From Parapedobacter pyrenivorans (GTDB lineage: Bacteria > Bacteroidota > Bacteroidia > Sphingobacteriales > Sphingobacteriaceae), in contig NZ_BMER01000001.1 of the NCBI RefSeq assembly GCF_014636865.1, forward strand, positions 2,034,718-2,098,717: 64,000 nucleotides of DNA. Direction: 5' to 3'. The notes beneath the pieces are model-generated. The model was not told the DNA's origin and did no database searches. It was given only the letters and a program-made list of their open reading frames with translations. The position numbers and the translations under genes are program-made. This document shows, one piece after another, positions 1 through 64,000 of this stretch. Positions within the stretch are counted from its first letter, which is position 1. Every line of letters begins with the position of its first letter.

Positions 1-1
1 G

Positions 2-1177
2 TCATCGATGTCAAACCTGAATACGGTTTGGGTTATCAACGGAGATCGGATGATGCCGGAATTGACATCAGAATTCGTTTCAATAGCTTCGAGTGCCGAC
101 TTGGATGCGGGGATATGGGCGGCTCTTTTGGCAGGAACGTTGCAGAAGGATAAGCCCAGCGATTCGCTTTCTGCCGTTGCGAAGCGGCGGATCAATCCGA
201 GGATAGTGCAGAACGTGGTCGATAGCGTAGTGAAGGTGTCGAAAAACCTGACCATTATTGAAAAAGGGCAGCTCCGCTCCGTGAAAAAATCGGGCAAAAA
301 TTGGCAGGTCGAGTTGACGGATCGGACCAACTATAAGGTTCGGGCCATCGTCGATGCGTCTTCAGATGCATACCTGTGCCAACTGGCATACGGCAGCTTG
401 GATAGCATCCGTGTGCGGACCGATATTTCAGGTGATTATTTCCAGTCGCCACCTTATGAGGGGCTTTCGCGTACGGGAGTCGCTGTGGGTGAGTCGGATG
501 GTCGCGGCTTTACGCTGCCATTGGCAGCATTGGTGCCGGCGGATGATAGCAACCTGTTTTTGACCCAACGCGGGCCGGTCGTCCGGAGCCTGCTAAGCGG
601 TACAGCGGATGATGTTCCACTGCTCATGCACGTAGGGCAGGCTGTCGGCGCGGCCGCCGCATACACCGCCTTCTATAAAATTACTTCCGATAAACTGGAT
701 GTCCGCAATGTACAGGGAGAACTTCTGCAGTACGGGAGCAGGCTGCTGCCTTTGGTGGATGTCCCGGTAGAGGACCCGCATTTTTCTGCTATTCAACGTG
801 TATGTGCTACCGGGATGCTATTGGGTAGGGTAGAAGCGAGTGGACGCTTATATTTTGACGCCGATACGGCGGTAACAGCCGGTGAGATAAAGCCGGTGCT
901 GAACCAGCTCTTTTCAAGGAGCCAGATATGGTTTGTAAATCACGCCGATGTCGATACCCTCACGTTGGCAAATCTGTTCAGTTATATCAAATTCGTCGGC
1001 CAGCGTGGCGATGAGTTGGAGGGCCAGGTGCAAAAGTATTGGAAACGTCGTTTCCATTTCGAAGGAGAATACGATGAACAGCAACTTGCAACACGTAGGC
1101 ATGTGGCGGTATTGTTAGATGCCTATTGCAAACCCTTTGATGTAAAGTTGGGCATGGATGGCGTTGTCCAGCGTTGA
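2..1177 (+). CDS. FAD-dependent oxidoreductase, C-terminal part (cut by window edge)
   Basis: The reading frame is open to the left edge, so the ATG at position 8 is probably internal and the gene begins outside the window. The visible 390 residues resemble the later part of the PF12831-type FAD-dependent oxidoreductases: a VDASSDAYLCQLA stretch where the family has an IDAT-like strand, and a segment around residues 170-220 (LPLAALVP ... RGPVVRS ... GQAVGAAAAY) like the family's conserved C-terminal FAD-contact region. The N-terminal GxGxxG FAD-binding motif is not in the window. Bacteroidota often carry such proteins near carbohydrate-use genes. Substrate unknown. The family assignment is moderately sure; it rests on these motifs only. 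Confidence 0.6.
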   Translation, partial: SSMSNLNTVWVINGDRMMPELTSEFVSIASSADLDAGIWAALLAGTLQKDKPSDSLSAVAKRRINPRIVQNVVDSVVKVSKNLTIIEKGQLRSVKKSGKNWQVELTDRTNYKVRAIVDASSDAYLCQLAYGSLDSIRVRTDISGDYFQSPPYEGLSRTGVAVGESDGRGFTLPLAALVPADDSNLFLTQRGPVVRSLLSGTADDVPLLMHVGQAVGAAAAYTAFYKITSDKLDVRNVQGELLQYGSRLLPLVDVPVEDPHFSAIQRVCATGMLLGRVEASGRLYFDADTAVTAGEIKPVLNQLFSRSQIWFVNHADVDTLTLANLFSYIKFVGQRGDELEGQVQKYWKRRFHFEGEYDEQQLATRRHVAVLLDAYCKPFDVKLGMDGVVQR

Positions 1178-1215
1178 GATCGCAGTTCCGCACGCTATGT
1201 AGTGCCGATACCGGC

Positions 1216-1689
1216 CTAGGTTAAACTAATCTGCCGCTTAATGCTTTCTTCCAATGAAATGATGGTTTCAGTCCGTTGTATGCCTTTGACGGCTTGAATA
1301 TCTTCGTTCAATACTTTGCGGAGATGCGTCGTATCCCGGCATATGATTTTCGCAAACATGCTGTAAGTACCCGTGCAATAATGGAGTTCGACAACTTCTT
1401 TTACCTGTTTTAGTTGTTCGACGGCATTATTATACTGAGAACCTTTCTCCAGATAGATTCCTAAGAAGGCCGTGATGTCAAATCCGACTTTTTGAGGATT
1501 TATTGTAAGGTTTGAGCCTCTTATTATACCTAATTCTTCCATCTTTTTCATTCTTACATGGATAGTTCCTCCTGAAACAATCAATTTTTTGGCTATTTCT
1601 GTGTAAGGTATGGATGCATTGTTCATCAACATAGATAAAATCTGTATATCTAAGTTATCAAGGTCTAAATTTTCGTACTTTTTTTCCAT
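1216..1689 (-). CDS. Lrp/AsnC family transcriptional regulator
   Basis: This 157-residue protein has the usual length and layout of the Lrp/AsnC family. It has an N-terminal winged helix-turn-helix (about residues 8-60, with LDIQILSMLMNN and EIAKKLIVSGGTIHVRMKKM) and a C-terminal RAM ligand-binding domain (about 70-150). Such proteins form dimers and octamers on DNA and usually respond to amino acids. The gene stands alone, convergent with the oxidoreductase. A TAAATTTG -7 box on the minus strand lies just upstream of the ATG. The regulated genes cannot be read from the sequence. Confidence 0.9.
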   Translation of the reverse strand: MEKKYENLDLDNLDIQILSMLMNNASIPYTEIAKKLIVSGGTIHVRMKKMEELGIIRGSNLTINPQKVGFDITAFLGIYLEKGSQYNNAVEQLKQVKEVVELHYCTGTYSMFAKIICRDTTHLRKVLNEDIQAVKGIQRTETIISLEESIKRQISLT

Positions 1690-1717
1690 AGTTAATGATG
1701 ATTATTTCAAATAATTT

Positions 1718-1749
1718 CAAATTTATTTAAAAATTTGGTAAAAAATCAA
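1718..1749 (-). promoter_or_regulatory. Probable promoter of the Lrp/AsnC gene
   Basis: On the minus strand TAAATTTG (1718-1725) matches the Bacteroidota -7 box TAnnTTTG. A TTG lies 21 bases upstream (1747-1749). Spacing is slightly long and the region is very A/T rich, so a chance match is possible. Confidence 0.4.
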
Positions 1750-1789
1750 TTTTTTCGATTAAAAAATTTCATTTAATGACTAATGTTGT

Positions 1790-1797
1790 TATATTTG
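1790..1797 (+). promoter_or_regulatory. Candidate -7 box for a small transcript
   Basis: TATATTTG matches TAnnTTTG exactly and lies about 9 bases before a perfect hairpin. No good TTG -33 element is seen 19-21 bases upstream, so the call rests on the -7 box and on the structures downstream. Confidence 0.35.
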
Positions 1798-1802
1798 TAT
1801 CA

Positions 1803-1920
1803 ATGAATCAGCTGAATAATTAGAAAATAGCTGATTGTGATGATGCCCTCCCTCAATTTAATATAGGTTTATAATTGGTTAGCGTTGAAGCTCCTCTCCC
1901 AAAGGAGCTTCTTCCTTTTA
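1803..1920 (+). ncRNA. Candidate small RNA or leader RNA in the Lrp-hypothetical gap
   Basis: The gap from 1690 to 2086 holds no convincing gene. It does hold an ordered set of signals: a -7 box (1790-1797), a perfect 8-bp hairpin with a 15-base loop (arms 1806-1813 and 1829-1836), and a terminator-like 9-bp hairpin (1887-1911) followed by a T-rich tail. Together they would give an RNA of about 115-120 bases. A nine-codon reading frame, MMPSLNLI plus stop (1840-1866), lies between the hairpins and could be a leader peptide. No known RNA family was recognised. The transcript is inferred. Confidence 0.35.
1887..1920 (+). terminator. Hairpin terminator
   Basis: GAAGCTCCT (1887-1895) pairs perfectly with AGGAGCTTC (1903-1911) around a 7-base loop, followed by the T-rich stretch TTCCTTTTA. 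It ends the candidate small transcript. Confidence 0.6.
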
Positions 1921-2055
1921 TCGCAGTTGTGTTTTTAAGTTTTTACTCATTTTGGTTTTAATAATAGGTGTTTGTTGCCAATTATTCAAAATTAGGTAGT
2001 ATATTCGGTTTATTTATGAAAATTTTTCAATTTTATACACCTGTCAATCAAAACC

Positions 2056-2078
2056 GTACCTTTACATAGAAAAGGTAC
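2056..2078 (+). promoter_or_regulatory. Inverted repeat just before the kinase-like gene
   Basis: GTACCTTT (2056-2063) and AAAGGTAC (2071-2078) form a perfect 8-bp inverted repeat with a 7-base loop, ending 8 bases before the ATG at 2087. The left arm overlaps a -7-like TACCTTTA. It could be an operator or an RNA hairpin near the start codon. Confidence 0.4.
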
Positions 2079-2086
2079 CCCTATAT

Positions 2087-3130
2087 ATGGAAATGGAAGA
2101 TGTGAAGATTTCCCGGAAAAAACCAGTATATCCTGTCAGTCCAGCGTTGCAGAAATACCTTCGCAATTACCAACGGGACGCACGCATGCCCGTTGGCTAT
2201 GCAAATCTGATGGATTTCTACGAAACCCTGCCGGTGATCGACAAAAACGGCAGGGATACGTTGTGGGAAACCCCGATCTACCCACCCCATATTCAGGAGA
2301 ACCTGTATAATGGGTTGAAAATCATCTACGCGGAGCTCAAGGCATCTGGCAATACGCGTATCGTGGAGCACAAATATATCGAACGGGTGGAATACTGTGC
2401 TTTCGGGAATACGCATCCCTTCAGAATACGCATAGTAAACCGATTGAACGATGTGTACGACTACTTTTATGTGAAACAAGCTGATGCATCGCGAATATAT
2501 GGGCTGGAATTGGAGCAAATCATATCCCCCAACCCGGTAAACTACCTGGTGGATGGGCAGACACTCGTGGAAGAACATATCGTTGGTATTCCCGGAGATG
2601 TGTTTACGCATTCATTGATGTATAATCCGGATTATAATCCCAAACGAATCGCCAAAGAGTTTGTGAAATTCAATGAACGATGTATCATTACGCTATTGGG
2701 TGATATGCGCGCATATAACTTTGTGGTACAGATAACGCCCGATTTCGACGATTTTCAATTCCGGATCCGGGCAATCGATTTCGATCAGCAATTTTATGAG
2801 GGAAACCCGAGGGTTTACATGCCTCAGTTCTTCAAGGACAACCTGTCTTATGTACAATTATGCATGGAACACCTGACCGACCGGACTGTATTACAATACC
2901 AACAAGAAGAACGCTCCTCCATTGTTCACCGGATACGGAGCGAACGCCACCGCATCGCTGCGTTGCGTGATGTATCCAATACCGAGGAATTATCGACTGC
3001 TGCCAATGTGAAGAAACTCCGGGAAGGTTATGCGTATTATTACAAGAACGATAACTACCTGAAATGCCATACAATGACCGATATCATTGAACTGAATGTG
3101 AAAAATGTGATCCGGCAGGTGAAACTCTAG
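2087..3130 (+). CDS. Hypothetical protein with protein-kinase-like motifs
   Basis: This 347-residue soluble protein belongs to no family I can name. Several landmarks of the protein-kinase/aminoglycoside-phosphotransferase fold appear in the right order: a lysine in a beta strand (FYVK, K130), acidic residues in the next helix (GLELEQ, about 140-145), a hinge-like VEEHIVGIPGD (161-171), a GD-x4-N catalytic-loop-like motif (D206, N211) and a metal-binding-like DFD (231-233). The usual His before the catalytic Asp is absent. No signal peptide or membrane helix is seen. It is a single gene, convergent with ruvC. The kinase relationship is an inference from motif order. A second in-frame ATG follows two codons later. 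Confidence 0.8.
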   Translation: MEMEDVKISRKKPVYPVSPALQKYLRNYQRDARMPVGYANLMDFYETLPVIDKNGRDTLWETPIYPPHIQENLYNGLKIIYAELKASGNTRIVEHKYIERVEYCAFGNTHPFRIRIVNRLNDVYDYFYVKQADASRIYGLELEQIISPNPVNYLVDGQTLVEEHIVGIPGDVFTHSLMYNPDYNPKRIAKEFVKFNERCIITLLGDMRAYNFVVQITPDFDDFQFRIRAIDFDQQFYEGNPRVYMPQFFKDNLSYVQLCMEHLTDRTVLQYQQEERSSIVHRIRSERHRIAALRDVSNTEELSTAANVKKLREGYAYYYKNDNYLKCHTMTDIIELNVKNVIRQVKL

Positions 3131-3136
3131 TCCCCG

Positions 3137-3703
3137 CTACTTTAAGCGGTCGGCATTCTCCTTAACGAACGCTGTCCATCCGGAGTAGTTTGCTTTAGAA
3201 CCGACGGTCACGTTGTTTTGGAACGCATGGCATACCGCAGCTGCCAAGCCGTCGGTAGCATCCAGAAATTGGGGGGTTTCGTTGAATTTCAATAGTGTTT
3301 TGAGCATGGCCGCTACCTGCTCTTTGGTTGCATTACCGTTGCCTGTAACGGACTGCTTGATTTTCCGCGGCGCGTATTCGAAAATAGGGATACTTTTGCT
3401 TAGTGCTGCTGCCATGGCAACGCCCTGTGCACGGCCAAGCTTAAGCATCACCTGTATGTTTTTGCCATAAAAAGGAGCTTCAAGTGCCATGCAGTCCGGT
3501 TGGTATTGCTCGATGAGCGTGCTGGCCTTTTCAAAAATGCGTTGCAGTTTAAGTCCATGATCATTCAGGTGATCCAATTTGATGACGCCAAGATTAATAA
3601 GGGAAAGCTGTTTGCCAGCTTCCTTGATGATACCATAACCTAGTACGGTTGTACCGGGGTCAATTCCTAATATAACCCGTTCCTTATTGATCGACTGCTG
3701 CAT
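3137..3703 (-). CDS. ruvC: Crossover junction endodeoxyribonuclease RuvC
   Basis: RuvC is the dimeric resolvase that nicks Holliday junctions bound by RuvAB during recombinational repair. The 188-residue length is normal. The four acidic catalytic residues are in place: D15 (GIDPGT), E75 (ALEAPF), D148 and D151 (DATDG). The GRAQG and PRKIKQSVTGNG segments are also typical. ruvA and ruvB are not adjacent, as is usual in Bacteroidota. The gene ends six bases from the stop of the convergent kinase-like gene. Confidence 0.97.
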   Translation of the reverse strand: MQQSINKERVILGIDPGTTVLGYGIIKEAGKQLSLINLGVIKLDHLNDHGLKLQRIFEKASTLIEQYQPDCMALEAPFYGKNIQVMLKLGRAQGVAMAAALSKSIPIFEYAPRKIKQSVTGNGNATKEQVAAMLKTLLKFNETPQFLDATDGLAAAVCHAFQNNVTVGSKANYSGWTAFVKENADRLK

Positions 3704-3726
3704 CCTGCAAAATTACGCTTTTTTGA

Positions 3727-3764
3727 GGAACGAGCGGATGGTCAATTCACCATCCGCTCGTTCC
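3727..3764 (-). terminator. Long perfect hairpin after the tonB-like gene
   Basis: Sixteen bases (3727-3742) pair perfectly with 3749-3764 around a 6-base loop. The structure starts about six bases after the tonB-like stop. A T-run flanks it only on the plus-strand 5' side, so the minus-strand transcript is followed by A, not U. It probably ends or protects the tonB-like transcript before ruvC, but it is not a textbook intrinsic terminator. Confidence 0.6.
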
Positions 3765-3769
3765 GAGGT

Positions 3770-4607
3770 TTACCGGCTGATATCGAGTCCAATGGGTAAC
3801 GTATAGGCAACACGAACTTCACGGCCGTTCTGTATACCAGGGTTCCATTTTGGGGCAGATTTTAATAGCCTTATCGCCTCTTCCCCAGTACCGAACTTGA
3901 GGTCACGGACGATTTTAATATCCGTTAACGAGCCATCCCGTTCCACAATAAACGTCAGGATGATTTTTCCTTTCACGCCATTGGCTATCGCACCAGCCGG
4001 ATATCGGTAATTTTTTTGAACATAATCGAAAAAGGCTTGCATGCCGCCCGGAAACATCGGTTCAATTTCTACGGTTATAAACGGCTCATCACGCTGCCCG
4101 GTGGTTTCTGTAATGACAGCTTCGCCATAACCGTGCCCGACAGGCCTGTCGATATGGATGGTCGCGCCGGGATTGCCCGTAAGGGTTTGAGATGCCGGTT
4201 CTGCCAGTTTGAGCGCTGCTACTGAAGGGGGTTCTTCGGTTGCTTGACTAGCTTTGACCACTTCGGGGGGCGGCATGCGTACCCGGCTTGTACGGGGTGT
4301 TGATGGCAAGGCAATCGCAGGAAGAGGCAAAGACCTGTCAACCGGAGGCGGCGGAGCTAATTCGATAATACGCTCCCTTTCAAAAGGATCGAGGATGGCG
4401 TGGCTGTCCGTGACCGGGAACAGCCTGTTTTTGATTAATGGAACAAGAAGTGCAATGACAAATACGGTGGAGGCAAACGAATAATGCTACGGAGGCATTT
4501 TTGGATGCATCCTTTCGTAACACATAGGCGCCATATTGTTTGTTGCGCCCTTCGAAAATGACATCCAGCCAGCTTTGGCTGAAAATATCCTGTTTTGGAT
4601 GAAACAT
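3770..4607 (-). pseudogene. TonB-family energy transducer broken by a +1 frameshift
   Basis: Two overlapping frames encode the two parts of one TonB-like protein. The first frame starts at 4607 (MFHPKQ) and holds the Bacteroidota TonB N-terminus WLDVIFEGRNKQYGAYVLRK, then runs out of frame and stops at 4380. The second frame continues with the membrane helix (STVFVIALLVPLI), a proline-rich linker (ELAPPPP) and a full TonB C-terminal domain (FPGGMQAFFDYVQKNYRYP ... VEIEP) to 3770. Removing one base from the three A's at 4475-4477 gives an unbroken 278-residue protein. Either the gene is inactivated or the base is a sequencing error. The C-terminal frame alone has only a TTG start and no anchor. 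Confidence 0.85.
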
Positions 4608-4787
4608 AACGATGAGGATTAAAATGAACAAAAATTGAACAAAACGGCCGTTATGTATATCCGATGGAAGCTAAGCTTTCCTGTTACCCTATTGATGATG
4701 TTTTGCAGCTAATTCCATAAACAGCTTCTTGCCGGTGCCGTACTACCGCATCAATAGACAGCTTATTATTATGAAAAATTAGTAACA

Positions 4788-5783
4788 TTGCACGCTAAAT
4801 CATCGAGTTTGAGCAATAGGACAAAAAAAATACTGGGTATTGTACTCAAGATGGCCATTCTGCTTCTAGTGGCTTGGGTACTATACCGCAAACTCAACAA
4901 TCACCAGAATCTGCGGGAATTTGAGCGGCTGATGCGCAGCTTAGGTACGGATATCGTAGTAACGACGTTGTCTGTGGTCATTGCCTTGATGTTTGCCAAC
5001 TGGCTTTTGGAAGTGGTGAAGTGGCGGTACCTTTGTCGGCATATTGAGCGGATAAGTCTTTGGAAAGCTACTCAATCCGTGTTTTGCGGATTGACGTGGG
5101 CGGTCTTCACGCCAAACCGCATCGGTGAATATGGGGGACGGGTACTGTTTCTTAAACCTCGAAAGCGCATTTTTGGGGTGGTGGCAATGGGTGTTGGCGC
5201 GTTGGCGCAATTGGTCTTAACGAGTGTAGCCGGTTCGCTCAGTATCGCTTGGTTCCTCAATCGGTTTTTCGATATCGGCCCCCTTTGGGGCTTGGCGTTA
5301 TGGTTGGCCGCAGCAGGGTATTCGGCTTTTTTCCTGATCCTTTATTTTAATGTGAAATGGATAAATAGCTGGATAAGGCGCATTGGGTTGTTGCGTAAGT
5401 TCCATCGGTTTTTTGAAATTCTAACCAACTATAGCCGTAAGGAGCTGATGGTAGTCTTCATTAATTCGATAGCGAGATTTGTTATTTTCACTTCACAGTA
5501 TTGTATCCTCATGTTGGTTATTATCCCCGACATAGAATTCTTGCCCATGCTGTTATTGATATTCATTCTTTTCTTTGTACAGGCCGCATTGCCTACGCTC
5601 GACCTGTTCGATTTCGGTGTCCGAAGTGTTACGGCAAGTTACCTGTATGCGCACATTACAGACCATGATATTGCGGTGATGGCGATTGCTTCTTGCATTT
5701 GGTTTATAAACCTTATATTGCCCGCCATTTTGGGTTCGGTGTTTGTCTTAAAAATCAATTTCTTTGGCGACACAGCTAGTTAG
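4788..5783 (+). CDS. Lysylphosphatidylglycerol synthase/flippase-like membrane protein (UPF0104)
   Basis: This protein of about 330 residues has around eight hydrophobic helices and belongs to the UPF0104/LPG-synthase transmembrane family. The family includes lipid-modifying and lipid-flipping proteins. Landmarks are NWLLEVVKWRYL near residue 67, WAVFTPNRIGEYGGR near 100 and an acidic helix PTLDLFDFGVR near 270. Its stop overlaps the next gene by 20 bases, so it is probably co-expressed with that glycosyltransferase, which hints at a lipid-linked glycan. The start is unsure: the TTG at 4788 or 4809, or the ATG at 4854. The exact substrate cannot be told. Confidence 0.8.
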   Translation: MHAKSSSLSNRTKKILGIVLKMAILLLVAWVLYRKLNNHQNLREFERLMRSLGTDIVVTTLSVVIALMFANWLLEVVKWRYLCRHIERISLWKATQSVFCGLTWAVFTPNRIGEYGGRVLFLKPRKRIFGVVAMGVGALAQLVLTSVAGSLSIAWFLNRFFDIGPLWGLALWLAAAGYSAFFLILYFNVKWINSWIRRIGLLRKFHRFFEILTNYSRKELMVVFINSIARFVIFTSQYCILMLVIIPDIEFLPMLLLIFILFFVQAALPTLDLFDFGVRSVTASYLYAHITDHDIAVMAIASCIWFINLILPAILGSVFVLKINFFGDTAS

Positions 5784-6903
5784 TATTGCGCTGGCCATAT
5801 TCACTGGCATATATGTATTGCTGGTATGTTATATGCGGGCGGGATGGTTCGCATTGCCATTCTATTCCAGGAAAAAATCACCCCAAACGAAGGTAAGTGT
5901 GCTTATCGCTGCACGCAATGAAGAGGCTAATATCGGGCGTACGCTTTCGGATATCTTAGCACAGCAATTTCCTCGGGATTTACTCGAAGTCATCGTGGTG
6001 GATGACCACTCTACGGATAATACTTCAGCAATCGTGCAATCATTCGAGGAACAGGGTGTGAAGTTGCTGAAGCTGGACGAGTCTGAGCCATTGAATTCGT
6101 ACAAAAAGAAAGCGATATCCGTTGCCATTGCGACGGCGACCGGTGATCTTATTGTCACGACCGATGCAGATTGCCGGATGTCCCCAAATTGGCTGGCCAC
6201 GGTAGTGAGCTATGTGGAGGAAAATGGATGCTTTCTCGTTTCCTCACCAGTTGTCTATTCAAATCAGCGGGGCTTTTTCGAAGAGTTGCAGACGCTGGAA
6301 TTCCTCTTCCTAATCGGATTGGGCGCGGCGGGCATCGGAAATAAACGGCCATCCACCTGCAATGGAGCCAACCTGGCCTATCGCCGGGATGTATTTTATG
6401 AAATGGACGGATTCAATGGAATCGATCACCTCGCTTCCGGAGACGACGAGTTGTTCCTGCATAAGGTAGCAGCAAAATATCCCGACAAAATTGGTTTCTG
6501 CAAATCAAGGGATGCCATCGTCTATACCGATGCAAAAAAAGACCTGATTGGATTCATTAACCAACGCAGGCGGTGGGCGTCAAAGAGTACACACTATAAA
6601 AATAAAGGAATCGTTGCACTGGGCGTAGCGGTATGGGCCTTCAATTTTATGTTACTCGTCGCTGGTGTCTTTGTGTTGTTTTTTGGCAACGGAACACAGC
6701 TGGTATCGGTATTTACGGCGGCACTCGTAGCAAAATTAATTGCGGAGGGCACTTTTCTGTACCCGCTTTGCCATTTCGCCAAACGCACGGGGTTATTGGC
6801 TTATTTGCCCTTGCTTACCATCGTGCACATCGTTTACATCGTATATATCGGTATAGCGGGCAATATGGGGAAATACCAATGGAAAGGGCGGCGGGTGAAT
6901 TGA
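5764..6903 (+). CDS. Family 2 glycosyltransferase, membrane-bound
   Basis: This inverting glycosyltransferase of the GT2 fold has an N-terminal helix, then a catalytic domain (about residues 45-270) and two or three C-terminal membrane helices (about 280-370). Visible motifs are VSVLIAARNEEANI, VIVVDDHSTDNT, the metal-binding DAD within VTTDADC, and QRRRW near residue 265, which is typical of processive or lipid-linked GT2 enzymes. It begins with TTG inside the end of the flippase-like gene, so translation is probably coupled. Donor and acceptor sugars are unknown. Confidence 0.88.
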   Translation: MATQLVSIALAIFTGIYVLLVCYMRAGWFALPFYSRKKSPQTKVSVLIAARNEEANIGRTLSDILAQQFPRDLLEVIVVDDHSTDNTSAIVQSFEEQGVKLLKLDESEPLNSYKKKAISVAIATATGDLIVTTDADCRMSPNWLATVVSYVEENGCFLVSSPVVYSNQRGFFEELQTLEFLFLIGLGAAGIGNKRPSTCNGANLAYRRDVFYEMDGFNGIDHLASGDDELFLHKVAAKYPDKIGFCKSRDAIVYTDAKKDLIGFINQRRRWASKSTHYKNKGIVALGVAVWAFNFMLLVAGVFVLFFGNGTQLVSVFTAALVAKLIAEGTFLYPLCHFAKRTGLLAYLPLLTIVHIVYIVYIGIAGNMGKYQWKGRRVN

Positions 6904-6912
6904 TTTAACCTG

Positions 6913-7668
6913 CTAGATTTTAGTTTCCCGAGTGTTATTCTCCACCTTTTCTTTGATACTTACCTCTACCCGGGCTACCAGGTCTTCCGCATTGAGGCCC
7001 CGGGGCTCGATGGGTTCCAGTACCTCCCAAGACATCCTTGTAAAGGGATTGAGCGGAAAAAAACCGTAGCGGACCATTTGCCACGAATTACGGATAGCAA
7101 TGGGGACCACCAATACATCGGGAACTTTCTTTAATATGGTAGCGATACCACCTACGTTGAATGGCTTGATTTTTCCGGTTTTGGCGCGTGTGCCTTCGGG
7201 AAAGATAAATGCCGACCAATTTTTTGCTTTCATGTTGTTGGCCAGCTTGAGGATTTCGGCTATGGATTGCTTGGGGTCCTTTCGGTCAATGTTGGCGGCA
7301 CCTCCATGACGGAGATTGAATGATATGCTTGGAATCCCCCTTGCCAGCTCAATCTTGGAAATGAATTTACCATGGTGTTTGCGTAGAAAGAAGATCAGCG
7401 GGGGGATGTCATACATGCTCTGATGGTTGGCCACAAAAAGAATGGGCCTATCCATAGGGAGGTTTTGCCGGTTTGTGAATTTTATGGTATTACCTAATAC
7501 GTAATAGGTAGCAAGTAAACACAGATTGAGGGCATCTACGCATTTTTTGTGGCCCTGATAGCCGCCCAATTTTAAGCACAGCCATTGTATGGGGTGAAAT
7601 ATGGTAATGATGATGCCAAAAAGCAAATAAAAAATAGGAGAAAGGAGGTACCCGAAAAATTTTCTCAT
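6913..7668 (-). CDS. 1-acyl-sn-glycerol-3-phosphate acyltransferase (PlsC family)
   Basis: The gene encodes a membrane-bound acyltransferase of about 251 residues that makes phosphatidic acid from lysophosphatidic acid and an acyl donor. The catalytic HX4D motif is NHQSMYD (H82, D87), and the substrate-binding block IFPEGTRAKTG lies near residue 158. A hydrophobic N-terminus (about 5-30) anchors it. The ATG at 7668 is preferred over the in-frame TTG two codons upstream. It is convergent with the glycosyltransferase. Paralogues that acylate other lipids cannot be excluded. Confidence 0.9.
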   Translation of the reverse strand: MRKFFGYLLSPIFYLLFGIIITIFHPIQWLCLKLGGYQGHKKCVDALNLCLLATYYVLGNTIKFTNRQNLPMDRPILFVANHQSMYDIPPLIFFLRKHHGKFISKIELARGIPSISFNLRHGGAANIDRKDPKQSIAEILKLANNMKAKNWSAFIFPEGTRAKTGKIKPFNVGGIATILKKVPDVLVVPIAIRNSWQMVRYGFFPLNPFTRMSWEVLEPIEPRGLNAEDLVARVEVSIKEKVENNTRETKI

Positions 7669-7729
7669 GAACAACTATACACTGGTATATGTGCTGAAAA
7701 ACGCAAATATATGATTAAAAAGTAGTATC

Positions 7730-7745
7730 GCAAACGGCGGTTTGC
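7730..7745 (-). terminator. Short hairpin after the lipoprotein gene
   Basis: GCAAAC (7730-7735) pairs with GTTTGC (7740-7745) around a 4-base loop, with T-rich sequence further along the minus strand. It may be a weak terminator of the 7765-8280 gene. Confidence 0.35.
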
Positions 7746-7764
7746 CACGGAATGATCGGCTTGT

Positions 7765-8280
7765 TTATCGAATGATACGTGTTTCCTGAAAATAATCACG
7801 GGTGTAACTGCCCGGCAACGCGTGGTCCCCTTCAGTGAAATCGAAGTGGACAACATTGATGTCGGGTAATTCCGTATAGGCATAGGTAGCTTCCATGATA
7901 TACATCTGCGCTCCGGAAGAACCCATTTGCTGCGTGAGGTACCGGGCGTCGATGATCTGAACAAAAAGCGTATCATTCGAAACCCGATTTACTTCCAGAT
8001 TGATTTCCGGATAATTTGCGATCAACGCTTGCGTAAGTGCGTCGAGCGATAGCGATGCGCGATTGAATTCGGGATTTTTTTCGGCCTCCAACTGCTCGGA
8101 TCCATCAACAAAAGCCGCAATATAAGGTAGTGACGGTAGCGCTGCATCCATATCCTCGGCAATTTCCGTTGCCGGGTCGTTTTGTGTTTTTCCGCCTGCA
8201 TTTTCCCGTGATTCATTTCGGCAAGAAAATAGGATAAGTGCGGAAAACGCCAATGATAGCGATAACGGTAATGTTTTCAT
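7765..8280 (-). CDS. Hypothetical lipoprotein
   Basis: The product is a 171-residue secreted protein with a signal peptide and lipobox (ALILFSC, Cys at about 20), so it is probably anchored in the outer membrane. After an acidic, alanine-rich linker the rest (about 50-171) is a compact mixed alpha/beta domain with a strand pattern (TLFVQIIDA ... YAYTELPDINVVHFDF) that recalls GerMN-type domains, but the match is too weak to assign. It lies between plsC and the SDR gene on the same strand. Function unknown. Confidence 0.75.
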   Translation of the reverse strand: MKTLPLSLSLAFSALILFSCRNESRENAGGKTQNDPATEIAEDMDAALPSLPYIAAFVDGSEQLEAEKNPEFNRASLSLDALTQALIANYPEINLEVNRVSNDTLFVQIIDARYLTQQMGSSGAQMYIMEATYAYTELPDINVVHFDFTEGDHALPGSYTRDYFQETRIIR

Positions 8281-8315
8281 TCGTGAATAGTTTTCATCTC
8301 CATTTTTATTCGCTA

Positions 8316-9020
8316 CTACGGGGTGGTTACTGCCACTGGCAATACTTTCCCATTGAAAAATCGATGGCCTGTGAGGGCGAAGTTGGCGATGTAGTCGCCC
8401 ATCTCTTTTGCCGTCACCGGCGACTCATATTGCGGAAACGCTTTTGCAAGCATTTCTGTTTGAGCCGAACCCAAAGCTAAGCAATTTATTTTAATGGCGA
8501 GCTCCGCAAGTTCCAGGGCTAAACATTCCGTAAGCGCATGGAGCGCTGCCTTGCTAGCTGAGTAAGCTGCCAAGCCCGGAAACTTGACGCTGCCCTGGTA
8601 TCCACCCATGCTGCCGATATTCACAATGTGGCTGCCGGATGGCATCAATGGTAGCAGATGTTGTATCATCTGTATGTGCCCTAGGAAATTGCTTTCCAGC
8701 ATGGTTGTGCAATCGTCTTTGGTGGTCTCGGCAAATGGTTTGTTGATGAGTGTACCCGCATTGTTGATCAATATATCCACCTGTCCGATTTTTTCAATCA
8801 GGAGCGGAAGCAGGTCGTTTTCATAGTCGCCATAAACGATGTCAAAGGACAACGTATGTATAATCGATTCAGGATTGCGCCGAATGGCGGCTTTTTGCAA
8901 TTTGTTCAAGCCATCTTGTGAACGGGCCACCGCGACAATGCGGTTGCCTACCTCGGCCAATGCCAAAGCCGTTTCAAATCCGATACCGTTGCTTGCTCCG
9001 GTGACTATAATGTTTGCCAT
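8316..9020 (-). CDS. Short-chain dehydrogenase/reductase (SDR)
   Basis: This is a classical SDR of 234 residues that uses NAD(P)H on a carbonyl or alcohol substrate. The nucleotide-binding motif TGASNGIG is at 7-14, NNAG at 86-89, and the catalytic Ser137, Tyr153 and Lys157 (YSASK) are all present. Arg and Ser after the second strand (VARSQ) suggest NADPH preference. The length and the loop around SMGGYQG are similar to sepiapterin-reductase-like members. It ends 12 bases from the flippase-like gene stop upstream on the same strand, so the two may form an operon. Confidence 0.9.
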   Translation of the reverse strand: MANIIVTGASNGIGFETALALAEVGNRIVAVARSQDGLNKLQKAAIRRNPESIIHTLSFDIVYGDYENDLLPLLIEKIGQVDILINNAGTLINKPFAETTKDDCTTMLESNFLGHIQMIQHLLPLMPSGSHIVNIGSMGGYQGSVKFPGLAAYSASKAALHALTECLALELAELAIKINCLALGSAQTEMLAKAFPQYESPVTAKEMGDYIANFALTGHRFFNGKVLPVAVTTP

Positions 9021-9032
9021 TGATTCGTGTTT

Positions 9033-10025
9033 TTAGCGATGCTCTTCGTCGTCATTTTCTTTATCCATTTCGGCCTCTTCAGCTGTAGGCAGCCGGTCCT
9101 CACCCAAACCCTGTGGATGGAGAATAAAATAGGAACCGAATGCGGCCAATGAGGCGGAAGTGAGGTAGAACAGCAAACTGATAAGCAAAGCGAGGTGTTT
9201 GTCCATTTGGAAGTATTCCGCACCAAAGACAAAAACCATCTCCCGTGCACCGAGTCCTCCTACGGTGAAAGGTACCACCGCTACCAAGGAGGAGAGCAGG
9301 AACATGAATAAATAAGGAGAGAATTTGCCCTCAAATCCCAGCGCATATAGTAAAAATATGACGCAGATGACCTGCATGGACTGTACGCCCAGCGCTTTAA
9401 AGTGTGTTCGTACAAACCTTTTGCTGTAATCAGAAAAATACCGATGGATAATAACGTAGTACGCCACGGAGCCCAGTACAACGACAACGATGGGGATTTC
9501 ATTCGGGATCTGGAGGCGCGGTATAAAAATCACCAATGTCGATGTAATTAAGCACAGCGCCCATAGGCCACTTAACCGGTCGAAGAAAACTGCGGACAGA
9601 AGCTTGCGGCCCTTAACCCTGAATTTGCGCCGCAGAAAATAGATTTTATATCCGTCACCGCCAACTCCTCCGGGCAAGAACAGGTTGTAAAACAATCCCA
9701 ATAGGTACAACTTGAGATTATATCGTTCAGACAAATCTAGGCCTACGCCTTTGAAAAAACCATTAAGACGGGATGAAGCGATGAAGATCGAGCAGCAATA
9801 GGCTGTAAACGCGAGGAGCAGGAATACGGGATTGGAACCCAGTATAGCTTCTTTGATGAACTGCCAAAAACTGGGTGGAAATTCGTCGGAACCCGCTTTG
9901 ATATTCTCCATTGCCTGCTCCCGGTAATCCGATTCGACTTTACTAAACACCCAATACAACGCAGCAGCCGTGATGCAGACCTTAAAACCAGTTTTGGTTA
10001 TACGCCAAATTTTATTTCGAGTCAT
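9033..10025 (-). CDS. Flippase-like membrane protein (UPF0104 family)
   Basis: The protein has about 330 residues and eight predicted membrane helices. It belongs to the lysylphosphatidylglycerol synthase/flippase-like family. The family's motif appears as LFYNLFLPGGVGGDGYKIYFL (about 110-130) and a later VPFTVGGLGAREMVFVF (about 245-260). These differ from the flippase-like protein at 4788, so the two are distant paralogues. The ATG at 10025 (MTRNKIW) is chosen over one fifteen codons upstream because it directly precedes the hydrophobic region. It probably moves or modifies a membrane lipid; the substrate is unknown. Confidence 0.85.
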   Translation of the reverse strand: MTRNKIWRITKTGFKVCITAAALYWVFSKVESDYREQAMENIKAGSDEFPPSFWQFIKEAILGSNPVFLLLAFTAYCCSIFIASSRLNGFFKGVGLDLSERYNLKLYLLGLFYNLFLPGGVGGDGYKIYFLRRKFRVKGRKLLSAVFFDRLSGLWALCLITSTLVIFIPRLQIPNEIPIVVVVLGSVAYYVIIHRYFSDYSKRFVRTHFKALGVQSMQVICVIFLLYALGFEGKFSPYLFMFLLSSLVAVVPFTVGGLGAREMVFVFGAEYFQMDKHLALLISLLFYLTSASLAAFGSYFILHPQGLGEDRLPTAEEAEMDKENDDEEHR

Positions 10026-10112
10026 GGGTTTGAAAGCAAAGTTCCGCAGACGTAGCCGACAACGGCTCACGCACCAAAGGTATGAAAAAGGAATCGCAGG
10101 TGGTAATTTGTG

Positions 10113-10448
10113 TTAGTTAAAGATGATTGGATATATCCTCGAATACAGCATGATCAAATAGATGATCAGCAAGGCCGAATTCAATGACAGCATCCAGTTA
10201 AGATCCGTCTTTTGATATTTGTGGCGGAGGGTAAGTATCAGCAAAGTGAGGAAACTTGCGAAAAGTAAGCCGGGAAATAGGAGGGCCCATTTATTCTTGA
10301 TATATACAAATGTCTGGCTCAAAGGGCCTACTGTTTCCTTCTCGAGGATAACGGGCGCAAATGCAAATAACAGTAGTAACATAAATAATCGAACCAATGT
10401 TTTTGCCGCGAATTTACTGATGGTATGGTTTTTGGACAGTGTCGTCAT
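10113..10448 (-). CDS. Hypothetical small membrane protein
   Basis: The gene encodes about 111 residues with three hydrophobic helices (about 20-40, 53-73 and 85-105) joined by short charged loops, including RHKYQKTD. The start is placed at the ATG at 10448 (MTTLSKN) rather than three codons upstream. No family recognised. It lies between the flippase-like gene and a divergent lipoprotein gene. It has no catalytic motif and is probably an inner-membrane accessory protein. Confidence 0.65.
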   Translation of the reverse strand: MTTLSKNHTISKFAAKTLVRLFMLLLLFAFAPVILEKETVGPLSQTFVYIKNKWALLFPGLLFASFLTLLILTLRHKYQKTDLNWMLSLNSALLIIYLIMLYSRIYPIIFN

Positions 10449-10584
10449 ACAAAGCAAATAAGGAGCTTAAAAAAACAAACATACGTGAATATCCTAAATG
10501 ACGGGTAAAAAATAGTTCATTTTATAGATGGATTCACTACCTTTACGTCATAAAAAGGCACGATTATCAATCATCTGATGTACT

Positions 10585-11109
10585 ATGAATAAATCAGTAT
10601 TTTTTCTTGCAACGCTAATAGTTAGCTCATTTTTTTCGATATCCTGCTCCTCCCAACAGGGAGCTGTAGACGGTGGTCCCGCTGCTTCTGCATGGCGCAA
10701 AGGAGTGAAGGGGCAGTGGGTATTGCAGTCGGTTGACAAAGAGAATTTCCCTACGGCTTATTCCGTCAAGACCATTTTTGAGGAAGCCCCTGCGGAATGC
10801 TTTATCGGTAGTGTTTGGAATCTGCCGAATAATGGAAAAGGTAGTATTACGTTCGACGCCGATGGAAAATTATGCGCGCCGGGCGCGGTGCGGGATATCG
10901 TCTGGTCGATTTACAATCCCGGCAAAGGAAATGGGGAACCCCAGTTTCAATTTAAGAAAATCTATCCAGGGGACAAGGCAAGCAACGTGACAGCAGGTTA
11001 CCGATTGGATTTGGCCTATGCGGATGCCGATCAGCTAACACTGCGCATGCCTTTGGATTTAGACGGCCAAACGGGTTATCTGGCATTTAATTTTGAACGA
11101 CTTCAATAG
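10585..11109 (+). CDS. Lipocalin-like lipoprotein
   Basis: The product is a 174-residue lipoprotein: a signal peptide with lipobox FSISC (Cys about 21), then a single beta-rich domain. The pattern VKGQWVLQSVDKENF followed by alternating strands, FDADGKLC and a C-terminal GYLAFNFERL resembles the lipocalin-like lipoproteins common in Bacteroidota. These are thought to bind small hydrophobic ligands, but no ligand is known here. A -7-like TACCTTTA lies about 45 bases before the ATG. Divergent from the small membrane-protein gene. Confidence 0.75.
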   Translation: MNKSVFFLATLIVSSFFSISCSSQQGAVDGGPAASAWRKGVKGQWVLQSVDKENFPTAYSVKTIFEEAPAECFIGSVWNLPNNGKGSITFDADGKLCAPGAVRDIVWSIYNPGKGNGEPQFQFKKIYPGDKASNVTAGYRLDLAYADADQLTLRMPLDLDGQTGYLAFNFERLQ

Positions 11110-11166
11110 CGCGTATATGCGGGAGCATATCATGAGTATAATTTATAGACTTAATAATTAACGATT

Positions 11167-11688
11167 ATGAAAGCAGCTATTTTATCTTTCCTGATGGTAT
11201 TGGCCGTGTCAGCACTATCTATTGCTCAACAAGACAAAAGCCAGCGGGCAAGTCCGCCGGATAGTACGATTGTAACGACCGACGACGGCGTTACGATTGC
11301 CATCCATTACAGCAAGCCGTCGCTGAAGGGGCGTCAGATCGGTGTAGAAATCGCGCCGTTTGGTAAGGTTTGGCGCACCGGGGCCAACGAGGCCACTACC
11401 TTTGAGGTGGATAAAGATGTCTTGATACAGGGGCAGCCGCTCCCGGCCGGGAAATACGGGTTGTATTCCATACCCGGAGAAAATACCATGACAATTATTT
11501 TCAATAACGTCTGGGATCAATGGGGCACTCGCTATGATGAATCGCAAGATGCGCTGCGTGTGACAGCTACTCCCTCCGGCGGCGGGGAATTGGTCGAACA
11601 ATTTACCATCAAAGCAGACAAGGCTGGAACGGTAACGCTGCGTTGGGGCGATGCCATGGTGCCATTCATCGTTAAAGCGGCGCAATAG
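11167..11688 (+). CDS. DUF2911 domain protein, secreted
   Basis: This 173-residue protein has a signal peptide ending near residue 20 (ALSIAQ). The rest is a DUF2911 domain, recognised by IHYSKPSLKGRQI, GKVWRTGANEATTFE and PAGKYGLYSIPGENTMTIIFN, with WDQWG near residue 117. The domain is common in periplasmic and surface proteins of Bacteroidota and has no established role. It follows the lipocalin-like lipoprotein after 57 bases on the same strand; a shared transcript is possible. Confidence 0.92.
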   Translation: MKAAILSFLMVLAVSALSIAQQDKSQRASPPDSTIVTTDDGVTIAIHYSKPSLKGRQIGVEIAPFGKVWRTGANEATTFEVDKDVLIQGQPLPAGKYGLYSIPGENTMTIIFNNVWDQWGTRYDESQDALRVTATPSGGGELVEQFTIKADKAGTVTLRWGDAMVPFIVKAAQ

Positions 11689-11775
11689 GGTTGCCGCAGC
11701 CATTATTCACCAATCTTTTTTCGCAATCATCCTTAAATTTAATAGCTTTACCCGCAACGTTATAAAAAAGAAAAG

Positions 11776-12648
11776 GTGAAAGGTATTATTTTGGCTGGGG
11801 GGTCGGGCACGCGATTACACCCGTTGACGTTAGCTGTGAGCAAGCAGTTGATGCCGGTGTATGACAAACCGATGATTTATTACCCCCTATCTACGCTTAT
11901 GTTGTCGGGCATCCGTGATGTGTTGATTATTTCAACGCCCCATGACCTGCCCGCATTTCAAAAACTATTGGGCGACGGTTCGCAAATCGGATGCTCATTT
12001 TCCTACGCGGTGCAGGAGGTACCTAATGGACTGGCGCAGGCGTTCGTTATTGGAGAAGATTTCATTGGAAATGAAAAAATCGCATTAATACTTGGTGATA
12101 ACATTTTCCATGGCGATGGGCTGTCGCGATTGCTGCAGCAAAGTGCGGACCCCACAGGCGGCGTAGTCTTTGCCTATCCGGTTTCCGATCCGGAACGGTA
12201 TGGCGTTGTTGAGTTCGACGAGCAGCATGATGTCGTTTCCATCGAGGAAAAGCCGACTCATCCCAAATCCAATTATGCCGTGCCGGGTTTGTACTTCTAT
12301 GATAATTCGGTGATTGAAATAGCCAAAAACATCCAGCCGTCGGCACGGGGTGAATACGAAATTACGGATGTAAACAGGGCGTACCTCCAGCAAGGGAAGT
12401 TAAAGGTCGGTGTGTTTAGCCGTGGAACCGCTTGGTTGGATACGGGTACCTTTACGTCTCTCATGCAAGCGGGGCAATTTGTACAGGTCATCGAGGAGCG
12501 GCAGGGACTGAAGATCGGCTGTATCGAAGAGGTGGCCTACCGTATGGGGTTCATTGATGCTCAACAGCTCGAAGCCATCTCGCAACCCTTATTAAAAAGT
12601 GGGTACGGGCAATACCTGTTGAAATCGGTATTGAAACTGAATGGTTAA
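11776..12648 (+). CDS. rfbA: Glucose-1-phosphate thymidylyltransferase
   Basis: RfbA joins dTTP and glucose-1-phosphate to make dTDP-glucose, the first step to dTDP-rhamnose and related sugars. The 290-residue length is standard. The signature [11 protein letters not shown] at 8-18 and the following [19 protein letters not shown] are perfect family hallmarks; LGDNIFHG and EEKP are also present. It starts with GTG. The other dTDP-rhamnose genes (rfbB, C, D) are not adjacent. The stop is three bases before the ATG of gmd, so the two are co-transcribed. Confidence 0.96.
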
Positions 12649-12651
12649 AAC

Positions 12652-13791
12652 ATGGCGAAAATAGCGCTGATAACTGGGATAACCGGGCAGGATGGTGCCT
12701 ATCTGGCTGAATTCCTGTTAAAAAGAGGGTATCAGGTGCACGGATTGAAACGTAGGAGTTCGTTGTTCAATACCGATCGCATCGATCATTTATATCAGGA
12801 TCCCCATGAAGTAAATCGTCAGTTTACTCTTCATTACGGCGACCTTACCGACGCTACAAATCTTATCCGGATAGTTCAGGAGACCCAACCGGATGAAATC
12901 TACAACCTGGCAGCCCAAAGCCACGTAAAAGTAAGTTTTGACACCCCGGAGTATACTGCGAATGCAGATGGGTTAGGTACGTTGAGGTTATTGGAAGCTA
13001 TCCGTTTACTTGGGCTTGGGGATAAATGCCGATTTTACCAGGCGGCCACATCTGAGTTGTATGGCTTGGTGCAGGAAGTTCCCCAAAATGAGCATACACC
13101 CTTTTATCCGCGAAGCCCATATGCTGTTGCCAAACTGTACGCCTACTGGATTACTGTAAATTACCGTGAGGCGTATAGGCTTTACGCTTGCAACGGGATC
13201 TTGTTCAACCATGAGAGTCCGGTGCGAGGGGAGACCTTTGTGACGAGGAAAATCACCCGTGCAGTAGCACGCATTGCCCTGGGCCTACAAGACAAACTGT
13301 TCTTGGGTAACCTTTCCGCCCAGCGCGATTGGGGTCACGCCAAGGACTATGTGGAGGCGATGTGGCTCATGTTGCAGCAGGAAATACCGGAAGACTTCGT
13401 GGTGGCTACGGGCATCACCACTACCGTCCGTGATTTTGTGAGGATGAGTTTTGCTGAGCTGGGTATTGCTGTTGAATTTAGCGGTAAGGGCGAGCTCGAA
13501 AAAGGGGTGGTTATCGACGCTGACGAGGCACGGCTCACCGAACTCGGTATCCCTGCAGCAAACATCAAATATGGGCAGACCGTGGTAAAAGTAGACCCGG
13601 CATATTTCAGGCCCACCGAGGTGGATCTATTAATTGGAGATGCGACCAAGGCCCAACAGAAACTGGGATGGCAACCTAAGTATGACCTGAATGCCCTTGT
13701 ACAGGATATGGTTCATTCGGATTTGCACTTCATGCGAAAAGAAGCGTATCTTAAGAGCGGTGGTTTCCAATCGTTGAATTACTTCGAATAA
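12652..13791 (+). CDS. gmd: GDP-mannose 4,6-dehydratase
   Basis: Gmd converts GDP-mannose to GDP-4-keto-6-deoxymannose, the precursor of GDP-fucose and GDP-rhamnose. The 379 residues start with the NAD(P)-binding [16 protein letters not shown]. They include the Gmd-typical [36 protein letters not shown] and the catalytic YAVAK (Tyr-x3-Lys), as well as [23 protein letters not shown]-fucose synthase is not next to it, so the second step is probably encoded elsewhere. It is placed with rfbA, so this is a small nucleotide-sugar operon with two different activated sugars. Confidence 0.97.
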
Positions 13792-13899
13792 TCCATAATC
13801 ATATATCGTATTTGTCCAACTTCTCCGGTAAATGGATGTTGGAACAATTTTTGCATTACAGTTTTTATTGTGTTAGGATAAAGTTTTGCTGTATAAACC

Positions 13900-14841
13900 A
13901 TGCAAGAAGAAATACATACGATGCAAGAAACTGGTACTGAGTCCAATCCTGAGGAGATAAGAAGGGATTCCACCAAGATTTATTTCTTTGTAGTGGCTAT
14001 AGCAGCATTACTCGCAACCAATATATACTTTTACATCAAGTATAAAAATACAGGGGATAAGGTCTACGAGTTGACCAATGAGAAAGTGAATATGCAGGCT
14101 GAAATCGATCGGATAGAGGCCGAATTGGACCGATTGACAGGCGAGAATGTCGAGTTGAGTGCTTCCCTTAAAACCGCGCAAGACAGTGTGCGGTCTACCA
14201 TCACAGCGTTGCGCAGCGAGCTCGCACAAAACAATATTACGAAAGAGCAGTTGGCCAGTGCAAAGCAGGAAATCAACGAATTGAAACAACAGGTGGCGAG
14301 TTACTTAACGAACGTGGAGAATTTGCGGAGCGAAAATGCTAAACTCACCTCCGAACGCGACGACTTAAAAGAGGAAATTTCCACTTCGTCCGAGCGCGTA
14401 ACAGAACTTGAAGAGCAAAATACCGATTTGGTGGGCAAGATAAGGCTTGCTTCGGCTCTTAAGGTTTCGAACATCTCCATAAACGGGATCCGCGAACGCA
14501 GTGGCGATAAGCAAAGCGTAGAAGCACGCGCACGGAGGGTGGATAAGTTCAAGATTGATTTCACGATTGCGGATAATCCGCTGGCCGAAGTGGGCATGCA
14601 TGATGTCTACTTGCGAGTAATAGACCCCAACGGCAATTTGCGGACGACGGATAATGGACTCTTTGAGGTGGAAGGCAATCAAATACAGTATACCTATAAA
14701 ACAGCTATCAGTTTCCAGAATGACGGGGCTTCTTACGCCATTGAATGGACCGATACGAAGGGGTTTCAGAAAGGCACCTATACCATTCTTTTGTATGCAG
14801 ATAACTCGGTCATGGGACAGAGTAGCATCGTCTTAAAATAA
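13900..14841 (+). CDS. Coiled-coil membrane protein
   Basis: A 313-residue protein. A short N-terminal cytoplasmic tail is followed by one membrane helix (about 28-47, FFVVAIAALLATNIYFYI). A long coiled coil (about 50-190), rich in Glu, Leu and Lys heptads such as ELTNEKVNMQAEIDRIEAEL, comes next. A C-terminal beta-rich domain (about 195-313) contains DVYLRVIDPNGNL and KGTYTILLYAD. This layout is frequent among uncharacterised Bacteroidota envelope proteins. It may span the periplasm, but the function is not known. It is convergent with the large histidine kinase. Confidence 0.75.
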   Translation: MQEEIHTMQETGTESNPEEIRRDSTKIYFFVVAIAALLATNIYFYIKYKNTGDKVYELTNEKVNMQAEIDRIEAELDRLTGENVELSASLKTAQDSVRSTITALRSELAQNNITKEQLASAKQEINELKQQVASYLTNVENLRSENAKLTSERDDLKEEISTSSERVTELEEQNTDLVGKIRLASALKVSNISINGIRERSGDKQSVEARARRVDKFKIDFTIADNPLAEVGMHDVYLRVIDPNGNLRTTDNGLFEVEGNQIQYTYKTAISFQNDGASYAIEWTDTKGFQKGTYTILLYADNSVMGQSSIVLK

Positions 14842-14857
14842 ACTCCCCTATCAACGA

Positions 14858-17800
14858 TTAGCCAGTGGACTGCCTGACGGGCGTAGCTGGAATGCGCAAA
14901 TAGAAGGTAGTTCCTTTCCCCACATAAGTTTCATAGCGTATACTACCACCCATACCTTCCATGGCCTGCTTTACAAATGCAAGCCCAAGACCCGTTCCGG
15001 AACTCTTTGTCGTGAAGTTGGGCTGAAATAGCTTTTCCCGCACTTCAGGGTTTATGCCGTAGCCATTGTCTTGTATGGCTATAGCGACATGATTGTTCTC
15101 GTCGTAACTGATTCGGATATTAATGTAGCATTTGCGCTTAGAGAGGGCTGCCTCGATCGAATTCTTTATCAGGTTATTAAACGACCTGAGTAGCTGGTCG
15201 CGGTCTCCTTGTATGTTGATGCTATGGTGAGTGCATAGATTAACAATGTTGATTTTCACACCTTCATTGTTGCGAAACACTTCTACAGCTTTGTTCATAA
15301 TATCCAATACATCAACCTCTTTAAGTTGAGTGTCTGGCATTTTGGCAAACTCCGAAAATTCCGAAGCAATACGCGAAAGGCTATCGATTTGTTCAATGAA
15401 CGAGTCGCTGAAGCGTGCAAATCGCTCATCAAACCGGGGGTCCTTTTCTTTCCATGAACGTTCCAACTGTTGAATACCAAGCTTCAGTGGCGTAAGCGGA
15501 TTTTTAATCTCATGCGCTACCTGTTTGGCCATTTCGCGCCATGCGGATTCCCGCTCGGACCGCATAATGGTATTTGCACTTTGCTCGAGCGCAGCAATCA
15601 TCAGATTATATTCTTTGATGAGGCTGCCGATCTCATCATGCCTTTTCCAGAAAATTGGTTCATTTTGCTTACCGATGCTGGTCTTCGCGAGACTGCGCTG
15701 CACCAGTGCCAAAGGGGCGGTGATCTTGTTGGCGACAAATACAGCGAATAATCCAAGTACCAATATAACCAGGGCGTAAATATTAACAAGCGTATTGAGG
15801 AGAAGCCCTACATTCTGGCCAAATTCCTTTCGATAGCTGTAATGTGGCAAACTGAGAAATGCAATCGGCTCATATCCGTCATCTCTGATCGGGGCATAAG
15901 CTGCAATGAAATTTAGGCTGCCAATATGTTCATGCTGTATGAATTCAGAGCGCTGGTATCGCGCCATATGAAGCCATGCTTGCGGATGCATGTAACGCGA
16001 TGTTAATGCAAGGTCGTATATCCGTGGCTGGGTGGAATAAATCAGCTGGCCATTTGTGTCATATAGGTTGAGGTCGGAGGCAATGGATTCCGCAATGGCA
16101 TTGAATTGTTCGTCCGTAGATATTCCACGGTTTAGGTTAGCCTCCTTCAGCCACCTCGACTCGAATCTTCCGGCGATATCCGATACATATTTCAATACGC
16201 CGCTTTCCTGCTGTTTTTTAAATTGGCTGCTAATGCTGAAGAATGTGATAATGCCCGCCACGATTAAGGTGAGCACAACAGCTACTACCATAAATGTCTG
16301 AATTCGCGTACTGTATAACACTTTATTGGTAAGGATCAAAAAACTCCATCGGAGATTCCTTAAACTGAAATCATTGCTGTTTAGTGTCAGAACCAGCCAT
16401 CGCGTGATAAAAGCCGAGATGGCAAACAGTAAAAAGACGAGGAAAATGAAGGAGAGTGCGGCAAGCTGCATCCAGCTGCTCTGCTGAGGTCTGCTCACGA
16501 CGATCAATGTTCTGTCATTTGGGCGATACATCATGTGTTCAAACCCGTCGTCTTTGCCCAACGAAACGTACTTGCGTTGCTCGGGGGGGTAAGCCTCAGC
16601 GGATAATGGATATACATAGTTTCCGTATTGGCTTACTAGGTTTCCATATCGATAAAAGGCGTAAGCATATTGCGAAATCAATGCGGTTCGCTGCTGATCT
16701 ATTCTGCTGTCTGCGAGAATATCCGGATAGGAGGCTAACTGGCCGAAGGATCGGTTCTGCAATTCGATGAGCAGGATGCCCAATGAATTTCCGTCTTCTT
16801 GCACCGGAAGTTGGGCGAAATACTCGAAATTACCGAATCGACTATTACCCCGGTAGAAATTTTCGGAGACCTTGATGGCTCCCGATATTACTTTATTGCG
16901 GTAGGTTTCCCGTTTGATGGCGGAACTATTGCCAATCGGTACCCAGTCTGTACCATATTCATTGGCGACAAATTCGTACTTGGAAAGGTAGCCACTTAAG
17001 TAGGTCCTCTTTAGGTGCTCATTGAGCAGTTCGCGGTTTTCATTTTTCGGTTGTTTGAAGTAATCGATGAGGATGGGATCTTTTACGATTTCCTTTTCCA
17101 GATCACGGAATAAGGCAAGCGCATTGGCATCGTCTACTGCTTCCCATTGATAGATGGCTAATTTTTGTTCCTCTTCCTTTTTATCATGTAGGAATTGACT
17201 GTGCTTAATTGCGGTTATCGCAGCCAACAATAATAATGTAGAGATAAAAATAGCCAAATCGAATTGCCCGCTGCGCTTTATGTACCAGGCCCGTAATCCG
17301 ATTAATGCACTTAATAAAAAGAAGGTGACCGGGAAGTGCCTAAGCGAAAAATCATTGAAATATTGAAATGCACCGGCGACAAACAAAACAATTATCCCGA
17401 CATAAAGCAACCGCCTCGGATTGGGAATGAGTGAGTGGGCAGCCTCAACCAGCAAGTCGATAAGCAGAAGAAGAGACATCATGCTTAGGCACAAGGCAAG
17501 TATCCCTATCCAGCTGTATAGGTTAAGACCCAGTATATTCGTGACGTCGAAATTGATGGCTGAATTCATGACCAGACCAGCAAATACTTCAGCTATCGCA
17601 TAACTTACCAGGTAGATGAGCAATCCGAATAGGAAAATGAAAAGGAAACTTCCGGCTTTTCTGCGCCACACCGTCGGGATTTGGAGCTGTTTTCTGAATG
17701 AATACAGGTAGCCCACTGCCCACGTAAATGCAATGATGTTGAGCAAAAGCCCCCCCAAATGCGGAAAAAGAAAACTGGAAGCAAAATAGCGGGGGTCAAA

Positions 17801-18613
17801 AAGCCCGGTATAGAAATGGGTGGCCAGCCAACCAAAGTGGAGATCTAGATAGCGGATACCAGCCAGGCAACAGCTAAACAAGAGTACGGATGACCATACC
17901 CAGCCTCGTCCGGCCAGCCACACACAGATGATATTAAGTAATATGATGACCGAAAACCCTGCCAGCATCCACATGGCAAGCTCCAATTTGGAGAAAAATG
18001 TGTCATGTTGCCCCTCGGTTAACTTGACCGAAAACAGGTATTCGCCGGTCGTGCTCCGGATATTATAGATAAGGTGATCGCTGTATTCGGCAATTTCGAG
18101 ATTGTTGGTCTCGATGAGGTCTTTGGAAAAAACATTCTGCAAATACTCGTTGTTCTGCTGAAAGTCGGATTTTATTGGGATTAGAAACAAAGCAGAAAAA
18201 TTGCCAGCACTTTTCTTGATGGATTCGTACCATCCGTCTCCGGCTTTGATGATACCAACGCCATTGTTAATGCCGGCGTCTGTTTTAGGAACAATCTTAT
18301 CGGTACCCCAAATAACCAGTTCGTTATTTACATAGATGAAAGGGTAGATGTTATGCTGTCCAACGAAATAATCGAGAATGTCTTCCGCAAGTTCAACATC
18401 GGTTTCCATCGTCTTGAGTGCATTGTAATGGATGGTATCGTTGAGAAAATTGAAAACAATCTGCTCTTTCTTATGAAGATTACTTTGGATGGTTCGGCTA
18501 TCGAGGAGCAGGATTTCCTCGTTGTCGAAGGTAAGGTTGATGGTAACGGCTGTGCCTATAAAGCATAACGTCAACATCAACAACAATAACCTTATTTTGA
18601 CAACCGTACTCAC
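14858..18613 (-). CDS. Very large NtrY-like sensor histidine kinase
   Basis: This 1,251-residue membrane kinase is much longer than most. The N-terminal part has a first helix, an extracellular sensor region (about 35-210), a block of about ten helices (about 215-480), a second outer domain (about 490-720), a helix pair flanking a third sensor domain (about 730-950) and HAMP. The catalytic part holds the phospho-acceptor histidine in AKQVAHEIKNPLTPLKLG (about 1030), an N-box (LLRSFNNLIKNSIEAA) and G-boxes (DNGYGI, GTGLGLAFVKQ). HEIKNPLTPLKLG is typical of NtrY-like kinases. No response regulator is adjacent. It starts with GTG at 18613. Confidence 0.9.
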   Translation of the reverse strand: MSTVVKIRLLLLMLTLCFIGTAVTINLTFDNEEILLLDSRTIQSNLHKKEQIVFNFLNDTIHYNALKTMETDVELAEDILDYFVGQHNIYPFIYVNNELVIWGTDKIVPKTDAGINNGVGIIKAGDGWYESIKKSAGNFSALFLIPIKSDFQQNNEYLQNVFSKDLIETNNLEIAEYSDHLIYNIRSTTGEYLFSVKLTEGQHDTFFSKLELAMWMLAGFSVIILLNIICVWLAGRGWVWSSVLLFSCCLAGIRYLDLHFGWLATHFYTGLFDPRYFASSFLFPHLGGLLLNIIAFTWAVGYLYSFRKQLQIPTVWRRKAGSFLFIFLFGLLIYLVSYAIAEVFAGLVMNSAINFDVTNILGLNLYSWIGILALCLSMMSLLLLIDLLVEAAHSLIPNPRRLLYVGIIVLFVAGAFQYFNDFSLRHFPVTFFLLSALIGLRAWYIKRSGQFDLAIFISTLLLLAAITAIKHSQFLHDKKEEEQKLAIYQWEAVDDANALALFRDLEKEIVKDPILIDYFKQPKNENRELLNEHLKRTYLSGYLSKYEFVANEYGTDWVPIGNSSAIKRETYRNKVISGAIKVSENFYRGNSRFGNFEYFAQLPVQEDGNSLGILLIELQNRSFGQLASYPDILADSRIDQQRTALISQYAYAFYRYGNLVSQYGNYVYPLSAEAYPPEQRKYVSLGKDDGFEHMMYRPNDRTLIVVSRPQQSSWMQLAALSFIFLVFLLFAISAFITRWLVLTLNSNDFSLRNLRWSFLILTNKVLYSTRIQTFMVVAVVLTLIVAGIITFFSISSQFKKQQESGVLKYVSDIAGRFESRWLKEANLNRGISTDEQFNAIAESIASDLNLYDTNGQLIYSTQPRIYDLALTSRYMHPQAWLHMARYQRSEFIQHEHIGSLNFIAAYAPIRDDGYEPIAFLSLPHYSYRKEFGQNVGLLLNTLVNIYALVILVLGLFAVFVANKITAPLALVQRSLAKTSIGKQNEPIFWKRHDEIGSLIKEYNLMIAALEQSANTIMRSERESAWREMAKQVAHEIKNPLTPLKLGIQQLERSWKEKDPRFDERFARFSDSFIEQIDSLSRIASEFSEFAKMPDTQLKEVDVLDIMNKAVEVFRNNEGVKINIVNLCTHHSINIQGDRDQLLRSFNNLIKNSIEAALSKRKCYINIRISYDENNHVAIAIQDNGYGINPEVREKLFQPNFTTKSSGTGLGLAFVKQAMEGMGGSIRYETYVGKGTTFYLRIPATPVRQSTG

Positions 18614-18750
18614 CTTGGCATTCGTAAATTCACGTAAAAATAAGAAAAATAATCCTACGGTCAGCCGATGTAATCCGATCTTGAGATACGGATCAGGCTT
18701 CTGCAGTTACGAATACGGTAAGATAAAATTGAAGCTAGCCTTCGGTTACC

Positions 18751-19521
18751 TCAATGTACTTCTATTTCCTTGAAAATTTTAGCATTTAGGTATTCGCGGT
18801 TCATTCGTGCAATATTAGTCAATTTAATGCCTACTGGGCACTCTGCTTCGCAAGCACCGGTATTGGTACAACTGCCGAAACCTTCTGCATCCATTTGCGC
18901 AACCATAGCCTGGGCCCGGCTGTATCGTTCGGTTTGTCCTTGCGGCAGCAGCGCATACTGCGATATTTTAGCCGAAACGAACAACATGGCCGAAGCATTT
19001 TTGCAGGCCGCCACGCATGCGCCGCAGCCGATACAGGTAGCGGATTCAAATGCCTCATCAGCTATTATCTTGGGAATCGGAATGACATTGGCATCGGGCA
19101 CTCCACCGGTATTCACATTGACATAACCACCGGCCTGTTGGATGCGGTCAAAAGCGGAACGATCTACGGCTAAATCCTTGATTACCGGAAAAGCTGCCGC
19201 GCGCCATGGCTCGATCACTACCGTTTGCCCATCGTGGAAACTACGCATATGTAATTGACACGTTGTGGTACCTTGTTTCGGTCCGTGGGGCCTGCCATTG
19301 ATGTGCAGGGAACACATCCCACAGATACCCTCTCTGCAATCGTGGTCAAAGTGGATAGGGTCTTCCCCCTTCCGCACCAAATCTTCGTTGACCACGTCCA
19401 GCATCTCTAGAAAGGACATGTCTGGTGATATACCATTGGCTTGGTAGGTTACAAATTTACCCCTGGTGTTGTCGTTTTTTTGGCGCCATACTTTCAGCGT
19501 CAGATTCATGTTTCCGCTCAT
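18751..19521 (-). CDS. sdhB: Succinate dehydrogenase/fumarate reductase iron-sulfur subunit
   Basis: SdhB carries electrons from the flavoprotein to the quinone through three Fe-S clusters. The 256 residues hold the 2Fe-2S ligands (CREGICGMC ... C), the 4Fe-4S set ([13 protein letters not shown]) and the 3Fe-4S set ([12 protein letters not shown]). It is the last gene of the sdhCAB operon. This long form, together with the single cytochrome b subunit, marks the type-B complex of Bacteroidota. A second possible start (MNLTLK) lies four codons in. Confidence 0.96.
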
Positions 19522-19548
19522 GATTTTATGCTTTACACCCGTCGCTTT

Positions 19549-21480
19549 TTACTTATAGCTCCGTTGTGTCAATTTAACATTTTCGAATTCCAATACTTCT
19601 TTATGCAGTACTTCGGGTTGGTTGTCACCTTTATATTCCCAAGCAGACACATAGCTGAAGTTTTCGTCATCGCGTTTGGCTTCGCCTTCGTCGGTTTGGC
19701 TCTCTTCGCGGAAGTGGCCGCCACAGGATTCACGACGATTAAGTGCATCGTCTACCATTAACTCACCCAGCTCCAAGAAATCGGCAACACGGCCAGCTTT
19801 TTCGAGCGACTGATTCATTTCTTCATTTTCACCCAATACGGTCACGTCATTCCAGAACTCCTTGCGGAGCTCTTGTATAAGCCCCTTCGCTTTCGTAAGC
19901 CCGGCTTCATTGCGTGCCATGCCGCAGTACTCCCACATGATATGACCGAGCTTTTTATGGATATCATCCACCGTTTTATTCCCTTTGAGCGAGAGCAGCT
20001 TATGTACGCGCTCTTCTACCGCTTTGCGCGTGCTTTCGAAATTCGGATGGTTTTTGTCTACCGGGGCAAAGCCAAGCCCAGCCAGGTAATCACCAACGGT
20101 ATACGGTATAACGAAATATCCATCGGCAAGCCCCTGCATAAGGGCCGATGCGCCCAGTCGATTGGCGCCGTGGTCTGAGAAATTACACTCGCCCAGCGCG
20201 TACAATCCCGGTACACTCGTCATCAGATTATAATCTACCCATACGCCACCCATTGTGTAATGTACCGCCGGATAGATGCGCATCGGTTGCTTGTACGGAT
20301 TTTCATCCGTAATTTGGTAGTACATGTCAAATAAGTTGCCGTATTTAGCACGCACGGCATCTTCCCCCAGACGCTTAATCGCGTCTTCGAAATCGAGGAA
20401 TACGGCAACGCCCGAAGCTCCTACTCCACGGCCTTCATCGACTACCTCCTTGGCATTACGCGAGGCCACATCCCGGGGTACAAGATTGCCGAATGATGGA
20501 TATTTGCGTTCGAGGTAGTAATCGCGATCTTCCTCCTTGATATCCGCTATCTTCAGCTCTCCTTTACGGAGCCTTTGCGCGAGCTCGACGGTTTTAGGTA
20601 CCCAAACACGGCCATCGTTTCGTAACGATTCGGACATCAGCGTCAGCTTGGATTGGTGGTCGCCTGTTACCGGAATGCAGGTAGGGTGGATCTGTGTATA
20701 GCAGGGGTTTGCAAAGAGTGCCCCCCGTTTATGTGCACGCCACGAAGCGGTGACATTGCAGCCCATCGCGTTGGTTGACAGGAAAAATACGTTGCCATAA
20801 CCGCCCGTGCAGAGCAGCACCGCATGCCCTTCGTGAGACTCGATGGCTCCCGTAACCATGTTGCGGGTGATAATACCCCGAGCATGCCCATCGATGGTCA
20901 CCAAATCCAGCATCTCATGCCGGTTGTACATTTTTACAGTACCCTTATTGATCTGACGGTTCAATGCGGAGTAAGCACCGAGCAACAGCTGTTGTCCGGT
21001 TTGCCCCCGGGCATAGAACGTACGGGATACCTGGGCACCACCAAACGAACGGTTGTCGAGCAATCCACCGTATTCACGAGCGAATGGGACGCCTTGTGCC
21101 ACGCATTGGTCGATGATATTTACCGACACCTCGGCCAGACGGTGTACATTGGCCTCACGGGAGCGGTAGTCACCCCCTTTAATGGTGTCATAAAACAGCC
21201 GGAATACGCTGTCGCCATCATTTTGATAGTTCTTGGCAGCATTGATTCCGCCTTGGGCAGCGATCGAGTGCGCCCGCCGCGGGCTATCTTGGTAGCAAAA
21301 TGCCTTGACATTGTAGCCGAGCTCCGCCAGTGATGCAGCGGCAGATGATCCTGCCAGCCCCGTGCCCACAACGATGATGGTATATTTCCGCTTATTGGCG
21401 GGATTGACCAATTTAAGGTTAAACTTATGTTTCGACCATTTTTCGGCCAGCGGCCCAACAGGTACTTTTGAATCTAACAT
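19549..21480 (-). CDS. sdhA: Succinate dehydrogenase/fumarate reductase flavoprotein subunit
   Basis: SdhA oxidises succinate to fumarate with a covalently bound FAD at the cytoplasmic face of the membrane complex. The 643-residue protein has the FAD-binding [19 protein letters not shown] (about 37-55), the flavin-attachment region [15 protein letters not shown] with its histidine, the active-site HPTCIP and a capping-domain [15 protein letters not shown], plus the C-terminal [21 protein letters not shown]. It lies between sdhC and sdhB with short gaps. Standard length for the type-B complex. Confidence 0.97.
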
Positions 21481-21539
21481 ATGATGACGTCTGTTATATC
21501 AGTGCGCCCAGCGAGCGATACGCCTGCGCCAGAAATAGC

Positions 21540-22313
21540 TTAATTAGAAAGATAAAAATACACCGGCATGGCAGCGAACCCAATAGGGATAGCTACCCCG
21601 AAAAACCAGATGCCCACAAAGCGGATGATGGGTGCATATTTTTTATGATCCCATCCCAAGGTCTGGAATGCACTTTTGAATCCGTGGATAAGGTGGAAGG
21701 AAAGCGCAGCCATGGAAACCACATATAGCGCCACCCAATACCATTCTTTGAAAGTAAATGCAACCTGCTTATATAAATCGCGGGCCTTAGTGATTGCCAC
21801 CCCATTGTCCACATATTCCATGTAATCGGTAAACTCGCCGGCCACCAATTCCGTGGCGGTCGTTTTGTTAGTATTCAAGTCCGTCCGATATTCGATATAA
21901 GGGACCTGATCGTTGTGGAACTTCCACCAGAACTGACTCATGTGCGTGACAATGAATACCAATAGCACCGTACCCAAAATGCCCATATTACGTGAATTCC
22001 AGGAACTGTTAGCCGAACCACGGTATACTGCATAGCCTACCGGCCTCGCTTTCTTGTTGTGGATGGTCAGCACCAGCGCATAGATGGCATGGATGACAAT
22101 AGACGTGTATAACAAATAGGAGACGATTTTGATCGGAGTGAAGTGGGTCATGAAATAGGCATACTCATTGAAAGCCTTGCCCTGGTCGTTGTAGAATAAT
22201 TGCAGATTTCCGATGAGGTGGACAATCAGAAATGAACATAAAAACAGACCTGTCAGACTCATGATTAGCTTCTTTCCAAGCGTTGAAAAAAGCAGAGGTT
22301 TGGACTTACTCAT
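21540..22313 (-). CDS. sdhC: Succinate dehydrogenase cytochrome b subunit
   Basis: The single membrane anchor of the type-B complex carries two hemes b and the quinone site. Its 257 residues form about five helices with histidines placed for heme binding (FLIVHLIGN, SIVIHAIYAL, FIVTHMSQFWWKFHN, FHLIHGFKSAFQTLG). It is the first gene of sdhCAB, and the outer-membrane-barrel gene upstream has its own terminator between. The operon supplies both the citric-acid cycle and respiration. Confidence 0.95.
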   Translation of the reverse strand: MSKSKPLLFSTLGKKLIMSLTGLFLCSFLIVHLIGNLQLFYNDQGKAFNEYAYFMTHFTPIKIVSYLLYTSIVIHAIYALVLTIHNKKARPVGYAVYRGSANSSWNSRNMGILGTVLLVFIVTHMSQFWWKFHNDQVPYIEYRTDLNTNKTTATELVAGEFTDYMEYVDNGVAITKARDLYKQVAFTFKEWYWVALYVVSMAALSFHLIHGFKSAFQTLGWDHKKYAPIIRFVGIWFFGVAIPIGFAAMPVYFYLSN

Positions 22314-22341
22314 TCTCCTCGATTATTTTAATTTTGGTAAG

Positions 22342-22349
22342 CAAATCTA
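22342..22349 (-). promoter_or_regulatory. Probable -7 box of the sdhCAB promoter
   Basis: On the minus strand TAGATTTG matches TAnnTTTG exactly, about 28 bases before the sdhC ATG. The -33 position has no good TTG, so it may need an activator. The plus strand reads GGTAAGCAAA (22336-22345) across this box, a match to the 11-bp repeat unit found at 23258. Confidence 0.35.
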
Positions 22350-22425
22350 CCAATTGATTTAATACCGTTGAAGATAAACAAGGAAAATCATTAATTTAGA
22401 ACTGTTCTAAGTTTCTGTCAAAAAA

Positions 22426-22458
22426 AAGCGTCACGCCTATCTTTAAGGCGTGACGCTT
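22426..22458 (-). terminator. Intrinsic terminator of the outer-membrane barrel gene
   Basis: Thirteen bases (22426-22438) pair perfectly with 22446-22458 around a 7-base loop, followed on the minus strand by a run of T. It lies 34 bases after the stop of the 22493-23089 gene and separates that gene from the sdh operon. Confidence 0.9.
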
Positions 22459-22492
22459 GATGGGATAATGTATTGTGTTTCCCGGAATAATT

Positions 22493-23089
22493 TTAGAATA
22501 GCCGATAGCCTACTCCGATAGTCCAGAGATTTACTTTCTGTGGTGCGGCGTCGTTTTTGCTTAACTCGCTCAATCCATGTTCATAACGCGCATCAATGCG
22601 GAAATTACTGATGTCGAGGCCAAGACCACCTGTCACCGCCCAAGCTTGGTTTTTATATTCACTGAATTCAGGAACCTGTGCCAATGCATCACCGATATTT
22701 TTATCGACAACAAATGATACAACAGGGCCTGCAACGATACGTAATCCGGCAGGGCCTAAGCCAATGCGGGTACCCAAGAGCAATGGAAGATCTAATGAAG
22801 TAAAGGTCACTTTACCTTCTTCATTTTCTTCGACCAATTTCGCTTCAGAACTCTTCCCCGTCAAATAAAGCTCAGGTTGGAAGTGCACTCCCGCACCGCC
22901 GATGCGTGCCCATACACCCGCTTGATAGCCCGTACGCGTACTTGCATCCAACCAATTGCCATCTTCCGACTTTAAGTTTGAAAAGTTAAGACCAGCTTTG
23001 ACACCAAACTGGAAACTAGGTAGCAGCTGCGCATTTGCCCCTAAAATAGTTGATGTTACTAATAAAACAACGATAAGGTACTTTTTCAT
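22493..23089 (-). CDS. Outer-membrane beta-barrel protein (porin-like)
   Basis: The product is a 198-residue protein with a signal peptide ending at about residue 20 (ILGANAQ). The rest has the alternating strand pattern of an eight-stranded barrel of the OMP_b-brl_2/PorT-like type: FQFGVKAGLNFSNL, YQAGVWARIGGAGVHFQPELYL, LDLPLLLGTRIGLGPAGLRI, and the C-terminal WTIGVGYRLF ending in an aromatic residue, as outer-membrane insertion requires. It is a single gene with its own terminator. Function probably structural or transport; no ligand known. Confidence 0.88.
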   Translation of the reverse strand: MKKYLIVVLLVTSTILGANAQLLPSFQFGVKAGLNFSNLKSEDGNWLDASTRTGYQAGVWARIGGAGVHFQPELYLTGKSSEAKLVEENEEGKVTFTSLDLPLLLGTRIGLGPAGLRIVAGPVVSFVVDKNIGDALAQVPEFSEYKNQAWAVTGGLGLDISNFRIDARYEHGLSELSKNDAAPQKVNLWTIGVGYRLF

Positions 23090-23230
23090 GACATATTATT
23101 TTTTAGCGTTTAATGTTGGGCTCTTAAATGCCCTGTGGAGACAACAGCAAAATTCAAGCCGAAATTGTCGCTAGACGTCGCTTAGGATGTATCTGGGCCT
23201 CATTTGGGGTTTTATTATGCTTGGTTTAGG

Positions 23231-23422
23231 GTTTACTTACCTTTCATTTACCACGTTGGTAAGCAAAAGGTAAGGAATAGGTAAGGAATAGGTAAAGAAT
23301 AGGTAAGCAAAAGGTAAAGAACAGGTAAGGAAATGGTAAGGAACCGGTATAGAAAAAGTAACGGAAGACTAAAGAAGCACTAGGGGAGTGGTAAGCAACA
23401 GGTAATGTTCTGGTAAGCTACA
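23231..23422 (+). repeat. Array of fifteen 11-bp repeats plus two inverted units
   Basis: The gap 23090-23483 has no gene. It holds fifteen 11-bp units in perfect register from 23258 to 23422, consensus GGTAAGGAAYA (units 1-9 and 13 match best, 10-12 and 14 are worn). Two units in the opposite orientation precede them (23231-23241 and 23242-23252) across a 5-base spacer (acgtt). The inverted and first direct units can fold into a 17-bp imperfect hairpin. All three forward frames contain TAA, so it is not coding. The 11-bp period is about one helical turn, so the units face the same side of the DNA. It ends 13 bases before the -33 box of the CsbD-like gene. Confidence 0.85.
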
Positions 23423-23435
23423 CCAATCAATAAAC

Positions 23436-23466
23436 TTGTACATCAGGGCAACTTTAGCTAAATTTG
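23436..23466 (+). promoter_or_regulatory. Promoter of the CsbD-like gene
   Basis: TTG (23436-23438), 20 bases, then TAAATTTG (23459-23466) match the Bacteroidota -33/-7 consensus. The stretch GCAACTTTAGCTAAATTTG (23448-23466) is nearly identical to that before superoxide dismutase. Confidence 0.7.
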
Positions 23467-23483
23467 CCGCAAATCAATGGCAT

Positions 23484-23699
23484 ATGGCAGACATCAAGAT
23501 GACTTCCGACGAATGGGAAATATTGAAACAAAAGTTTCGCCGTAAATATAATCACCTTTCGGATCATGACCTGGCTTTTGAACAGGGTAAAGAAGAAGAG
23601 CTGATCGGCCGTTTGGCCCAACGTGTGAAGCGCAAACGTGACTACGTCGTGTTCACGTTAAAAAAAGGACTGGCGGATTTGGAAAGTAATCGGCTTTAA
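23484..23699 (+). CDS. CsbD-like general stress protein
   Basis: This small charged protein of 71 residues starts at the ATG at 23484 (MADIKMT), directly after a good promoter. The pattern W-x2-LK-x-KF-x2-KY-x2-L-x-D-x-DL-x3-QGKEEELIGRL matches the CsbD family, small helical proteins made in stress (a role known from Bacillus). The C-terminal half (KRKRDYVVFTLKKGL) is more basic than usual. It shares a promoter element with superoxide dismutase and has the 11-bp repeat array upstream. Confidence 0.7.
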   Translation: MADIKMTSDEWEILKQKFRRKYNHLSDHDLAFEQGKEEELIGRLAQRVKRKRDYVVFTLKKGLADLESNRL

Positions 23700-23708
23700 T
23701 ACGTGTTG

Positions 23709-24044
23709 ATGGATGTAATCTCTTGGCATGACTTTGAGAAGGTCGAGTTGCGTGCCGGAACGATTATCGATGTCGAGGCGTTCCCGAAAGCTCGGAAACC
23801 GGCCTTTAAACTGCGGATCGATTTCGGACCGATTGGCATCAGGCAAAGCAGTGCGCAAATCACCAAGCACTATACCGAGGAAGAATTGCTTGGCAAGCAG
23901 GTCATCTGCGTAGTCAATTTCCCCCAGAAGCAGATCGCCGATTTCATGTCTGAATGCTTGGTTACGGGATTTGCGGATAGCAATGGAGAAATTGTGCTCA
24001 GCACTGTGGAACGCAATGTACCCAATGGCGCGAAGCTGATTTGA
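23709..24044 (+). CDS. csaA: tRNA-binding domain protein, CsaA-like
   Basis: This protein of about 111 residues consists of one tRNA-binding (OB-fold) domain like CsaA and the C-terminus of methionyl-tRNA synthetase: [71 protein letters not shown]. CsaA has chaperone-like activity and may help protein export in Bacillus; the role here is inferred. The ATG at 23709 is chosen over the GTG at 23703. It follows the CsbD-like gene after nine bases, so it is probably co-transcribed. Confidence 0.93.
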
Positions 24045-24069
24045 ACAATTGTACTAGTTCTTATCCAAC

Positions 24070-24540
24070 ATGAAATACGTCAACTTTGAAGATGCCGGCG
24101 ATGCCATTTCGGATGAGGTGTATATGAAGGAGGCCCTCAACGAAGCGCATAAAGCGCTGGAGCAGGATGAGGTGCCCATCGGTGCGGTTATTGTCTCGGG
24201 AGGCCGGATTATTGGGCGCGGGCACAACCTTACTGAACGATTGAATGACGTGACGGCACATGCGGAGATGCAGGCCTTTACGGCTGCGGCAAATTATATC
24301 GGCGGGAAGTACTTGCGCGATTGCACGTTGTACGTCACCATCGAGCCTTGTGTCATGTGCGCAGGGGCAGCCTATTGGACACAAATCAGCCGGGTAGTAT
24401 TTGGGGCTCGGGATGAAAAAAGAGGCTTTTCGACGATAGGGAGTAGGTTGCTGCACCCCAAGACGACTGTGGTAAATGGTGTTTTAGAGCGAGAGTGCGC
24501 GGAACTTGTATCGTCATTTTTCCGTAATAAACGGGGGTAG
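24070..24540 (+). CDS. tadA: tRNA-specific adenosine deaminase/nucleoside deaminase
   Basis: The product is a 156-residue zinc-dependent deaminase. The catalytic HAE (H64, E66) and the zinc ligands in PCVMC (C94, C97) are present, with the family's VPIGAVIV and GARDEKRG. TadA deaminates A34 of tRNA-Arg to inosine, which is essential in most bacteria. A related guanine or cytosine deaminase cannot be excluded. It follows csaA after 25 bases on the same strand. Confidence 0.9.
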   Translation: MKYVNFEDAGDAISDEVYMKEALNEAHKALEQDEVPIGAVIVSGGRIIGRGHNLTERLNDVTAHAEMQAFTAAANYIGGKYLRDCTLYVTIEPCVMCAGAAYWTQISRVVFGARDEKRGFSTIGSRLLHPKTTVVNGVLERECAELVSSFFRNKRG

Positions 24541-24638
24541 CTAATGATTTGAATCGATCGCTCAAACAAAACAACTCCCTCAATCGTTATACTATGCCAG
24601 CGTTGCCGCTTTTTAGTGGCCGGTGACAGATGGAGTGG

Positions 24639-24669
24639 TTGCATTTATCTGCAACTTTAGCTAAGTTTG
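24639..24669 (+). promoter_or_regulatory. Promoter of superoxide dismutase
   Basis: TTG (24639-24641), 20 bases, then TAAGTTTG (24662-24669). The block GCAACTTTAGCTAAGTTTG (24651-24669) differs by one base from that before the CsbD-like gene. Confidence 0.75.
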
Positions 24670-24712
24670 TCCAACAGTAATTATTAATTTTTAATTTAAA
24701 ACAATACATATT

Positions 24713-25321
24713 ATGGCTTTTGAATTACCGGCGTTACCCTACGCCACAGATGCATTGGAACCTCATATCGATAAAGAAACCATGGAAATCCACCATGGTA
24801 AGCACCATCAGGCCTACGTAGACAACCTCAATAAAGCAATCGCTGGCACTGATGCGGAAAACCAGACCATTGAGGAAATCTGCGCAACTATTTCGAAATA
24901 CCCTGCTGCTGTACGCAACAACGGAGGTGGACATTACAATCACTCGTTGTTTTGGACCATTTTGTCAGCGAATGGTGGTGGTACTCCAACCGGCGACTTA
25001 GCTACTGCAATTGATGAAACCTTCGGTTCATTCGATGAACTGAAAAAGAAACTGCAGGAAGCCGGTGCTACCCGTTTCGGATCAGGTTGGGCCTGGTTGG
25101 TCGTGGATGGTTCAGGAAAGCTGCAAGTGACTTCGACAGCCAACCAAGATAACCCGTTGTTTGACATCGCTGAAGTAAAAGGTACCCCTATTTTGGGTAT
25201 CGACGTGTGGGAACACGCCTATTACCTGAAGTACCAGAACAAACGTCCGGGATATTTGGAGGCAATTTTCAATGTAATCGATTGGAACGCTGTCGCCAAG
25301 CGCTATGCAGACGCAAAATAA
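24713..25321 (+). CDS. sod: Superoxide dismutase (Fe/Mn)
   Basis: The enzyme turns superoxide into oxygen and hydrogen peroxide in the cytoplasm. The 202-residue protein has the first ligand in [13 protein letters not shown] (H27), the second in [10 protein letters not shown], and the Asp and His ligands in [11 protein letters not shown], plus WAWLV. Length is usual. It is a single gene with its own promoter and a strong terminator just downstream. Metal choice (iron, manganese or either) cannot be read with certainty. Confidence 0.96.
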
Positions 25322-25360
25322 TAACTAACGGACAACGTCCCGAGAGGGGTTAATTAAAAA

Positions 25361-25395
25361 GGCGGCAATGCACGGCGGTGCGGGCCGCTTTTTTT
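25361..25395 (+). terminator. Intrinsic terminator of superoxide dismutase
   Basis: GCGGC (25362-25366) pairs with GCCGC (25384-25388), with an inner GCAC/GTGC stem (25370-25373 and 25378-25381), followed by seven T. It lies about 40 bases after the stop. Confidence 0.9.
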
Positions 25396-25441
25396 GGTCC
25401 AGATCACCGCTAGAGATCATAATCCTCCATATTTTACATAT

Positions 25442-26440
25442 ATGAAAGCAATTGTCCTTCACGGGATTCAAGAACCGTTGATGATGAGTGAAGTGCCTAT
25501 CCCCGCATTACGGCCGGATGAGGCGTTGGTGCGTGTCAAAGCGGCGGCTTTCAACCGGCGTGATTGGTGGATACGGCAGGGCAAGTACGGAGGGTTAAAG
25601 TTTCCCATTGTACTGGGTTCGGACGGTGCGGGCATCGCGGAACAGGTAGGCGCCCATCACCACAGTAGTTGGATTGGCCGCGAGGTGATAATCAATCCAT
25701 CCTTGGCGTGGGGCGAATCGGAAGCCTTTCAAGGGCAGGCTTTTCAGATATTGGGACTGCCCCAGGATGGCACTTTTGCTGAATATGTACGCGTGCCCGT
25801 AGCCAACTTACACGAAAAGCCGGCCCACCTCTCGTTTGAAGAGGCGGCGGCATTGCCACTGGGTGGACTTACCGCCTATCGCGCGCTCTTTAGCCGTGCT
25901 GCCTTGAAAGCGGGCGAAAGGGTGTTGGTGGCGGGTGTTGGAGGCGGAGTGGCTACGTTTGCCCTGCAATGGGCTGCCCATGCTGGTGCAGCGGTGTACG
26001 TCACATCCGGTACAGCAGCCAAGATTGAAAAAGCAGTAACCATCGGAGCTAAAGACGGTGCGTTGTATACGGATGACAATTGGCGGCAGCAGCTACAGGA
26101 GAAAGCGGGTGGTTTTGACGTCATTGTAGATAGCGCGCTAGGAGAAGGGTTTGCCCAGCACCTCGACTTGGCTAATCCAGGAGGAAGGATTGTTTTTTTT
26201 GGTGGAACTGCCGGTAACATTCCTGCATTGAATGCTCGAAAAATATTCTGGAAGCAACTTTCTTTATTAGGCACCACCATGGGGTCGCCCGCAGATTTTG
26301 CCGATATGCTGGCTTTTGTGAATCAACACGGCATCAAGCCCGTCATCGATAGCATTTATCCGTTGGAAGATGCAGAACGTGCATTGCGTCTAATGGATAA
26401 TTCGGCCCAATTTGGTAAAATCGTCCTGAGAATTGCATAG
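25442..26440 (+). CDS. Zinc-type alcohol dehydrogenase/quinone oxidoreductase (MDR family)
   Basis: A 332-residue protein of the medium-chain dehydrogenase family, with an N-terminal GroES-like fold (about 1-130, FNRRDWWIRQGKYG, VLGSDGAGI) and a Rossmann domain with GVGGGVATFALQWA (about 165-180). The family reduces quinones or enones with NADPH. The cysteines that bind structural zinc in true alcohol dehydrogenases are missing, as in the quinone reductase branch. The start is set at ATG 25442 (MKAIVLHG). It follows the sod terminator. Substrate unknown. Confidence 0.88.
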   Translation: MKAIVLHGIQEPLMMSEVPIPALRPDEALVRVKAAAFNRRDWWIRQGKYGGLKFPIVLGSDGAGIAEQVGAHHHSSWIGREVIINPSLAWGESEAFQGQAFQILGLPQDGTFAEYVRVPVANLHEKPAHLSFEEAAALPLGGLTAYRALFSRAALKAGERVLVAGVGGGVATFALQWAAHAGAAVYVTSGTAAKIEKAVTIGAKDGALYTDDNWRQQLQEKAGGFDVIVDSALGEGFAQHLDLANPGGRIVFFGGTAGNIPALNARKIFWKQLSLLGTTMGSPADFADMLAFVNQHGIKPVIDSIYPLEDAERALRLMDNSAQFGKIVLRIA

Positions 26441-26531
26441 TCTTGGTAGCACGATGCGGTATGCAGCTTGCGCGCATAGCTGGAGAAGTTCAATCAAGTA
26501 TTCAAAAAGTCATTGAGGAAAAAATGATCAG

Positions 26532-26975
26532 CTAGCGCTTGTAAAAAATATAGTCCGTAACCAACGGTTCTATTCCGTTCTGTCTGAAAAGTAGTGCTAG
26601 CTGCCCTCGGTGGTAGGTAGAATGGTTGACTATATGGAATAAGAGGTCGTGAACGCTGTTGGTAAAAGGTTGGCCGCCACTCGTCTTGTATGCAATTTCG
26701 TTGCCTAGATCAATAGTATCAAGAACAGTCAACGTTACCTCGTAGTTATTCCGATCAATCTCCGCGAACTCGGTTTCCGGGCGGGTTTCCCAAACTGTAC
26801 AGCCCATTGGTCGCCCCAAAATCCGATTGTTCCATATTTGGTGTGCATTCAATATATGGCTGAATAGTGTTGCTGACTTGGTGTCAATCGTCGCAGATTC
26901 CCGATCAAAGATACTTGCCAATTGTTGGTTGCAATGGAAACCATACGCGAATAGTTCTTCAAAAAAAGTTTTCAT
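26532..26975 (-). CDS. DinB family protein
   Basis: This 147-residue protein folds as the DinB/YfiT four-helix bundle. Three metal-binding histidines are expected; visible candidates are the histidine of SHILNAHQIWNNRI near residue 42 and the C-terminal HIVNHSTYHRGQLALLFRQ (about 113-131). Members include mycothiol- and bacillithiol-dependent transferases and many of unknown role. It is a single gene between the quinone reductase and a glycoside hydrolase. Confidence 0.88.
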   Translation of the reverse strand: MKTFFEELFAYGFHCNQQLASIFDRESATIDTKSATLFSHILNAHQIWNNRILGRPMGCTVWETRPETEFAEIDRNNYEVTLTVLDTIDLGNEIAYKTSGGQPFTNSVHDLLFHIVNHSTYHRGQLALLFRQNGIEPLVTDYIFYKR

Positions 26976-27020
26976 ATTTTTTCCTGTTTATCACAATGCT
27001 ATAAAAAAGAGCAACCGGTA

Positions 27021-28445
27021 TCATGGGTGCTTGAAAGTCGGGATGGGATACCTTTTAGCCACATGATCGATTACCAGCACCCAATCCTTGCCAAAGCCCT
27101 GCGTCGGCGACGTCAGCTGAAGTCTCCCAGCATGGTTTAATATACCCAAATCGGTCGTTTCCGCTGTGGCAGGGTTGAACCACCACACTCGCACTGGACC
27201 AGCCTTTAGCGTCGATAAATCGACCTCGATGGTCCGCCCCTCGGGGATATAGGCCATGAAATAACTTCCTTCACGATCCCGAAAGGCACGTATGTGCTGT
27301 CCTTTTTCCCCTTGGCCGTCCGCAATGATGGTTTGATCGGGAATGCGATCGATAAAGGGGCGTGATTCGATGAGCTGCCGCAGGTAACCGACTTGAAATG
27401 CTCCAGGCCGGTTGAGTGCCTCGCTCCAATACCGGTCCGCGTGATTGATTTTTTCTTCCCGTTCACTCCAAAACTGCCAAATGCTATGGTGGCCGTAGGT
27501 CACCCCGCACGCTCCGGCAAAGACAGAACGGTAGCTTTGTTTGCGAATATCGTAGTCATTGAAATAGCCGTTTTTAGGATCCCATTTCGGCCAGGGGTTT
27601 ACCGGGTGATCCTCATAGTTAGGTTCTGAATCCAGGGTGGGCTTGGTCGGTATCAAAGCACGGTCGCGTGTTACCCATTCCCAAACGGGGACGTCGTGCC
27701 CCGAGCCATGTCCAGATTGCATCATGTTCATATGCAACCACGGTTCGGTGTGGATTTGCTGAGAAGTCGAATGTTCGCCACCTGAGATGTGATAGGAGAG
27801 TAGCGCCTTCCCTTTCGTAGCCTCCAATATTCCCTTAGCCATGGCGCGCCATATGGGGCGGGTATCAACCGAATCATGAAGGGCTGGACGATCGCCACCT
27901 AGGATCCAAACAATGTTTTGGTTATCTTTATAGCGATTACCAAGCCAGTGGCCATAGTGGTAGGCATTTTCGGTGGTAAAAACAGCAGGGCCAGTGCCCC
28001 ACATCCGTGTAACTTTGTCGCCCCAGGTCGGAAGCAATCCCATAAACAGTTGTCTTTCATAGGCTGCTGTGATCACATCGTCTACCAACTTAAAATAGGC
28101 TTCATTTGGTTTTTCGGGGTCTAAATCAATCAATGGAATATCTCCATATTGATTCGGTTGGCGTAAACCGTCCATTTCGGCCAGCACCACGGCTTGGATG
28201 ACATTGAATCCCTTGGCCTTCCGGTTGTCGAGATATCGCATAATCTCCTCTTTTTTAAGCCGATGGAACAATTCCCAAGCGGTATCACCCAGCCAAAAAA
28301 AAGGAGTTCCGTCCTCATATTGTAGGTAGTGCCCATCGGGTGTAACCTGCAATCGACCATGGTGCCATTTTTGCTGACCGTAAGCAGCGATAGTGGTCGT
28401 AAAAGCGATAAATGCCATTAAATATGAACGTAGTGTTTGTTTCAT
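27021..28445 (-). CDS. Glycoside hydrolase, GH140-like (DUF4038 plus collagen-binding-like domain)
   Basis: The product is a 474-residue secreted enzyme: a signal peptide to about residue 23, a DUF4038/GH140-like TIM-barrel domain (about 27-375, starting [20 protein letters not shown] and including [17 protein letters not shown]) and a C-terminal beta domain like PF12904 (about 385-470, [18 protein letters not shown] ... GKDWVLVID). GH140 members include apiosidases acting on rhamnogalacturonan II, but the family is diverse, so the true substrate is open. It is divergent from pruA. Confidence 0.88.
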
Positions 28446-28575
28446 GAGCGAATCATTTTAATAAAAATAGAAAAGATTAGTCAATTTTCAACGAAACTTA
28501 GTTAAATAGCTTCTTGGTCAAGTCGTATTGACTATGGATCTTTGGCGTATGACGGCAGATTGGTTCCCAAATAAA

Positions 28576-28606
28576 TTGCAGGGTCCTACGGGTTTTGGTA
28601 GCTTTG
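28576..28606 (+). promoter_or_regulatory. Promoter of pruA
   Basis: TTG (28576-28578), 20 bases, then TAGCTTTG (28599-28606), matching the Bacteroidota consensus, 26 bases before the pruA ATG. Confidence 0.65.
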
Positions 28607-28632
28607 TAACGTCACACAAAAAGAATGAAATT

Positions 28633-30267
28633 ATGTTAAAAGGATTTTTTAATGTTCCCGAGCCAGTAAACGAGCCGGTGTTATCATACGCTGTTGGCAG
28701 CAAGGAACGTAAGCTGCTGAAGGAGGCTCTTAAGGTCGCTCTTGAGCAGAAAGCGGATATACCGATGTATATTGGAGGCAAGGAGGTACGCACGGACAAG
28801 CGCGTTTCCATACACCCGCCTCACCAGCACGGGCATGAATTGGGACATTACCATGAGGGCGATAAATCCCATGTGCAGGCAGCTATTGATGCTGCACTTG
28901 ATGCGAAGGAAGATTGGGAGAACCTTCCCTGGGAAGAGCGTGCGGCGATATTTCTGAAGGCTGCCGACCTGATAGCCGGCCCGTTTCGGTATAAGCTCAA
29001 TGCAGCGACCATGTTGGGGCAATCCAAGAACGCGTTTCAGGCCGAGATTGATTCCGCATGTGAAATCATAGATTTCCTGCGCTTCAATGTCAAGTACATG
29101 AGCGAAATCTATATGCAACAGCCACCGGTTTCTCCCCGCGGCAATTGGAATCGGGTAGAGCAGCGCCCACTGGAAGGATTCGTGTTTGCGCTTACACCGT
29201 TCAATTTCACAGCTATTGCGGGCAATCTGCCCACGTCTGCGGCGATGATGGGCAATGTAGTGGTTTGGAAGCCAGCAAACACGCAAATCTACTCCGCAAA
29301 TGTGTTGATGGAAGTATTCAGAGCGGCTGGCGTACCGGCAGGGGTAATCAACCTGGTGTATGTCGATGGACCAACGGCTGGCGACGTAATCTTCAAGCAC
29401 CCGGACTTCGCAGGGATACACTTTACCGGGTCTACGGCGGTATTCCAAAACATATGGAAGACGATCGGAGAAAATATACACCGTTATCGAACTTATCCGC
29501 GCATCGTAGGCGAAACAGGGGGCAAGGATTTCATAGTGGTGCATCGGTCGGCCGATATTAAGGCCGCCGCGACAGCGATTGTACGGGGAGCCTTTGAGTA
29601 CCAGGGGCAGAAATGCTCGGCAGCTTCGCGCGTGTACATTCCCCAATCCCTGTGGCCGGAGCTTAAGGAGTTGATTGTCGCAGATGTCGAATCATTCAAG
29701 ATTGGGCCGACGGATGATTTCAGTAACTTCATCAACGCGGTTATCGACGAGAAATCTTTTGATAAGTTAGCGAAATATATTGACGCTGCCAAACAGGATG
29801 CAGACGCCGAAATCATTGCGGGCGGCACGTATGATAAGCGCGAAGGTTATTATATCCATCCCACGGTGATACAGGCCAAGCGTGCGGATTATGTGACGAT
29901 GTGCGAGGAGCTTTTCGGCCCGGTATTAACGGTCTATGTATATGCCGATGACGAGTGGGAAAATACGCTGAAGGTGATCGACGGTACGTCTATCTATGCA
30001 CTTACAGGTGCTGTGATCGCACAGGACCGCTACGCGATCAGCCAAGCTACCCATGTACTCCGCAATGCGGCGGGCAATTTCTATATCAATGACAAATGTA
30101 CCGGAGCAGTGGTAGGTCAGCAGCCATTCGGTGGCGCGCGCGGATCGGGTACCAACGATAAGGCGGGCTCAATGGTTAACCTGTTGCGCTGGGTGTCGCC
30201 ACGTACCATTAAGGAAACCTTCGATCCACCCGTGGACTACAGGTATCCATTTTTGGAACAGGAATAA
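28633..30267 (+). CDS. pruA: L-glutamate gamma-semialdehyde dehydrogenase
   Basis: PruA oxidises glutamate semialdehyde to glutamate, the last step of proline breakdown. The protein has 544 residues counted from the ATG at 28633 (MLKGFF). It shows aldehyde-dehydrogenase landmarks: the nucleotide-binding FTGSTAVFQNIW, RIVGETGGKDFIVV with the catalytic Glu, QGQKCSAASRVYIP with the catalytic Cys, and QQPFGGARGSGTNDKAG near the C-terminus. This is the single-function form; proline dehydrogenase is not adjacent. The sequence before the ATG is the promoter, so the longer reading frame is not used. Confidence 0.96.
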   Translation: MLKGFFNVPEPVNEPVLSYAVGSKERKLLKEALKVALEQKADIPMYIGGKEVRTDKRVSIHPPHQHGHELGHYHEGDKSHVQAAIDAALDAKEDWENLPWEERAAIFLKAADLIAGPFRYKLNAATMLGQSKNAFQAEIDSACEIIDFLRFNVKYMSEIYMQQPPVSPRGNWNRVEQRPLEGFVFALTPFNFTAIAGNLPTSAAMMGNVVVWKPANTQIYSANVLMEVFRAAGVPAGVINLVYVDGPTAGDVIFKHPDFAGIHFTGSTAVFQNIWKTIGENIHRYRTYPRIVGETGGKDFIVVHRSADIKAAATAIVRGAFEYQGQKCSAASRVYIPQSLWPELKELIVADVESFKIGPTDDFSNFINAVIDEKSFDKLAKYIDAAKQDADAEIIAGGTYDKREGYYIHPTVIQAKRADYVTMCEELFGPVLTVYVYADDEWENTLKVIDGTSIYALTGAVIAQDRYAISQATHVLRNAAGNFYINDKCTGAVVGQQPFGGARGSGTNDKAGSMVNLLRWVSPRTIKETFDPPVDYRYPFLEQE

Positions 30268-30309
30268 ACAAGAAGGGCGTCTGCCAACCGGTAGACGCCC
30301 CTCTTGTTT
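30266..30309. terminator. Bidirectional terminator between pruA and carbonic anhydrase
   Basis: AAACAAGA (30266-30273) and GGGCGTCT (30275-30282) pair with AGACGCCC (30293-30300) and TCTTGTTT (30302-30309). The stem carries A-rich and T-rich ends, so it serves both convergent genes. Confidence 0.85.
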
Positions 30310-30325
30310 ATTTACTTGCCTGCAT

Positions 30326-30988
30326 TTATTTGAATGCAAAGACCTTTCCCAGGCCCACGCTATCCGTAAACGTGATGTTTAGATCAATAAGCTTTCCTGT
30401 GGCAATGTCGATAACCATACCGTGCACTGCCAGGTCGGTGCGTTCCTTCCAAGCATTTTGCACGATAGACGTGGTACACAGGTTGAACACTTGCTCGGCT
30501 ACATTGAGCTCCACCAATCGACTTACTTTCTCTTTTTGGTCTTCGATGGCATCTATTTCGTCACTATGGAGTCGGTACACATCCTTGATGTGGCAAAGCC
30601 AGTTATCAATGATGCCGAATTGCTGGCGACTCAGCGCCGCTGCAACACCACCACACCCGTAATGTCCGGCTACAACAATGTGTTTCACCTTCAATACGTT
30701 CACAGCATAGTCAAGCACGCTAAGCATATTCATATCGGAGTGCACGCACATATTAGCGATGTTGCGGTGTACGAATACCTCTCCCGGTTGTGTGTTGGTG
30801 ATTTGGTTGGCAGGAACACGGCTGTCGGCACAACCGATCCACAACAGTTCGGGGCTCTGGCCCTCGGCCAGTTGCTTAAGCTTGCCGGTCGTGTCTTCCT
30901 TCACCTGGTTCATCCATTCGGCATTGCCGGCCAATAGTTTTTCAAAACCTGCTTTTAACTCGGGGTTATTTAATTGTTTTTTTAACAT
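30326..30988 (-). CDS. can: Beta-carbonic anhydrase
   Basis: The enzyme interconverts CO2 and bicarbonate. The 220-residue protein has the zinc ligands C53, H109 and C112 and the active-site D55-R57 pair (CADSRVP), as in classic beta enzymes. It ends an apparent operon: it lies 14 bases after the SulP transporter gene on the same strand. This pairing suggests it supplies or uses the anion carried by that transporter. Length and motifs are standard. Confidence 0.96.
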   Translation of the reverse strand: MLKKQLNNPELKAGFEKLLAGNAEWMNQVKEDTTGKLKQLAEGQSPELLWIGCADSRVPANQITNTQPGEVFVHRNIANMCVHSDMNMLSVLDYAVNVLKVKHIVVAGHYGCGGVAAALSRQQFGIIDNWLCHIKDVYRLHSDEIDAIEDQKEKVSRLVELNVAEQVFNLCTTSIVQNAWKERTDLAVHGMVIDIATGKLIDLNITFTDSVGLGKVFAFK

Positions 30989-31002
30989 AGTTGATCTGTT
31001 TA

Positions 31003-32640
31003 TTAGATGGTTTCTGAGGGCTTTTTTACAGCCCGTTTTTTTAATGAATCGTTCTTCAGGATACTTTGCGTAAAGCGCCTGATATTGGGTACATTCTTTT
31101 TATTTACGATACCCACCAGCTCCAAGGATTTTCCTTTGCTCACCGCGTTTTGTTCAAAGTCTTTGATCACTTCGATCACATCTTTGTCAATAAAACGGCT
31201 TTGCGATCCGTCAATGATAATTTCATTGATGCGTCTTGGAAGGCCATGCAATGCCTTTTGTATGGCAGCTTTGTTGAGGAATGTCACTTCTTCGGCTAAG
31301 GTAAAAGTTATTTTGGCTCCATCCTCATTTTCTTCGATATCGTATTCAAAAGAATTGGAAAGGTTATCTTTAAGGATGTAGAACATTGCTACCAGTAGAC
31401 CAATACCTACACCGGTGAGCAGATCGGTGAAAACTACGGCGGTAATCGTAACGACAAACGGCACAAACTGGTCGAGCCCCTTATGCCACATCTGTTTAAA
31501 CGCCGCAGGCTTTGCCAACTTATAGCCGGTATGCAGTAGGATGGCTGCCAGACAGGCAAGGGGGATGAGGTTAATGATGGAAGGGATAAGCAGTACTGCC
31601 AAAATCAACCAGATGCCATGAAGGATGGCACTTTGCCGGGTGCGGCCACCGGCATTTACGTTGGCCGAAGACCGTACAATAACGGCGGTCAGCGGCAGGC
31701 CACCCACCAATCCAGAGGTCATATTGCCAACGCCTTGCGCTAGAAGCTCCCGGTTGGTCGGTGAAACCCGCTTAAAGGGATCAATCTTATCAACGGCTTC
31801 TAGACTCAGCAGTGTTTCCAAACTCGCGATGATGGCGATGGTAAATGCAACTATCCAGACATCCTGATTGGCAATCTGCGTAAAGTCTGGGAAGGTGAAC
31901 AGCCCCAGGAACTCGTTGAACGAATTGACCACTGGAATGACGACCAAGTGATTCCCCGCCAATTCGAAGTCGGTGCCAACGAACGCCAGACTCAATAGCA
32001 CACTGATGATTACGACCACCAATGGCGCGGGCACAATGCTTAATTTCTTGATTTTTGGCCAGCCAATCAAAATAGCTAGCGAAATGGCGCAGATGATGAC
32101 CGCACCCAAATTGATCGCGCCGAAAGCTTTCTGCAGCGCCGAAAACGTGTTTTCGCTATTCAGCTGAATAAAACTCTCTTCTCCAAAAAAACTGGCATCA
32201 TAGCCTACCGCATGGGGCAGCTGCTTGAGAATAATAATGATGCCGATTGCGGCGAGCATGCCCAGAATAACGGACGACGGGAAATAGTTACCAATCATCC
32301 CCGCTTTGAGGATGCCCAGCACCACCTGAATCGCGCCGGCGAGTAACACGGCTAGCAGAAATGTTTCGAACGCTCCCAATTGCTGGATGGCGCCCAGCAC
32401 GATTACAGTAAGGCCCGCGGCAGGTCCGCTGACACTGAGCTGCGAACCGCTAAAGGAAGCGACGACAATACCCCCGATAATCCCGGTTAATAAACCCGAG
32501 AATAACGGAGCACCGGAAGCAAGCGCTATTCCCAAACACAATGGCAAGGCGACAAGAAAAACCACGACACTTGCCGGTAAATCATATTTTAAGTCCCGTT
32601 TTGATAATTTCAAAAACGCGGACGTACGTGTACCAAACAT
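31003..32640 (-). CDS. SulP family inorganic anion transporter
   Basis: This inner-membrane protein of 545 residues has about 11-14 helices and a C-terminal STAS domain (about 440-540, IIIDGSQSRFIDKDVIEVIKDFE). The SulP N-terminus is clear: LPASVVVFLVALPLCLGIALASGAP, GIIGGIVVASFSGSQLSVSGPAAG and, later, NRELLAQGVGNMTSGLVGGLPLT. SulP carriers move sulfate, bicarbonate or other anions. The carbonic anhydrase gene 14 bases on favours bicarbonate, as in BicA-type carriers; this is an inference. Confidence 0.93.
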   Translation of the reverse strand: MFGTRTSAFLKLSKRDLKYDLPASVVVFLVALPLCLGIALASGAPLFSGLLTGIIGGIVVASFSGSQLSVSGPAAGLTVIVLGAIQQLGAFETFLLAVLLAGAIQVVLGILKAGMIGNYFPSSVILGMLAAIGIIIILKQLPHAVGYDASFFGEESFIQLNSENTFSALQKAFGAINLGAVIICAISLAILIGWPKIKKLSIVPAPLVVVIISVLLSLAFVGTDFELAGNHLVVIPVVNSFNEFLGLFTFPDFTQIANQDVWIVAFTIAIIASLETLLSLEAVDKIDPFKRVSPTNRELLAQGVGNMTSGLVGGLPLTAVIVRSSANVNAGGRTRQSAILHGIWLILAVLLIPSIINLIPLACLAAILLHTGYKLAKPAAFKQMWHKGLDQFVPFVVTITAVVFTDLLTGVGIGLLVAMFYILKDNLSNSFEYDIEENEDGAKITFTLAEEVTFLNKAAIQKALHGLPRRINEIIIDGSQSRFIDKDVIEVIKDFEQNAVSKGKSLELVGIVNKKNVPNIRRFTQSILKNDSLKKRAVKKPSETI

Positions 32641-32810
32641 ATTGATAATAATAGTATGAACTGTATTCCATTTGCATAACTCGTAGCCATCAAAAGCGCA
32701 TTGTATTGATTAGTCCATAGGCAAACACCTCAAGAAGCGCATGCTACGGGAATCGACAAATGGTCAATGGCTAAAATACCCCATCAAGTTGACGGGTATC
32801 ACAAGTTGGA

Positions 32811-33146
32811 TTAACAGTTAGGAGGGGGGGTGGGCACAGCGGGATAAAAAGCACACACGTGCTGCGCATCATTCGATACGAAGTTGCTCTCAATCGTGTA
32901 ATCCGTAGGCGGTTGGAGGCTGAAGTAAGTTGCTAATTGAAAGCCTTTCGCGAAAACATCCTTAGCTTGGTCACTTTGTCCTGACTTTCCGTTGTTATTT
33001 TCGATTTCGAGTTGTAAAACGACTTGTAACACCGCTTCCCGGTCAAAACCCGGCATGAAAATAGGCGCGGTCGATATCACCATCTTTGCAAAAAAGATGG
33101 CAAAGAATACCTTCGCGTATATTTTCCTTGTTACTGCGGTTGACAT
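32811..33146 (-). CDS. Hypothetical small protein
   Basis: This is a protein of about 111 residues from the ATG at 33146 (MSTAVTRK). It has a hydrophobic N-terminus (about 8-25) that may be a signal or anchor, then a polar region (LEIENNNGKSGQSDQAKD) and a Cys- and Pro-containing tail (CAFYPAVPTPPPNC). No family recognised. It stands alone, 171 bases from the SulP gene. The coding call rests on length and the plausible start only. Confidence 0.55.
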   Translation of the reverse strand: MSTAVTRKIYAKVFFAIFFAKMVISTAPIFMPGFDREAVLQVVLQLEIENNNGKSGQSDQAKDVFAKGFQLATYFSLQPPTDYTIESNFVSNDAQHVCAFYPAVPTPPPNC

Positions 33147-33298
33147 AAAATTATAAACCGTTTGATGCAAAAGTAAGGAAAAACATAGTTTTTCAATAAA
33201 TAATGCGTTTAAAATGTTACAAAAAACGTAACGAAATAACAATAGCTTAACAAATTGACATTTTAATGATTAAAATGACAGAAACAAACAAGTGTCCA

Positions 33299-33329
33299 TT
33301 GATTTGACGGTCGAATCTCCCTATCTTCG
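33299..33329 (+). promoter_or_regulatory. Possible promoter of the GH2 gene
   Basis: TTG (33299-33301), 20 bases, then TATCTTCG (33322-33329), one base off TAnnTTTG. The ATG is 44 bases on. Confidence 0.4.
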
Positions 33330-33373
33330 GCAATCAAAGATGCTAAATTAGAAAATACCAAAATAATAACCGT

Positions 33374-35242
33374 ATGAATACGTCAACGCAAATCAGATAT
33401 GCACAAGTATTGCTTTTTTTATCTTGCTTTACGATCGGCCTGCTTAGTGCTCAGGAGCCATCTGCTTGGCACCCGGTCGGCGATAAGATCAAGTCGTCTT
33501 GGGCAGCGACCGTCGATCCGAAAAATCCATTCCCCGAATACCCGCGGCCACATTTGGTACGGGAGCATTGGCAAAACCTGAATGGCCTGTGGGAATATGC
33601 TATCGTACCCGGTAAACTCGGGGCCGCACCCGGGAGCTACGAAGGTCAGGTATTGGTGCCATTTGCTGTTGAGTCTGCACTTTCGGGAGTGGGGCGTACC
33701 GTCGGCAAGGATAGCACGCTTTGGTATCGAAGGACAGTAACGCTCGATAAAAAGTTGCGGAAGCAGCGTGTAATCCTGCATTTCGGAGCCGTAGATTGGC
33801 AATGCGATGTCTATGTAAACGGCCAGAAAGCCGGCTCACATGCCGGCGGATTCGATCCGTTTTCCATAGATATCACCCATCACTTAACGAAGGGGGCCAA
33901 CCAAGAGGTTGTGGTGGGAGTATGGGATCCGACCAATGAGGGCCCGCAGCCCAATGGCAAGCAAGTCGTGAGGCCTCATGGCATCTGGTATACACCCGTT
34001 ACAGGCATTTGGCAGACGGTATGGCTGGAAGGCGTACCGGAAACCCATATCACAACGACAAAGCATACACCGGATATCGACCACGGCAAACTGTTTGTGC
34101 AAACCGCAGTGGAAAGTGCCAAAGCGGGTGATCAGCTACGGATATCAGCCTGGAAAGGGCAGGAAAAGATAGCCGAGCAAACGGTTGCGGTAGGTGCAGA
34201 TGTGTCGCTGCAAGTCAGTGATGCCGAATTATGGTCGCCATCAAACCCGTTCCTCTATGATCTCAAGGTAGCGGTGCTTCGCAAAGGAAAGGTCGTTGAT
34301 GAGGTATCGTCTTATTTTGCGATGCGCAAGATTTCCATGGGCTTGGACGCCAAAGGGATACAACGCATGTTGCTCAATAACGAATTTGTATTCCACTATG
34401 GGCCGCTTGACCAAGGTTGGTGGCCGGATGGCCTATATACCGCCCCAAGCGATGAGGCATTGCGGTTCGATATCGAAAAGACCAAAGCCATGGGATTCAA
34501 TATGATCCGTAAGCATATAAAAGTGGAACCAGCCCGTTGGTATTACCATTGCGATAAATTGGGGCTACTCGTTTGGCAGGATATGCCAAGCGGCGATCTC
34601 GGTGGCAACCATTGGGATATGCGGCCAGGAATCACCTCGGGCCGCCAACACGATAAGGACCGCAGCCCCGAGTCGGAAGCAATTTATCGTAAAGAATGGA
34701 AGGCCATCATGGACGCGTTGCACAACTTCCCTAGTATTGTGGTATGGGTGCCGTTCAACGAAGCTTGGGGCCAATTCAAGACCGAAGAGATCACCGAGTG
34801 GACGATGAAGTATGACCCTTCACGCCTCGTGAACAGTGCAAGTGGTGGTAATTTCTTCCCTACAGGGCATATCTTTGATATCCATAATTATCCCGATGCG
34901 GTGATGCCGAGGCCTAAATTGTTTGGCAACAAGCAAATCCTGGTGCTTGGCGAATTCGGCGGACTCGGATTGCCTGTTGAGGGCCATACTTGGCAGGACA
35001 AGGACAACTGGGGTTACCAAAGTTTCAAGAATGCCGATGAACTCAAGCACCGCTATCAGGGCCTGGTGAAAGACCTCGCCCGGCTGATACCTATGGGACT
35101 GTCGGCTGCCGTATACACGCAGACCACCGATGTGGAAGTGGAAACCAACGGGCTGATGACCTATGACCGTGCCGTGGTGAAGATGCCGGAGACGGAACTG
35201 CATCAATGGCATCAACAATTATATCAGATCAAGATCGATTAA
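33374..35242 (+). CDS. Glycoside hydrolase family 2 enzyme (beta-galactosidase-like)
   Basis: A secreted enzyme of 622 residues. The signal peptide ends near residue 27 (GLLSAQEP). Next come a sugar-binding beta sandwich (about 50-215, RPHLVREHWQNLNGLWEYA), an Ig-like domain and a TIM barrel. The acid/base glutamate is in VVWVPFNEAWGQ and the nucleophile glutamate in LVLGEFGGLGLP, the usual GH2 pair. GH2 covers beta-galactosidase, beta-mannosidase and beta-glucuronidase; the activity cannot be fixed. It opens the glycan-use region and is convergent with the GntR regulator. Confidence 0.9.
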   Translation: MNTSTQIRYAQVLLFLSCFTIGLLSAQEPSAWHPVGDKIKSSWAATVDPKNPFPEYPRPHLVREHWQNLNGLWEYAIVPGKLGAAPGSYEGQVLVPFAVESALSGVGRTVGKDSTLWYRRTVTLDKKLRKQRVILHFGAVDWQCDVYVNGQKAGSHAGGFDPFSIDITHHLTKGANQEVVVGVWDPTNEGPQPNGKQVVRPHGIWYTPVTGIWQTVWLEGVPETHITTTKHTPDIDHGKLFVQTAVESAKAGDQLRISAWKGQEKIAEQTVAVGADVSLQVSDAELWSPSNPFLYDLKVAVLRKGKVVDEVSSYFAMRKISMGLDAKGIQRMLLNNEFVFHYGPLDQGWWPDGLYTAPSDEALRFDIEKTKAMGFNMIRKHIKVEPARWYYHCDKLGLLVWQDMPSGDLGGNHWDMRPGITSGRQHDKDRSPESEAIYRKEWKAIMDALHNFPSIVVWVPFNEAWGQFKTEEITEWTMKYDPSRLVNSASGGNFFPTGHIFDIHNYPDAVMPRPKLFGNKQILVLGEFGGLGLPVEGHTWQDKDNWGYQSFKNADELKHRYQGLVKDLARLIPMGLSAAVYTQTTDVEVETNGLMTYDRAVVKMPETELHQWHQQLYQIKID

Positions 35243-35245
35243 GAT

Positions 35246-35270
35246 GGAGGGGGCGATGAGCTCCCTTTTT
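35246..35270 (+). terminator. Probable terminator of the GH2 gene
   Basis: GGGGG (35249-35253) can pair with CTCCC (35261-35265), followed by five T, just after the GH2 stop. The stem is short and includes a G-T pair. Confidence 0.45.
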
Positions 35271-35276
35271 CGCTTA

Positions 35277-36035
35277 TTATGACAAAGGCCGGGCAGCCTG
35301 CCGCCGGCTTTCAACCGTATAAACAAAGCTGTCCGCTTTATAGTAGCCAAGGTTAAACTCCAACGGACGGTCTGCTTGGTCAAATACGTACCGCTTGCGG
35401 AAGAGTATGGCAGCGCCGACCTGGGTGTCCAGTTTATTCGCAAGGAATTTGTCTGCGACCATCGCGCTGATTTCTTCCTTGGATAGGTCGGCTACGGTAT
35501 GGTGATCGGTTTCCAAAATGTCATACAAGGGCCGCTTGAAATCCTCATCGCCCGTGAGACCGATACGCGGATGAAAATACGAGACGAAATAAACAAATGG
35601 CCCTTCTACCCGGCCGCGAACACGTTCTAACTTCAAGATCTTCTGATCAGGGTCGATCCCGAAAAAACTGACTAACCCTTCATTGGGAATCTCCCAAGAA
35701 ATATGGAGTTCAAAGTTTTTAACGGGAATGCCGCGGGCGGCCATTTCTTGTGTAAAACTGAGCCAGTTGTTGGACCGCGAGCTGAATCGCTTCTTGACGA
35801 CTTTAGTGCCGACTCCCCTTTTTCGCTCAAGCAGCTCTTCAAAAACAAGCTTGTTGATGGCTTGTCTTAACGTTGCCCGCGATATCGCCAACCGCTTGGC
35901 AAGATCAACTTCGTTGGGTAGGAGCTTTCCGTCTTGGTAATCCGCGGATTCGATTAATTGCCGCAATAAATTCTCGGCCTGTACATGCAAAGGAATTGGA
36001 CTCTTATGATCGATTTTGAGATTTAATTTTGTCAT
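35277..36035 (-). CDS. GntR family transcriptional regulator (HutC/UTRA type)
   Basis: The regulator has 252 residues: an N-terminal winged helix-turn-helix (about 15-80, LPNEVDLAKRLAISRATLRQAINKLVFEEL) and a C-terminal UTRA ligand-binding domain (about 95-245, with LERVRGRVEGPFVYFVSYFHPRIG). HutC-type members usually bind a sugar phosphate or similar metabolite and release the operator. It is divergent from the first susC. Four GT-N4-AC palindromes in the two susC promoters (36101, 36194, 43943, 44032) are candidate binding sites. Confidence 0.93.
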   Translation of the reverse strand: MTKLNLKIDHKSPIPLHVQAENLLRQLIESADYQDGKLLPNEVDLAKRLAISRATLRQAINKLVFEELLERKRGVGTKVVKKRFSSRSNNWLSFTQEMAARGIPVKNFELHISWEIPNEGLVSFFGIDPDQKILKLERVRGRVEGPFVYFVSYFHPRIGLTGDEDFKRPLYDILETDHHTVADLSKEEISAMVADKFLANKLDTQVGAAILFRKRYVFDQADRPLEFNLGYYKADSFVYTVESRRQAARPLS

Positions 36036-36070
36036 AATGGATAAAAACGTAAGCTAATTTAAAAAAAGGA

Positions 36071-36101
36071 TTTGGATTTAAGAAATGTGTTTATACATTT
36101 G
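36071..36101 (+). promoter_or_regulatory. Promoter of the first susC
   Basis: TTTG (36071-36074), exactly 19 bases, then TACATTTG (36094-36101) match the consensus in full. The -7 box sits inside the palindrome ATACATTTGTAT (36093-36104). Confidence 0.78.
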
Positions 36102-36112
36102 TATGAACATAC
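36101..36112 (+). promoter_or_regulatory. Candidate GntR operator, susC-1 proximal site
   Basis: GTATG-AA-CATAC is a perfect inverted repeat overlapping the end of the -7 box, of GT-N4-AC form (GTATGAAC). Confidence 0.5.
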
Positions 36113-36191
36113 TAACATATAAACTAATTATTATCTTGAATTTCGGGGTTTTAAACGAAAATTTGCAACGTCTGACTATTGTGTAATATAT

Positions 36192-36203
36192 ATGTATGTA
36201 CAT
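36192..36203 (+). promoter_or_regulatory. Candidate GntR operator, susC-1 leader site
   Basis: ATGTATGTACAT contains GTATGTAC (36194-36201), close to the HutC-type consensus GTMTAKAC, about 70 bases before the susC ATG. Confidence 0.45.
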
Positions 36204-36271
36204 TATACAGTATATCTGCGAATAGGATCCTGAAAGCCAATGATTATTTTTTGACGCTTAAAAGAAACGGA

Positions 36272-39200
36272 ATGAACAAACCAAAACGATTAGTATTCTA
36301 TTTGCTGTGCCATCTGCTTGGAGTTTGCACCGTGCAGGCTCAACATCAGATAAGCGGTGTTGTGGTGCACGCTACCGATGGGTCGCCATTGGCAGGTGTG
36401 AGTGTAAGTGCAAAAAATACCCAGCATGCGGTCGCAACGGGCGAAGATGGCCAGTATTCCATTAATGTTTCGAATGACCGCGGGATCCTCGTGTTCACCT
36501 ACGTAGGGTTCAAACCCAAGGAGGAGTCTATCGGCGGGCGCCCGATTGTGAACGTCGAATTGGAGCCTGATGAGGATTTACTCGATGAAGTAGTGATTGT
36601 GGCCTTCGGTGAGCAAAAGAAGGAAAGCATGGTCAGCTCCATTACCACCGTTAGCCCCAAAGAGTTAAAAGGACCCACCAGTAACCTGACGTCCATGCTG
36701 GCTGGACGGGTTGCCGGCATGATTGCCTACCAGAGCAGTGGCGAACCGGGCGCCGACAATGCACAATTTTTCATTCGTGGTATCACGAGTTTCGGGTCAG
36801 GCAAGATTGATCCGCTCATATTGATTGACGGTATGGAGTCCACGTCAGATGCGTTAGCCCGCCTCCAGCCCGACGACATTGCCGGATTCTCGGTGCTGAA
36901 AGATGCTGCCGCCGCCTCACTGTACGGCGCCAGGGGAGCCAATGGGGTGGTGTTGGTCTCTACCAAATCGGGCATAAACGATCGGACACGCTTTAACTTC
37001 CGCTTGGAAAACTCCATTTCCCAAAACACCACGAACTTCAATCTTGCCGATAACATTACCTATATGAAGTTAGCCAACGAAGCCGTGCTCACCCGGAACC
37101 CAATCGGCGCATTGCCATATGCACAAAACAAAATCGACAAAACAGCAGCCGGTGAAAATCCGTTGCTATACCCGAGCAACGACTGGATAGGCATGCTCAT
37201 CAAAGATTACACGCTAAACCAACGCTTCAATATGAACGTGAACGGTGGCGGTCGGGTCGCTCAGTTTTACATATCAGGTACATACAACAGGGACAATGGA
37301 ATGTTGAAATCAAACAACTCGAACAACTTTGATAACAACATCGACCTGAAAAATTATGAGGTGCGTTCCAATGTAAACGTAATGCTTACGCCATCCACAG
37401 AGGGCATCGTGCGGACATCGGGTAATTTCACCGATTATACCGGCCCGGTCGGCGGTGGGTCGGCGGTTTTCCGGAGTGCTGCAACAGCTAATCCGGTATT
37501 ATTTCCCGCGGTCTTCCCGGCTACCGATATTTCTTATGCCAAACATCCGTTGTTTGGCAATGCGCCACGGGGCAATGGCGAAGACGTTTACGCCAACCCG
37601 TACGCTTCCATGGTCTCGGGTTTCCAACAATACAGCCGTACCCAGCTGAATGTTCAGGTGGAAATCAAGCAAGATTTCAATTTCCTGACCGAAGGACTGC
37701 GCGCCCGTTTGATGGCTTATACGCAGCGGCACTCCTATTTCAGTTTGGAACGACAGTATAACCCGTTTTACTATTTTGCCTCGCCGAATAGTTTTTCGCC
37801 TTCGGGTTATTCCCTCCGGTTGCTAAACGAAGATAGCGCTACGGAATACCTTAATTATAACGAAGGCGACAAAATCGTGAATACCACGGCCTACCTGGAA
37901 ACCGCAGTGAACTACAATCGGACATTTGGCCAGAAACACGATGTCAGTGGCATGCTCATCGGTATCTTCCGAAACCACCTGAATGGTAATGCGGGTAGCT
38001 TGCAGTTATCGTTACCTTTCCGTAACCAGGGCCTTTCGGGTAGGTTTACCTATGGCTATGACAATCGGTACCTATTTGAAGCGAACTTTGGCTTCAATGG
38101 TTCCGAACGGTTTGCAAAAAGCAATCGTTTCGGTTTCTTCCCTTCCGCCGGAGTAGCATGGAACATCAATAACGAGCCGTTCTTTGAGCCATTGCTCCCG
38201 GTCATTTCCAAACTGAAGTTGCGCGCTACTTACGGGTTAGTAGGCAACGATCAGATCGGCAATCCCGACGATCGGTTCTTTTACATGTCTAACGTGACGA
38301 TGAACGACGCCGGCCGAAGGGCGGTCTTTGGCGAGAACTACGATTATGTGCGCCCAGGTGTCTCCATATCGCGGTACGCAAACGATGATGTGACCTGGGA
38401 AAAAGCCTATAAGACCAACATCGGCCTGGATTTGGGGCTTTTCAATCAGTTGAACATGATCGTGGATGTGTTTCATGAACGCCGGACCAATATTTTAATG
38501 GCGCGCAGTTACATCCCCACTACCATGGGATTGACCGCGCCCATCGCAGCCAATGTGGGTGAAGCCGAAGGGAAAGGTGTGGACATGGAAATGGATTACG
38601 GTACGAATTTCGGTCCCAATTGGCTGAGGGTAAGGGGCACATTTACGTATGCCACCAGCAAATTATTGGTGAATGAAGAGCCCGCATACCCGGCAAACAT
38701 GCAATACCTTTCTCGCGTAGGGCACTCGCTCCAGCAATATTGGGGGTTGATTGCTGAACGGCTATTCATCGATGACGAAGATGTAAGGAGTTCACCGCCC
38801 CAGGCATTTGGCGAGGTACGTGGTGGAGATATCAAGTACCGCGACCTCAATGGCGACGGGGAAGTTACCAACCTGGATCGGGTCAATGGACTCGGTTATC
38901 CGATGGTACCCGAGATCATTTACGGTGCAGGGTTCTCTTTCGGTACCGATAAGTTTGATATCAGTGCCTTTTTTCAAGGTTCCGCCCGTTCCTCCCTGTT
39001 CATCGACCCTGCAGCGATCAGTCCATTTGTGATGAGCGGAGCCAACCAAAATGGTTTGCTCCAGGTCATCGCTGATGACCACTGGTCGGAAACCGACCGA
39101 GATAGCTATGCGTTTTGGCCGCGGCTCAGCGCAGCAGGCAATAGCAATAATAACCAAGCCTCCACATGGTGGATGCGCAATGGGGCTTTTGTGCGACTTA

Positions 39201-39427
39201 AGTCTGTCGAACTCGGATATAACTTCAGCGGCAAAGCGTTGCAACGGATGAATGTGAGCGGGCTGCGCCTCTATGTCAATGGCGTCAACCTGTTTTTGAT
39301 TAGTAGCTTTAAGCTATGGGATCCAGAGCAAGGAAGCAACGGGCGCGATAGCGATCGGCTGGGTAGCAATGGGTTAGGGTACCCGCCCCAAAAAATTTTC
39401 AATATTGGAGTGAATATACAATTATAA
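36272..39427 (+). CDS. SusC/RagA-type TonB-linked outer-membrane protein
   Basis: This is a TonB-dependent glycan importer of about 1,051 residues from the ATG at 36272 (MNKPKRL). It has a signal peptide ending near HLLGVCTVQAQ, a carboxypeptidase-regulatory-like domain (ISGVVVHATDGSPLAGVSV), a TonB box region (LDEVVIVAFGEQKKESMVSS), a plug (FFIRGITSFGSG ... LKDAAAASLYGARGANGVV) and a 22-strand barrel with a C-terminal aromatic end. It pairs with the SusD 30 bases on. The longer frame to 36179 lies in the promoter and is unlikely to be used. Confidence 0.96.
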   Translation: MNKPKRLVFYLLCHLLGVCTVQAQHQISGVVVHATDGSPLAGVSVSAKNTQHAVATGEDGQYSINVSNDRGILVFTYVGFKPKEESIGGRPIVNVELEPDEDLLDEVVIVAFGEQKKESMVSSITTVSPKELKGPTSNLTSMLAGRVAGMIAYQSSGEPGADNAQFFIRGITSFGSGKIDPLILIDGMESTSDALARLQPDDIAGFSVLKDAAAASLYGARGANGVVLVSTKSGINDRTRFNFRLENSISQNTTNFNLADNITYMKLANEAVLTRNPIGALPYAQNKIDKTAAGENPLLYPSNDWIGMLIKDYTLNQRFNMNVNGGGRVAQFYISGTYNRDNGMLKSNNSNNFDNNIDLKNYEVRSNVNVMLTPSTEGIVRTSGNFTDYTGPVGGGSAVFRSAATANPVLFPAVFPATDISYAKHPLFGNAPRGNGEDVYANPYASMVSGFQQYSRTQLNVQVEIKQDFNFLTEGLRARLMAYTQRHSYFSLERQYNPFYYFASPNSFSPSGYSLRLLNEDSATEYLNYNEGDKIVNTTAYLETAVNYNRTFGQKHDVSGMLIGIFRNHLNGNAGSLQLSLPFRNQGLSGRFTYGYDNRYLFEANFGFNGSERFAKSNRFGFFPSAGVAWNINNEPFFEPLLPVISKLKLRATYGLVGNDQIGNPDDRFFYMSNVTMNDAGRRAVFGENYDYVRPGVSISRYANDDVTWEKAYKTNIGLDLGLFNQLNMIVDVFHERRTNILMARSYIPTTMGLTAPIAANVGEAEGKGVDMEMDYGTNFGPNWLRVRGTFTYATSKLLVNEEPAYPANMQYLSRVGHSLQQYWGLIAERLFIDDEDVRSSPPQAFGEVRGGDIKYRDLNGDGEVTNLDRVNGLGYPMVPEIIYGAGFSFGTDKFDISAFFQGSARSSLFIDPAAISPFVMSGANQNGLLQVIADDHWSETDRDSYAFWPRLSAAGNSNNNQASTWWMRNGAFVRLKSVELGYNFSGKALQRMNVSGLRLYVNGVNLFLISSFKLWDPEQGSNGRDSDRLGSNGLGYPPQKIFNIGVNIQL

Positions 39428-39454
39428 CCATAACCGTCCTCAAAGCAAGATGTT

Positions 39455-41368
39455 ATGAACAATAGCAGATTAATAAAAATAGTCTTGATCGCACCCCTGA
39501 TTTTCCTATCGGCGGCCTGCCAGGACTATCTCGATGTCGTGCCCGATAACGTGCCGACCATGGAACACGCGTTTGCCAACCGGAATGAAGCTGAAAAAGC
39601 ACTCTTTACCTGTTATTCTTTCCTTCCCAACGAGGCTAATCCCGATTATAACCCGGCATTCAACGCGGGCGACGAGGTGTGGACCTATTGGCCTATGACC
39701 GAAGACTACTTTTCGCTAGATTCCTATAACATCGCCCGTGGTCTGCAAAATAAGGCAACCCCGTTGATGAACTATTGGGATGGGTTCAACGGACGGTCTA
39801 TGTGGCAAGGCATACGGATGTGCAACATCTTCATCGAAAACATCGATAACGTACCGGATATTGCCGACTTCGAAAAACAGCGGTGGATTGCTGAAGCCAA
39901 ATTCTTGAAAGCCTATTTCCACTGGTATCTTTTCCGCATGTACGGCCCTATTCCAATTGCTGATGAAAATTTGGTAATCACCGCAGATCCAGAAGAGGTC
40001 AAGGTGGTTCGTCAGCCGGTAGACTCGGTTGTAAATTACATTGCATCGTTGCTTGACGAAGCCGCGGGCGATGGCTTTTCCGGGCTGCCGTCGGTTATCG
40101 ATAGCCGTACGACAGAATTGGGTAGGGTAACCAGCGTTGCGGCATTGGCGATAAAGGCCCGGGTGTTGGTTACGGCAGCCAGTCCATTGTTTAACGGAAA
40201 TACGGACTTTCAGTCGTTGGAAAATCCCGACGGAACAGCTCTTTTTAACAGCACATACGACCCGGGCAAATGGGAACGTGCGGCAGAGGCATGCCGCGTG
40301 GCGGTAGTGGCTGCAGAAGAAGCGGGTGTACAGCTGTATACGTTCAGTTCGTCGCAGGTCGTGCTCAACGATGCACAAAAGCAAGAGATGAGCATACGCA
40401 GTGCCGTTACGGAAAAGTGGAACAGTGAATTGATTTGGGGTGCTACCAACGATGATATCGATAATGCACGCCCGAGTTATTGGATTCAATTGTTTGCTTG
40501 CCCCCAGCTCGATCCGGGGATAACCAACCTCAGCTTGAAAGGAAAGTTTGCGCCGACGCTCAAGATGGCCGAGCTCTTCTACACCGCCAACGGCGTTCCC
40601 ATCGACGAAGATAAAACCTGGGATTATGCCGACCGGTATCAACTGCGGACCACGACCAGTGACGATGTGGGTATGCAGCCGAATTACCAAACAGTAGGAA
40701 TGCACTTCGACCGTGAACCACGCTTCTACGCTTCCATCGCATTCGATGGCTCCACGTGGCTGATGCGCAATGGTACATACAATATCCAGAGCAAACTCGG
40801 GCAGCATAGTGCCAAACGTCAAAGTCGTTTATACTCAGTAACCGGCTATTTCACGAAGAAAGTGGTCAACTGGAATCTCGTGGCCACATCGAGCGCGGTT
40901 ACCGTAGAGCCCTATCCCTGGCCGATTATCCGGTTGGCTGATCTTTACTTGCTTTATGCCGAAGCCCTCAACGAAAGCGGCCAGTCCAGCGAAGCCTTGG
41001 TATTTATCAATAAAGTTAGGGAGCGCGCCGGTCTCCGTTCCGTTGAGCATGCTTGGTCGGAATATTCCACCAACCCCAGCAAGTACACGACAGTAGTCGG
41101 TCTGCGGAGCATTATCCAGCAGGAGCGGGGCATTGAACTGGCATTTGAAGGGAGCCGTTTCTGGGATTTGCGGCGCTGGAAGACAGCAACACGCGTCCTG
41201 AATGCGCCAATATATGGATGGGACATCGAACAATCGACCTACGAAGCCTATAATCGACGTATACTGCTTTTCAGGCAATCGTTTGATAATTTACGCGACT
41301 ACCTGTGGCCAATCCACGAACATGCACTTCAAATCAATCCGAATTTGGCGCAAAACCCTGGCTGGTGA
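39455..41368 (+). CDS. SusD/RagB family surface lipoprotein
   Basis: SusD-type lipoproteins bind glycan above the SusC barrel and close it like a lid. The 637 residues have a lipobox (FLSAACQDYLDVVP, Cys about 22) and the SusD helical repeats, including WQGIRMCNIFIENIDNVPD, WIAEAKFLKAYFHWYLFRMYGPIP and the C-terminal RLADLYLLYAEALNESG and ELAFEGSRFWDLRRWK. It is directly after its SusC partner. Longer than average, so loops may shape specificity. Confidence 0.96.
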   Translation: MNNSRLIKIVLIAPLIFLSAACQDYLDVVPDNVPTMEHAFANRNEAEKALFTCYSFLPNEANPDYNPAFNAGDEVWTYWPMTEDYFSLDSYNIARGLQNKATPLMNYWDGFNGRSMWQGIRMCNIFIENIDNVPDIADFEKQRWIAEAKFLKAYFHWYLFRMYGPIPIADENLVITADPEEVKVVRQPVDSVVNYIASLLDEAAGDGFSGLPSVIDSRTTELGRVTSVAALAIKARVLVTAASPLFNGNTDFQSLENPDGTALFNSTYDPGKWERAAEACRVAVVAAEEAGVQLYTFSSSQVVLNDAQKQEMSIRSAVTEKWNSELIWGATNDDIDNARPSYWIQLFACPQLDPGITNLSLKGKFAPTLKMAELFYTANGVPIDEDKTWDYADRYQLRTTTSDDVGMQPNYQTVGMHFDREPRFYASIAFDGSTWLMRNGTYNIQSKLGQHSAKRQSRLYSVTGYFTKKVVNWNLVATSSAVTVEPYPWPIIRLADLYLLYAEALNESGQSSEALVFINKVRERAGLRSVEHAWSEYSTNPSKYTTVVGLRSIIQQERGIELAFEGSRFWDLRRWKTATRVLNAPIYGWDIEQSTYEAYNRRILLFRQSFDNLRDYLWPIHEHALQINPNLAQNPGW

Positions 41369-41412
41369 CCAAATGGAAACCAAGAAATATGATGACAAAA
41401 AATAATCTGACA

Positions 41413-42585
41413 ATGAAATCACAATATTGCATCTTTTTTATGGCCATTCTCGCCCTTGCAATCGCCTGTGAAGATACCGAACCGGCACCCATTGAGAACG
41501 ACGGCGTGTCCCCCGGTCCGGTAACCCAGTTGGCGGTCACGAACCTGAATGGCGCCGCTGAAATTAGCTATCAGGTACCGTCCGACCCCGATTTACTGTA
41601 TATAAGGGCCATTTACACAACCAAACAGGGGGAAATTCGTGAAACCAAAGTGAGTCGTCACCATAGCAGCCTTACGGTAGAGGGCTTTGCAGATACCGAT
41701 CCGTATGAGGTGACACTTTACGCGGTAGACCGCGGCGAAAATGCGTCGGAACCCGTTCGTATTACCGTCAACCCTAAGATACCTCCCATGCAGCTTGCAT
41801 GCGATAGCTTGGAGGTGGTCCCGACATTCGGCGGTATCAGCGTTAATTTCAAAAACGGTACGGCAGATGATCTTGCCTTTGTGGTATTGGCAAATGATTC
41901 ACTGGGTGAATTTGCGCCCTTAAACACCTATTACACCCGGTTGCCAACCGGCGAGTTTGCTGTTCGCGGCCTCCCATCCGAAGAAACCCAGTTTGGTCTG
42001 TTTGTCCGGGACCGGTGGGGCAACCTGTCCGACACATTGTATGTGTTCGAAACGCCATTGTTTGAAGTTCGCTTAGATCCGAGCCGCATGAAGCCGTACG
42101 TGCTGCCTACCGACGCCCCTTTGGGATACAGCGGTAGGGTGGAGGCCTTATTTGACGAAACCATCGGCAACAGTGGTGGCTATTACCATACGGGTGACGC
42201 CGCTCGTATGCCGCAATGGTTCACTTACGATATGGGTGTTCAGGCAAAATTAAGCCGGATGACGTACTTCATGCGGGAAGGGTTTTACTTTTCGTTGCAC
42301 AACCCGCGGCGAATAGAAATCTGGGGGTCGAATCATCCCGATCCGGATGGAAGTTTCGATAGCTGGCAGTTGCTCTTGACTCACGAACAGGTCAAACCGT
42401 CGGGGTTGCCGTCGGGGCAATTGTCACAAGACGATATCGCCGCAGCGCAGGCGGGAGAAACCGTCATCTTTCCGATCGACGCCCCGGAAGTACGGTATAT
42501 CCGGTTCAAGACCTTGCGCAATTGGTCTGACGGCACGTATGTGAATTTCAATGAATTAATGATGTGGGGGGCACCTGTAAATTGA
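41413..42585 (+). CDS. Surface lipoprotein with DUF4959/DUF5126/DUF5000-type domains
   Basis: A lipoprotein of about 390 residues with lipobox (LALAIACED). It has two fibronectin-like repeats (about 30-120 and 125-215, of the DUF4959 and DUF5126 type) and a C-terminal discoidin-like DUF5000 domain (about 220-390, MPQWFTYDMGVQAKLSRMTY, RRIEIWGSNHPDPDGSFDSW, VRYIRFKTLRNW). Such proteins are often placed after SusD and probably act as surface glycan-binding proteins. The ATG at 41413 (MKSQYC) fits the signal peptide; two ATGs upstream (41389, 41392) are possible. Confidence 0.85.
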   Translation: MKSQYCIFFMAILALAIACEDTEPAPIENDGVSPGPVTQLAVTNLNGAAEISYQVPSDPDLLYIRAIYTTKQGEIRETKVSRHHSSLTVEGFADTDPYEVTLYAVDRGENASEPVRITVNPKIPPMQLACDSLEVVPTFGGISVNFKNGTADDLAFVVLANDSLGEFAPLNTYYTRLPTGEFAVRGLPSEETQFGLFVRDRWGNLSDTLYVFETPLFEVRLDPSRMKPYVLPTDAPLGYSGRVEALFDETIGNSGGYYHTGDAARMPQWFTYDMGVQAKLSRMTYFMREGFYFSLHNPRRIEIWGSNHPDPDGSFDSWQLLLTHEQVKPSGLPSGQLSQDDIAAAQAGETVIFPIDAPEVRYIRFKTLRNWSDGTYVNFNELMMWGAPVN

Positions 42586-42605
42586 TGATGAATAGCGCTT
42601 TAGTT

Positions 42606-43805
42606 ATGAAACGAAAATTATTGTTTGGTTGTCTATCAGTTGTGTTGATAGCCGTGACGTTTGCATCGTGCATTAAGCAAGATGCATATAAAGAATTCCT
42701 AAAGGGAGGCGAAATCAGTTATGCCGGTCGAGCGGATTCTGTGATTGCACAGCCCGGCAATGGGCGCATCCAGCTGGTGATTATCCTTGGCAATGATCCT
42801 AACGTTAATCAGGTCAAGGTCTTTTGGAACGACCGCCGTGATTCTGCTGAGATGCAAATATCGGAAGGCGTTGATAAAGACACCGTCCGCATGATCATTG
42901 AAAATCTAACGGAAGGCACCTATAATTTGGTGGTCTATACTGTTGATAACAAGAACAATTCATCTGTTGCCGTCAATGTCAATGGTGAGGTTTATGGAGA
43001 AAATTATGTGCGTTCGCTTTTTAACAGAAGGCTGGGAGAAATCGGTTATTCCGCTGATGGTAAACTACAACTGCATTGGGAGAGCTCGCCTCCCAACGAG
43101 GTGTATACCGAAGTGCGTTATCAGGACCGGAACGAGGAGATCCAAAGCTTAATGGTTTCTCCCAACGAGATCCTAACGGAAATCGAGAACTATAAGGAGG
43201 GTGCAGAAATCACGTATCTTAGTTTTTTCAAACCGGACCCCACTGCAATTGATTTTTTCTTTCCTGAGGCGACCGCAGTGGAAATCCCTAAGTTTGAGCG
43301 ACTGCTTGATAAAGCGGGTTTCAGGGATTTCTCCCTTCCTACCGATGTTAAAGATGGCGGCTATGGCTGGGTTATCGAATACCTATGGGACGAAAACTAC
43401 GACCCGCCGGGATTCGCCACGCAATCGGGCATACCGCAATGGTTTACGTTAGACCTCGGAGTCTCCACCTCGCTTAGCAAGTTCAAAATCTGGCAGGCCA
43501 ATGACCGCCTTTACGAAAAGGAAAGTGTTAAGAAATTCGAGGTATGGGGCAGTGAAAATCCCCATATGGACGGTAGTTGGGATAGCTGGACCAAGCTGAT
43601 GACCTGCGAATCTGTTAAACCATCTGGACTACCCGTTGGGGAGCGTAGCAGTGAAGATATCGCATATGCGCAAGCGGGCGAAGAATTTGTTTTCCCCGAG
43701 GGCACACCGAAAGTGCGTTACCTTCGATTTAAACTTTTGGAAAACTGGGGTGATTCTCACTTTATGACGATTGCAGAACTCTCATTTTGGACAAACGGAC
43801 GATAA
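42606..43805 (+). CDS. Surface lipoprotein with DUF4998/DUF5000-type domains
   Basis: The product is about 399 residues with lipobox (VTFASCIKQD). An N-terminal DUF4998-like part (about 25-200, with QPGNGRIQLVIILGNDPNVNQVKVFWNDRRDS) precedes a DUF5000 discoidin-like domain (about 245-395). That domain is clearly paralogous to the one just upstream: both have SVKPSGLP/QVKPSGLP, AQAGE and a C-terminal VRY-x-RFK-x-L. It is probably a second surface glycan-binding protein of the locus. The start is set at ATG 42606 (MKRKLL); earlier ATGs overlap the upstream stop. Confidence 0.85.
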   Translation: MKRKLLFGCLSVVLIAVTFASCIKQDAYKEFLKGGEISYAGRADSVIAQPGNGRIQLVIILGNDPNVNQVKVFWNDRRDSAEMQISEGVDKDTVRMIIENLTEGTYNLVVYTVDNKNNSSVAVNVNGEVYGENYVRSLFNRRLGEIGYSADGKLQLHWESSPPNEVYTEVRYQDRNEEIQSLMVSPNEILTEIENYKEGAEITYLSFFKPDPTAIDFFFPEATAVEIPKFERLLDKAGFRDFSLPTDVKDGGYGWVIEYLWDENYDPPGFATQSGIPQWFTLDLGVSTSLSKFKIWQANDRLYEKESVKKFEVWGSENPHMDGSWDSWTKLMTCESVKPSGLPVGERSSEDIAYAQAGEEFVFPEGTPKVRYLRFKLLENWGDSHFMTIAELSFWTNGR

Positions 43806-43912
43806 TTCATGACGGTCTTCGGCTCTGGCCCGAGAGTCCAATTCCATATCCAGCCCATCAGCTTTAGCGATATGAGTAAGGGAGGGGTTCAATCTAGTTA
43901 CTTTTAGAATGA

Positions 43913-43943
43913 TTTGGTATTTAGAAACAAATCTATACATTTG
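43913..43943 (+). promoter_or_regulatory. Promoter of the second susC
   Basis: TTTG (43913-43916), exactly 19 bases, then TACATTTG (43936-43943), identical in layout and -7 box to the first susC promoter. The -7 box lies within ATACATTTGTAT (43935-43946). Confidence 0.78.
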
Positions 43944-43961
43944 TATGTACGCACAAATGTA
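43936..43961 (+). promoter_or_regulatory. Candidate GntR operator, susC-2 proximal site
   Basis: TACATTTGT (43936-43944) and ACAAATGTA (43953-43961) form a perfect 9-bp inverted repeat with an 8-base centre. GTATGTAC (43943-43950) lies inside. It covers the -7 box and start region. Confidence 0.5.
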
Positions 43962-44029
43962 CATTAAAATATTATGTGTAGCTTATTAGTAGTAACTATC
44001 TGATTTATAAGATATATAACTATTATGTT

Positions 44030-44041
44030 ATGTATATACAT
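44030..44041 (+). promoter_or_regulatory. Candidate GntR operator, susC-2 leader site
   Basis: ATGTATATACAT is a perfect 12-bp palindrome; its GTATATAC core (44032-44039) matches the HutC-type consensus GTMTAKAC exactly. It lies 32 bases before the susC ATG. Confidence 0.5.
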
Positions 44042-44073
44042 TTATTTTTTAATTTCACCAATTAAGACGAGTT

Positions 44074-47000
44074 ATGAGACAGAATTTAATTACCTATTTT
44101 GTTGTCGTGTTGGCCTGTTGGTTTCCATGGGTCAGCTATGCGCAGACCAGCGTGAACATTACCGGAACGGTAAGGTCAGCTGATGCATCGCTAAATAATC
44201 CGGCGTTGCAGGGCGTCAGCATTACGTTAAAAGGGACGGGCACGGGTACGACAACCGACCAGTCTGGCAGATTCAGTATGGAAGTTCCGGCGGAAGGGGC
44301 TGTGCTGGTGTTCAATTACCTCGGTTACCAAACCCAGGAAGTGCAGATAGGTGACGACCGGCTGATCGAAGTATTGCTTGCACCCAGCGATCAACAGCTC
44401 GACGAAGTGGTCGTGGTTGGTTATGGTACCCAGCGGAAGTCCGACCTCACAGGCTCCGTCGGTCTGGTATCCGGAAAGGAATTGCTTCAAGCACCGGTTA
44501 CCAACGCGTTGCAGGGCTTGAAAGGGCGAGTTGCTGGCGTAAATGTATTTTTGAATTCGGGGTCGCCAACCAGCAGTCCCCGCATCCTCATTCGCGGGTT
44601 GGGTACCATCAACTCGTCGTCTAATCCGCTATTCGTGGTGGACGGCGTGGTGATGGAAAACATCCAGTTCCTCAATCCCAATGACATTGAACGCATGGAA
44701 GTCCTCAAGGACGCTTCGTCCACGGCCATTTATGGTGCGCGGGGCGCCAACGGTGTCGTGCTGATCACCACCCGGCGTGGTGCAAGCATCGGTGGCACCA
44801 TCGTAGGCTATGACGGCTTCGTGAACGTAGGCGTATTGCCCCGGAAGCTCGACGTGCTCAACGCCGCGGAGTTTATGGAAGTGCTGGAGCGCGGCTTTGC
44901 CAACCATTCGAAATACCGTACCAGTAACATACCAGCGTTTACGCGAAGCGATCCGAGGCTGTTCGACGCTCAGGGTAACCCGCTGTACGATACGGACTGG
45001 CAAGAGGAGGCTACCCGCACAGCTATGTCGCACAACCATCAGTTTTCCGTGCAAACAAAGGGCGATAATTCCTCATTCGGCGCATTTCTCAACTATGCCG
45101 ATATGCAAGGAGTCATGCTCAACAGCAATTTGGAGCGGATAAACGGTAAAGTTGCCTATGACGCGAAACCGAAAGACTGGCTCTCACTTGGTGTCAACCT
45201 GTTGGCCAATTACACCCGCGATAACGAAGTGGATGAAGGAGGCGGTTACCAGATGCCGCGGCGGTCGATGCTGGAGATGCCACCGATATTTCCGGTAAAA
45301 TTCCCGGATGGTACCTGGTCCAACAGCAGCATGGTCACTGATTCATACGGCCTGGAGGCGATACCCAATCCGGTACACGTGCTGGAGACGCAGGATCGCA
45401 TCCGCAAACGGCAGCAGCTTTTCGGCAATGCCTACCTGACATTTCACATCCTGCCCGGGCTGGATCTGCGCACGCAGTTTGGCTTTGACAAGCATGACAC
45501 GAACATCCAGGAGTACAGCCCTACTGACCTGATCAATATTTCGCAACCCCTGGGCTCCGCTCGGTTGGAAAACCGGCAGTCGTTTTACTGGCAGGAGGAA
45601 ACCTACCTCAACTATAATAAGGAAATCGGTGACCACCGCATCAACTCCGTATTGGGGTTAAGCTGGCAGCAGCGTGTCTACCAGGATAATTGGATTACCG
45701 CACAGGGGTTTGCAGACGACTTCTTCCGCTTCAACGCGATTCAGTCGGCCAGCCAGCCCGGCGCTCCCGGCTCCTCGCACGACAAGTGGACCATGAATTC
45801 TTATTTCCTTCGCGGCAGCTATAGCTACAAAAACCGATACCTGCTTACCGTCACGGGCCGGATCGATGGATCCTCACGCTTCGGGGAAAACAATAAATAC
45901 GGAATATTCCCCTCGGCGGGACTCGGATGGGTGGTTTCTGAAGAGCCATTCCTGCGGGATGCCGCCGGGCTCGACGAACTCAAGATCCGGTCGAGTTACG
46001 GCATCACGGGAAATACGGAAATCCCTACTTATCAATCGCTGGGTACCATATCGACCAGTACGACATTGCTTAACGGAACCCGCGTTTCCCAAAGCTTCAT
46101 CAACCGGCTGCCCAATCCCAACCTGGAGTGGGAAAAAACCAACCAGTTTGATGTGGGTTTTGACCTAGCGCTATTCAACCGTCGTCTCAACGCCAGTTTC
46201 GACTACTATTACAAGCTCACCACCGACCTGCTGCTCGACAAACCGGTGCCAACATCCACGGGTTTCACAGGTGTGAGGGACAATATTGGCTCGGTGTCCA
46301 ATCGGGGTGTTGAGGTGATGCTTAGCGGTACGCCGGTGGCCAACAATACGGTAACATGGCAGTCTACACTCAATTTCAGCTTCAACAAGAACCGCATTGA
46401 AGCATTGGGTGAAAACGACGAGGACATCTTCCCTGGCCCAAGCTTTGTATCTGGTAGCATGACCATACTCCGTGTAGGGCAGCCCTTGAGCTCCTACTGG
46501 GGCTATCGGCGCCTGGGCACTTGGGGTACCCATGAGGCAGCCGAAGCGGCTGCGGTAGGTGCCATCCCAGGCGAGGCCAAACGCAGCGCCGACCGTTATG
46601 TCATCGGCAGCGGACTTCCCGATTGGGTGGGAAGTTTTGTAAACAACATACGCTACAAAAACTTCGACCTCACCGTTGACCTCCAATTCGTCTATGGAGT
46701 GGATATCATGCAGCAGTTCATGCACTCCATGGAAGACCGGACGGGTTACTCCAATGGGCTGAGTGCCACATTGCATCAAAGCTGGACGGAAAATAACCAA
46801 AATACCATGATCCAGCAAATCCGGAACGGGCCCTATTCCGGACAGAACAGTCAGATTGACGATCACTGGGTCGCCAACGGTTCGTATTTGCGTGGCAACT
46901 TGATTTCGCTGGGTTACAATTTCGGCGGTGTCTCGTTAAATACGCTTAACCTGAAAGGGCTTCGCATCTACGCCAGCGTGCAGAATGCATTTCTTGTCAA

Positions 47001-47130
47001 ATCGGATGAATTCAAGGGGTATGATCCGGAAGCAACTTCCCACAGCGGCAACCAGTGGGGGCAAAATGTCTTCTTCCATCAATATCCCAATCCGAGAACA
47101 TTCACTTTGGGCACCAGTTTCCAATTTTAA
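44074..47130 (+). CDS. SusC/RagA-type TonB-linked outer-membrane protein
   Basis: The second glycan importer of the region, 1,018 residues. It has a signal peptide to about residue 24 (VSYAQTS), a regulatory-like domain (VNITGTVRSADASLNNPALQ ... GRFSMEVPAEG), the TonB box region (LDEVVVVGYGTQRKSDLTGSV), a plug (ILIRGLGTINSSSNPLFVVDG, LKDASSTAIYGARGANGVVL) and a barrel ending in FTLGTSFQF. It pairs with the SusD immediately downstream. Sequence differs clearly from the first SusC, so it probably takes a different glycan. Confidence 0.97.
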   Translation: MRQNLITYFVVVLACWFPWVSYAQTSVNITGTVRSADASLNNPALQGVSITLKGTGTGTTTDQSGRFSMEVPAEGAVLVFNYLGYQTQEVQIGDDRLIEVLLAPSDQQLDEVVVVGYGTQRKSDLTGSVGLVSGKELLQAPVTNALQGLKGRVAGVNVFLNSGSPTSSPRILIRGLGTINSSSNPLFVVDGVVMENIQFLNPNDIERMEVLKDASSTAIYGARGANGVVLITTRRGASIGGTIVGYDGFVNVGVLPRKLDVLNAAEFMEVLERGFANHSKYRTSNIPAFTRSDPRLFDAQGNPLYDTDWQEEATRTAMSHNHQFSVQTKGDNSSFGAFLNYADMQGVMLNSNLERINGKVAYDAKPKDWLSLGVNLLANYTRDNEVDEGGGYQMPRRSMLEMPPIFPVKFPDGTWSNSSMVTDSYGLEAIPNPVHVLETQDRIRKRQQLFGNAYLTFHILPGLDLRTQFGFDKHDTNIQEYSPTDLINISQPLGSARLENRQSFYWQEETYLNYNKEIGDHRINSVLGLSWQQRVYQDNWITAQGFADDFFRFNAIQSASQPGAPGSSHDKWTMNSYFLRGSYSYKNRYLLTVTGRIDGSSRFGENNKYGIFPSAGLGWVVSEEPFLRDAAGLDELKIRSSYGITGNTEIPTYQSLGTISTSTTLLNGTRVSQSFINRLPNPNLEWEKTNQFDVGFDLALFNRRLNASFDYYYKLTTDLLLDKPVPTSTGFTGVRDNIGSVSNRGVEVMLSGTPVANNTVTWQSTLNFSFNKNRIEALGENDEDIFPGPSFVSGSMTILRVGQPLSSYWGYRRLGTWGTHEAAEAAAVGAIPGEAKRSADRYVIGSGLPDWVGSFVNNIRYKNFDLTVDLQFVYGVDIMQQFMHSMEDRTGYSNGLSATLHQSWTENNQNTMIQQIRNGPYSGQNSQIDDHWVANGSYLRGNLISLGYNFGGVSLNTLNLKGLRIYASVQNAFLVKSDEFKGYDPEATSHSGNQWGQNVFFHQYPNPRTFTLGTSFQF

Positions 47131-47147
47131 ACGCTAACATCAAGATC

Positions 47148-48728
47148 ATGAAAAAAATATTCACCATTCTAGTTGCGCTCGGGACATTTGCAGCCTCCTG
47201 CTCAGATTTCCTTACCGAAGTGCCAAAAGATGAGATAGCCCCCAACCAGTTTTTCAAAAACCCAGACCACGCTTACAACGCGGTGAATGCCTTATACCGG
47301 TCGGGCGTGCCTTCCTTGTTTAGCGGAGGGGTGTATTCCGGTTCGCGGATCATGTTGGGTCCCTATACTTCGGGGCTTGTAGACAATGAATACAAAGGAC
47401 AGGAGGTGCATGTGCAACATACGCAGCAACTGACCATGAATGCAGTAAACATGTCGACTTATCTCGGGGGGATCTGGCGCGATTTGTACCTCGGCATTTC
47501 GCGGGCGAACAATGCCATCAAGTACATTCCCGAAACCCCAGGCCTCTCAGAGACAGAAGGGAATAGGTTGCTGGCCGAAGCGCGGCTTTTCCGGGCACTG
47601 AATTATTACTACCTCGTACGCTTCTTCGGAGGGGTGCCCTTGATTACCGAACCGTACGAAAGCTTGGATAACCTGTATGTCGAGCGGGCGTCGGTAGCGG
47701 AAATTTATGACCTCATCGTGAGTGATTTGAACTATGCGGCACAATCTGGCAATCTTCCCAGCACCACAATGGCCAGTAACGGGAACCGTATTACGCAGGG
47801 CATCGCAAAGTCGCTTCTTGCCGAGGCATACCTCTCCATGACTGGATACCCACTGCAAGCCGACCATTACGCCGATGCGGCCAAGGAGGCGCGCGAACTC
47901 ATTGCTAGCGGTGTATATAGCCTTACCCAACACGGGACGAACGCCCAGGGCGGAGTAGACCCAGCTAACAGTGCCTATAACAAAGCGCGGCTTGCCGATC
48001 ACCTGTCCAACGAGCACATCTATTATTTTGAACACACCGTTGGCATCGCCAATTCGGGTTATGCGCAATGGGCCTTCCCGACGAATATTTCGCCCGACCT
48101 GGAGTACGCCATTGCCAACAACGCCTATGCGCCGACGCCCGGCCTGTTGGAAGCCTACAGCTCTACCGACGATCTTCGGGGGCAAGAGAAGCAATACTTC
48201 CATTCCTCATTCACAAAGGCCGATGGTACGGTGGTCAATTTCCAGCAAGCCCCCCACCTCTGGTACGATGAGCAGGCCGCATTCGAAACGGCGACATCCG
48301 ATAAGGACTTACCCATCTACACCTACGCCAATGTGCTGCTTATCGCCGCCGAGGCCATCGCCCAATCGGAGGGTGTCACCGCAGAAGCCGTTGACTACCT
48401 GGCTCAGGTAAGAGGCCGCGCGTATTGGAAGCAAACCACCGAACAAATAAAAGCCAGTCTGACCGGCCTCAGCGTCCAGCAATTCGTTGCTGAGGTATGG
48501 AAAGAGCGTTTGCGCGAACTGGCCTTCGAATTCCACCTATGGTTTGATATCCAGCGCACCCGCCAATTCCCCGTAGCGGAAGATGGCGAGATCAATTTTG
48601 TCAACGTGGTGGGGCACCGCAACAATTTTGGCGCGGTCTATGCCGAAAAGCATTTGTTATATCCCATACCTGATGATGAGATGCAGCGTAACCCTGCGCT
48701 CGAACAAAACTTGGGATATATCGAGTAA
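47148..48728 (+). CDS. SusD/RagB family surface lipoprotein
   Basis: The glycan-binding partner of the second SusC. It has about 526 residues from the ATG at 47148 (MKKIFT) with lipobox TFAASCSDFLTEVPKD (Cys about 16). SusD landmarks are ISRANNAIKYIPETPGLSE, NRLLAEARLFRALNYYYLVR, FFGGVPLITEPYES and the C-terminal RLRELAFEFHLWFDIQRTRQFP. The reading frame extends upstream into susC, but that part is not needed. It is followed by GH92 after 15 bases. Confidence 0.96.
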   Translation: MKKIFTILVALGTFAASCSDFLTEVPKDEIAPNQFFKNPDHAYNAVNALYRSGVPSLFSGGVYSGSRIMLGPYTSGLVDNEYKGQEVHVQHTQQLTMNAVNMSTYLGGIWRDLYLGISRANNAIKYIPETPGLSETEGNRLLAEARLFRALNYYYLVRFFGGVPLITEPYESLDNLYVERASVAEIYDLIVSDLNYAAQSGNLPSTTMASNGNRITQGIAKSLLAEAYLSMTGYPLQADHYADAAKEARELIASGVYSLTQHGTNAQGGVDPANSAYNKARLADHLSNEHIYYFEHTVGIANSGYAQWAFPTNISPDLEYAIANNAYAPTPGLLEAYSSTDDLRGQEKQYFHSSFTKADGTVVNFQQAPHLWYDEQAAFETATSDKDLPIYTYANVLLIAAEAIAQSEGVTAEAVDYLAQVRGRAYWKQTTEQIKASLTGLSVQQFVAEVWKERLRELAFEFHLWFDIQRTRQFPVAEDGEINFVNVVGHRNNFGAVYAEKHLLYPIPDDEMQRNPALEQNLGYIE

Positions 48729-48743
48729 AACGGAGATCAAGAA

Positions 48744-51700
48744 ATGAAGAAAAGTACGATTATCTCATTCTTTTTAGTAACACTACTATCACTTGCCGCC
48801 TGGTCGGCAACTGCGCAAGACCGGATTATCTGGCAAATCGGCCAGCAAGACGGTTCACCCGGCGGCATGGCGCTTGCCCCCGGTGATTACCTCCGGTTTG
48901 TGGAGCACGATTTCGGCTACGAGGATCGCTTTTTCCTCGTGGGCCATTCCGCGCCGGAGACCGATTGGCCGTATGTACTTCCCGGCCCGGCCAACGGCTG
49001 GGGCGGCACGGGCCATACCGCCGGAATCCGGTCGCACGCGCTGAATGTTTATTTCAGCCTGAACGGTGTTTCGCCCGATGCAGCTTGCCGGCTGATTGTC
49101 GATGTACTGGATGTGGAACAGCAGGCAACGCCGTTGTTGAAGCTTACCGTCAACGGCCGCTCGTGGACCCGCCAGCTTGAAGGAGGCAGCGGGAGCAACG
49201 AACCTCAAGGGCCTTTTACAACTAACCATGTGCAGCGCGTAGCCATCGATCTGCCCGCAGGCAGTATACAGTCGGGGCATAACGAAGTCACATTGACCAC
49301 GCTTATTGGCGGGTGGTCGGTGTTCGACGACGTGCGGTTGGAAGGACCTTCCGCTGCTACCCTTGCCGCGCCACGCAATGCGCTCATAAAGCGGGTAGCA
49401 GTTGCCGAATACGAAGTAAGCCAACATAGCCAGCGGTACCAACCGCTGCTTGTCGATGTGGTACACGTGGAAGGCCATCCCACGCTAACGGTTGAAATTG
49501 ACGGGGAAACCGTATTCAGCCAGCGCATTGAACAGGGCGAGTATGGATTCGAAGTCCCCATGCCGCAGGTAACCGCCAAAACAACCAGCCGGTATGCCTT
49601 GTACCTGGACGGCACGACGGTGGGCGAAGGCCAGGTAGTGCGTACACCGCAACGATTAATCACGGCTGCCGATTATGTCAACACGCTGATGGGGGTTGGC
49701 CATTCGCGGTGGATGATCGCTCCTGGTCCCTGGATGCCATTCAGTATGGTCAAAGTCAGTCCCGATAACCAGAACAGCGGCTGGCAGGCCGGCTACGACC
49801 CGACCTTTGAGTCGATCGGTACCTTTAGCCATATCCACGAGTGGACGATGGCCGGGCTGGGTACTTTTCCCGTAACCGGGCCCTTGATCACCCAGATTGG
49901 CGACCAGGCGGAACCCGATTCGGGATACCGCTCGCGTATCGACAAACATACCGAGGAGGCGCCCTTGGGCTACTATAAGGTTCACCTGACGGACTACAAC
50001 ATCACCGCGGAACTGACCGCTACTACGCGGGCCAGCTTGCAGCGGTATACGTATCACGAAGCGGACACCGGCCGCGTGATGGTCGATTTTACCATTCCTG
50101 CCGAATACCACTATAAGGTGGAAGAACTGGATGTCAAGCAGGTGTCTCCCTACCGGCTCGAGGGGTATAGCAAACAAGTGTCGCCCGGCGTATGGTCCAG
50201 GGATGCGGACCAGGAATACGTGGTCCATTTCGTCATGGAATTTGACCAACCGATCATCCGGATGGGCAACTGGCTGGATGGCAACGTTGGAGCCATGGGC
50301 GAACTGCACGCAACTGCCGTGCAAGATGCAGGCGTTTATGCCGAATTCGACACGCGGAAGTCGCCAACCGTTCAGGTACGCACAGGTATCTCCTATGTGA
50401 GCGTCGCCAATGCGGCGGCCAACCTGGACGCCGAACTTGCCAAACCCTTCGGCTGGGATTTCGATGCCGTGCGTAAACACCACGGCGATGTTTGGAACGA
50501 TTTGTTGGGCCGCGTGGATATCACCAGTAACGACCGGCGGGAGAAAATGCGGTTTTATACGAACATGTACCGCAGTCTGGCCAGCCGAAATATCTTCAGT
50601 GATGTGGACGGAAGCTGGCGGGATGCCGATGAACGCGTCCAGCGACTAGGCAGCCCGGACGACGTTGCCCTGGGTTGTGACGCCTTTTGGAACACGTTCT
50701 GGAACCTCAACCAGTTCTGGAACCTGGTAACGCCGGAATGGTCCAGCCGTTGGGCGCGCTCCCAATTGGCGATGTACGATGCCGGTGGCTGGCTGGCCAA
50801 GGGGCCAGCCGGTATGGAATACATCCCCGTTATGGTGGCTGAGCATGAAATCCCGCTGATCGTGGGTGCATACCAGATGGGTATCAACGATTTTGACGCC
50901 GAGAAGGCATTCGAAGCAGCCTATAAAATGCAAACAACGCCGGCAACACGTGTCGGCAACGGATTGACGGGTAATCGCGACCTGGAAACCTACCTCAAGC
51001 ATCGGTATGTGCCGCACGATGAGGGCCGGTTTTCCAATTCACTGGAATACAGCTATGACGACTGGACGGTGTCACAGTTCGCCAAGTCGCTGCGTAAACA
51101 GGCCGAGTATCGGCAATTCCGGGAACGAGGACAGTGGTGGCGCAACGCGATCGACCCGGCAACCGGATATGCCCGCATGAAAAACGCTGCCGGCGAATGG
51201 TTCCCTGATTTTGATCCTTTTAAATCCGGTGCCAATAAGCACTATGTAGAGGGTAATGCGTGGCAGCTTACGTATTTTGTGCCTCAGGACATCCCCGGTT
51301 TGGCAACGCTCATCGGTAAGGACACATTCATCAACCGTTTGCAATGGGGATTTGAAGAAAGCTACAGATGGCGGTTTAATGGGCCGAACGACCAATACTG
51401 GGACTACCCTGTGGTGCAAGGCAACCAACAGTCCATGCATTTTGCCTTTTTGTTCAACTGGGTGGGTAGGCCGTGGCTTACGCAACACTGGAGCCGGGCC
51501 ATCACCGACCGCTATTACGGTTACGGGGTTTCTAATGCCTACCTCGGTGATGAAGATCAAGGCCAGATGAGTGCGTGGTTCGTGATGAGCGCCTTGGGGT
51601 TATTCCAGGTCGACGGTGGCGCTCGAGAGAATCCCATCTACGAGATCGGAAGCCCCATTTTTGAGCGCGTCGATATCGACCTCGGGCAGCGTTACGGAAG

Positions 51701-51902
51701 GGGCAAACGTTTCACGGTCATTGCCACAAACACATCCCGGGAAAACCGGTATGTCCAACAGGCCCGGCTCAATGGAAAGCCGTTGACAAATTGCTGGTTT
51801 CCGGCGTCCGAGCTGCTGAAAGGCGGACAGCTGGAGCTAATCATGGGCCCCGAACCCAATAAAGAATGGGGTACAACCGTTACGCCACCTGTGAGCCACT
51901 AA
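48744..51902 (+). CDS. GH92 alpha-mannosidase with N-terminal accessory domain
   Basis: GH92 enzymes are calcium-dependent, inverting exo-alpha-mannosidases. This one has 1,052 residues: a signal peptide (to about 25, SATAQDR), an extra N-terminal beta-sandwich of about 170 residues (about 28-197, resembling carbohydrate-binding domains of rhamnogalacturonan lyases), then the GH92 fold (about 305-1040). Typical GH92 stretches are FSHIHEWTMAGLGTFPVTGP, LGCDAFWNTFWNLNQFW, GNQQSMHFAFLFNWVG and GDEDQGQMSAWFVMSALG with the catalytic Asp region. It lies in the second Sus locus, ahead of a six-hairpin protein and the mannose-6-phosphate isomerase. Confidence 0.94.
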   Translation: MKKSTIISFFLVTLLSLAAWSATAQDRIIWQIGQQDGSPGGMALAPGDYLRFVEHDFGYEDRFFLVGHSAPETDWPYVLPGPANGWGGTGHTAGIRSHALNVYFSLNGVSPDAACRLIVDVLDVEQQATPLLKLTVNGRSWTRQLEGGSGSNEPQGPFTTNHVQRVAIDLPAGSIQSGHNEVTLTTLIGGWSVFDDVRLEGPSAATLAAPRNALIKRVAVAEYEVSQHSQRYQPLLVDVVHVEGHPTLTVEIDGETVFSQRIEQGEYGFEVPMPQVTAKTTSRYALYLDGTTVGEGQVVRTPQRLITAADYVNTLMGVGHSRWMIAPGPWMPFSMVKVSPDNQNSGWQAGYDPTFESIGTFSHIHEWTMAGLGTFPVTGPLITQIGDQAEPDSGYRSRIDKHTEEAPLGYYKVHLTDYNITAELTATTRASLQRYTYHEADTGRVMVDFTIPAEYHYKVEELDVKQVSPYRLEGYSKQVSPGVWSRDADQEYVVHFVMEFDQPIIRMGNWLDGNVGAMGELHATAVQDAGVYAEFDTRKSPTVQVRTGISYVSVANAAANLDAELAKPFGWDFDAVRKHHGDVWNDLLGRVDITSNDRREKMRFYTNMYRSLASRNIFSDVDGSWRDADERVQRLGSPDDVALGCDAFWNTFWNLNQFWNLVTPEWSSRWARSQLAMYDAGGWLAKGPAGMEYIPVMVAEHEIPLIVGAYQMGINDFDAEKAFEAAYKMQTTPATRVGNGLTGNRDLETYLKHRYVPHDEGRFSNSLEYSYDDWTVSQFAKSLRKQAEYRQFRERGQWWRNAIDPATGYARMKNAAGEWFPDFDPFKSGANKHYVEGNAWQLTYFVPQDIPGLATLIGKDTFINRLQWGFEESYRWRFNGPNDQYWDYPVVQGNQQSMHFAFLFNWVGRPWLTQHWSRAITDRYYGYGVSNAYLGDEDQGQMSAWFVMSALGLFQVDGGARENPIYEIGSPIFERVDIDLGQRYGRGKRFTVIATNTSRENRYVQQARLNGKPLTNCWFPASELLKGGQLELIMGPEPNKEWGTTVTPPVSH

Positions 51903-51914
51903 TAACACTGCAAG

Positions 51915-53225
51915 ATGAAGAGAATGATTAAGAACCTATTGATGACTATGATAATCGCGACGGCTTTGGCGGCTTGTGCGACACGATCGGGTTCCGACCA
52001 AACGTTAGCCGCGCGAATTAATCAAGATACCTTGATGCAGGCGGTTAAGTCGATGGCGAAAGAGACGGTCAAGTCCGGCTTTAACGCGGGAGACGGATAC
52101 GGCGAGGTTTGGATTCGTGACTACAATACCTTTATCACGCTGGCAACGGAATTGCACCCGGCCGAAACCATCAGGGAAAACCTCCGGGTCTTTTTCCGCT
52201 TGCAGGGCGCAGACGGAAACATTGTGGACGGATTTATCCCAAAAGTGCATGCCCGGGACTCGGACGGCGGGTACGCGTATAGGTACACGGAATTGGAGCC
52301 GGATTATGCCGGCCACAAAAACACGGTGGAAACCGACCAGGAAAGCTCGTTGGTACAGGCGGTTTATAAATACGTTATCAAAAGCGGAGACAAGGCCTTC
52401 TTGCAGGATACTGTCGGCGGGCAAACCGTCGCCAAGCGATTGGAAAACGCCATGGATTTTCTCATGGAGGAACGTTACAATACGCGATACGGGCTGCTCT
52501 GGGGGGCTACCACGGCCGACTGGGGTGATGTACAGCCCGAACACCCGTGGGGCGTTTACCTGACCGACAGCACGCACTATGCCATTGATATTTATGATAA
52601 TGCGATGTTCTTGATCGCGTTAGATAACCTGATGGAACTCATGCCCGGCACAAGGCCAAAATGGGAGCCTATCCGTGAGCAGATTGCGGCGTATTGTATG
52701 GAGCACCTATGGGATGGCGAATGGCAACAATTCATTCCCCATATCTACTTGGACGGGTCTCCATTTCCGGACGATTTCAATGAAAGGGACATTTACTACC
52801 ACGGTGGCACGGCCGTAGCCATTGAGGCCGGCCTGCTTTCCAAAACGCAGGTGAAGGATGCACTTGACCGCATGGTAGACAATGTGCGGGCGTCTGGCGC
52901 TGCCACGATCGGACTTACCCTATACCCTACCTATCCGGCGGGTACCTTCCAAAATAAGGGCATGTACCCCTATGGCTATCAAAATGGAGGTGATTGGGAC
53001 TGGTTTGGTGGCCGGATGATCCAGCAGCTTATCCGATTCGGTCTCGTGGCCGAAGCCTATGAGCAGGTTCAACCTATGTTGCGCCGTGCAGTAGATAACA
53101 ATGGCTTCTACGAGTGGTATACGGTAGATAACCAGCCGAAAGGCTCGGGAACCTTCCGGGGCGCTGCGGGTGTTCTTTATGATGCCATTCTGATGTTCGA
53201 GGATTTTGCTGCGGCAAGACCCTGA
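51915..53225 (+). CDS. Six-hairpin (alpha/alpha) glycosidase-like lipoprotein
   Basis: This 436-residue lipoprotein has lipobox TALAACATRS (Cys about 20). The rest is an all-helical (alpha/alpha)6-type fold with repeated aromatic-rich helices and charged clefts: GYGEVWIRDYNTFITLATEL (about 62-81), LWGATTADWGDVQPEHPWG near 195, HYAIDIYDNAMFLIALDNL near 222 and NGGDWDWFGGRMIQQLIRFG near 355. The acidic residues in WIRDYN and GDWDWFGG are good candidates for catalysis. It does not fit one named family. It follows GH92 after 12 bases, so it probably helps degrade the same glycan. Confidence 0.8.
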   Translation: MKRMIKNLLMTMIIATALAACATRSGSDQTLAARINQDTLMQAVKSMAKETVKSGFNAGDGYGEVWIRDYNTFITLATELHPAETIRENLRVFFRLQGADGNIVDGFIPKVHARDSDGGYAYRYTELEPDYAGHKNTVETDQESSLVQAVYKYVIKSGDKAFLQDTVGGQTVAKRLENAMDFLMEERYNTRYGLLWGATTADWGDVQPEHPWGVYLTDSTHYAIDIYDNAMFLIALDNLMELMPGTRPKWEPIREQIAAYCMEHLWDGEWQQFIPHIYLDGSPFPDDFNERDIYYHGGTAVAIEAGLLSKTQVKDALDRMVDNVRASGAATIGLTLYPTYPAGTFQNKGMYPYGYQNGGDWDWFGGRMIQQLIRFGLVAEAYEQVQPMLRRAVDNNGFYEWYTVDNQPKGSGTFRGAAGVLYDAILMFEDFAAARP

Positions 53226-53304
53226 CTTCGCATCACCGGGCACATCTTTACTCGTATATCTGATATATTTTATACATGGTTGAATCGTTTAATTTTTTTA
53301 GTGA

Positions 53305-55137
53305 ATGGAAATGAAGGAAATCGGTGAGGAACCGGAAACACTGGCATCAAAGCATGCCGCCACATTGCGGAACACCAAACAGGACATCTTGCCGGCAGAA
53401 GTACGTGCCGGTGATGTTGGTGGTTACCGGATCTATCCTGCGCACCCACTGGGAGACGGAAAGATTCATGCCGGCTATGATACGCTGGCGCAATGGGTGG
53501 TGGAACAGAAAACGGTAATCATCGATGGTTATGTCGGGAATTTCTGGAACGACCTATCGGCTGGGCTAACGACCGAACTGGAAAGGTTGGGCGCCCAAGT
53601 CAACTGGTTCACGATGCATGATTTCCTAAAACCAGAGGCGGAAATAGATCGGCTCGTGAACCCTTTTCTAGGGAATGAGGATTCGGTATGGGGTACAAAA
53701 ACCTCACTGACCCTTGCGGATTTTTACCAATTGGAAGCTATAGCTGGCATTGAGCCCGATTCGACGTATACCGTCAATGTCCTGATAGGCCCGGGGGCTG
53801 CTTTATGTGGATGGGAGGCATCAACCGTCTATGTGGACCTACCCAAAAATGAATTGCAACACCGCATGAATGCTGGCTCGATCACGAACCTGGGCAAGGC
53901 GACACCTGAAAAGGCGACAGCGATGTATAAGCGGTTTTATTTTGTGGATTGGGTGGTCTGCAATCAGCATAAAGAATCCTTGCTGCACCGGGCGGATGTC
54001 GTCGTGGATGGCCAGGGAGTCGATTGGATCACGTGGGCTTACGGGTCGGATATCCGGAGTGGATTGACGGCGCTTTCTCAATCGGTGTTCAGGCCCCGTC
54101 CGTGGTTTACACCAGGGTCATGGGGTGGGCAATGGATAAAAGATCATTTCCAGCAGGTTAATCAGGAGGAGCCCAACTATGCGTGGTCGTTCGAACTGAT
54201 TGCGCCCGAAAACGGACTGGTTTTCGAGAGCGATGGCATCCAGCTGGAAGTCTCGTTCGATTGCCTGATGTCCATTGCCGGAGCGAAGGTTTTAGGAAAA
54301 CACCATAAGCGGTTCGGCAATGAATTTCCGATACGGTTCGATTTCCTCGATACATTCGAAGGCGGTAACTTATCGATTCAATGCCATCCTTCGCTGCCTT
54401 ACATCCGCGAAAACTTCGGCGAGACGATTACGCAGGACGAGACGTATTACATGTTAGATTGTGCTCCTAATGCGAAGGTATACCTCGGATTTCAGGACGA
54501 TATTGACCCAGTGGCGTTCAGGCAGGAACTGGAAAACAGCCTGGAAAATAACAACGAAGTGGCTATCGACAATTATGTGCAGTCATTTCCGGCAACAAAG
54601 CACGACCTGTTCCTGATTCCTAACGGTACCGTGCACAGCTCAGGGAAAGGCAACCTTGTTCTTGAAATCAGCGCCACACCCTATATCTTTACCTTTAAGA
54701 TGTACGATTGGCTCAGCAAGGACCTCAATGGCGAGTCGCGTCCCATCAATATCGAACATGCCTTTAACAATCTCCGGTTCGACCGAAAAGGGCAACGGGT
54801 GCCGCAGGAACTTATTTCCAAACCTTACGTATTCGAAGAAGGAGCCGATTGGAAAACCGTACATCTGCCCACACATGATGTACATTTCTATGATGTGCAC
54901 CGGATTGAATTCGAAGGCGAGGTAACGGTTCAGACACAACAGGCGTTTCATGTCATGATGTTGGTGGAAGGCACGGAAGTTTCGGTACGGATTGGCAACG
55001 AGGAAAAGTCATTTCGCTACGCGGAGACGTTCGTCATTCCGGCAGCCGTATCGGAGTACACGTTGGCCAATATGGGCGGGGGTACCGCCAAAGTGGTGAA
55101 AGCATTTGTCAAAGACGATTATGGAACTGCAACGTAA
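53305..55137 (+). CDS. Class I mannose-6-phosphate isomerase with extra N-terminal domain
   Basis: The enzyme interconverts mannose-6-phosphate and fructose-6-phosphate. The C-terminal half (about 300-610) is a type I isomerase: zinc ligands in QCHP (about 359-362), the DETYYML glutamate (about 380) and IPNGTVHSSGKGNLVLEIS (about 440). The first 290 residues are not part of the isomerase. They look like a nucleotide-kinase-type fold (VIIDGYVGNFWNDL, VYVDLPKNELQHRMNAGS, KRFYFVDWV) that lacks a Walker A GxxxxGK[ST]. It follows the mannosidase genes, so mannose catabolism is the likely job. Confidence 0.85.
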   Translation: MEMKEIGEEPETLASKHAATLRNTKQDILPAEVRAGDVGGYRIYPAHPLGDGKIHAGYDTLAQWVVEQKTVIIDGYVGNFWNDLSAGLTTELERLGAQVNWFTMHDFLKPEAEIDRLVNPFLGNEDSVWGTKTSLTLADFYQLEAIAGIEPDSTYTVNVLIGPGAALCGWEASTVYVDLPKNELQHRMNAGSITNLGKATPEKATAMYKRFYFVDWVVCNQHKESLLHRADVVVDGQGVDWITWAYGSDIRSGLTALSQSVFRPRPWFTPGSWGGQWIKDHFQQVNQEEPNYAWSFELIAPENGLVFESDGIQLEVSFDCLMSIAGAKVLGKHHKRFGNEFPIRFDFLDTFEGGNLSIQCHPSLPYIRENFGETITQDETYYMLDCAPNAKVYLGFQDDIDPVAFRQELENSLENNNEVAIDNYVQSFPATKHDLFLIPNGTVHSSGKGNLVLEISATPYIFTFKMYDWLSKDLNGESRPINIEHAFNNLRFDRKGQRVPQELISKPYVFEEGADWKTVHLPTHDVHFYDVHRIEFEGEVTVQTQQAFHVMMLVEGTEVSVRIGNEEKSFRYAETFVIPAAVSEYTLANMGGGTAKVVKAFVKDDYGTAT

Positions 55138-56509
55138 TCCGCCAAAAATCCTGTGGTTTGCCTGTGCTGTGGCGGCATTGGGTGGCTTTCTGTTCGGATT
55201 TGACATGGCGGTGGTGTCTGGGATACTGCCTTTAGTTGCAAAGCAGTTTTCGCTTTCAGCTTTCCAACAAGGCTGGTTCGTGTCCTCAGCGCTGGTGGGG
55301 TGTATAGCGGGTGTGGCGGTGTCTGGCGAACTCGGTGATCGCTACGGCCGCCGCCGGGTACTACTCTTGGCCGCTGTTTTGTTCGTGGTGTCAGCATTGG
55401 GATGTGGGTTGCTGCCCACGTTCCCATCCATTATCGTAGCGCGTATATTGGGTGGGGTGGGTGTGGGCATCGCATCCAGCATGGTGCCACTGTACATTTC
55501 CGAAATCGCTCCAGCCAATATTCGAGGAAGGATGGTGACGTATTACCAATTGGCTGTCACATTGGGCATCTTGGTGGCGTACCTCAGCAACGCCTTTTTA
55601 GTACAAACCACGTTTAGCGCGGTGGAGTTATCGGGTCGGGTCGGCGTATGGTTCCGGGAAGAAGTGTGGCGGGGTATGTTTATCGTAGGTGCGTTGCCGG
55701 CGCTGGTGTTTTTGCTCGGATTGCTGGGTATTCCGGAAAGCCCTCGGTGGCTGCTGCAAAAGGGGCAAACAGCGGCAGGTGCGGCATTGCTCGCCCGGTT
55801 TGTGGGCGAAGCGGAGGCAACAGCCGATTTGGAAAGCAGACGCCAACAAGGGCAACGTAAGTCCTCGTACCGCGATTTATTTTCGCCGCGATTACGGAAG
55901 CCGCTCCTCTTGGGGTTGCTTCTACCGTTTTTCTCGCAGTTCTGCGGGATCAATGCGATTATTTATTACGGACCGAGCATATTGAGCGACGCAGGTGTAA
56001 GCCTATCGAATTCGTTGCAAAGCCAGATCATTTTCGGTGCCGCCAATCTCGCGTTCACATTAATCGCGGTATGGAAGGTAGATCAGCTAGGCAGGCGGCC
56101 GCTCTACCTAGTGGGTACGGCCGCGGCGGCACTGAGCCTAACGGCAGTCGGTGCCTGCATGTATACGGAAAACACCCAGGGTTTGCTGTTGCTGCTCTCG
56201 GTCGTCATATTTTTGGCGAGCTTCGCTTTTTCAATTGGCCCCCTCAAGTTTGTGGTCGCAGCCGAGATTTTTCCCGCCCATATCCGCGGTAGAGCGATAG
56301 CGCTCAGCATCATGGTGATGTGGGTGGCCGATACGGTCATCGGGCAGTTGACGCCCGTGTTGCTGGAAAGCATTGGCGCCGGCATTACATTTTGGTTTTT
56401 CGCCTTTTGGTGCGTGCTCGCCTTTGTGGTCGTTTATCGGCTGTTGCCCGAAACCAAAGGCAAGTCGCTGGAAGAGATCGAGGACGGATGGCTGGAACAA
56501 AAGGAATAG
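55121..56509 (+). CDS. Sugar porter family MFS transporter
   Basis: A 462-residue inner-membrane carrier with 12 helices, of the sugar porter type (D-xylose, glucose or galactose:H+ symport). The start is ATG 55121 (MELQRN), overlapping the isomerase stop by 17 bases. Signature motifs are GELGDRYGRRR in loop 2-3, the PESPRWL after helix 6, VDQLGRRPL in loop 8-9 and PETKGKSLEEIE after helix 12. Following the isomerase, it probably imports a monosaccharide freed by the periplasmic or surface hydrolases. The exact sugar is not shown by sequence. Confidence 0.94.
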   Translation: MELQRNPPKILWFACAVAALGGFLFGFDMAVVSGILPLVAKQFSLSAFQQGWFVSSALVGCIAGVAVSGELGDRYGRRRVLLLAAVLFVVSALGCGLLPTFPSIIVARILGGVGVGIASSMVPLYISEIAPANIRGRMVTYYQLAVTLGILVAYLSNAFLVQTTFSAVELSGRVGVWFREEVWRGMFIVGALPALVFLLGLLGIPESPRWLLQKGQTAAGAALLARFVGEAEATADLESRRQQGQRKSSYRDLFSPRLRKPLLLGLLLPFFSQFCGINAIIYYGPSILSDAGVSLSNSLQSQIIFGAANLAFTLIAVWKVDQLGRRPLYLVGTAAAALSLTAVGACMYTENTQGLLLLLSVVIFLASFAFSIGPLKFVVAAEIFPAHIRGRAIALSIMVMWVADTVIGQLTPVLLESIGAGITFWFFAFWCVLAFVVVYRLLPETKGKSLEEIEDGWLEQKE

Positions 56510-56536
56510 CCTATAGGAGATCATCTGTTGATTTTT

Positions 56537-57325
56537 TTAGGATGGTCGGTGCCTCGTTAGATATTCACTCGGTGACATCCCAAATTGTTTCTGGAAATTT
56601 CTCCCGAAATGCGTTTGTGAGCTATACCCAACCCGATCAGAAACCTCGTAGATTTTGTACTGTCCGTCACTAAGCAGCTGGGCAGCTTTTTTCAAGCGCG
56701 CCACGTTGATCAGGTCATTCGGTGTCAAATCGGAGATGGCTTTTATTTTGCGGTACAGTGTGGGGCGACTCATATTCATCTTTTCAGCCAGGTGTTCTAC
56801 GTCAAAACCGACTTCAGCCAGGTGATTTTGGATAACGAGGTTGAGGCTTTCCAAGAAGAGTTCATCGGCCTTCGTGTGGGCCATCGTATTGATATGGGCA
56901 AATGGAGAACTGGCAAAGTATTCCCGGATTTTGTTCCGATTGGATAAAAGGCTATTGATCTGCGCGTGGAGGTGTGCAGGCGAAAACGGTTTTTCGATGT
57001 AGGCGTCAGCGCCCTGTTCCAGCCCCTGGATTTTCGATTGGAGCGTATTCTTTGCTGTAAGCAGGATAATGGGGATATGGCTATTCGTCACGTCCGACTT
57101 GATAAGCCGGCAGAGCTCATAGCCATCGATTTCGGGCATCATGATATCACTCACGATCAACTGCACCGAATTTGTAGCAAGTAACGCCATGGCTTCCCGC
57201 CCATCCGTCGCTTTCAATACAGTGTATTCCTCGCTGAGATCGTCAGCGAGGAAATCAAGGATTTCCGCATGATCGTCGACCACCAAGATCGTAGGTGTTT
57301 CAGTTTTTGATAACGGTTGTTCCAT
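56537..57325 (-). CDS. Response regulator, REC plus AraC-type DNA-binding domain
   Basis: The start at ATG 57325 (MEQPLSK) gives about 262 residues. The REC domain (about 12-128) has the acidic pair DDH, the phospho-acceptor Asp60 (IVSDIMMPEIDG) and the conserved Lys in YIEKPFSP. A linker leads to an AraC-type helix-turn-helix (about 165-260, MNMSRPTLYRKIKAISDLTPNDLINVARLKKAAQLL, VGYSSQTHFGRNFQKQFGMSPSEY). Its start overlaps the kinase stop by 26 bases. The two together equal the hybrid sensor (HTCS) usually fused in one chain, here split. Confidence 0.92.
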   Translation of the reverse strand: MEQPLSKTETPTILVVDDHAEILDFLADDLSEEYTVLKATDGREAMALLATNSVQLIVSDIMMPEIDGYELCRLIKSDVTNSHIPIILLTAKNTLQSKIQGLEQGADAYIEKPFSPAHLHAQINSLLSNRNKIREYFASSPFAHINTMAHTKADELFLESLNLVIQNHLAEVGFDVEHLAEKMNMSRPTLYRKIKAISDLTPNDLINVARLKKAAQLLSDGQYKIYEVSDRVGYSSQTHFGRNFQKQFGMSPSEYLTRHRPS

Positions 57326-60300
57326 GGCTATTGCTATTTTGATGTTGTTCCAGAGGCAGCCGTAGTACGAACACATTCAAGCCGTTTTCGGGGGGAGCCA
57401 ATTGGAGCGATCCGTTGTGTAACAGGGCAAGCGAACGCGACAGGGCCAGCCCTAATCCTATTCCCTGTTGATTTTTGGCAGTTTTGAGCCGCACAAACGT
57501 CTCGAATATCTTCTCGCGCATGGCAGCGGGTATGAGGGCTCCATCGTTCTTAACGGAGACCGTAAATGAAGTGTCTCTAGCCGACCGCTCATGCAGCACA
57601 ATGTGGATGATGCGTTGGGCATATTTCAGGCCATTGGTCAAGAGGTTACTGACAATTTGCGTTACCGCTTCCTTGTCTACGTAGGCGATACACGGCGTGC
57701 TTGGAAGCATAAGTTTGATTCGGATGTTTCGCTGTGCAGCCACCAATTTAAAACCAAGGTAATTTTCACGCAGTAATGCACCGATATCGACCGCTACAAA
57801 ATGGAGTTGATAGCCAGTCACCTCGGTTTTTCGGAAATCAAGCAGCTGATTGGTCAGTTCCAGCAGCCGTTCGGTGTTCCGCTCCATCGTCTGCAGGTGC
57901 CGTTTTACCGTCGGCAGCTCATCCGCACGCTTCATGACCTTTTCCAGTGGCGCTTTGATGAGGGTGAGCGGGGTACGGATTTCATGTGTCACATTCGTGA
58001 AAAAATCGATTTTTGCCCGATACAGCTCTTCCTCCTTATGGTGCCGTAGCATTTCCAATTTCCGTTTGTTCCGCTCCCGGATTCGCCTGTGATAACTCTT
58101 GACGATATACCAAGCCGTGGCTGCAAGAACCAAAGCGTATAGCACGTAAGCCGGCAGGCTCGCCCAGAAGGGGGGAAGAATGGTAATACGCAATTGTGTT
58201 TCTTTTCCCCTGAAGCCACTACCGCTGTCCGCTACGTTGACCCTGAACAAGTATTCGCCGGGCGGCAGTTCCGTAAAATAAGCCTTCCGGTTTGTACGAA
58301 TGTGTGTCCAAGCCTTATCCAGCCCTTCCATCTTGTAGGTGTATTCGGTCATGTCGGGCGAAATAAAGCTTAGTGCCGCGAAGTCGATACTGAATGACGA
58401 TTGATTGTACGCCAGTTCAACCTCATCGGTAAACGTAATCGATTGCGTGAGTGGCGATCCATTCTTATTGATTGCAAGTTCGTGATTATATACCTGCAAG
58501 CCCGTAATGTATACCGGCGGTTGGAAGGTGTTTTCTTGATAGTGTGCCGGATTGAATCTCACCAAACCCTTCACACTGCCGAAATACAACGTTCCGTCGG
58601 ATGCTCGGAAGGCCGAATTGTAGTTGAACTGATCGCTCAACAATCCGTTTGCTTTGGTAAACACCTTGATCGCCCCCGTAGTGGCTTCAAATCGCACCAA
58701 TCCTTTCGATGTCGTTATCCAAAGCATGCCATCCGTATCCTCGAGCATCGCTAGAACCAAGTTACTCGGCAACCCTTGGGCTGTACCATATCGGCGAAAG
58801 TTTCCAGCAATAGGGTTGAATTTCCCAAGTCCGCCTTCGGTCGCTACCCAAAGGCTGCCTTTGCTGTCTTCGAATATCCGGTTCACGCGATTACTGGCCA
58901 GGCTATTCGGCCCATTGGCATGATGGATGAATGCGCCCCGCTGACCCGACGATGCATTGAAATAATATAGCCCATCACGCCATGTGCCAGCCCATATTGT
59001 CCCTTTGCTATCCTCAAATAAAGTGGTGTAAAAAATATGGGTTGGGAATTCGGGTACAAGCTGGAAACGTTTGCTTGCCGAAAGGTATTCATATAATCCG
59101 CGCCCGGTTGCCAGCAGTATCCGTCCGCCCTTCGTCCGATAGATATTGAAGATGAAATTGTTCTGCAGGGTACCGTCCTTGCTTTCCGCATCGTAATGGC
59201 GGATAACTTTTCCCGTACGGACGTCCAGTAAGTCTAGCCCATGTTCGAAAGTCCCCACCCATAGCGTATCACCGGTAACCAGCAGCCCATGTATATTAGA
59301 ATAGGCGAGGCCTTGTGGGTTGCCTGTAGATCGATAGTTTGTGATACGTCCGGTGGCAGTTTCCAATTTGTTTAACCCCTCATCTTCCGTACCGATCCAA
59401 AGATTACCATAGTCATCAGCGCAGATTTCCCGCACTGCATTGCCCGATATGGTCGTTTCGTCATCCAATGGAAAGAATTTCTCAAAAAAGGTATTCGTTC
59501 GTGCGTAGTGATTGATTCCCCCGAAATAAGTGCCGGCCCAGATGCTGTTTTCTTTGTCTTTGCAGAGCGTGTACACTGCATTGTCCGATAGCGCCCAGGG
59601 GTTGCCCCGTTCTTTTCTGAGGTTGGCGAATTTCCCCGTAGAATGATCGTAAATGAAAATCCCCGATTCCGTTGCTAGCCAATATTCGTCTGCCTTGTTT
59701 TCGATGATATCCCGGATGAATAGATCCGTCCCGTTTTTATCCCGGCTCAATACATCCTGATAAGTACCCTTGGCGGTGTCGAAGATTTTCACACCTTGCT
59801 TGGAAGTTCCGACAAGCAGGTAGCCCTTATTCGTACAAAACACCCGCTCAATCCATTGGGATATCACCTTAGGTGACCGCTCAAAAAGAAAAAAATGATT
59901 TTGAAGGCCCTTGGTGGGATGGTATTGCAGCAATTGTCCGTCTACAGTGCCTACCCAGGCATCACCGGTTTCAGCCAAACCGAATGAACTCACCGCATAG
60001 CTCGAAGGATCCGTCACGGGCCTCAAGCTATCGGTAGCAACGGTGTATCGGAATAAGGTGAGGTTATCGATAAACCAGATGTTGCCTTGATGGTCGCCTT
60101 GTATATCCAGTGTTTCATTGGTAATGGACGGATGGAATAGCGAAAAGGTTTCGGATTTTGGATCAAACAGGTAAATTCCCTGATCGGTTCCAACCCATAT
60201 CTGACCCATTTCATCCACAAATAAAGCCCTGACAAAATTACTTCCCAATCCGTTGGGATTGTCGGGGTCGCTCTGGAAGACCTTGAAGGAATACCCGTCA

Positions 60301-60485
60301 AAGCGATTGAGGCCATCTTTGGTGCCAAACCACATGAATCCCATTGCATCCTGTGCACTGCATAGCACGGCGTTATTTGATAGCCCGTTCTCCACTTGAT
60401 AGTGCGTGAAATAGAAGGGCTGCCCGTAGGCGTTGCCAACGGATACCCAAACAACTAGGAGATATGTAAACCAGCGCACGCTCAT
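57300..60485 (-). CDS. Propeller-type sensor histidine kinase (split hybrid two-component system)
   Basis: About 1,061 residues from the ATG at 60485 (MSVRWF). It has a signal peptide, two seven-bladed propellers of Reg_prop repeats (about 25-680, with repeated WIGTxxGL-type motifs), a Y_Y_Y domain (about 690-765, YTYKMEGLDKAWTHI), one membrane helix, and a HisKA with phospho-histidine in FFTNVTHEIRTPLTLIK (about 834), then a HATPase (NDG ... GIGLGLALSRSL). HTCS proteins sense a glycan fragment at the periplasmic propeller and switch on a PUL. The REC-AraC half is a separate frame just downstream. Confidence 0.92.
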   Translation of the reverse strand: MSVRWFTYLLVVWVSVGNAYGQPFYFTHYQVENGLSNNAVLCSAQDAMGFMWFGTKDGLNRFDGYSFKVFQSDPDNPNGLGSNFVRALFVDEMGQIWVGTDQGIYLFDPKSETFSLFHPSITNETLDIQGDHQGNIWFIDNLTLFRYTVATDSLRPVTDPSSYAVSSFGLAETGDAWVGTVDGQLLQYHPTKGLQNHFFLFERSPKVISQWIERVFCTNKGYLLVGTSKQGVKIFDTAKGTYQDVLSRDKNGTDLFIRDIIENKADEYWLATESGIFIYDHSTGKFANLRKERGNPWALSDNAVYTLCKDKENSIWAGTYFGGINHYARTNTFFEKFFPLDDETTISGNAVREICADDYGNLWIGTEDEGLNKLETATGRITNYRSTGNPQGLAYSNIHGLLVTGDTLWVGTFEHGLDLLDVRTGKVIRHYDAESKDGTLQNNFIFNIYRTKGGRILLATGRGLYEYLSASKRFQLVPEFPTHIFYTTLFEDSKGTIWAGTWRDGLYYFNASSGQRGAFIHHANGPNSLASNRVNRIFEDSKGSLWVATEGGLGKFNPIAGNFRRYGTAQGLPSNLVLAMLEDTDGMLWITTSKGLVRFEATTGAIKVFTKANGLLSDQFNYNSAFRASDGTLYFGSVKGLVRFNPAHYQENTFQPPVYITGLQVYNHELAINKNGSPLTQSITFTDEVELAYNQSSFSIDFAALSFISPDMTEYTYKMEGLDKAWTHIRTNRKAYFTELPPGEYLFRVNVADSGSGFRGKETQLRITILPPFWASLPAYVLYALVLAATAWYIVKSYHRRIRERNKRKLEMLRHHKEEELYRAKIDFFTNVTHEIRTPLTLIKAPLEKVMKRADELPTVKRHLQTMERNTERLLELTNQLLDFRKTEVTGYQLHFVAVDIGALLRENYLGFKLVAAQRNIRIKLMLPSTPCIAYVDKEAVTQIVSNLLTNGLKYAQRIIHIVLHERSARDTSFTVSVKNDGALIPAAMREKIFETFVRLKTAKNQQGIGLGLALSRSLALLHNGSLQLAPPENGLNVFVLRLPLEQHQNSNSHGTTVIKN

Positions 60486-60516
60486 GACTAATACGGCCAA
60501 TACGGTTTTTAGTAGC

Positions 60517-60524
60517 CAAAGATA
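60517..60524 (-). promoter_or_regulatory. Candidate -7 box of the sensor kinase gene
   Basis: On the minus strand TATCTTTG matches TAnnTTTG, 32 bases before the kinase ATG. No matching -33 TTG at the standard distance. Confidence 0.35.
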
Positions 60525-60724
60525 GCGGTAAATCGGCAACGCGGCAGTATTTGTTTTTCTTTTAGTAGACCAGCTATGTCCGCATAAGATGACTTTACCC
60601 CTTAATTGAGACAAATTAGAGAAAGATTGAAACAAATTGTTGCCCGATGCGGCAGCCATTATTCCGTCTTTTGTGATGAGGAAGGCAAAGCGCCATTTAT
60701 AACCAAATAAGGATACCAATTACT

Positions 60725-61873
60725 ATGCGAATTTTCAGTGCATTTTCGACTTTTTTTGTAGTAGCTACGCTTTTATTAACCGGTTGCGATAGCAATCGTG
60801 GACACGAACACGTTGCCGGTGATTCAAGTCGCGGCATCTGGACGGCCGAAGAGGCCAATGCCTGGCAAGCTAAGCAGGGATGGCTTGTCGGTCCTAATTA
60901 TACGCCGGCATCGGCAATCAATCAACTCGAGATGTGGCAGGAAGATACCTTTGACCCGGCAACGATCGATAAAGAGTTGGGTTGGGCGGCAGACCTCGGC
61001 ATGAATACTGCCCGTGTTTACCTACATGACTTGCCTTATGAGCAGGATTCTGCGGGGTTCATTGCTCGGATCGACCAGTTCCTGCAAATAGCCGACAAGC
61101 ACGGCATCCGGCCCTTGCTGGTTTTTTTCGATTCTTGCTGGGATCCGTTTCCGGTGGCGGGTAAACAACGCGCACCCAAACCGCATGTCCACAATTCCGG
61201 ATGGGTACAAAGCCCCGGTCAGCATGTGCTGAAAGACAGCACACAGTACCCACGTCTGGAACGCTATGTCAAGGGTGTCGTAACGCATTTTGCCAAGGAC
61301 GACCGGATTTTGGGTTGGGACGTGTGGAACGAGCCGGATAATATGACGGGTCCATCCTACGAGGCGGTAGAAATCAAGGACAAAGTAGCCTATGTATTAC
61401 CGTTACTGGAGCAGGCCTTCGATTGGGCGCGTTCAGCTAACCCATCACAGCCATTGACTTCGGGCATTTGGGCCGGCGATTGGTCTACACATGAGGGGTT
61501 GAAACCCATCGAAAAGCTACAGATCGAGCAATCCGATATCGTCAGTTTCCACAACTACGATACGCCCGAAGATTTCGAAAAGCGAATAGAACAACTCCAA
61601 CGCTATGGCAAACCGCTGTGGTGCACCGAGTACATGGCGCGCCCCAATGGCAGCACATTTGAAGGTTTTCTGCCGATTGCCAAGAAATACAACATAGCCA
61701 TGTTCAATTGGGGATTCGTGGATGGCAAGACACAGACGATCTATCCGTGGGATAGCTGGACGAAGACCTATACCGCTGAGCCACCGCTGTGGTTTCATGA
61801 TATCTTTAGGGGCGACGGAACGCCGTATAAGCAAGAAGAAGTGGATGTAATCAAACGGCTTTTGGTTAACTGA
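60725..61873 (+). CDS. GH5-like (cellulase family) glycoside hydrolase lipoprotein
   Basis: A 382-residue lipoprotein with lipobox LLLTGCDSN (Cys about 21). The rest is a clan-A TIM barrel with the acid/base Glu in GWDVWNEPDNM (about 200) and the nucleophile Glu in LWCTEYMARP (about 302); FHNY and NWGFVDGK are further active-site landmarks. Such proteins are often annotated as GH5 or 1,4-beta-xylanase-like, but the substrate is uncertain. It lies upstream of and on the same strand as the third susC, 42 bases apart, so they may share a transcript. Confidence 0.87.
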   Translation: MRIFSAFSTFFVVATLLLTGCDSNRGHEHVAGDSSRGIWTAEEANAWQAKQGWLVGPNYTPASAINQLEMWQEDTFDPATIDKELGWAADLGMNTARVYLHDLPYEQDSAGFIARIDQFLQIADKHGIRPLLVFFDSCWDPFPVAGKQRAPKPHVHNSGWVQSPGQHVLKDSTQYPRLERYVKGVVTHFAKDDRILGWDVWNEPDNMTGPSYEAVEIKDKVAYVLPLLEQAFDWARSANPSQPLTSGIWAGDWSTHEGLKPIEKLQIEQSDIVSFHNYDTPEDFEKRIEQLQRYGKPLWCTEYMARPNGSTFEGFLPIAKKYNIAMFNWGFVDGKTQTIYPWDSWTKTYTAEPPLWFHDIFRGDGTPYKQEEVDVIKRLLVN

Positions 61874-61915
61874 TAGCCATAAGCCACATATTTAAGTAAA
61901 TTGAAAGCTGTGATT

Positions 61916-64000
61916 ATGAATACAAAACTAACAAACATGTGTCGCGTACTAGCGCGATTCAAATCGATGGCGCTTTTGATTGCCTGTTGCGGTACATTGA
62001 CGGGCGCATACGCGGTTGATTCAAATCTTCCGGAGGTACCTAGTGGGAACAAGGTTGTCGAATTGCGGCAGTCAAGTGTGGCCGGGCGTGTGATTGACGC
62101 GAGTGGTAATCCGCTGGCAGACGTCACGGTCAAGGTGAAAGACGGAGACGCCACGACGTCGACGGCAGCCGATGGCAATTTTTCCATCCAGATACCAGCC
62201 AACAATGCGCTGCTGATTTTCTCGTTGGTGGGCTTTGAATCGCAGGAAGTTGCGGTGACGGCGGGTCAGCAGGTGAATATCACCTTACAGGAAGGGCTGG
62301 AAGAACTGCAGGAGGTTGTTGTTATCGGCTATGGCACTGTCAAGAAGAAAGACTTGACAGGAGCGGTATCTGTGATCGATACCCGGGAGATGGCCAAGGT
62401 TGGAGCCAGTACAATTAGCCAGTCCATTCAAGGGCTCGCTACCGGTGTGAATGTGCGGAATACCGGTAATGCGGGGAGTGATGCAACGATTGAAATAAGG
62501 GGGATTGGAACACTCAGTAATAACGATCCGCTGTGGGTCATTGATGGTATGATCACATCTGGTGGCGCCGATTTCAACCCCAACGATGTAGAGTCCATCC
62601 AGATTCTGAAGGATGCTTCGGCAGCAGCTATCTACGGTTCGCGAGCAGCGAACGGCGTAATTATCGTAACCACCAAGAAAGGGAAGGAAGGCCCGGCTGT
62701 AGTTGACTTTTCCGTGCGCGAATCGTTTGATTGGTCGCCTCAGTATGACCTAATGAATGCCGAGGAATTCAAAAAATATAACGATATGGCCTATCGCGAG
62801 GGGATCAAGGACGGCACCTGGAGCGGGACGCTGCAGGATCACCGAGACTTTGATACCGACTGGCAAAAGGAAACCATGAAGACAGCACTTGTGCAGGACT
62901 ACAATGTTTCCTTATCGGGCGGCGGACAAGCGGGTAACTACTTCGTTTCGGGTGGATATTACAACAATGAGGGGATAATGTACGGCAATTCGTTCGACCG
63001 GTATACGTTCCGCGTAAATACGGCAGGTACCAAAGGAAGATTCTCATTCGGACAGACGTTTAATTTTGCACAGACGGATCGCGATCCGTTGCAGACAAGC
63101 TCCTATATAGACATTGTCCGGATGGTACCGACCATCCCGGTCTACGATCCAGACAACCTGGGTGGCTTCGGCTATGGCAGTGAAGCCAATGCGCGGACGT
63201 TTGGTACCAATCCAATCGCCCGGGAAGAGCTGGAAGATACCAACACCAAGATTTACCGGCTTCGGGGTACGTTTTGGGGAGAGGCGCGGATTACCGACTA
63301 CCTCAAATACAAGCTTAATGCCGGTATAGACTATACGTTCGATGAATACCGGTATTTCCGGAAGGAAGGCAACTGGACGATGAACCAGGAATATCGCGAT
63401 CCTACCGGTCAGAAAAACCGGATAAAACGAACTACAGAACTTATTGAGCACACGCTCGATTTCAATAAAGCTTTTGGCCGGCATCGGGTAGATGCTGTAG
63501 TGGGGATGACCTATCAGCATTATTATTTTGAAGATGTCGGTGCACAGCGGCTGAAGTTTCCTTTTCTAGGAGGTGATTATATCACTGTGCTTAACGCAGG
63601 GCAGACCAACCAAACCAACTGGAATAGCATAGGGGAGTCTGTTTTGCTTTCTTACTTGGGGCGGGCAAACTACAATTTCGATGATCGTTACTATGCGACG
63701 TTTACGTTCAGAAGGGACGGCTCTTCAAAGCTAAGCCCCGCAAACCGGTGGGATGATTTCTATTCGGTATCCGGTGCTTGGCGGATCAGCGGCGAACAAT
63801 TTTTCAACGTGCCGTGGATCAACGACCTAAAGTTACGAGCCAACTACGGCCAATTGGGAAATGCTGCCATCGATGGCGATTGGAATTACTTGGGTACCAT
63901 CAACCCCAATATCATCACCATTTTCGGCGATAACCAGCGGATCGTAAACGGTGCCACGCAGGTGAAGATTGTCAACGACAACCTGCGTTGGGAAAAGAGT
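61916..64000 (+). CDS. SusC/RagA-type TonB-linked outer-membrane protein, N-terminal part (cut by window edge)
   Basis: The frame from ATG 61916 (MNTKLTNM) stays open to the window end, giving about 695 residues of a SusC protein. Visible parts are a signal peptide (ALLIACCGTLTGAYA), a long spacer, a carboxypeptidase-regulatory-like domain (VAGRVIDASGNPLADVTVKV), the TonB box region (LQEVVVIGYGTVKKKDLTGA), a plug (IEIRGIGTLSNNDPLWVIDG, LKDASAAAIYGSRAANGVII) and the first barrel strands. The rest and its SusD partner are expected beyond position 64000. It is the third SusC of the region. Confidence 0.95.
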   Translation, partial: MNTKLTNMCRVLARFKSMALLIACCGTLTGAYAVDSNLPEVPSGNKVVELRQSSVAGRVIDASGNPLADVTVKVKDGDATTSTAADGNFSIQIPANNALLIFSLVGFESQEVAVTAGQQVNITLQEGLEELQEVVVIGYGTVKKKDLTGAVSVIDTREMAKVGASTISQSIQGLATGVNVRNTGNAGSDATIEIRGIGTLSNNDPLWVIDGMITSGGADFNPNDVESIQILKDASAAAIYGSRAANGVIIVTTKKGKEGPAVVDFSVRESFDWSPQYDLMNAEEFKKYNDMAYREGIKDGTWSGTLQDHRDFDTDWQKETMKTALVQDYNVSLSGGGQAGNYFVSGGYYNNEGIMYGNSFDRYTFRVNTAGTKGRFSFGQTFNFAQTDRDPLQTSSYIDIVRMVPTIPVYDPDNLGGFGYGSEANARTFGTNPIAREELEDTNTKIYRLRGTFWGEARITDYLKYKLNAGIDYTFDEYRYFRKEGNWTMNQEYRDPTGQKNRIKRTTELIEHTLDFNKAFGRHRVDAVVGMTYQHYYFEDVGAQRLKFPFLGGDYITVLNAGQTNQTNWNSIGESVLLSYLGRANYNFDDRYYATFTFRRDGSSKLSPANRWDDFYSVSGAWRISGEQFFNVPWINDLKLRANYGQLGNAAIDGDWNYLGTINPNIITIFGDNQRIVNGATQVKIVNDNLRWEKS

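Follow-up and report, generated by a model that had tools for sequence, protein, structure and literature searches.

The window, the whole stretch of 64,000 nucleotides of the Parapedobacter pyrenivorans genome analyzed here, contains a phased repeat array in the intergenic region between two divergent genes, one for an outer-membrane beta-barrel protein and one for a small conserved protein. The features of the region are as follows.

22493..23089, minus strand: gene for an outer-membrane beta-barrel protein, on the divergent side of the array (OMP_b-brl_2, E 3e-18)
23214..23257, minus strand: left arm of the array, with two clear reversed units (23236-23257, centre included) and two degenerate ones farther out
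23253-23257: 5-bp centre, ACGTT, counted within the left-arm stretch
23258..23422, plus strand: right arm of the array, 15 forward 11-bp units with consensus GGTAARSAAWW
23436..23466, plus strand: presumed promoter of the 71-aa gene, with TTG at 23436-23438 (-33), 20 bp, and TAAATTTG at 23459-23466 (-7)
23484..23699, plus strand: gene for a conserved 71-aa protein adjoining the array, with matches in 27 of the 41 genomes searched

The boxes at 23436-23438 and 23459-23466 fit the consensus of a Bacteroidota-type promoter. The gene behind them had been called CsbD-like in a first-pass annotation of the sequence; the 71-aa protein has no confident Pfam family, and neither it nor two orthologs matched the CsbD model at E up to 10, so this identity was rejected. 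A known phage or plasmid origin of the array was likewise rejected, as positions 23150-23440 gave no blastn match in either the phage or the plasmid collection. The repeats in eight viral contigs matched by a stricter pattern are unrelated.

Read in lines of 11 bases, the array has the build first described for it: 15 units in unbroken register with no base gained or lost, a 5-base centre, two reversed units (CTTACCTTTCA and TTTACC), and 13 bases between the array end at 23422 and the TTG of the -33 box. The grid continues weakly leftward (TTTAGG, ATTATG), and a conserved block upstream of the outer-membrane gene, GCAAAATTCAAGCCGAAA, sits to the left of the array. TRF finds this as the sole tandem array within the 64 kb, with fitted periods of 11, 22, and 44, and a four-unit pattern allowing up to three mismatches matches nine times, against 0.00 expected from 100 dinucleotide shuffles. 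Three units of the right arm are of other types, AGTA in unit 10 and ACTA in units 11 and 12. Relaxed B-DNA makes a turn in about 10.5 bp, and 11-bp units would drift by about 17 degrees each on such DNA; the earlier suggestion that one unit equals one helical turn, placing all bound proteins on one face, is thus not exact. A period of 11 bp is usually associated with negatively supercoiled DNA (PMC4132750).

Searching the genome of origin and its relatives for the unit, as the first-pass annotation had proposed, revealed a family of such arrays. The genome itself (5.9 Mb, 11 contigs) carries six, at C1:8231, C1:224745, C1:1337583, C1:2057975 (the window array), C2:45939, and C4:128363; the pattern matched 29 times on the forward and 37 times on the reverse strand, against 0 and 2 for a backward-pattern control, and two isolated three-mismatch places were dropped. 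Two loci on contig C1 of this genome, G000 (L061 and L063, near 8 kb and 1.34 Mb), are closely similar to each other, each with a wHTH gene, an array, and a DUF6266 gene; their flanks are similar too, and their arrays differ mainly in the middle units. Across 41 genomes, the GGTAA pattern with at most one mismatch matched in eight, comprising six of the nine Parapedobacter genomes (G000 to G008), a genome from another genus of the same family (G022), and G018, where the locus (L087) has four units and no reversed arm and was dropped; the control search over the same 41 genomes gave one match, in G002. There are no GGTAA matches in G001, G007, and G008 and up to six arrays in the others, and 2 to 6 arrays were retrieved per genome. 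The one-mismatch search undercounts, having missed the array between ribD and prmC in G004. A wider collection scan, read at 80 of at least 117 loci, shows arrays with no clear centre but GGTAA units in Pedobacter terrae and Longitalea, whereas the TACC-N5-GGTA centre is visible in arrays of Pedobacter suwonensis, Pedobacter ginsenosidimutans, and Niastella caeni. Among the loci read, matches outside the Bacteroidota looked unrelated.

Nearly all arrays read share one anatomy. Among 27 arrays (the window array and L061-L086), 26 have at least two reversed units in register (three of four letters or better), followed by TACC-N5-GGTA and a long forward arm; the sole exception, L072, has no reversed units. 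In a profile of the 23 arrays of the genus (L072 and L084-L086 omitted), the reversed arm is strong as far as unit 4, where TACC is perfect in 13 of 23, and no longer at unit 5, where it is perfect in none. The forward arm weakens gradually, beginning near unit 9 and ending near unit 18; these figures describe the GGTAA class, the left arm of a second class with a TCGAA core (see below) having fallen out of register in the profile. Forward-arm counts range from 5 to 25 units, by a lenient measure that overruns at the long end. Over the 404 units of the 27 arrays, each base of GGTA has an information content of 1.2-1.7 bits, as against 0.4-0.9 for positions 5-9 and 0.14 and 0.06 for the final two, with part of the core conservation built in because the arrays were found by GGTAA. 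The odd units recur as well: AGTA occurs in 15 and ACTA in 10 of the 27 arrays, and other variants in at most 4 (in-register units 6-17, no shuffle control). The units that had been read as worn look like recurring types instead.

Two arms opposed around a 5-base centre might also act as an RNA or as an extruded cruciform hairpin. Placing opposed units in register gives their spacers no extra complementarity (identity 0.388, against 0.365-0.423 when slid), so the arms are unpaired beyond the core, and positions 22900-23700 have no Rfam match at E 1; this explanation was rejected as having practically no chance of being correct.

At the window site itself, the array has no counterpart in the congeners. 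In all eight congeners it is absent from the 350 bp read upstream of the orthologous 71-aa gene, and within 600 bp upstream none of them has more than one GGTA per six 11-bp steps, as compared to six in the window. The outer-membrane gene on the divergent side is retained in seven of the eight, G006 being the exception, and the flanks are too diverged among congeners to show a target-site duplication. An old array at this site, as had first been suggested, is therefore not supported; it is either a later arrival or the remnant of many losses, and the simpler of the two is arrival in this lineage. Nor is there support for a dedicated enhancer of the downstream gene, since G007 and G008, read by eye, have the same promoter boxes and spacing with no array there, and sister arrays lie beside unrelated genes. 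The first-pass annotation had taken absence of the array, or random copy-number noise at no kept position, in all close relatives as a refutation; the window position is not conserved, but positions of other family members are, as illustrated by two gaps.

The first of these gaps, between an erpA-like gene and ileS, holds a GGTAA array in G000, G003, G004, G005, and G006, an 11-bp array with a TCGAA core in G001, and no array in G002, G007, and G008. The second, between ribD and prmC, was read in G000, G001, and G003-G005 and holds arrays in G000, G003, and G004 and none in G001 and G005. The two spellings also share the gap between an MmcQ-like gene and dnaK (GGTAA in G002, L067; TCGAA in G001, L296) and the region upstream of the S1 gene (GGTAA in G003, L070; TCGAA in G001, L303). 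NCBIfam models back IleS, RibD, PrmC, DnaK, and ribosomal protein S1, while those for ErpA and MmcQ were below cut-off. At two shared sites, identity is 51/52 and 60/66 in the core, 80/103 and 60/112 in the spacer, and 84/192 and 81/170 in the flank, a rough comparison of two ortholog pairs in which the core was defined on the first sequence and the prmC pair is partly misaligned.

The number of units varies between species at a shared gap, which is the part of the earlier proposal of a length-variable (VNTR) switch that stands; there is no sign of a length switch. An ordinary minisatellite grown by slippage, perhaps serving as a length switch for the 71-aa gene, would account for this variation and for the TRF fits at 22 and 44, but slippage alone does not make a reversed arm, and arrays of other genera and at unrelated sites repeat this anatomy. 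There is also a second class of 11-bp arrays, whose core is different. We consider a minisatellite highly improbable.

The pattern TCGAA-N6 repeated four times, with at most two mismatches, matched 170 times in G001, 37 in G008, 26 in G006, 25 in G005, 14 in G002, and 4 in G000; there were no matches in G003, G004, and G007, and the control gave 0 in all nine genomes. The matches read exclude those of G000 and most of those of G008. TCGAA arrays lie at no fewer than 19 places in G001, and in 14 of 18 aligned on one another (the other four have no recognized centre and were omitted from the alignment), the arms meet at a conserved centre around GCAA....TTGC, and similarity falls off with distance from it. 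Five TCGAA arrays (L279, L280, and L281 in G006, L283 and L284 in G005) have a common right-hand flank and are found upstream of genes whose products resemble TonB-receptor-type proteins by eye, and solo TCGAA arrays in G001 (L287, L297) adjoin genes that, also by eye, look rimP-nusA-like and rplC-like.

Many arrays of both classes directly follow a gene for a small wHTH protein. Our searches gave 20 wHTH hits (8 of type 1, 10 of type 2, and 2 further homologs), 13 with an 11-bp array directly downstream and 7 without. Type 1, a wHTH protein of 98-100 aa, is followed directly by a GGTAA array in six of eight copies; the copy in G007 has none, and at the fourth copy in G000 (L095) a weak 11-bp signal is not above that at 10. 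Seven of the ten type-2 hits have an 11-bp array, which is of the TCGAA class after all five complete close copies and one fragment and reads TTCGR in G022; the two further homologs have no 11-bp array downstream. The G005 genome carries both pairings, type 1 with GGTAA and type 2 with TCGAA. At a contig end in G002 (C49, L314/L278), a type-2 fragment without its wHTH part runs straight into a TCGAA array. Two distant type-2 genes are followed by repeats of another kind, which were excluded from the array counts. In G007 (L310) these are 21-bp repeats arranged in blocks of 189 bp over about 1.1 kb, with several open frames and probably coding; in G008 (L313) they are imperfect 21-bp repeats that cover about 600 bp directly after the gene.

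The pairing has its exceptions. G002, G006, and G022 have GGTAA arrays with no type-1 match at E 1e-10, and G007 has type 1 with no GGTAA array, so a strict dependence of GGTAA arrays on the type-1 protein was rejected. In G001, the sole type-2 match is distant and has no array within 1.5 kb, despite the many TCGAA arrays of that genome. In Pedobacter, the wHTH protein adjoining a GGTAA array is type-2-like rather than type-1-like, and the match between protein type and core therefore fails outside the genus.

The first gene on the far side of the array encodes a DUF6266 protein in L061, L063, and L073 and in all five complete type-2 cases; in L079 a small gene intervenes, in L075 the DUF6266 gene is farther away, and in L065 none was seen. 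The array also precedes DUF6266 in Niastella caeni, and the order in Pedobacter suwonensis is wHTH, array, DUF6266, an unassigned protein, and an endolysin-like protein (L137:6504-7064; phrog_9589, E 1e-17). At 11 wHTH-array loci, 79 proteins (two of 81 reading frames were omitted) matched 31 families at E 1e-5, with DUF5675 frequent (5 of 79) and no transposase, integrase, or other recombinase among the best 25 of the 31. PADLOC candidate-defence models each match single proteins near the cassettes.

These neighborhoods bear on two further explanations. The arrays could be a passively dispersing, MITE- or REP-like repeat family, whose window copy has no regulatory role. Such a family would leave copies beside unrelated genes and an empty site in all eight congeners, as observed, and it would suit the likeness of L061 and L063 down to their flanks, the position-specific consensus on which 14 of 18 G001 arrays align, and the rather sharp end of the reversed arm. 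However, the G001 arrays lose their similarity gradually toward the outside, inspection of their alignment by eye showed no target duplication, the families just mentioned include no mobilizing enzyme among their best 25, register and centre are rigid, and the core is better kept than the spacer at two shared sites in the rough comparison above. We give passive dispersal perhaps one chance in four's worth of credence, an unlikely but serious alternative. Alternatively, the arrays could anchor a nucleoid or chromosome-organizing protein rather than act as gene operators; they are few, long, and phased, are spread over several contigs, and in some cases, such as L080, lie between convergent genes. 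Their repeated association with the wHTH and DUF6266 setting, and the range of GGTAA matches from none in three genomes to six arrays, make anchoring improbable.

The linked wHTH proteins are 92-157 aa long and have N-terminal extensions. Type 1 matches HTH_17 (E 1e-5) and MerR (E 2e-4) in Pfam, both below cut-off; the Pedobacter suwonensis protein matches HTH_17 above cut-off, and three of four type-2 members tested match it weakly (E 4e-4 to 4.5e-3), with no match in the fourth. The two best PDB matches of the type-1 profile, 6AMK (E 0.008) and 6AMA (E 0.011), are weak and are both BldC-DNA complexes; type 2 gave no BldC match. PHROGs classes the type-1 and Pedobacter proteins as excisionase-like (E 8e-5 and 1e-5). 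As an alternative to the wHTH protein, a LytTR regulator could bind the arrays: LytTR regulators and histidine kinases occur at several Parapedobacter array loci, but no LytTR regulator was found among eight proteins of the Pedobacter suwonensis locus.

We favor, with a probability of roughly 60%, the reading that the window array is a solo copy of a dyad-organized operator array, a putative cooperative binding platform for a BldC-like wHTH protein. Among the earlier options, a binding array for a regulator is the best supported, given the conserved GGTA, the arms unpaired beyond it, and the wHTH neighbors type-matched to the core. Arrays of this build, usually with about four reversed units, a 5-bp centre, and a forward arm mostly of 10-20 units of 11 bp, are carried by Parapedobacter, Pedobacter, and Niastella, and their apparent home is a cassette in which the array has the BldC-like gene for a small wHTH protein on one side and the DUF6266 gene on the other. 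Most likely, one wHTH subunit would bind each GGTAA, with neighbors in head-to-tail contact, and a filament would start at the centre and grow over the long arm. The centre, together with the short reversed arm, may be where filaments nucleate and extend in both directions. In this species' lineage, the solo copy would have come between the divergent promoters of the outer-membrane and small conserved genes and, if active, probably brings both under the influence of the wHTH protein.

Blocks of direct repeats of about 11 bp each are also found in the parC iterons of ParMRC plasmids, where a small bound protein forms a helical array; those form a plasmid centromere with an adjacent actin-like gene. 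The working principle of a wHTH filament on direct repeats is already known. BldC of Streptomyces, a MerR-like wHTH protein with no effector domain, binds direct repeats at whiI and smeA-ssfA cooperatively and head to tail; the number of repeats varies, and the protected tracts at smeA-sffA are described as lying one helical turn apart (PMC5859096). The type-1 profile matches its two DNA complexes, if weakly. The BldC sites described are 9-bp AATTXXXX(C) repeats, and the complexes measured contain two to four subunits (PMC5859096), whereas the present arrays have a period of 11 bp, a GGTAA or TCGAA core, a far larger number of units, and a short arm in reverse orientation, and their wHTH proteins are longer, with an N-terminal extension. 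RdfS, an oligomeric wHTH excision factor with an extra N-terminal helix, forms filaments, for which a head-to-tail mode was modelled (PMC11963761). The excisionase-like PHROGs calls recall RdfS, but RdfS is described as having no apparent consensus motif (PMC11963761), and the wHTH-array loci differ in having no recombinase among the best-matched families.

The nearest printed phenomenon we found is a set of TAACTGA direct repeats that lie between genes in Beggiatoaceae, Cyanobacteria, and five Bacteroidetes (PMC4679880). As described there, these heptamer arrays are likewise dispersed and lineage-specific, some lie upstream of the S1 gene, and the gaps have no obvious repeats in some close relatives; they differ in having 7-bp units, mostly just before start codons in the main genome, and in being read as translational, and neither a reversed arm nor a linked wHTH gene was found in that description (PMC4679880). 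Among the open-licence PMC papers searched, there is no description of long phased arrays built around a fixed centre, of such arrays being dispersed, or of two wHTH-paired spellings at the same places.

Filament-forming wHTH proteins have so far been known to use direct-repeat operators at short sites, and here the arrays are long and phased, with solo copies in the vicinity of core genes, among them ileS, dnaK, and the S1 gene. It is possible, and we propose it only tentatively, that the whole operator-array set of a genome changes its spelling with a wHTH protein, the arrays being rewritten in concert or the sites re-invaded. If this hypothesis is correct, the arrays would be a natural experiment in which a DNA-binding protein and its many dispersed sites change specificity together, and if the wHTH reading holds, a likely regulator would be named for the unstudied DUF6266 genes.
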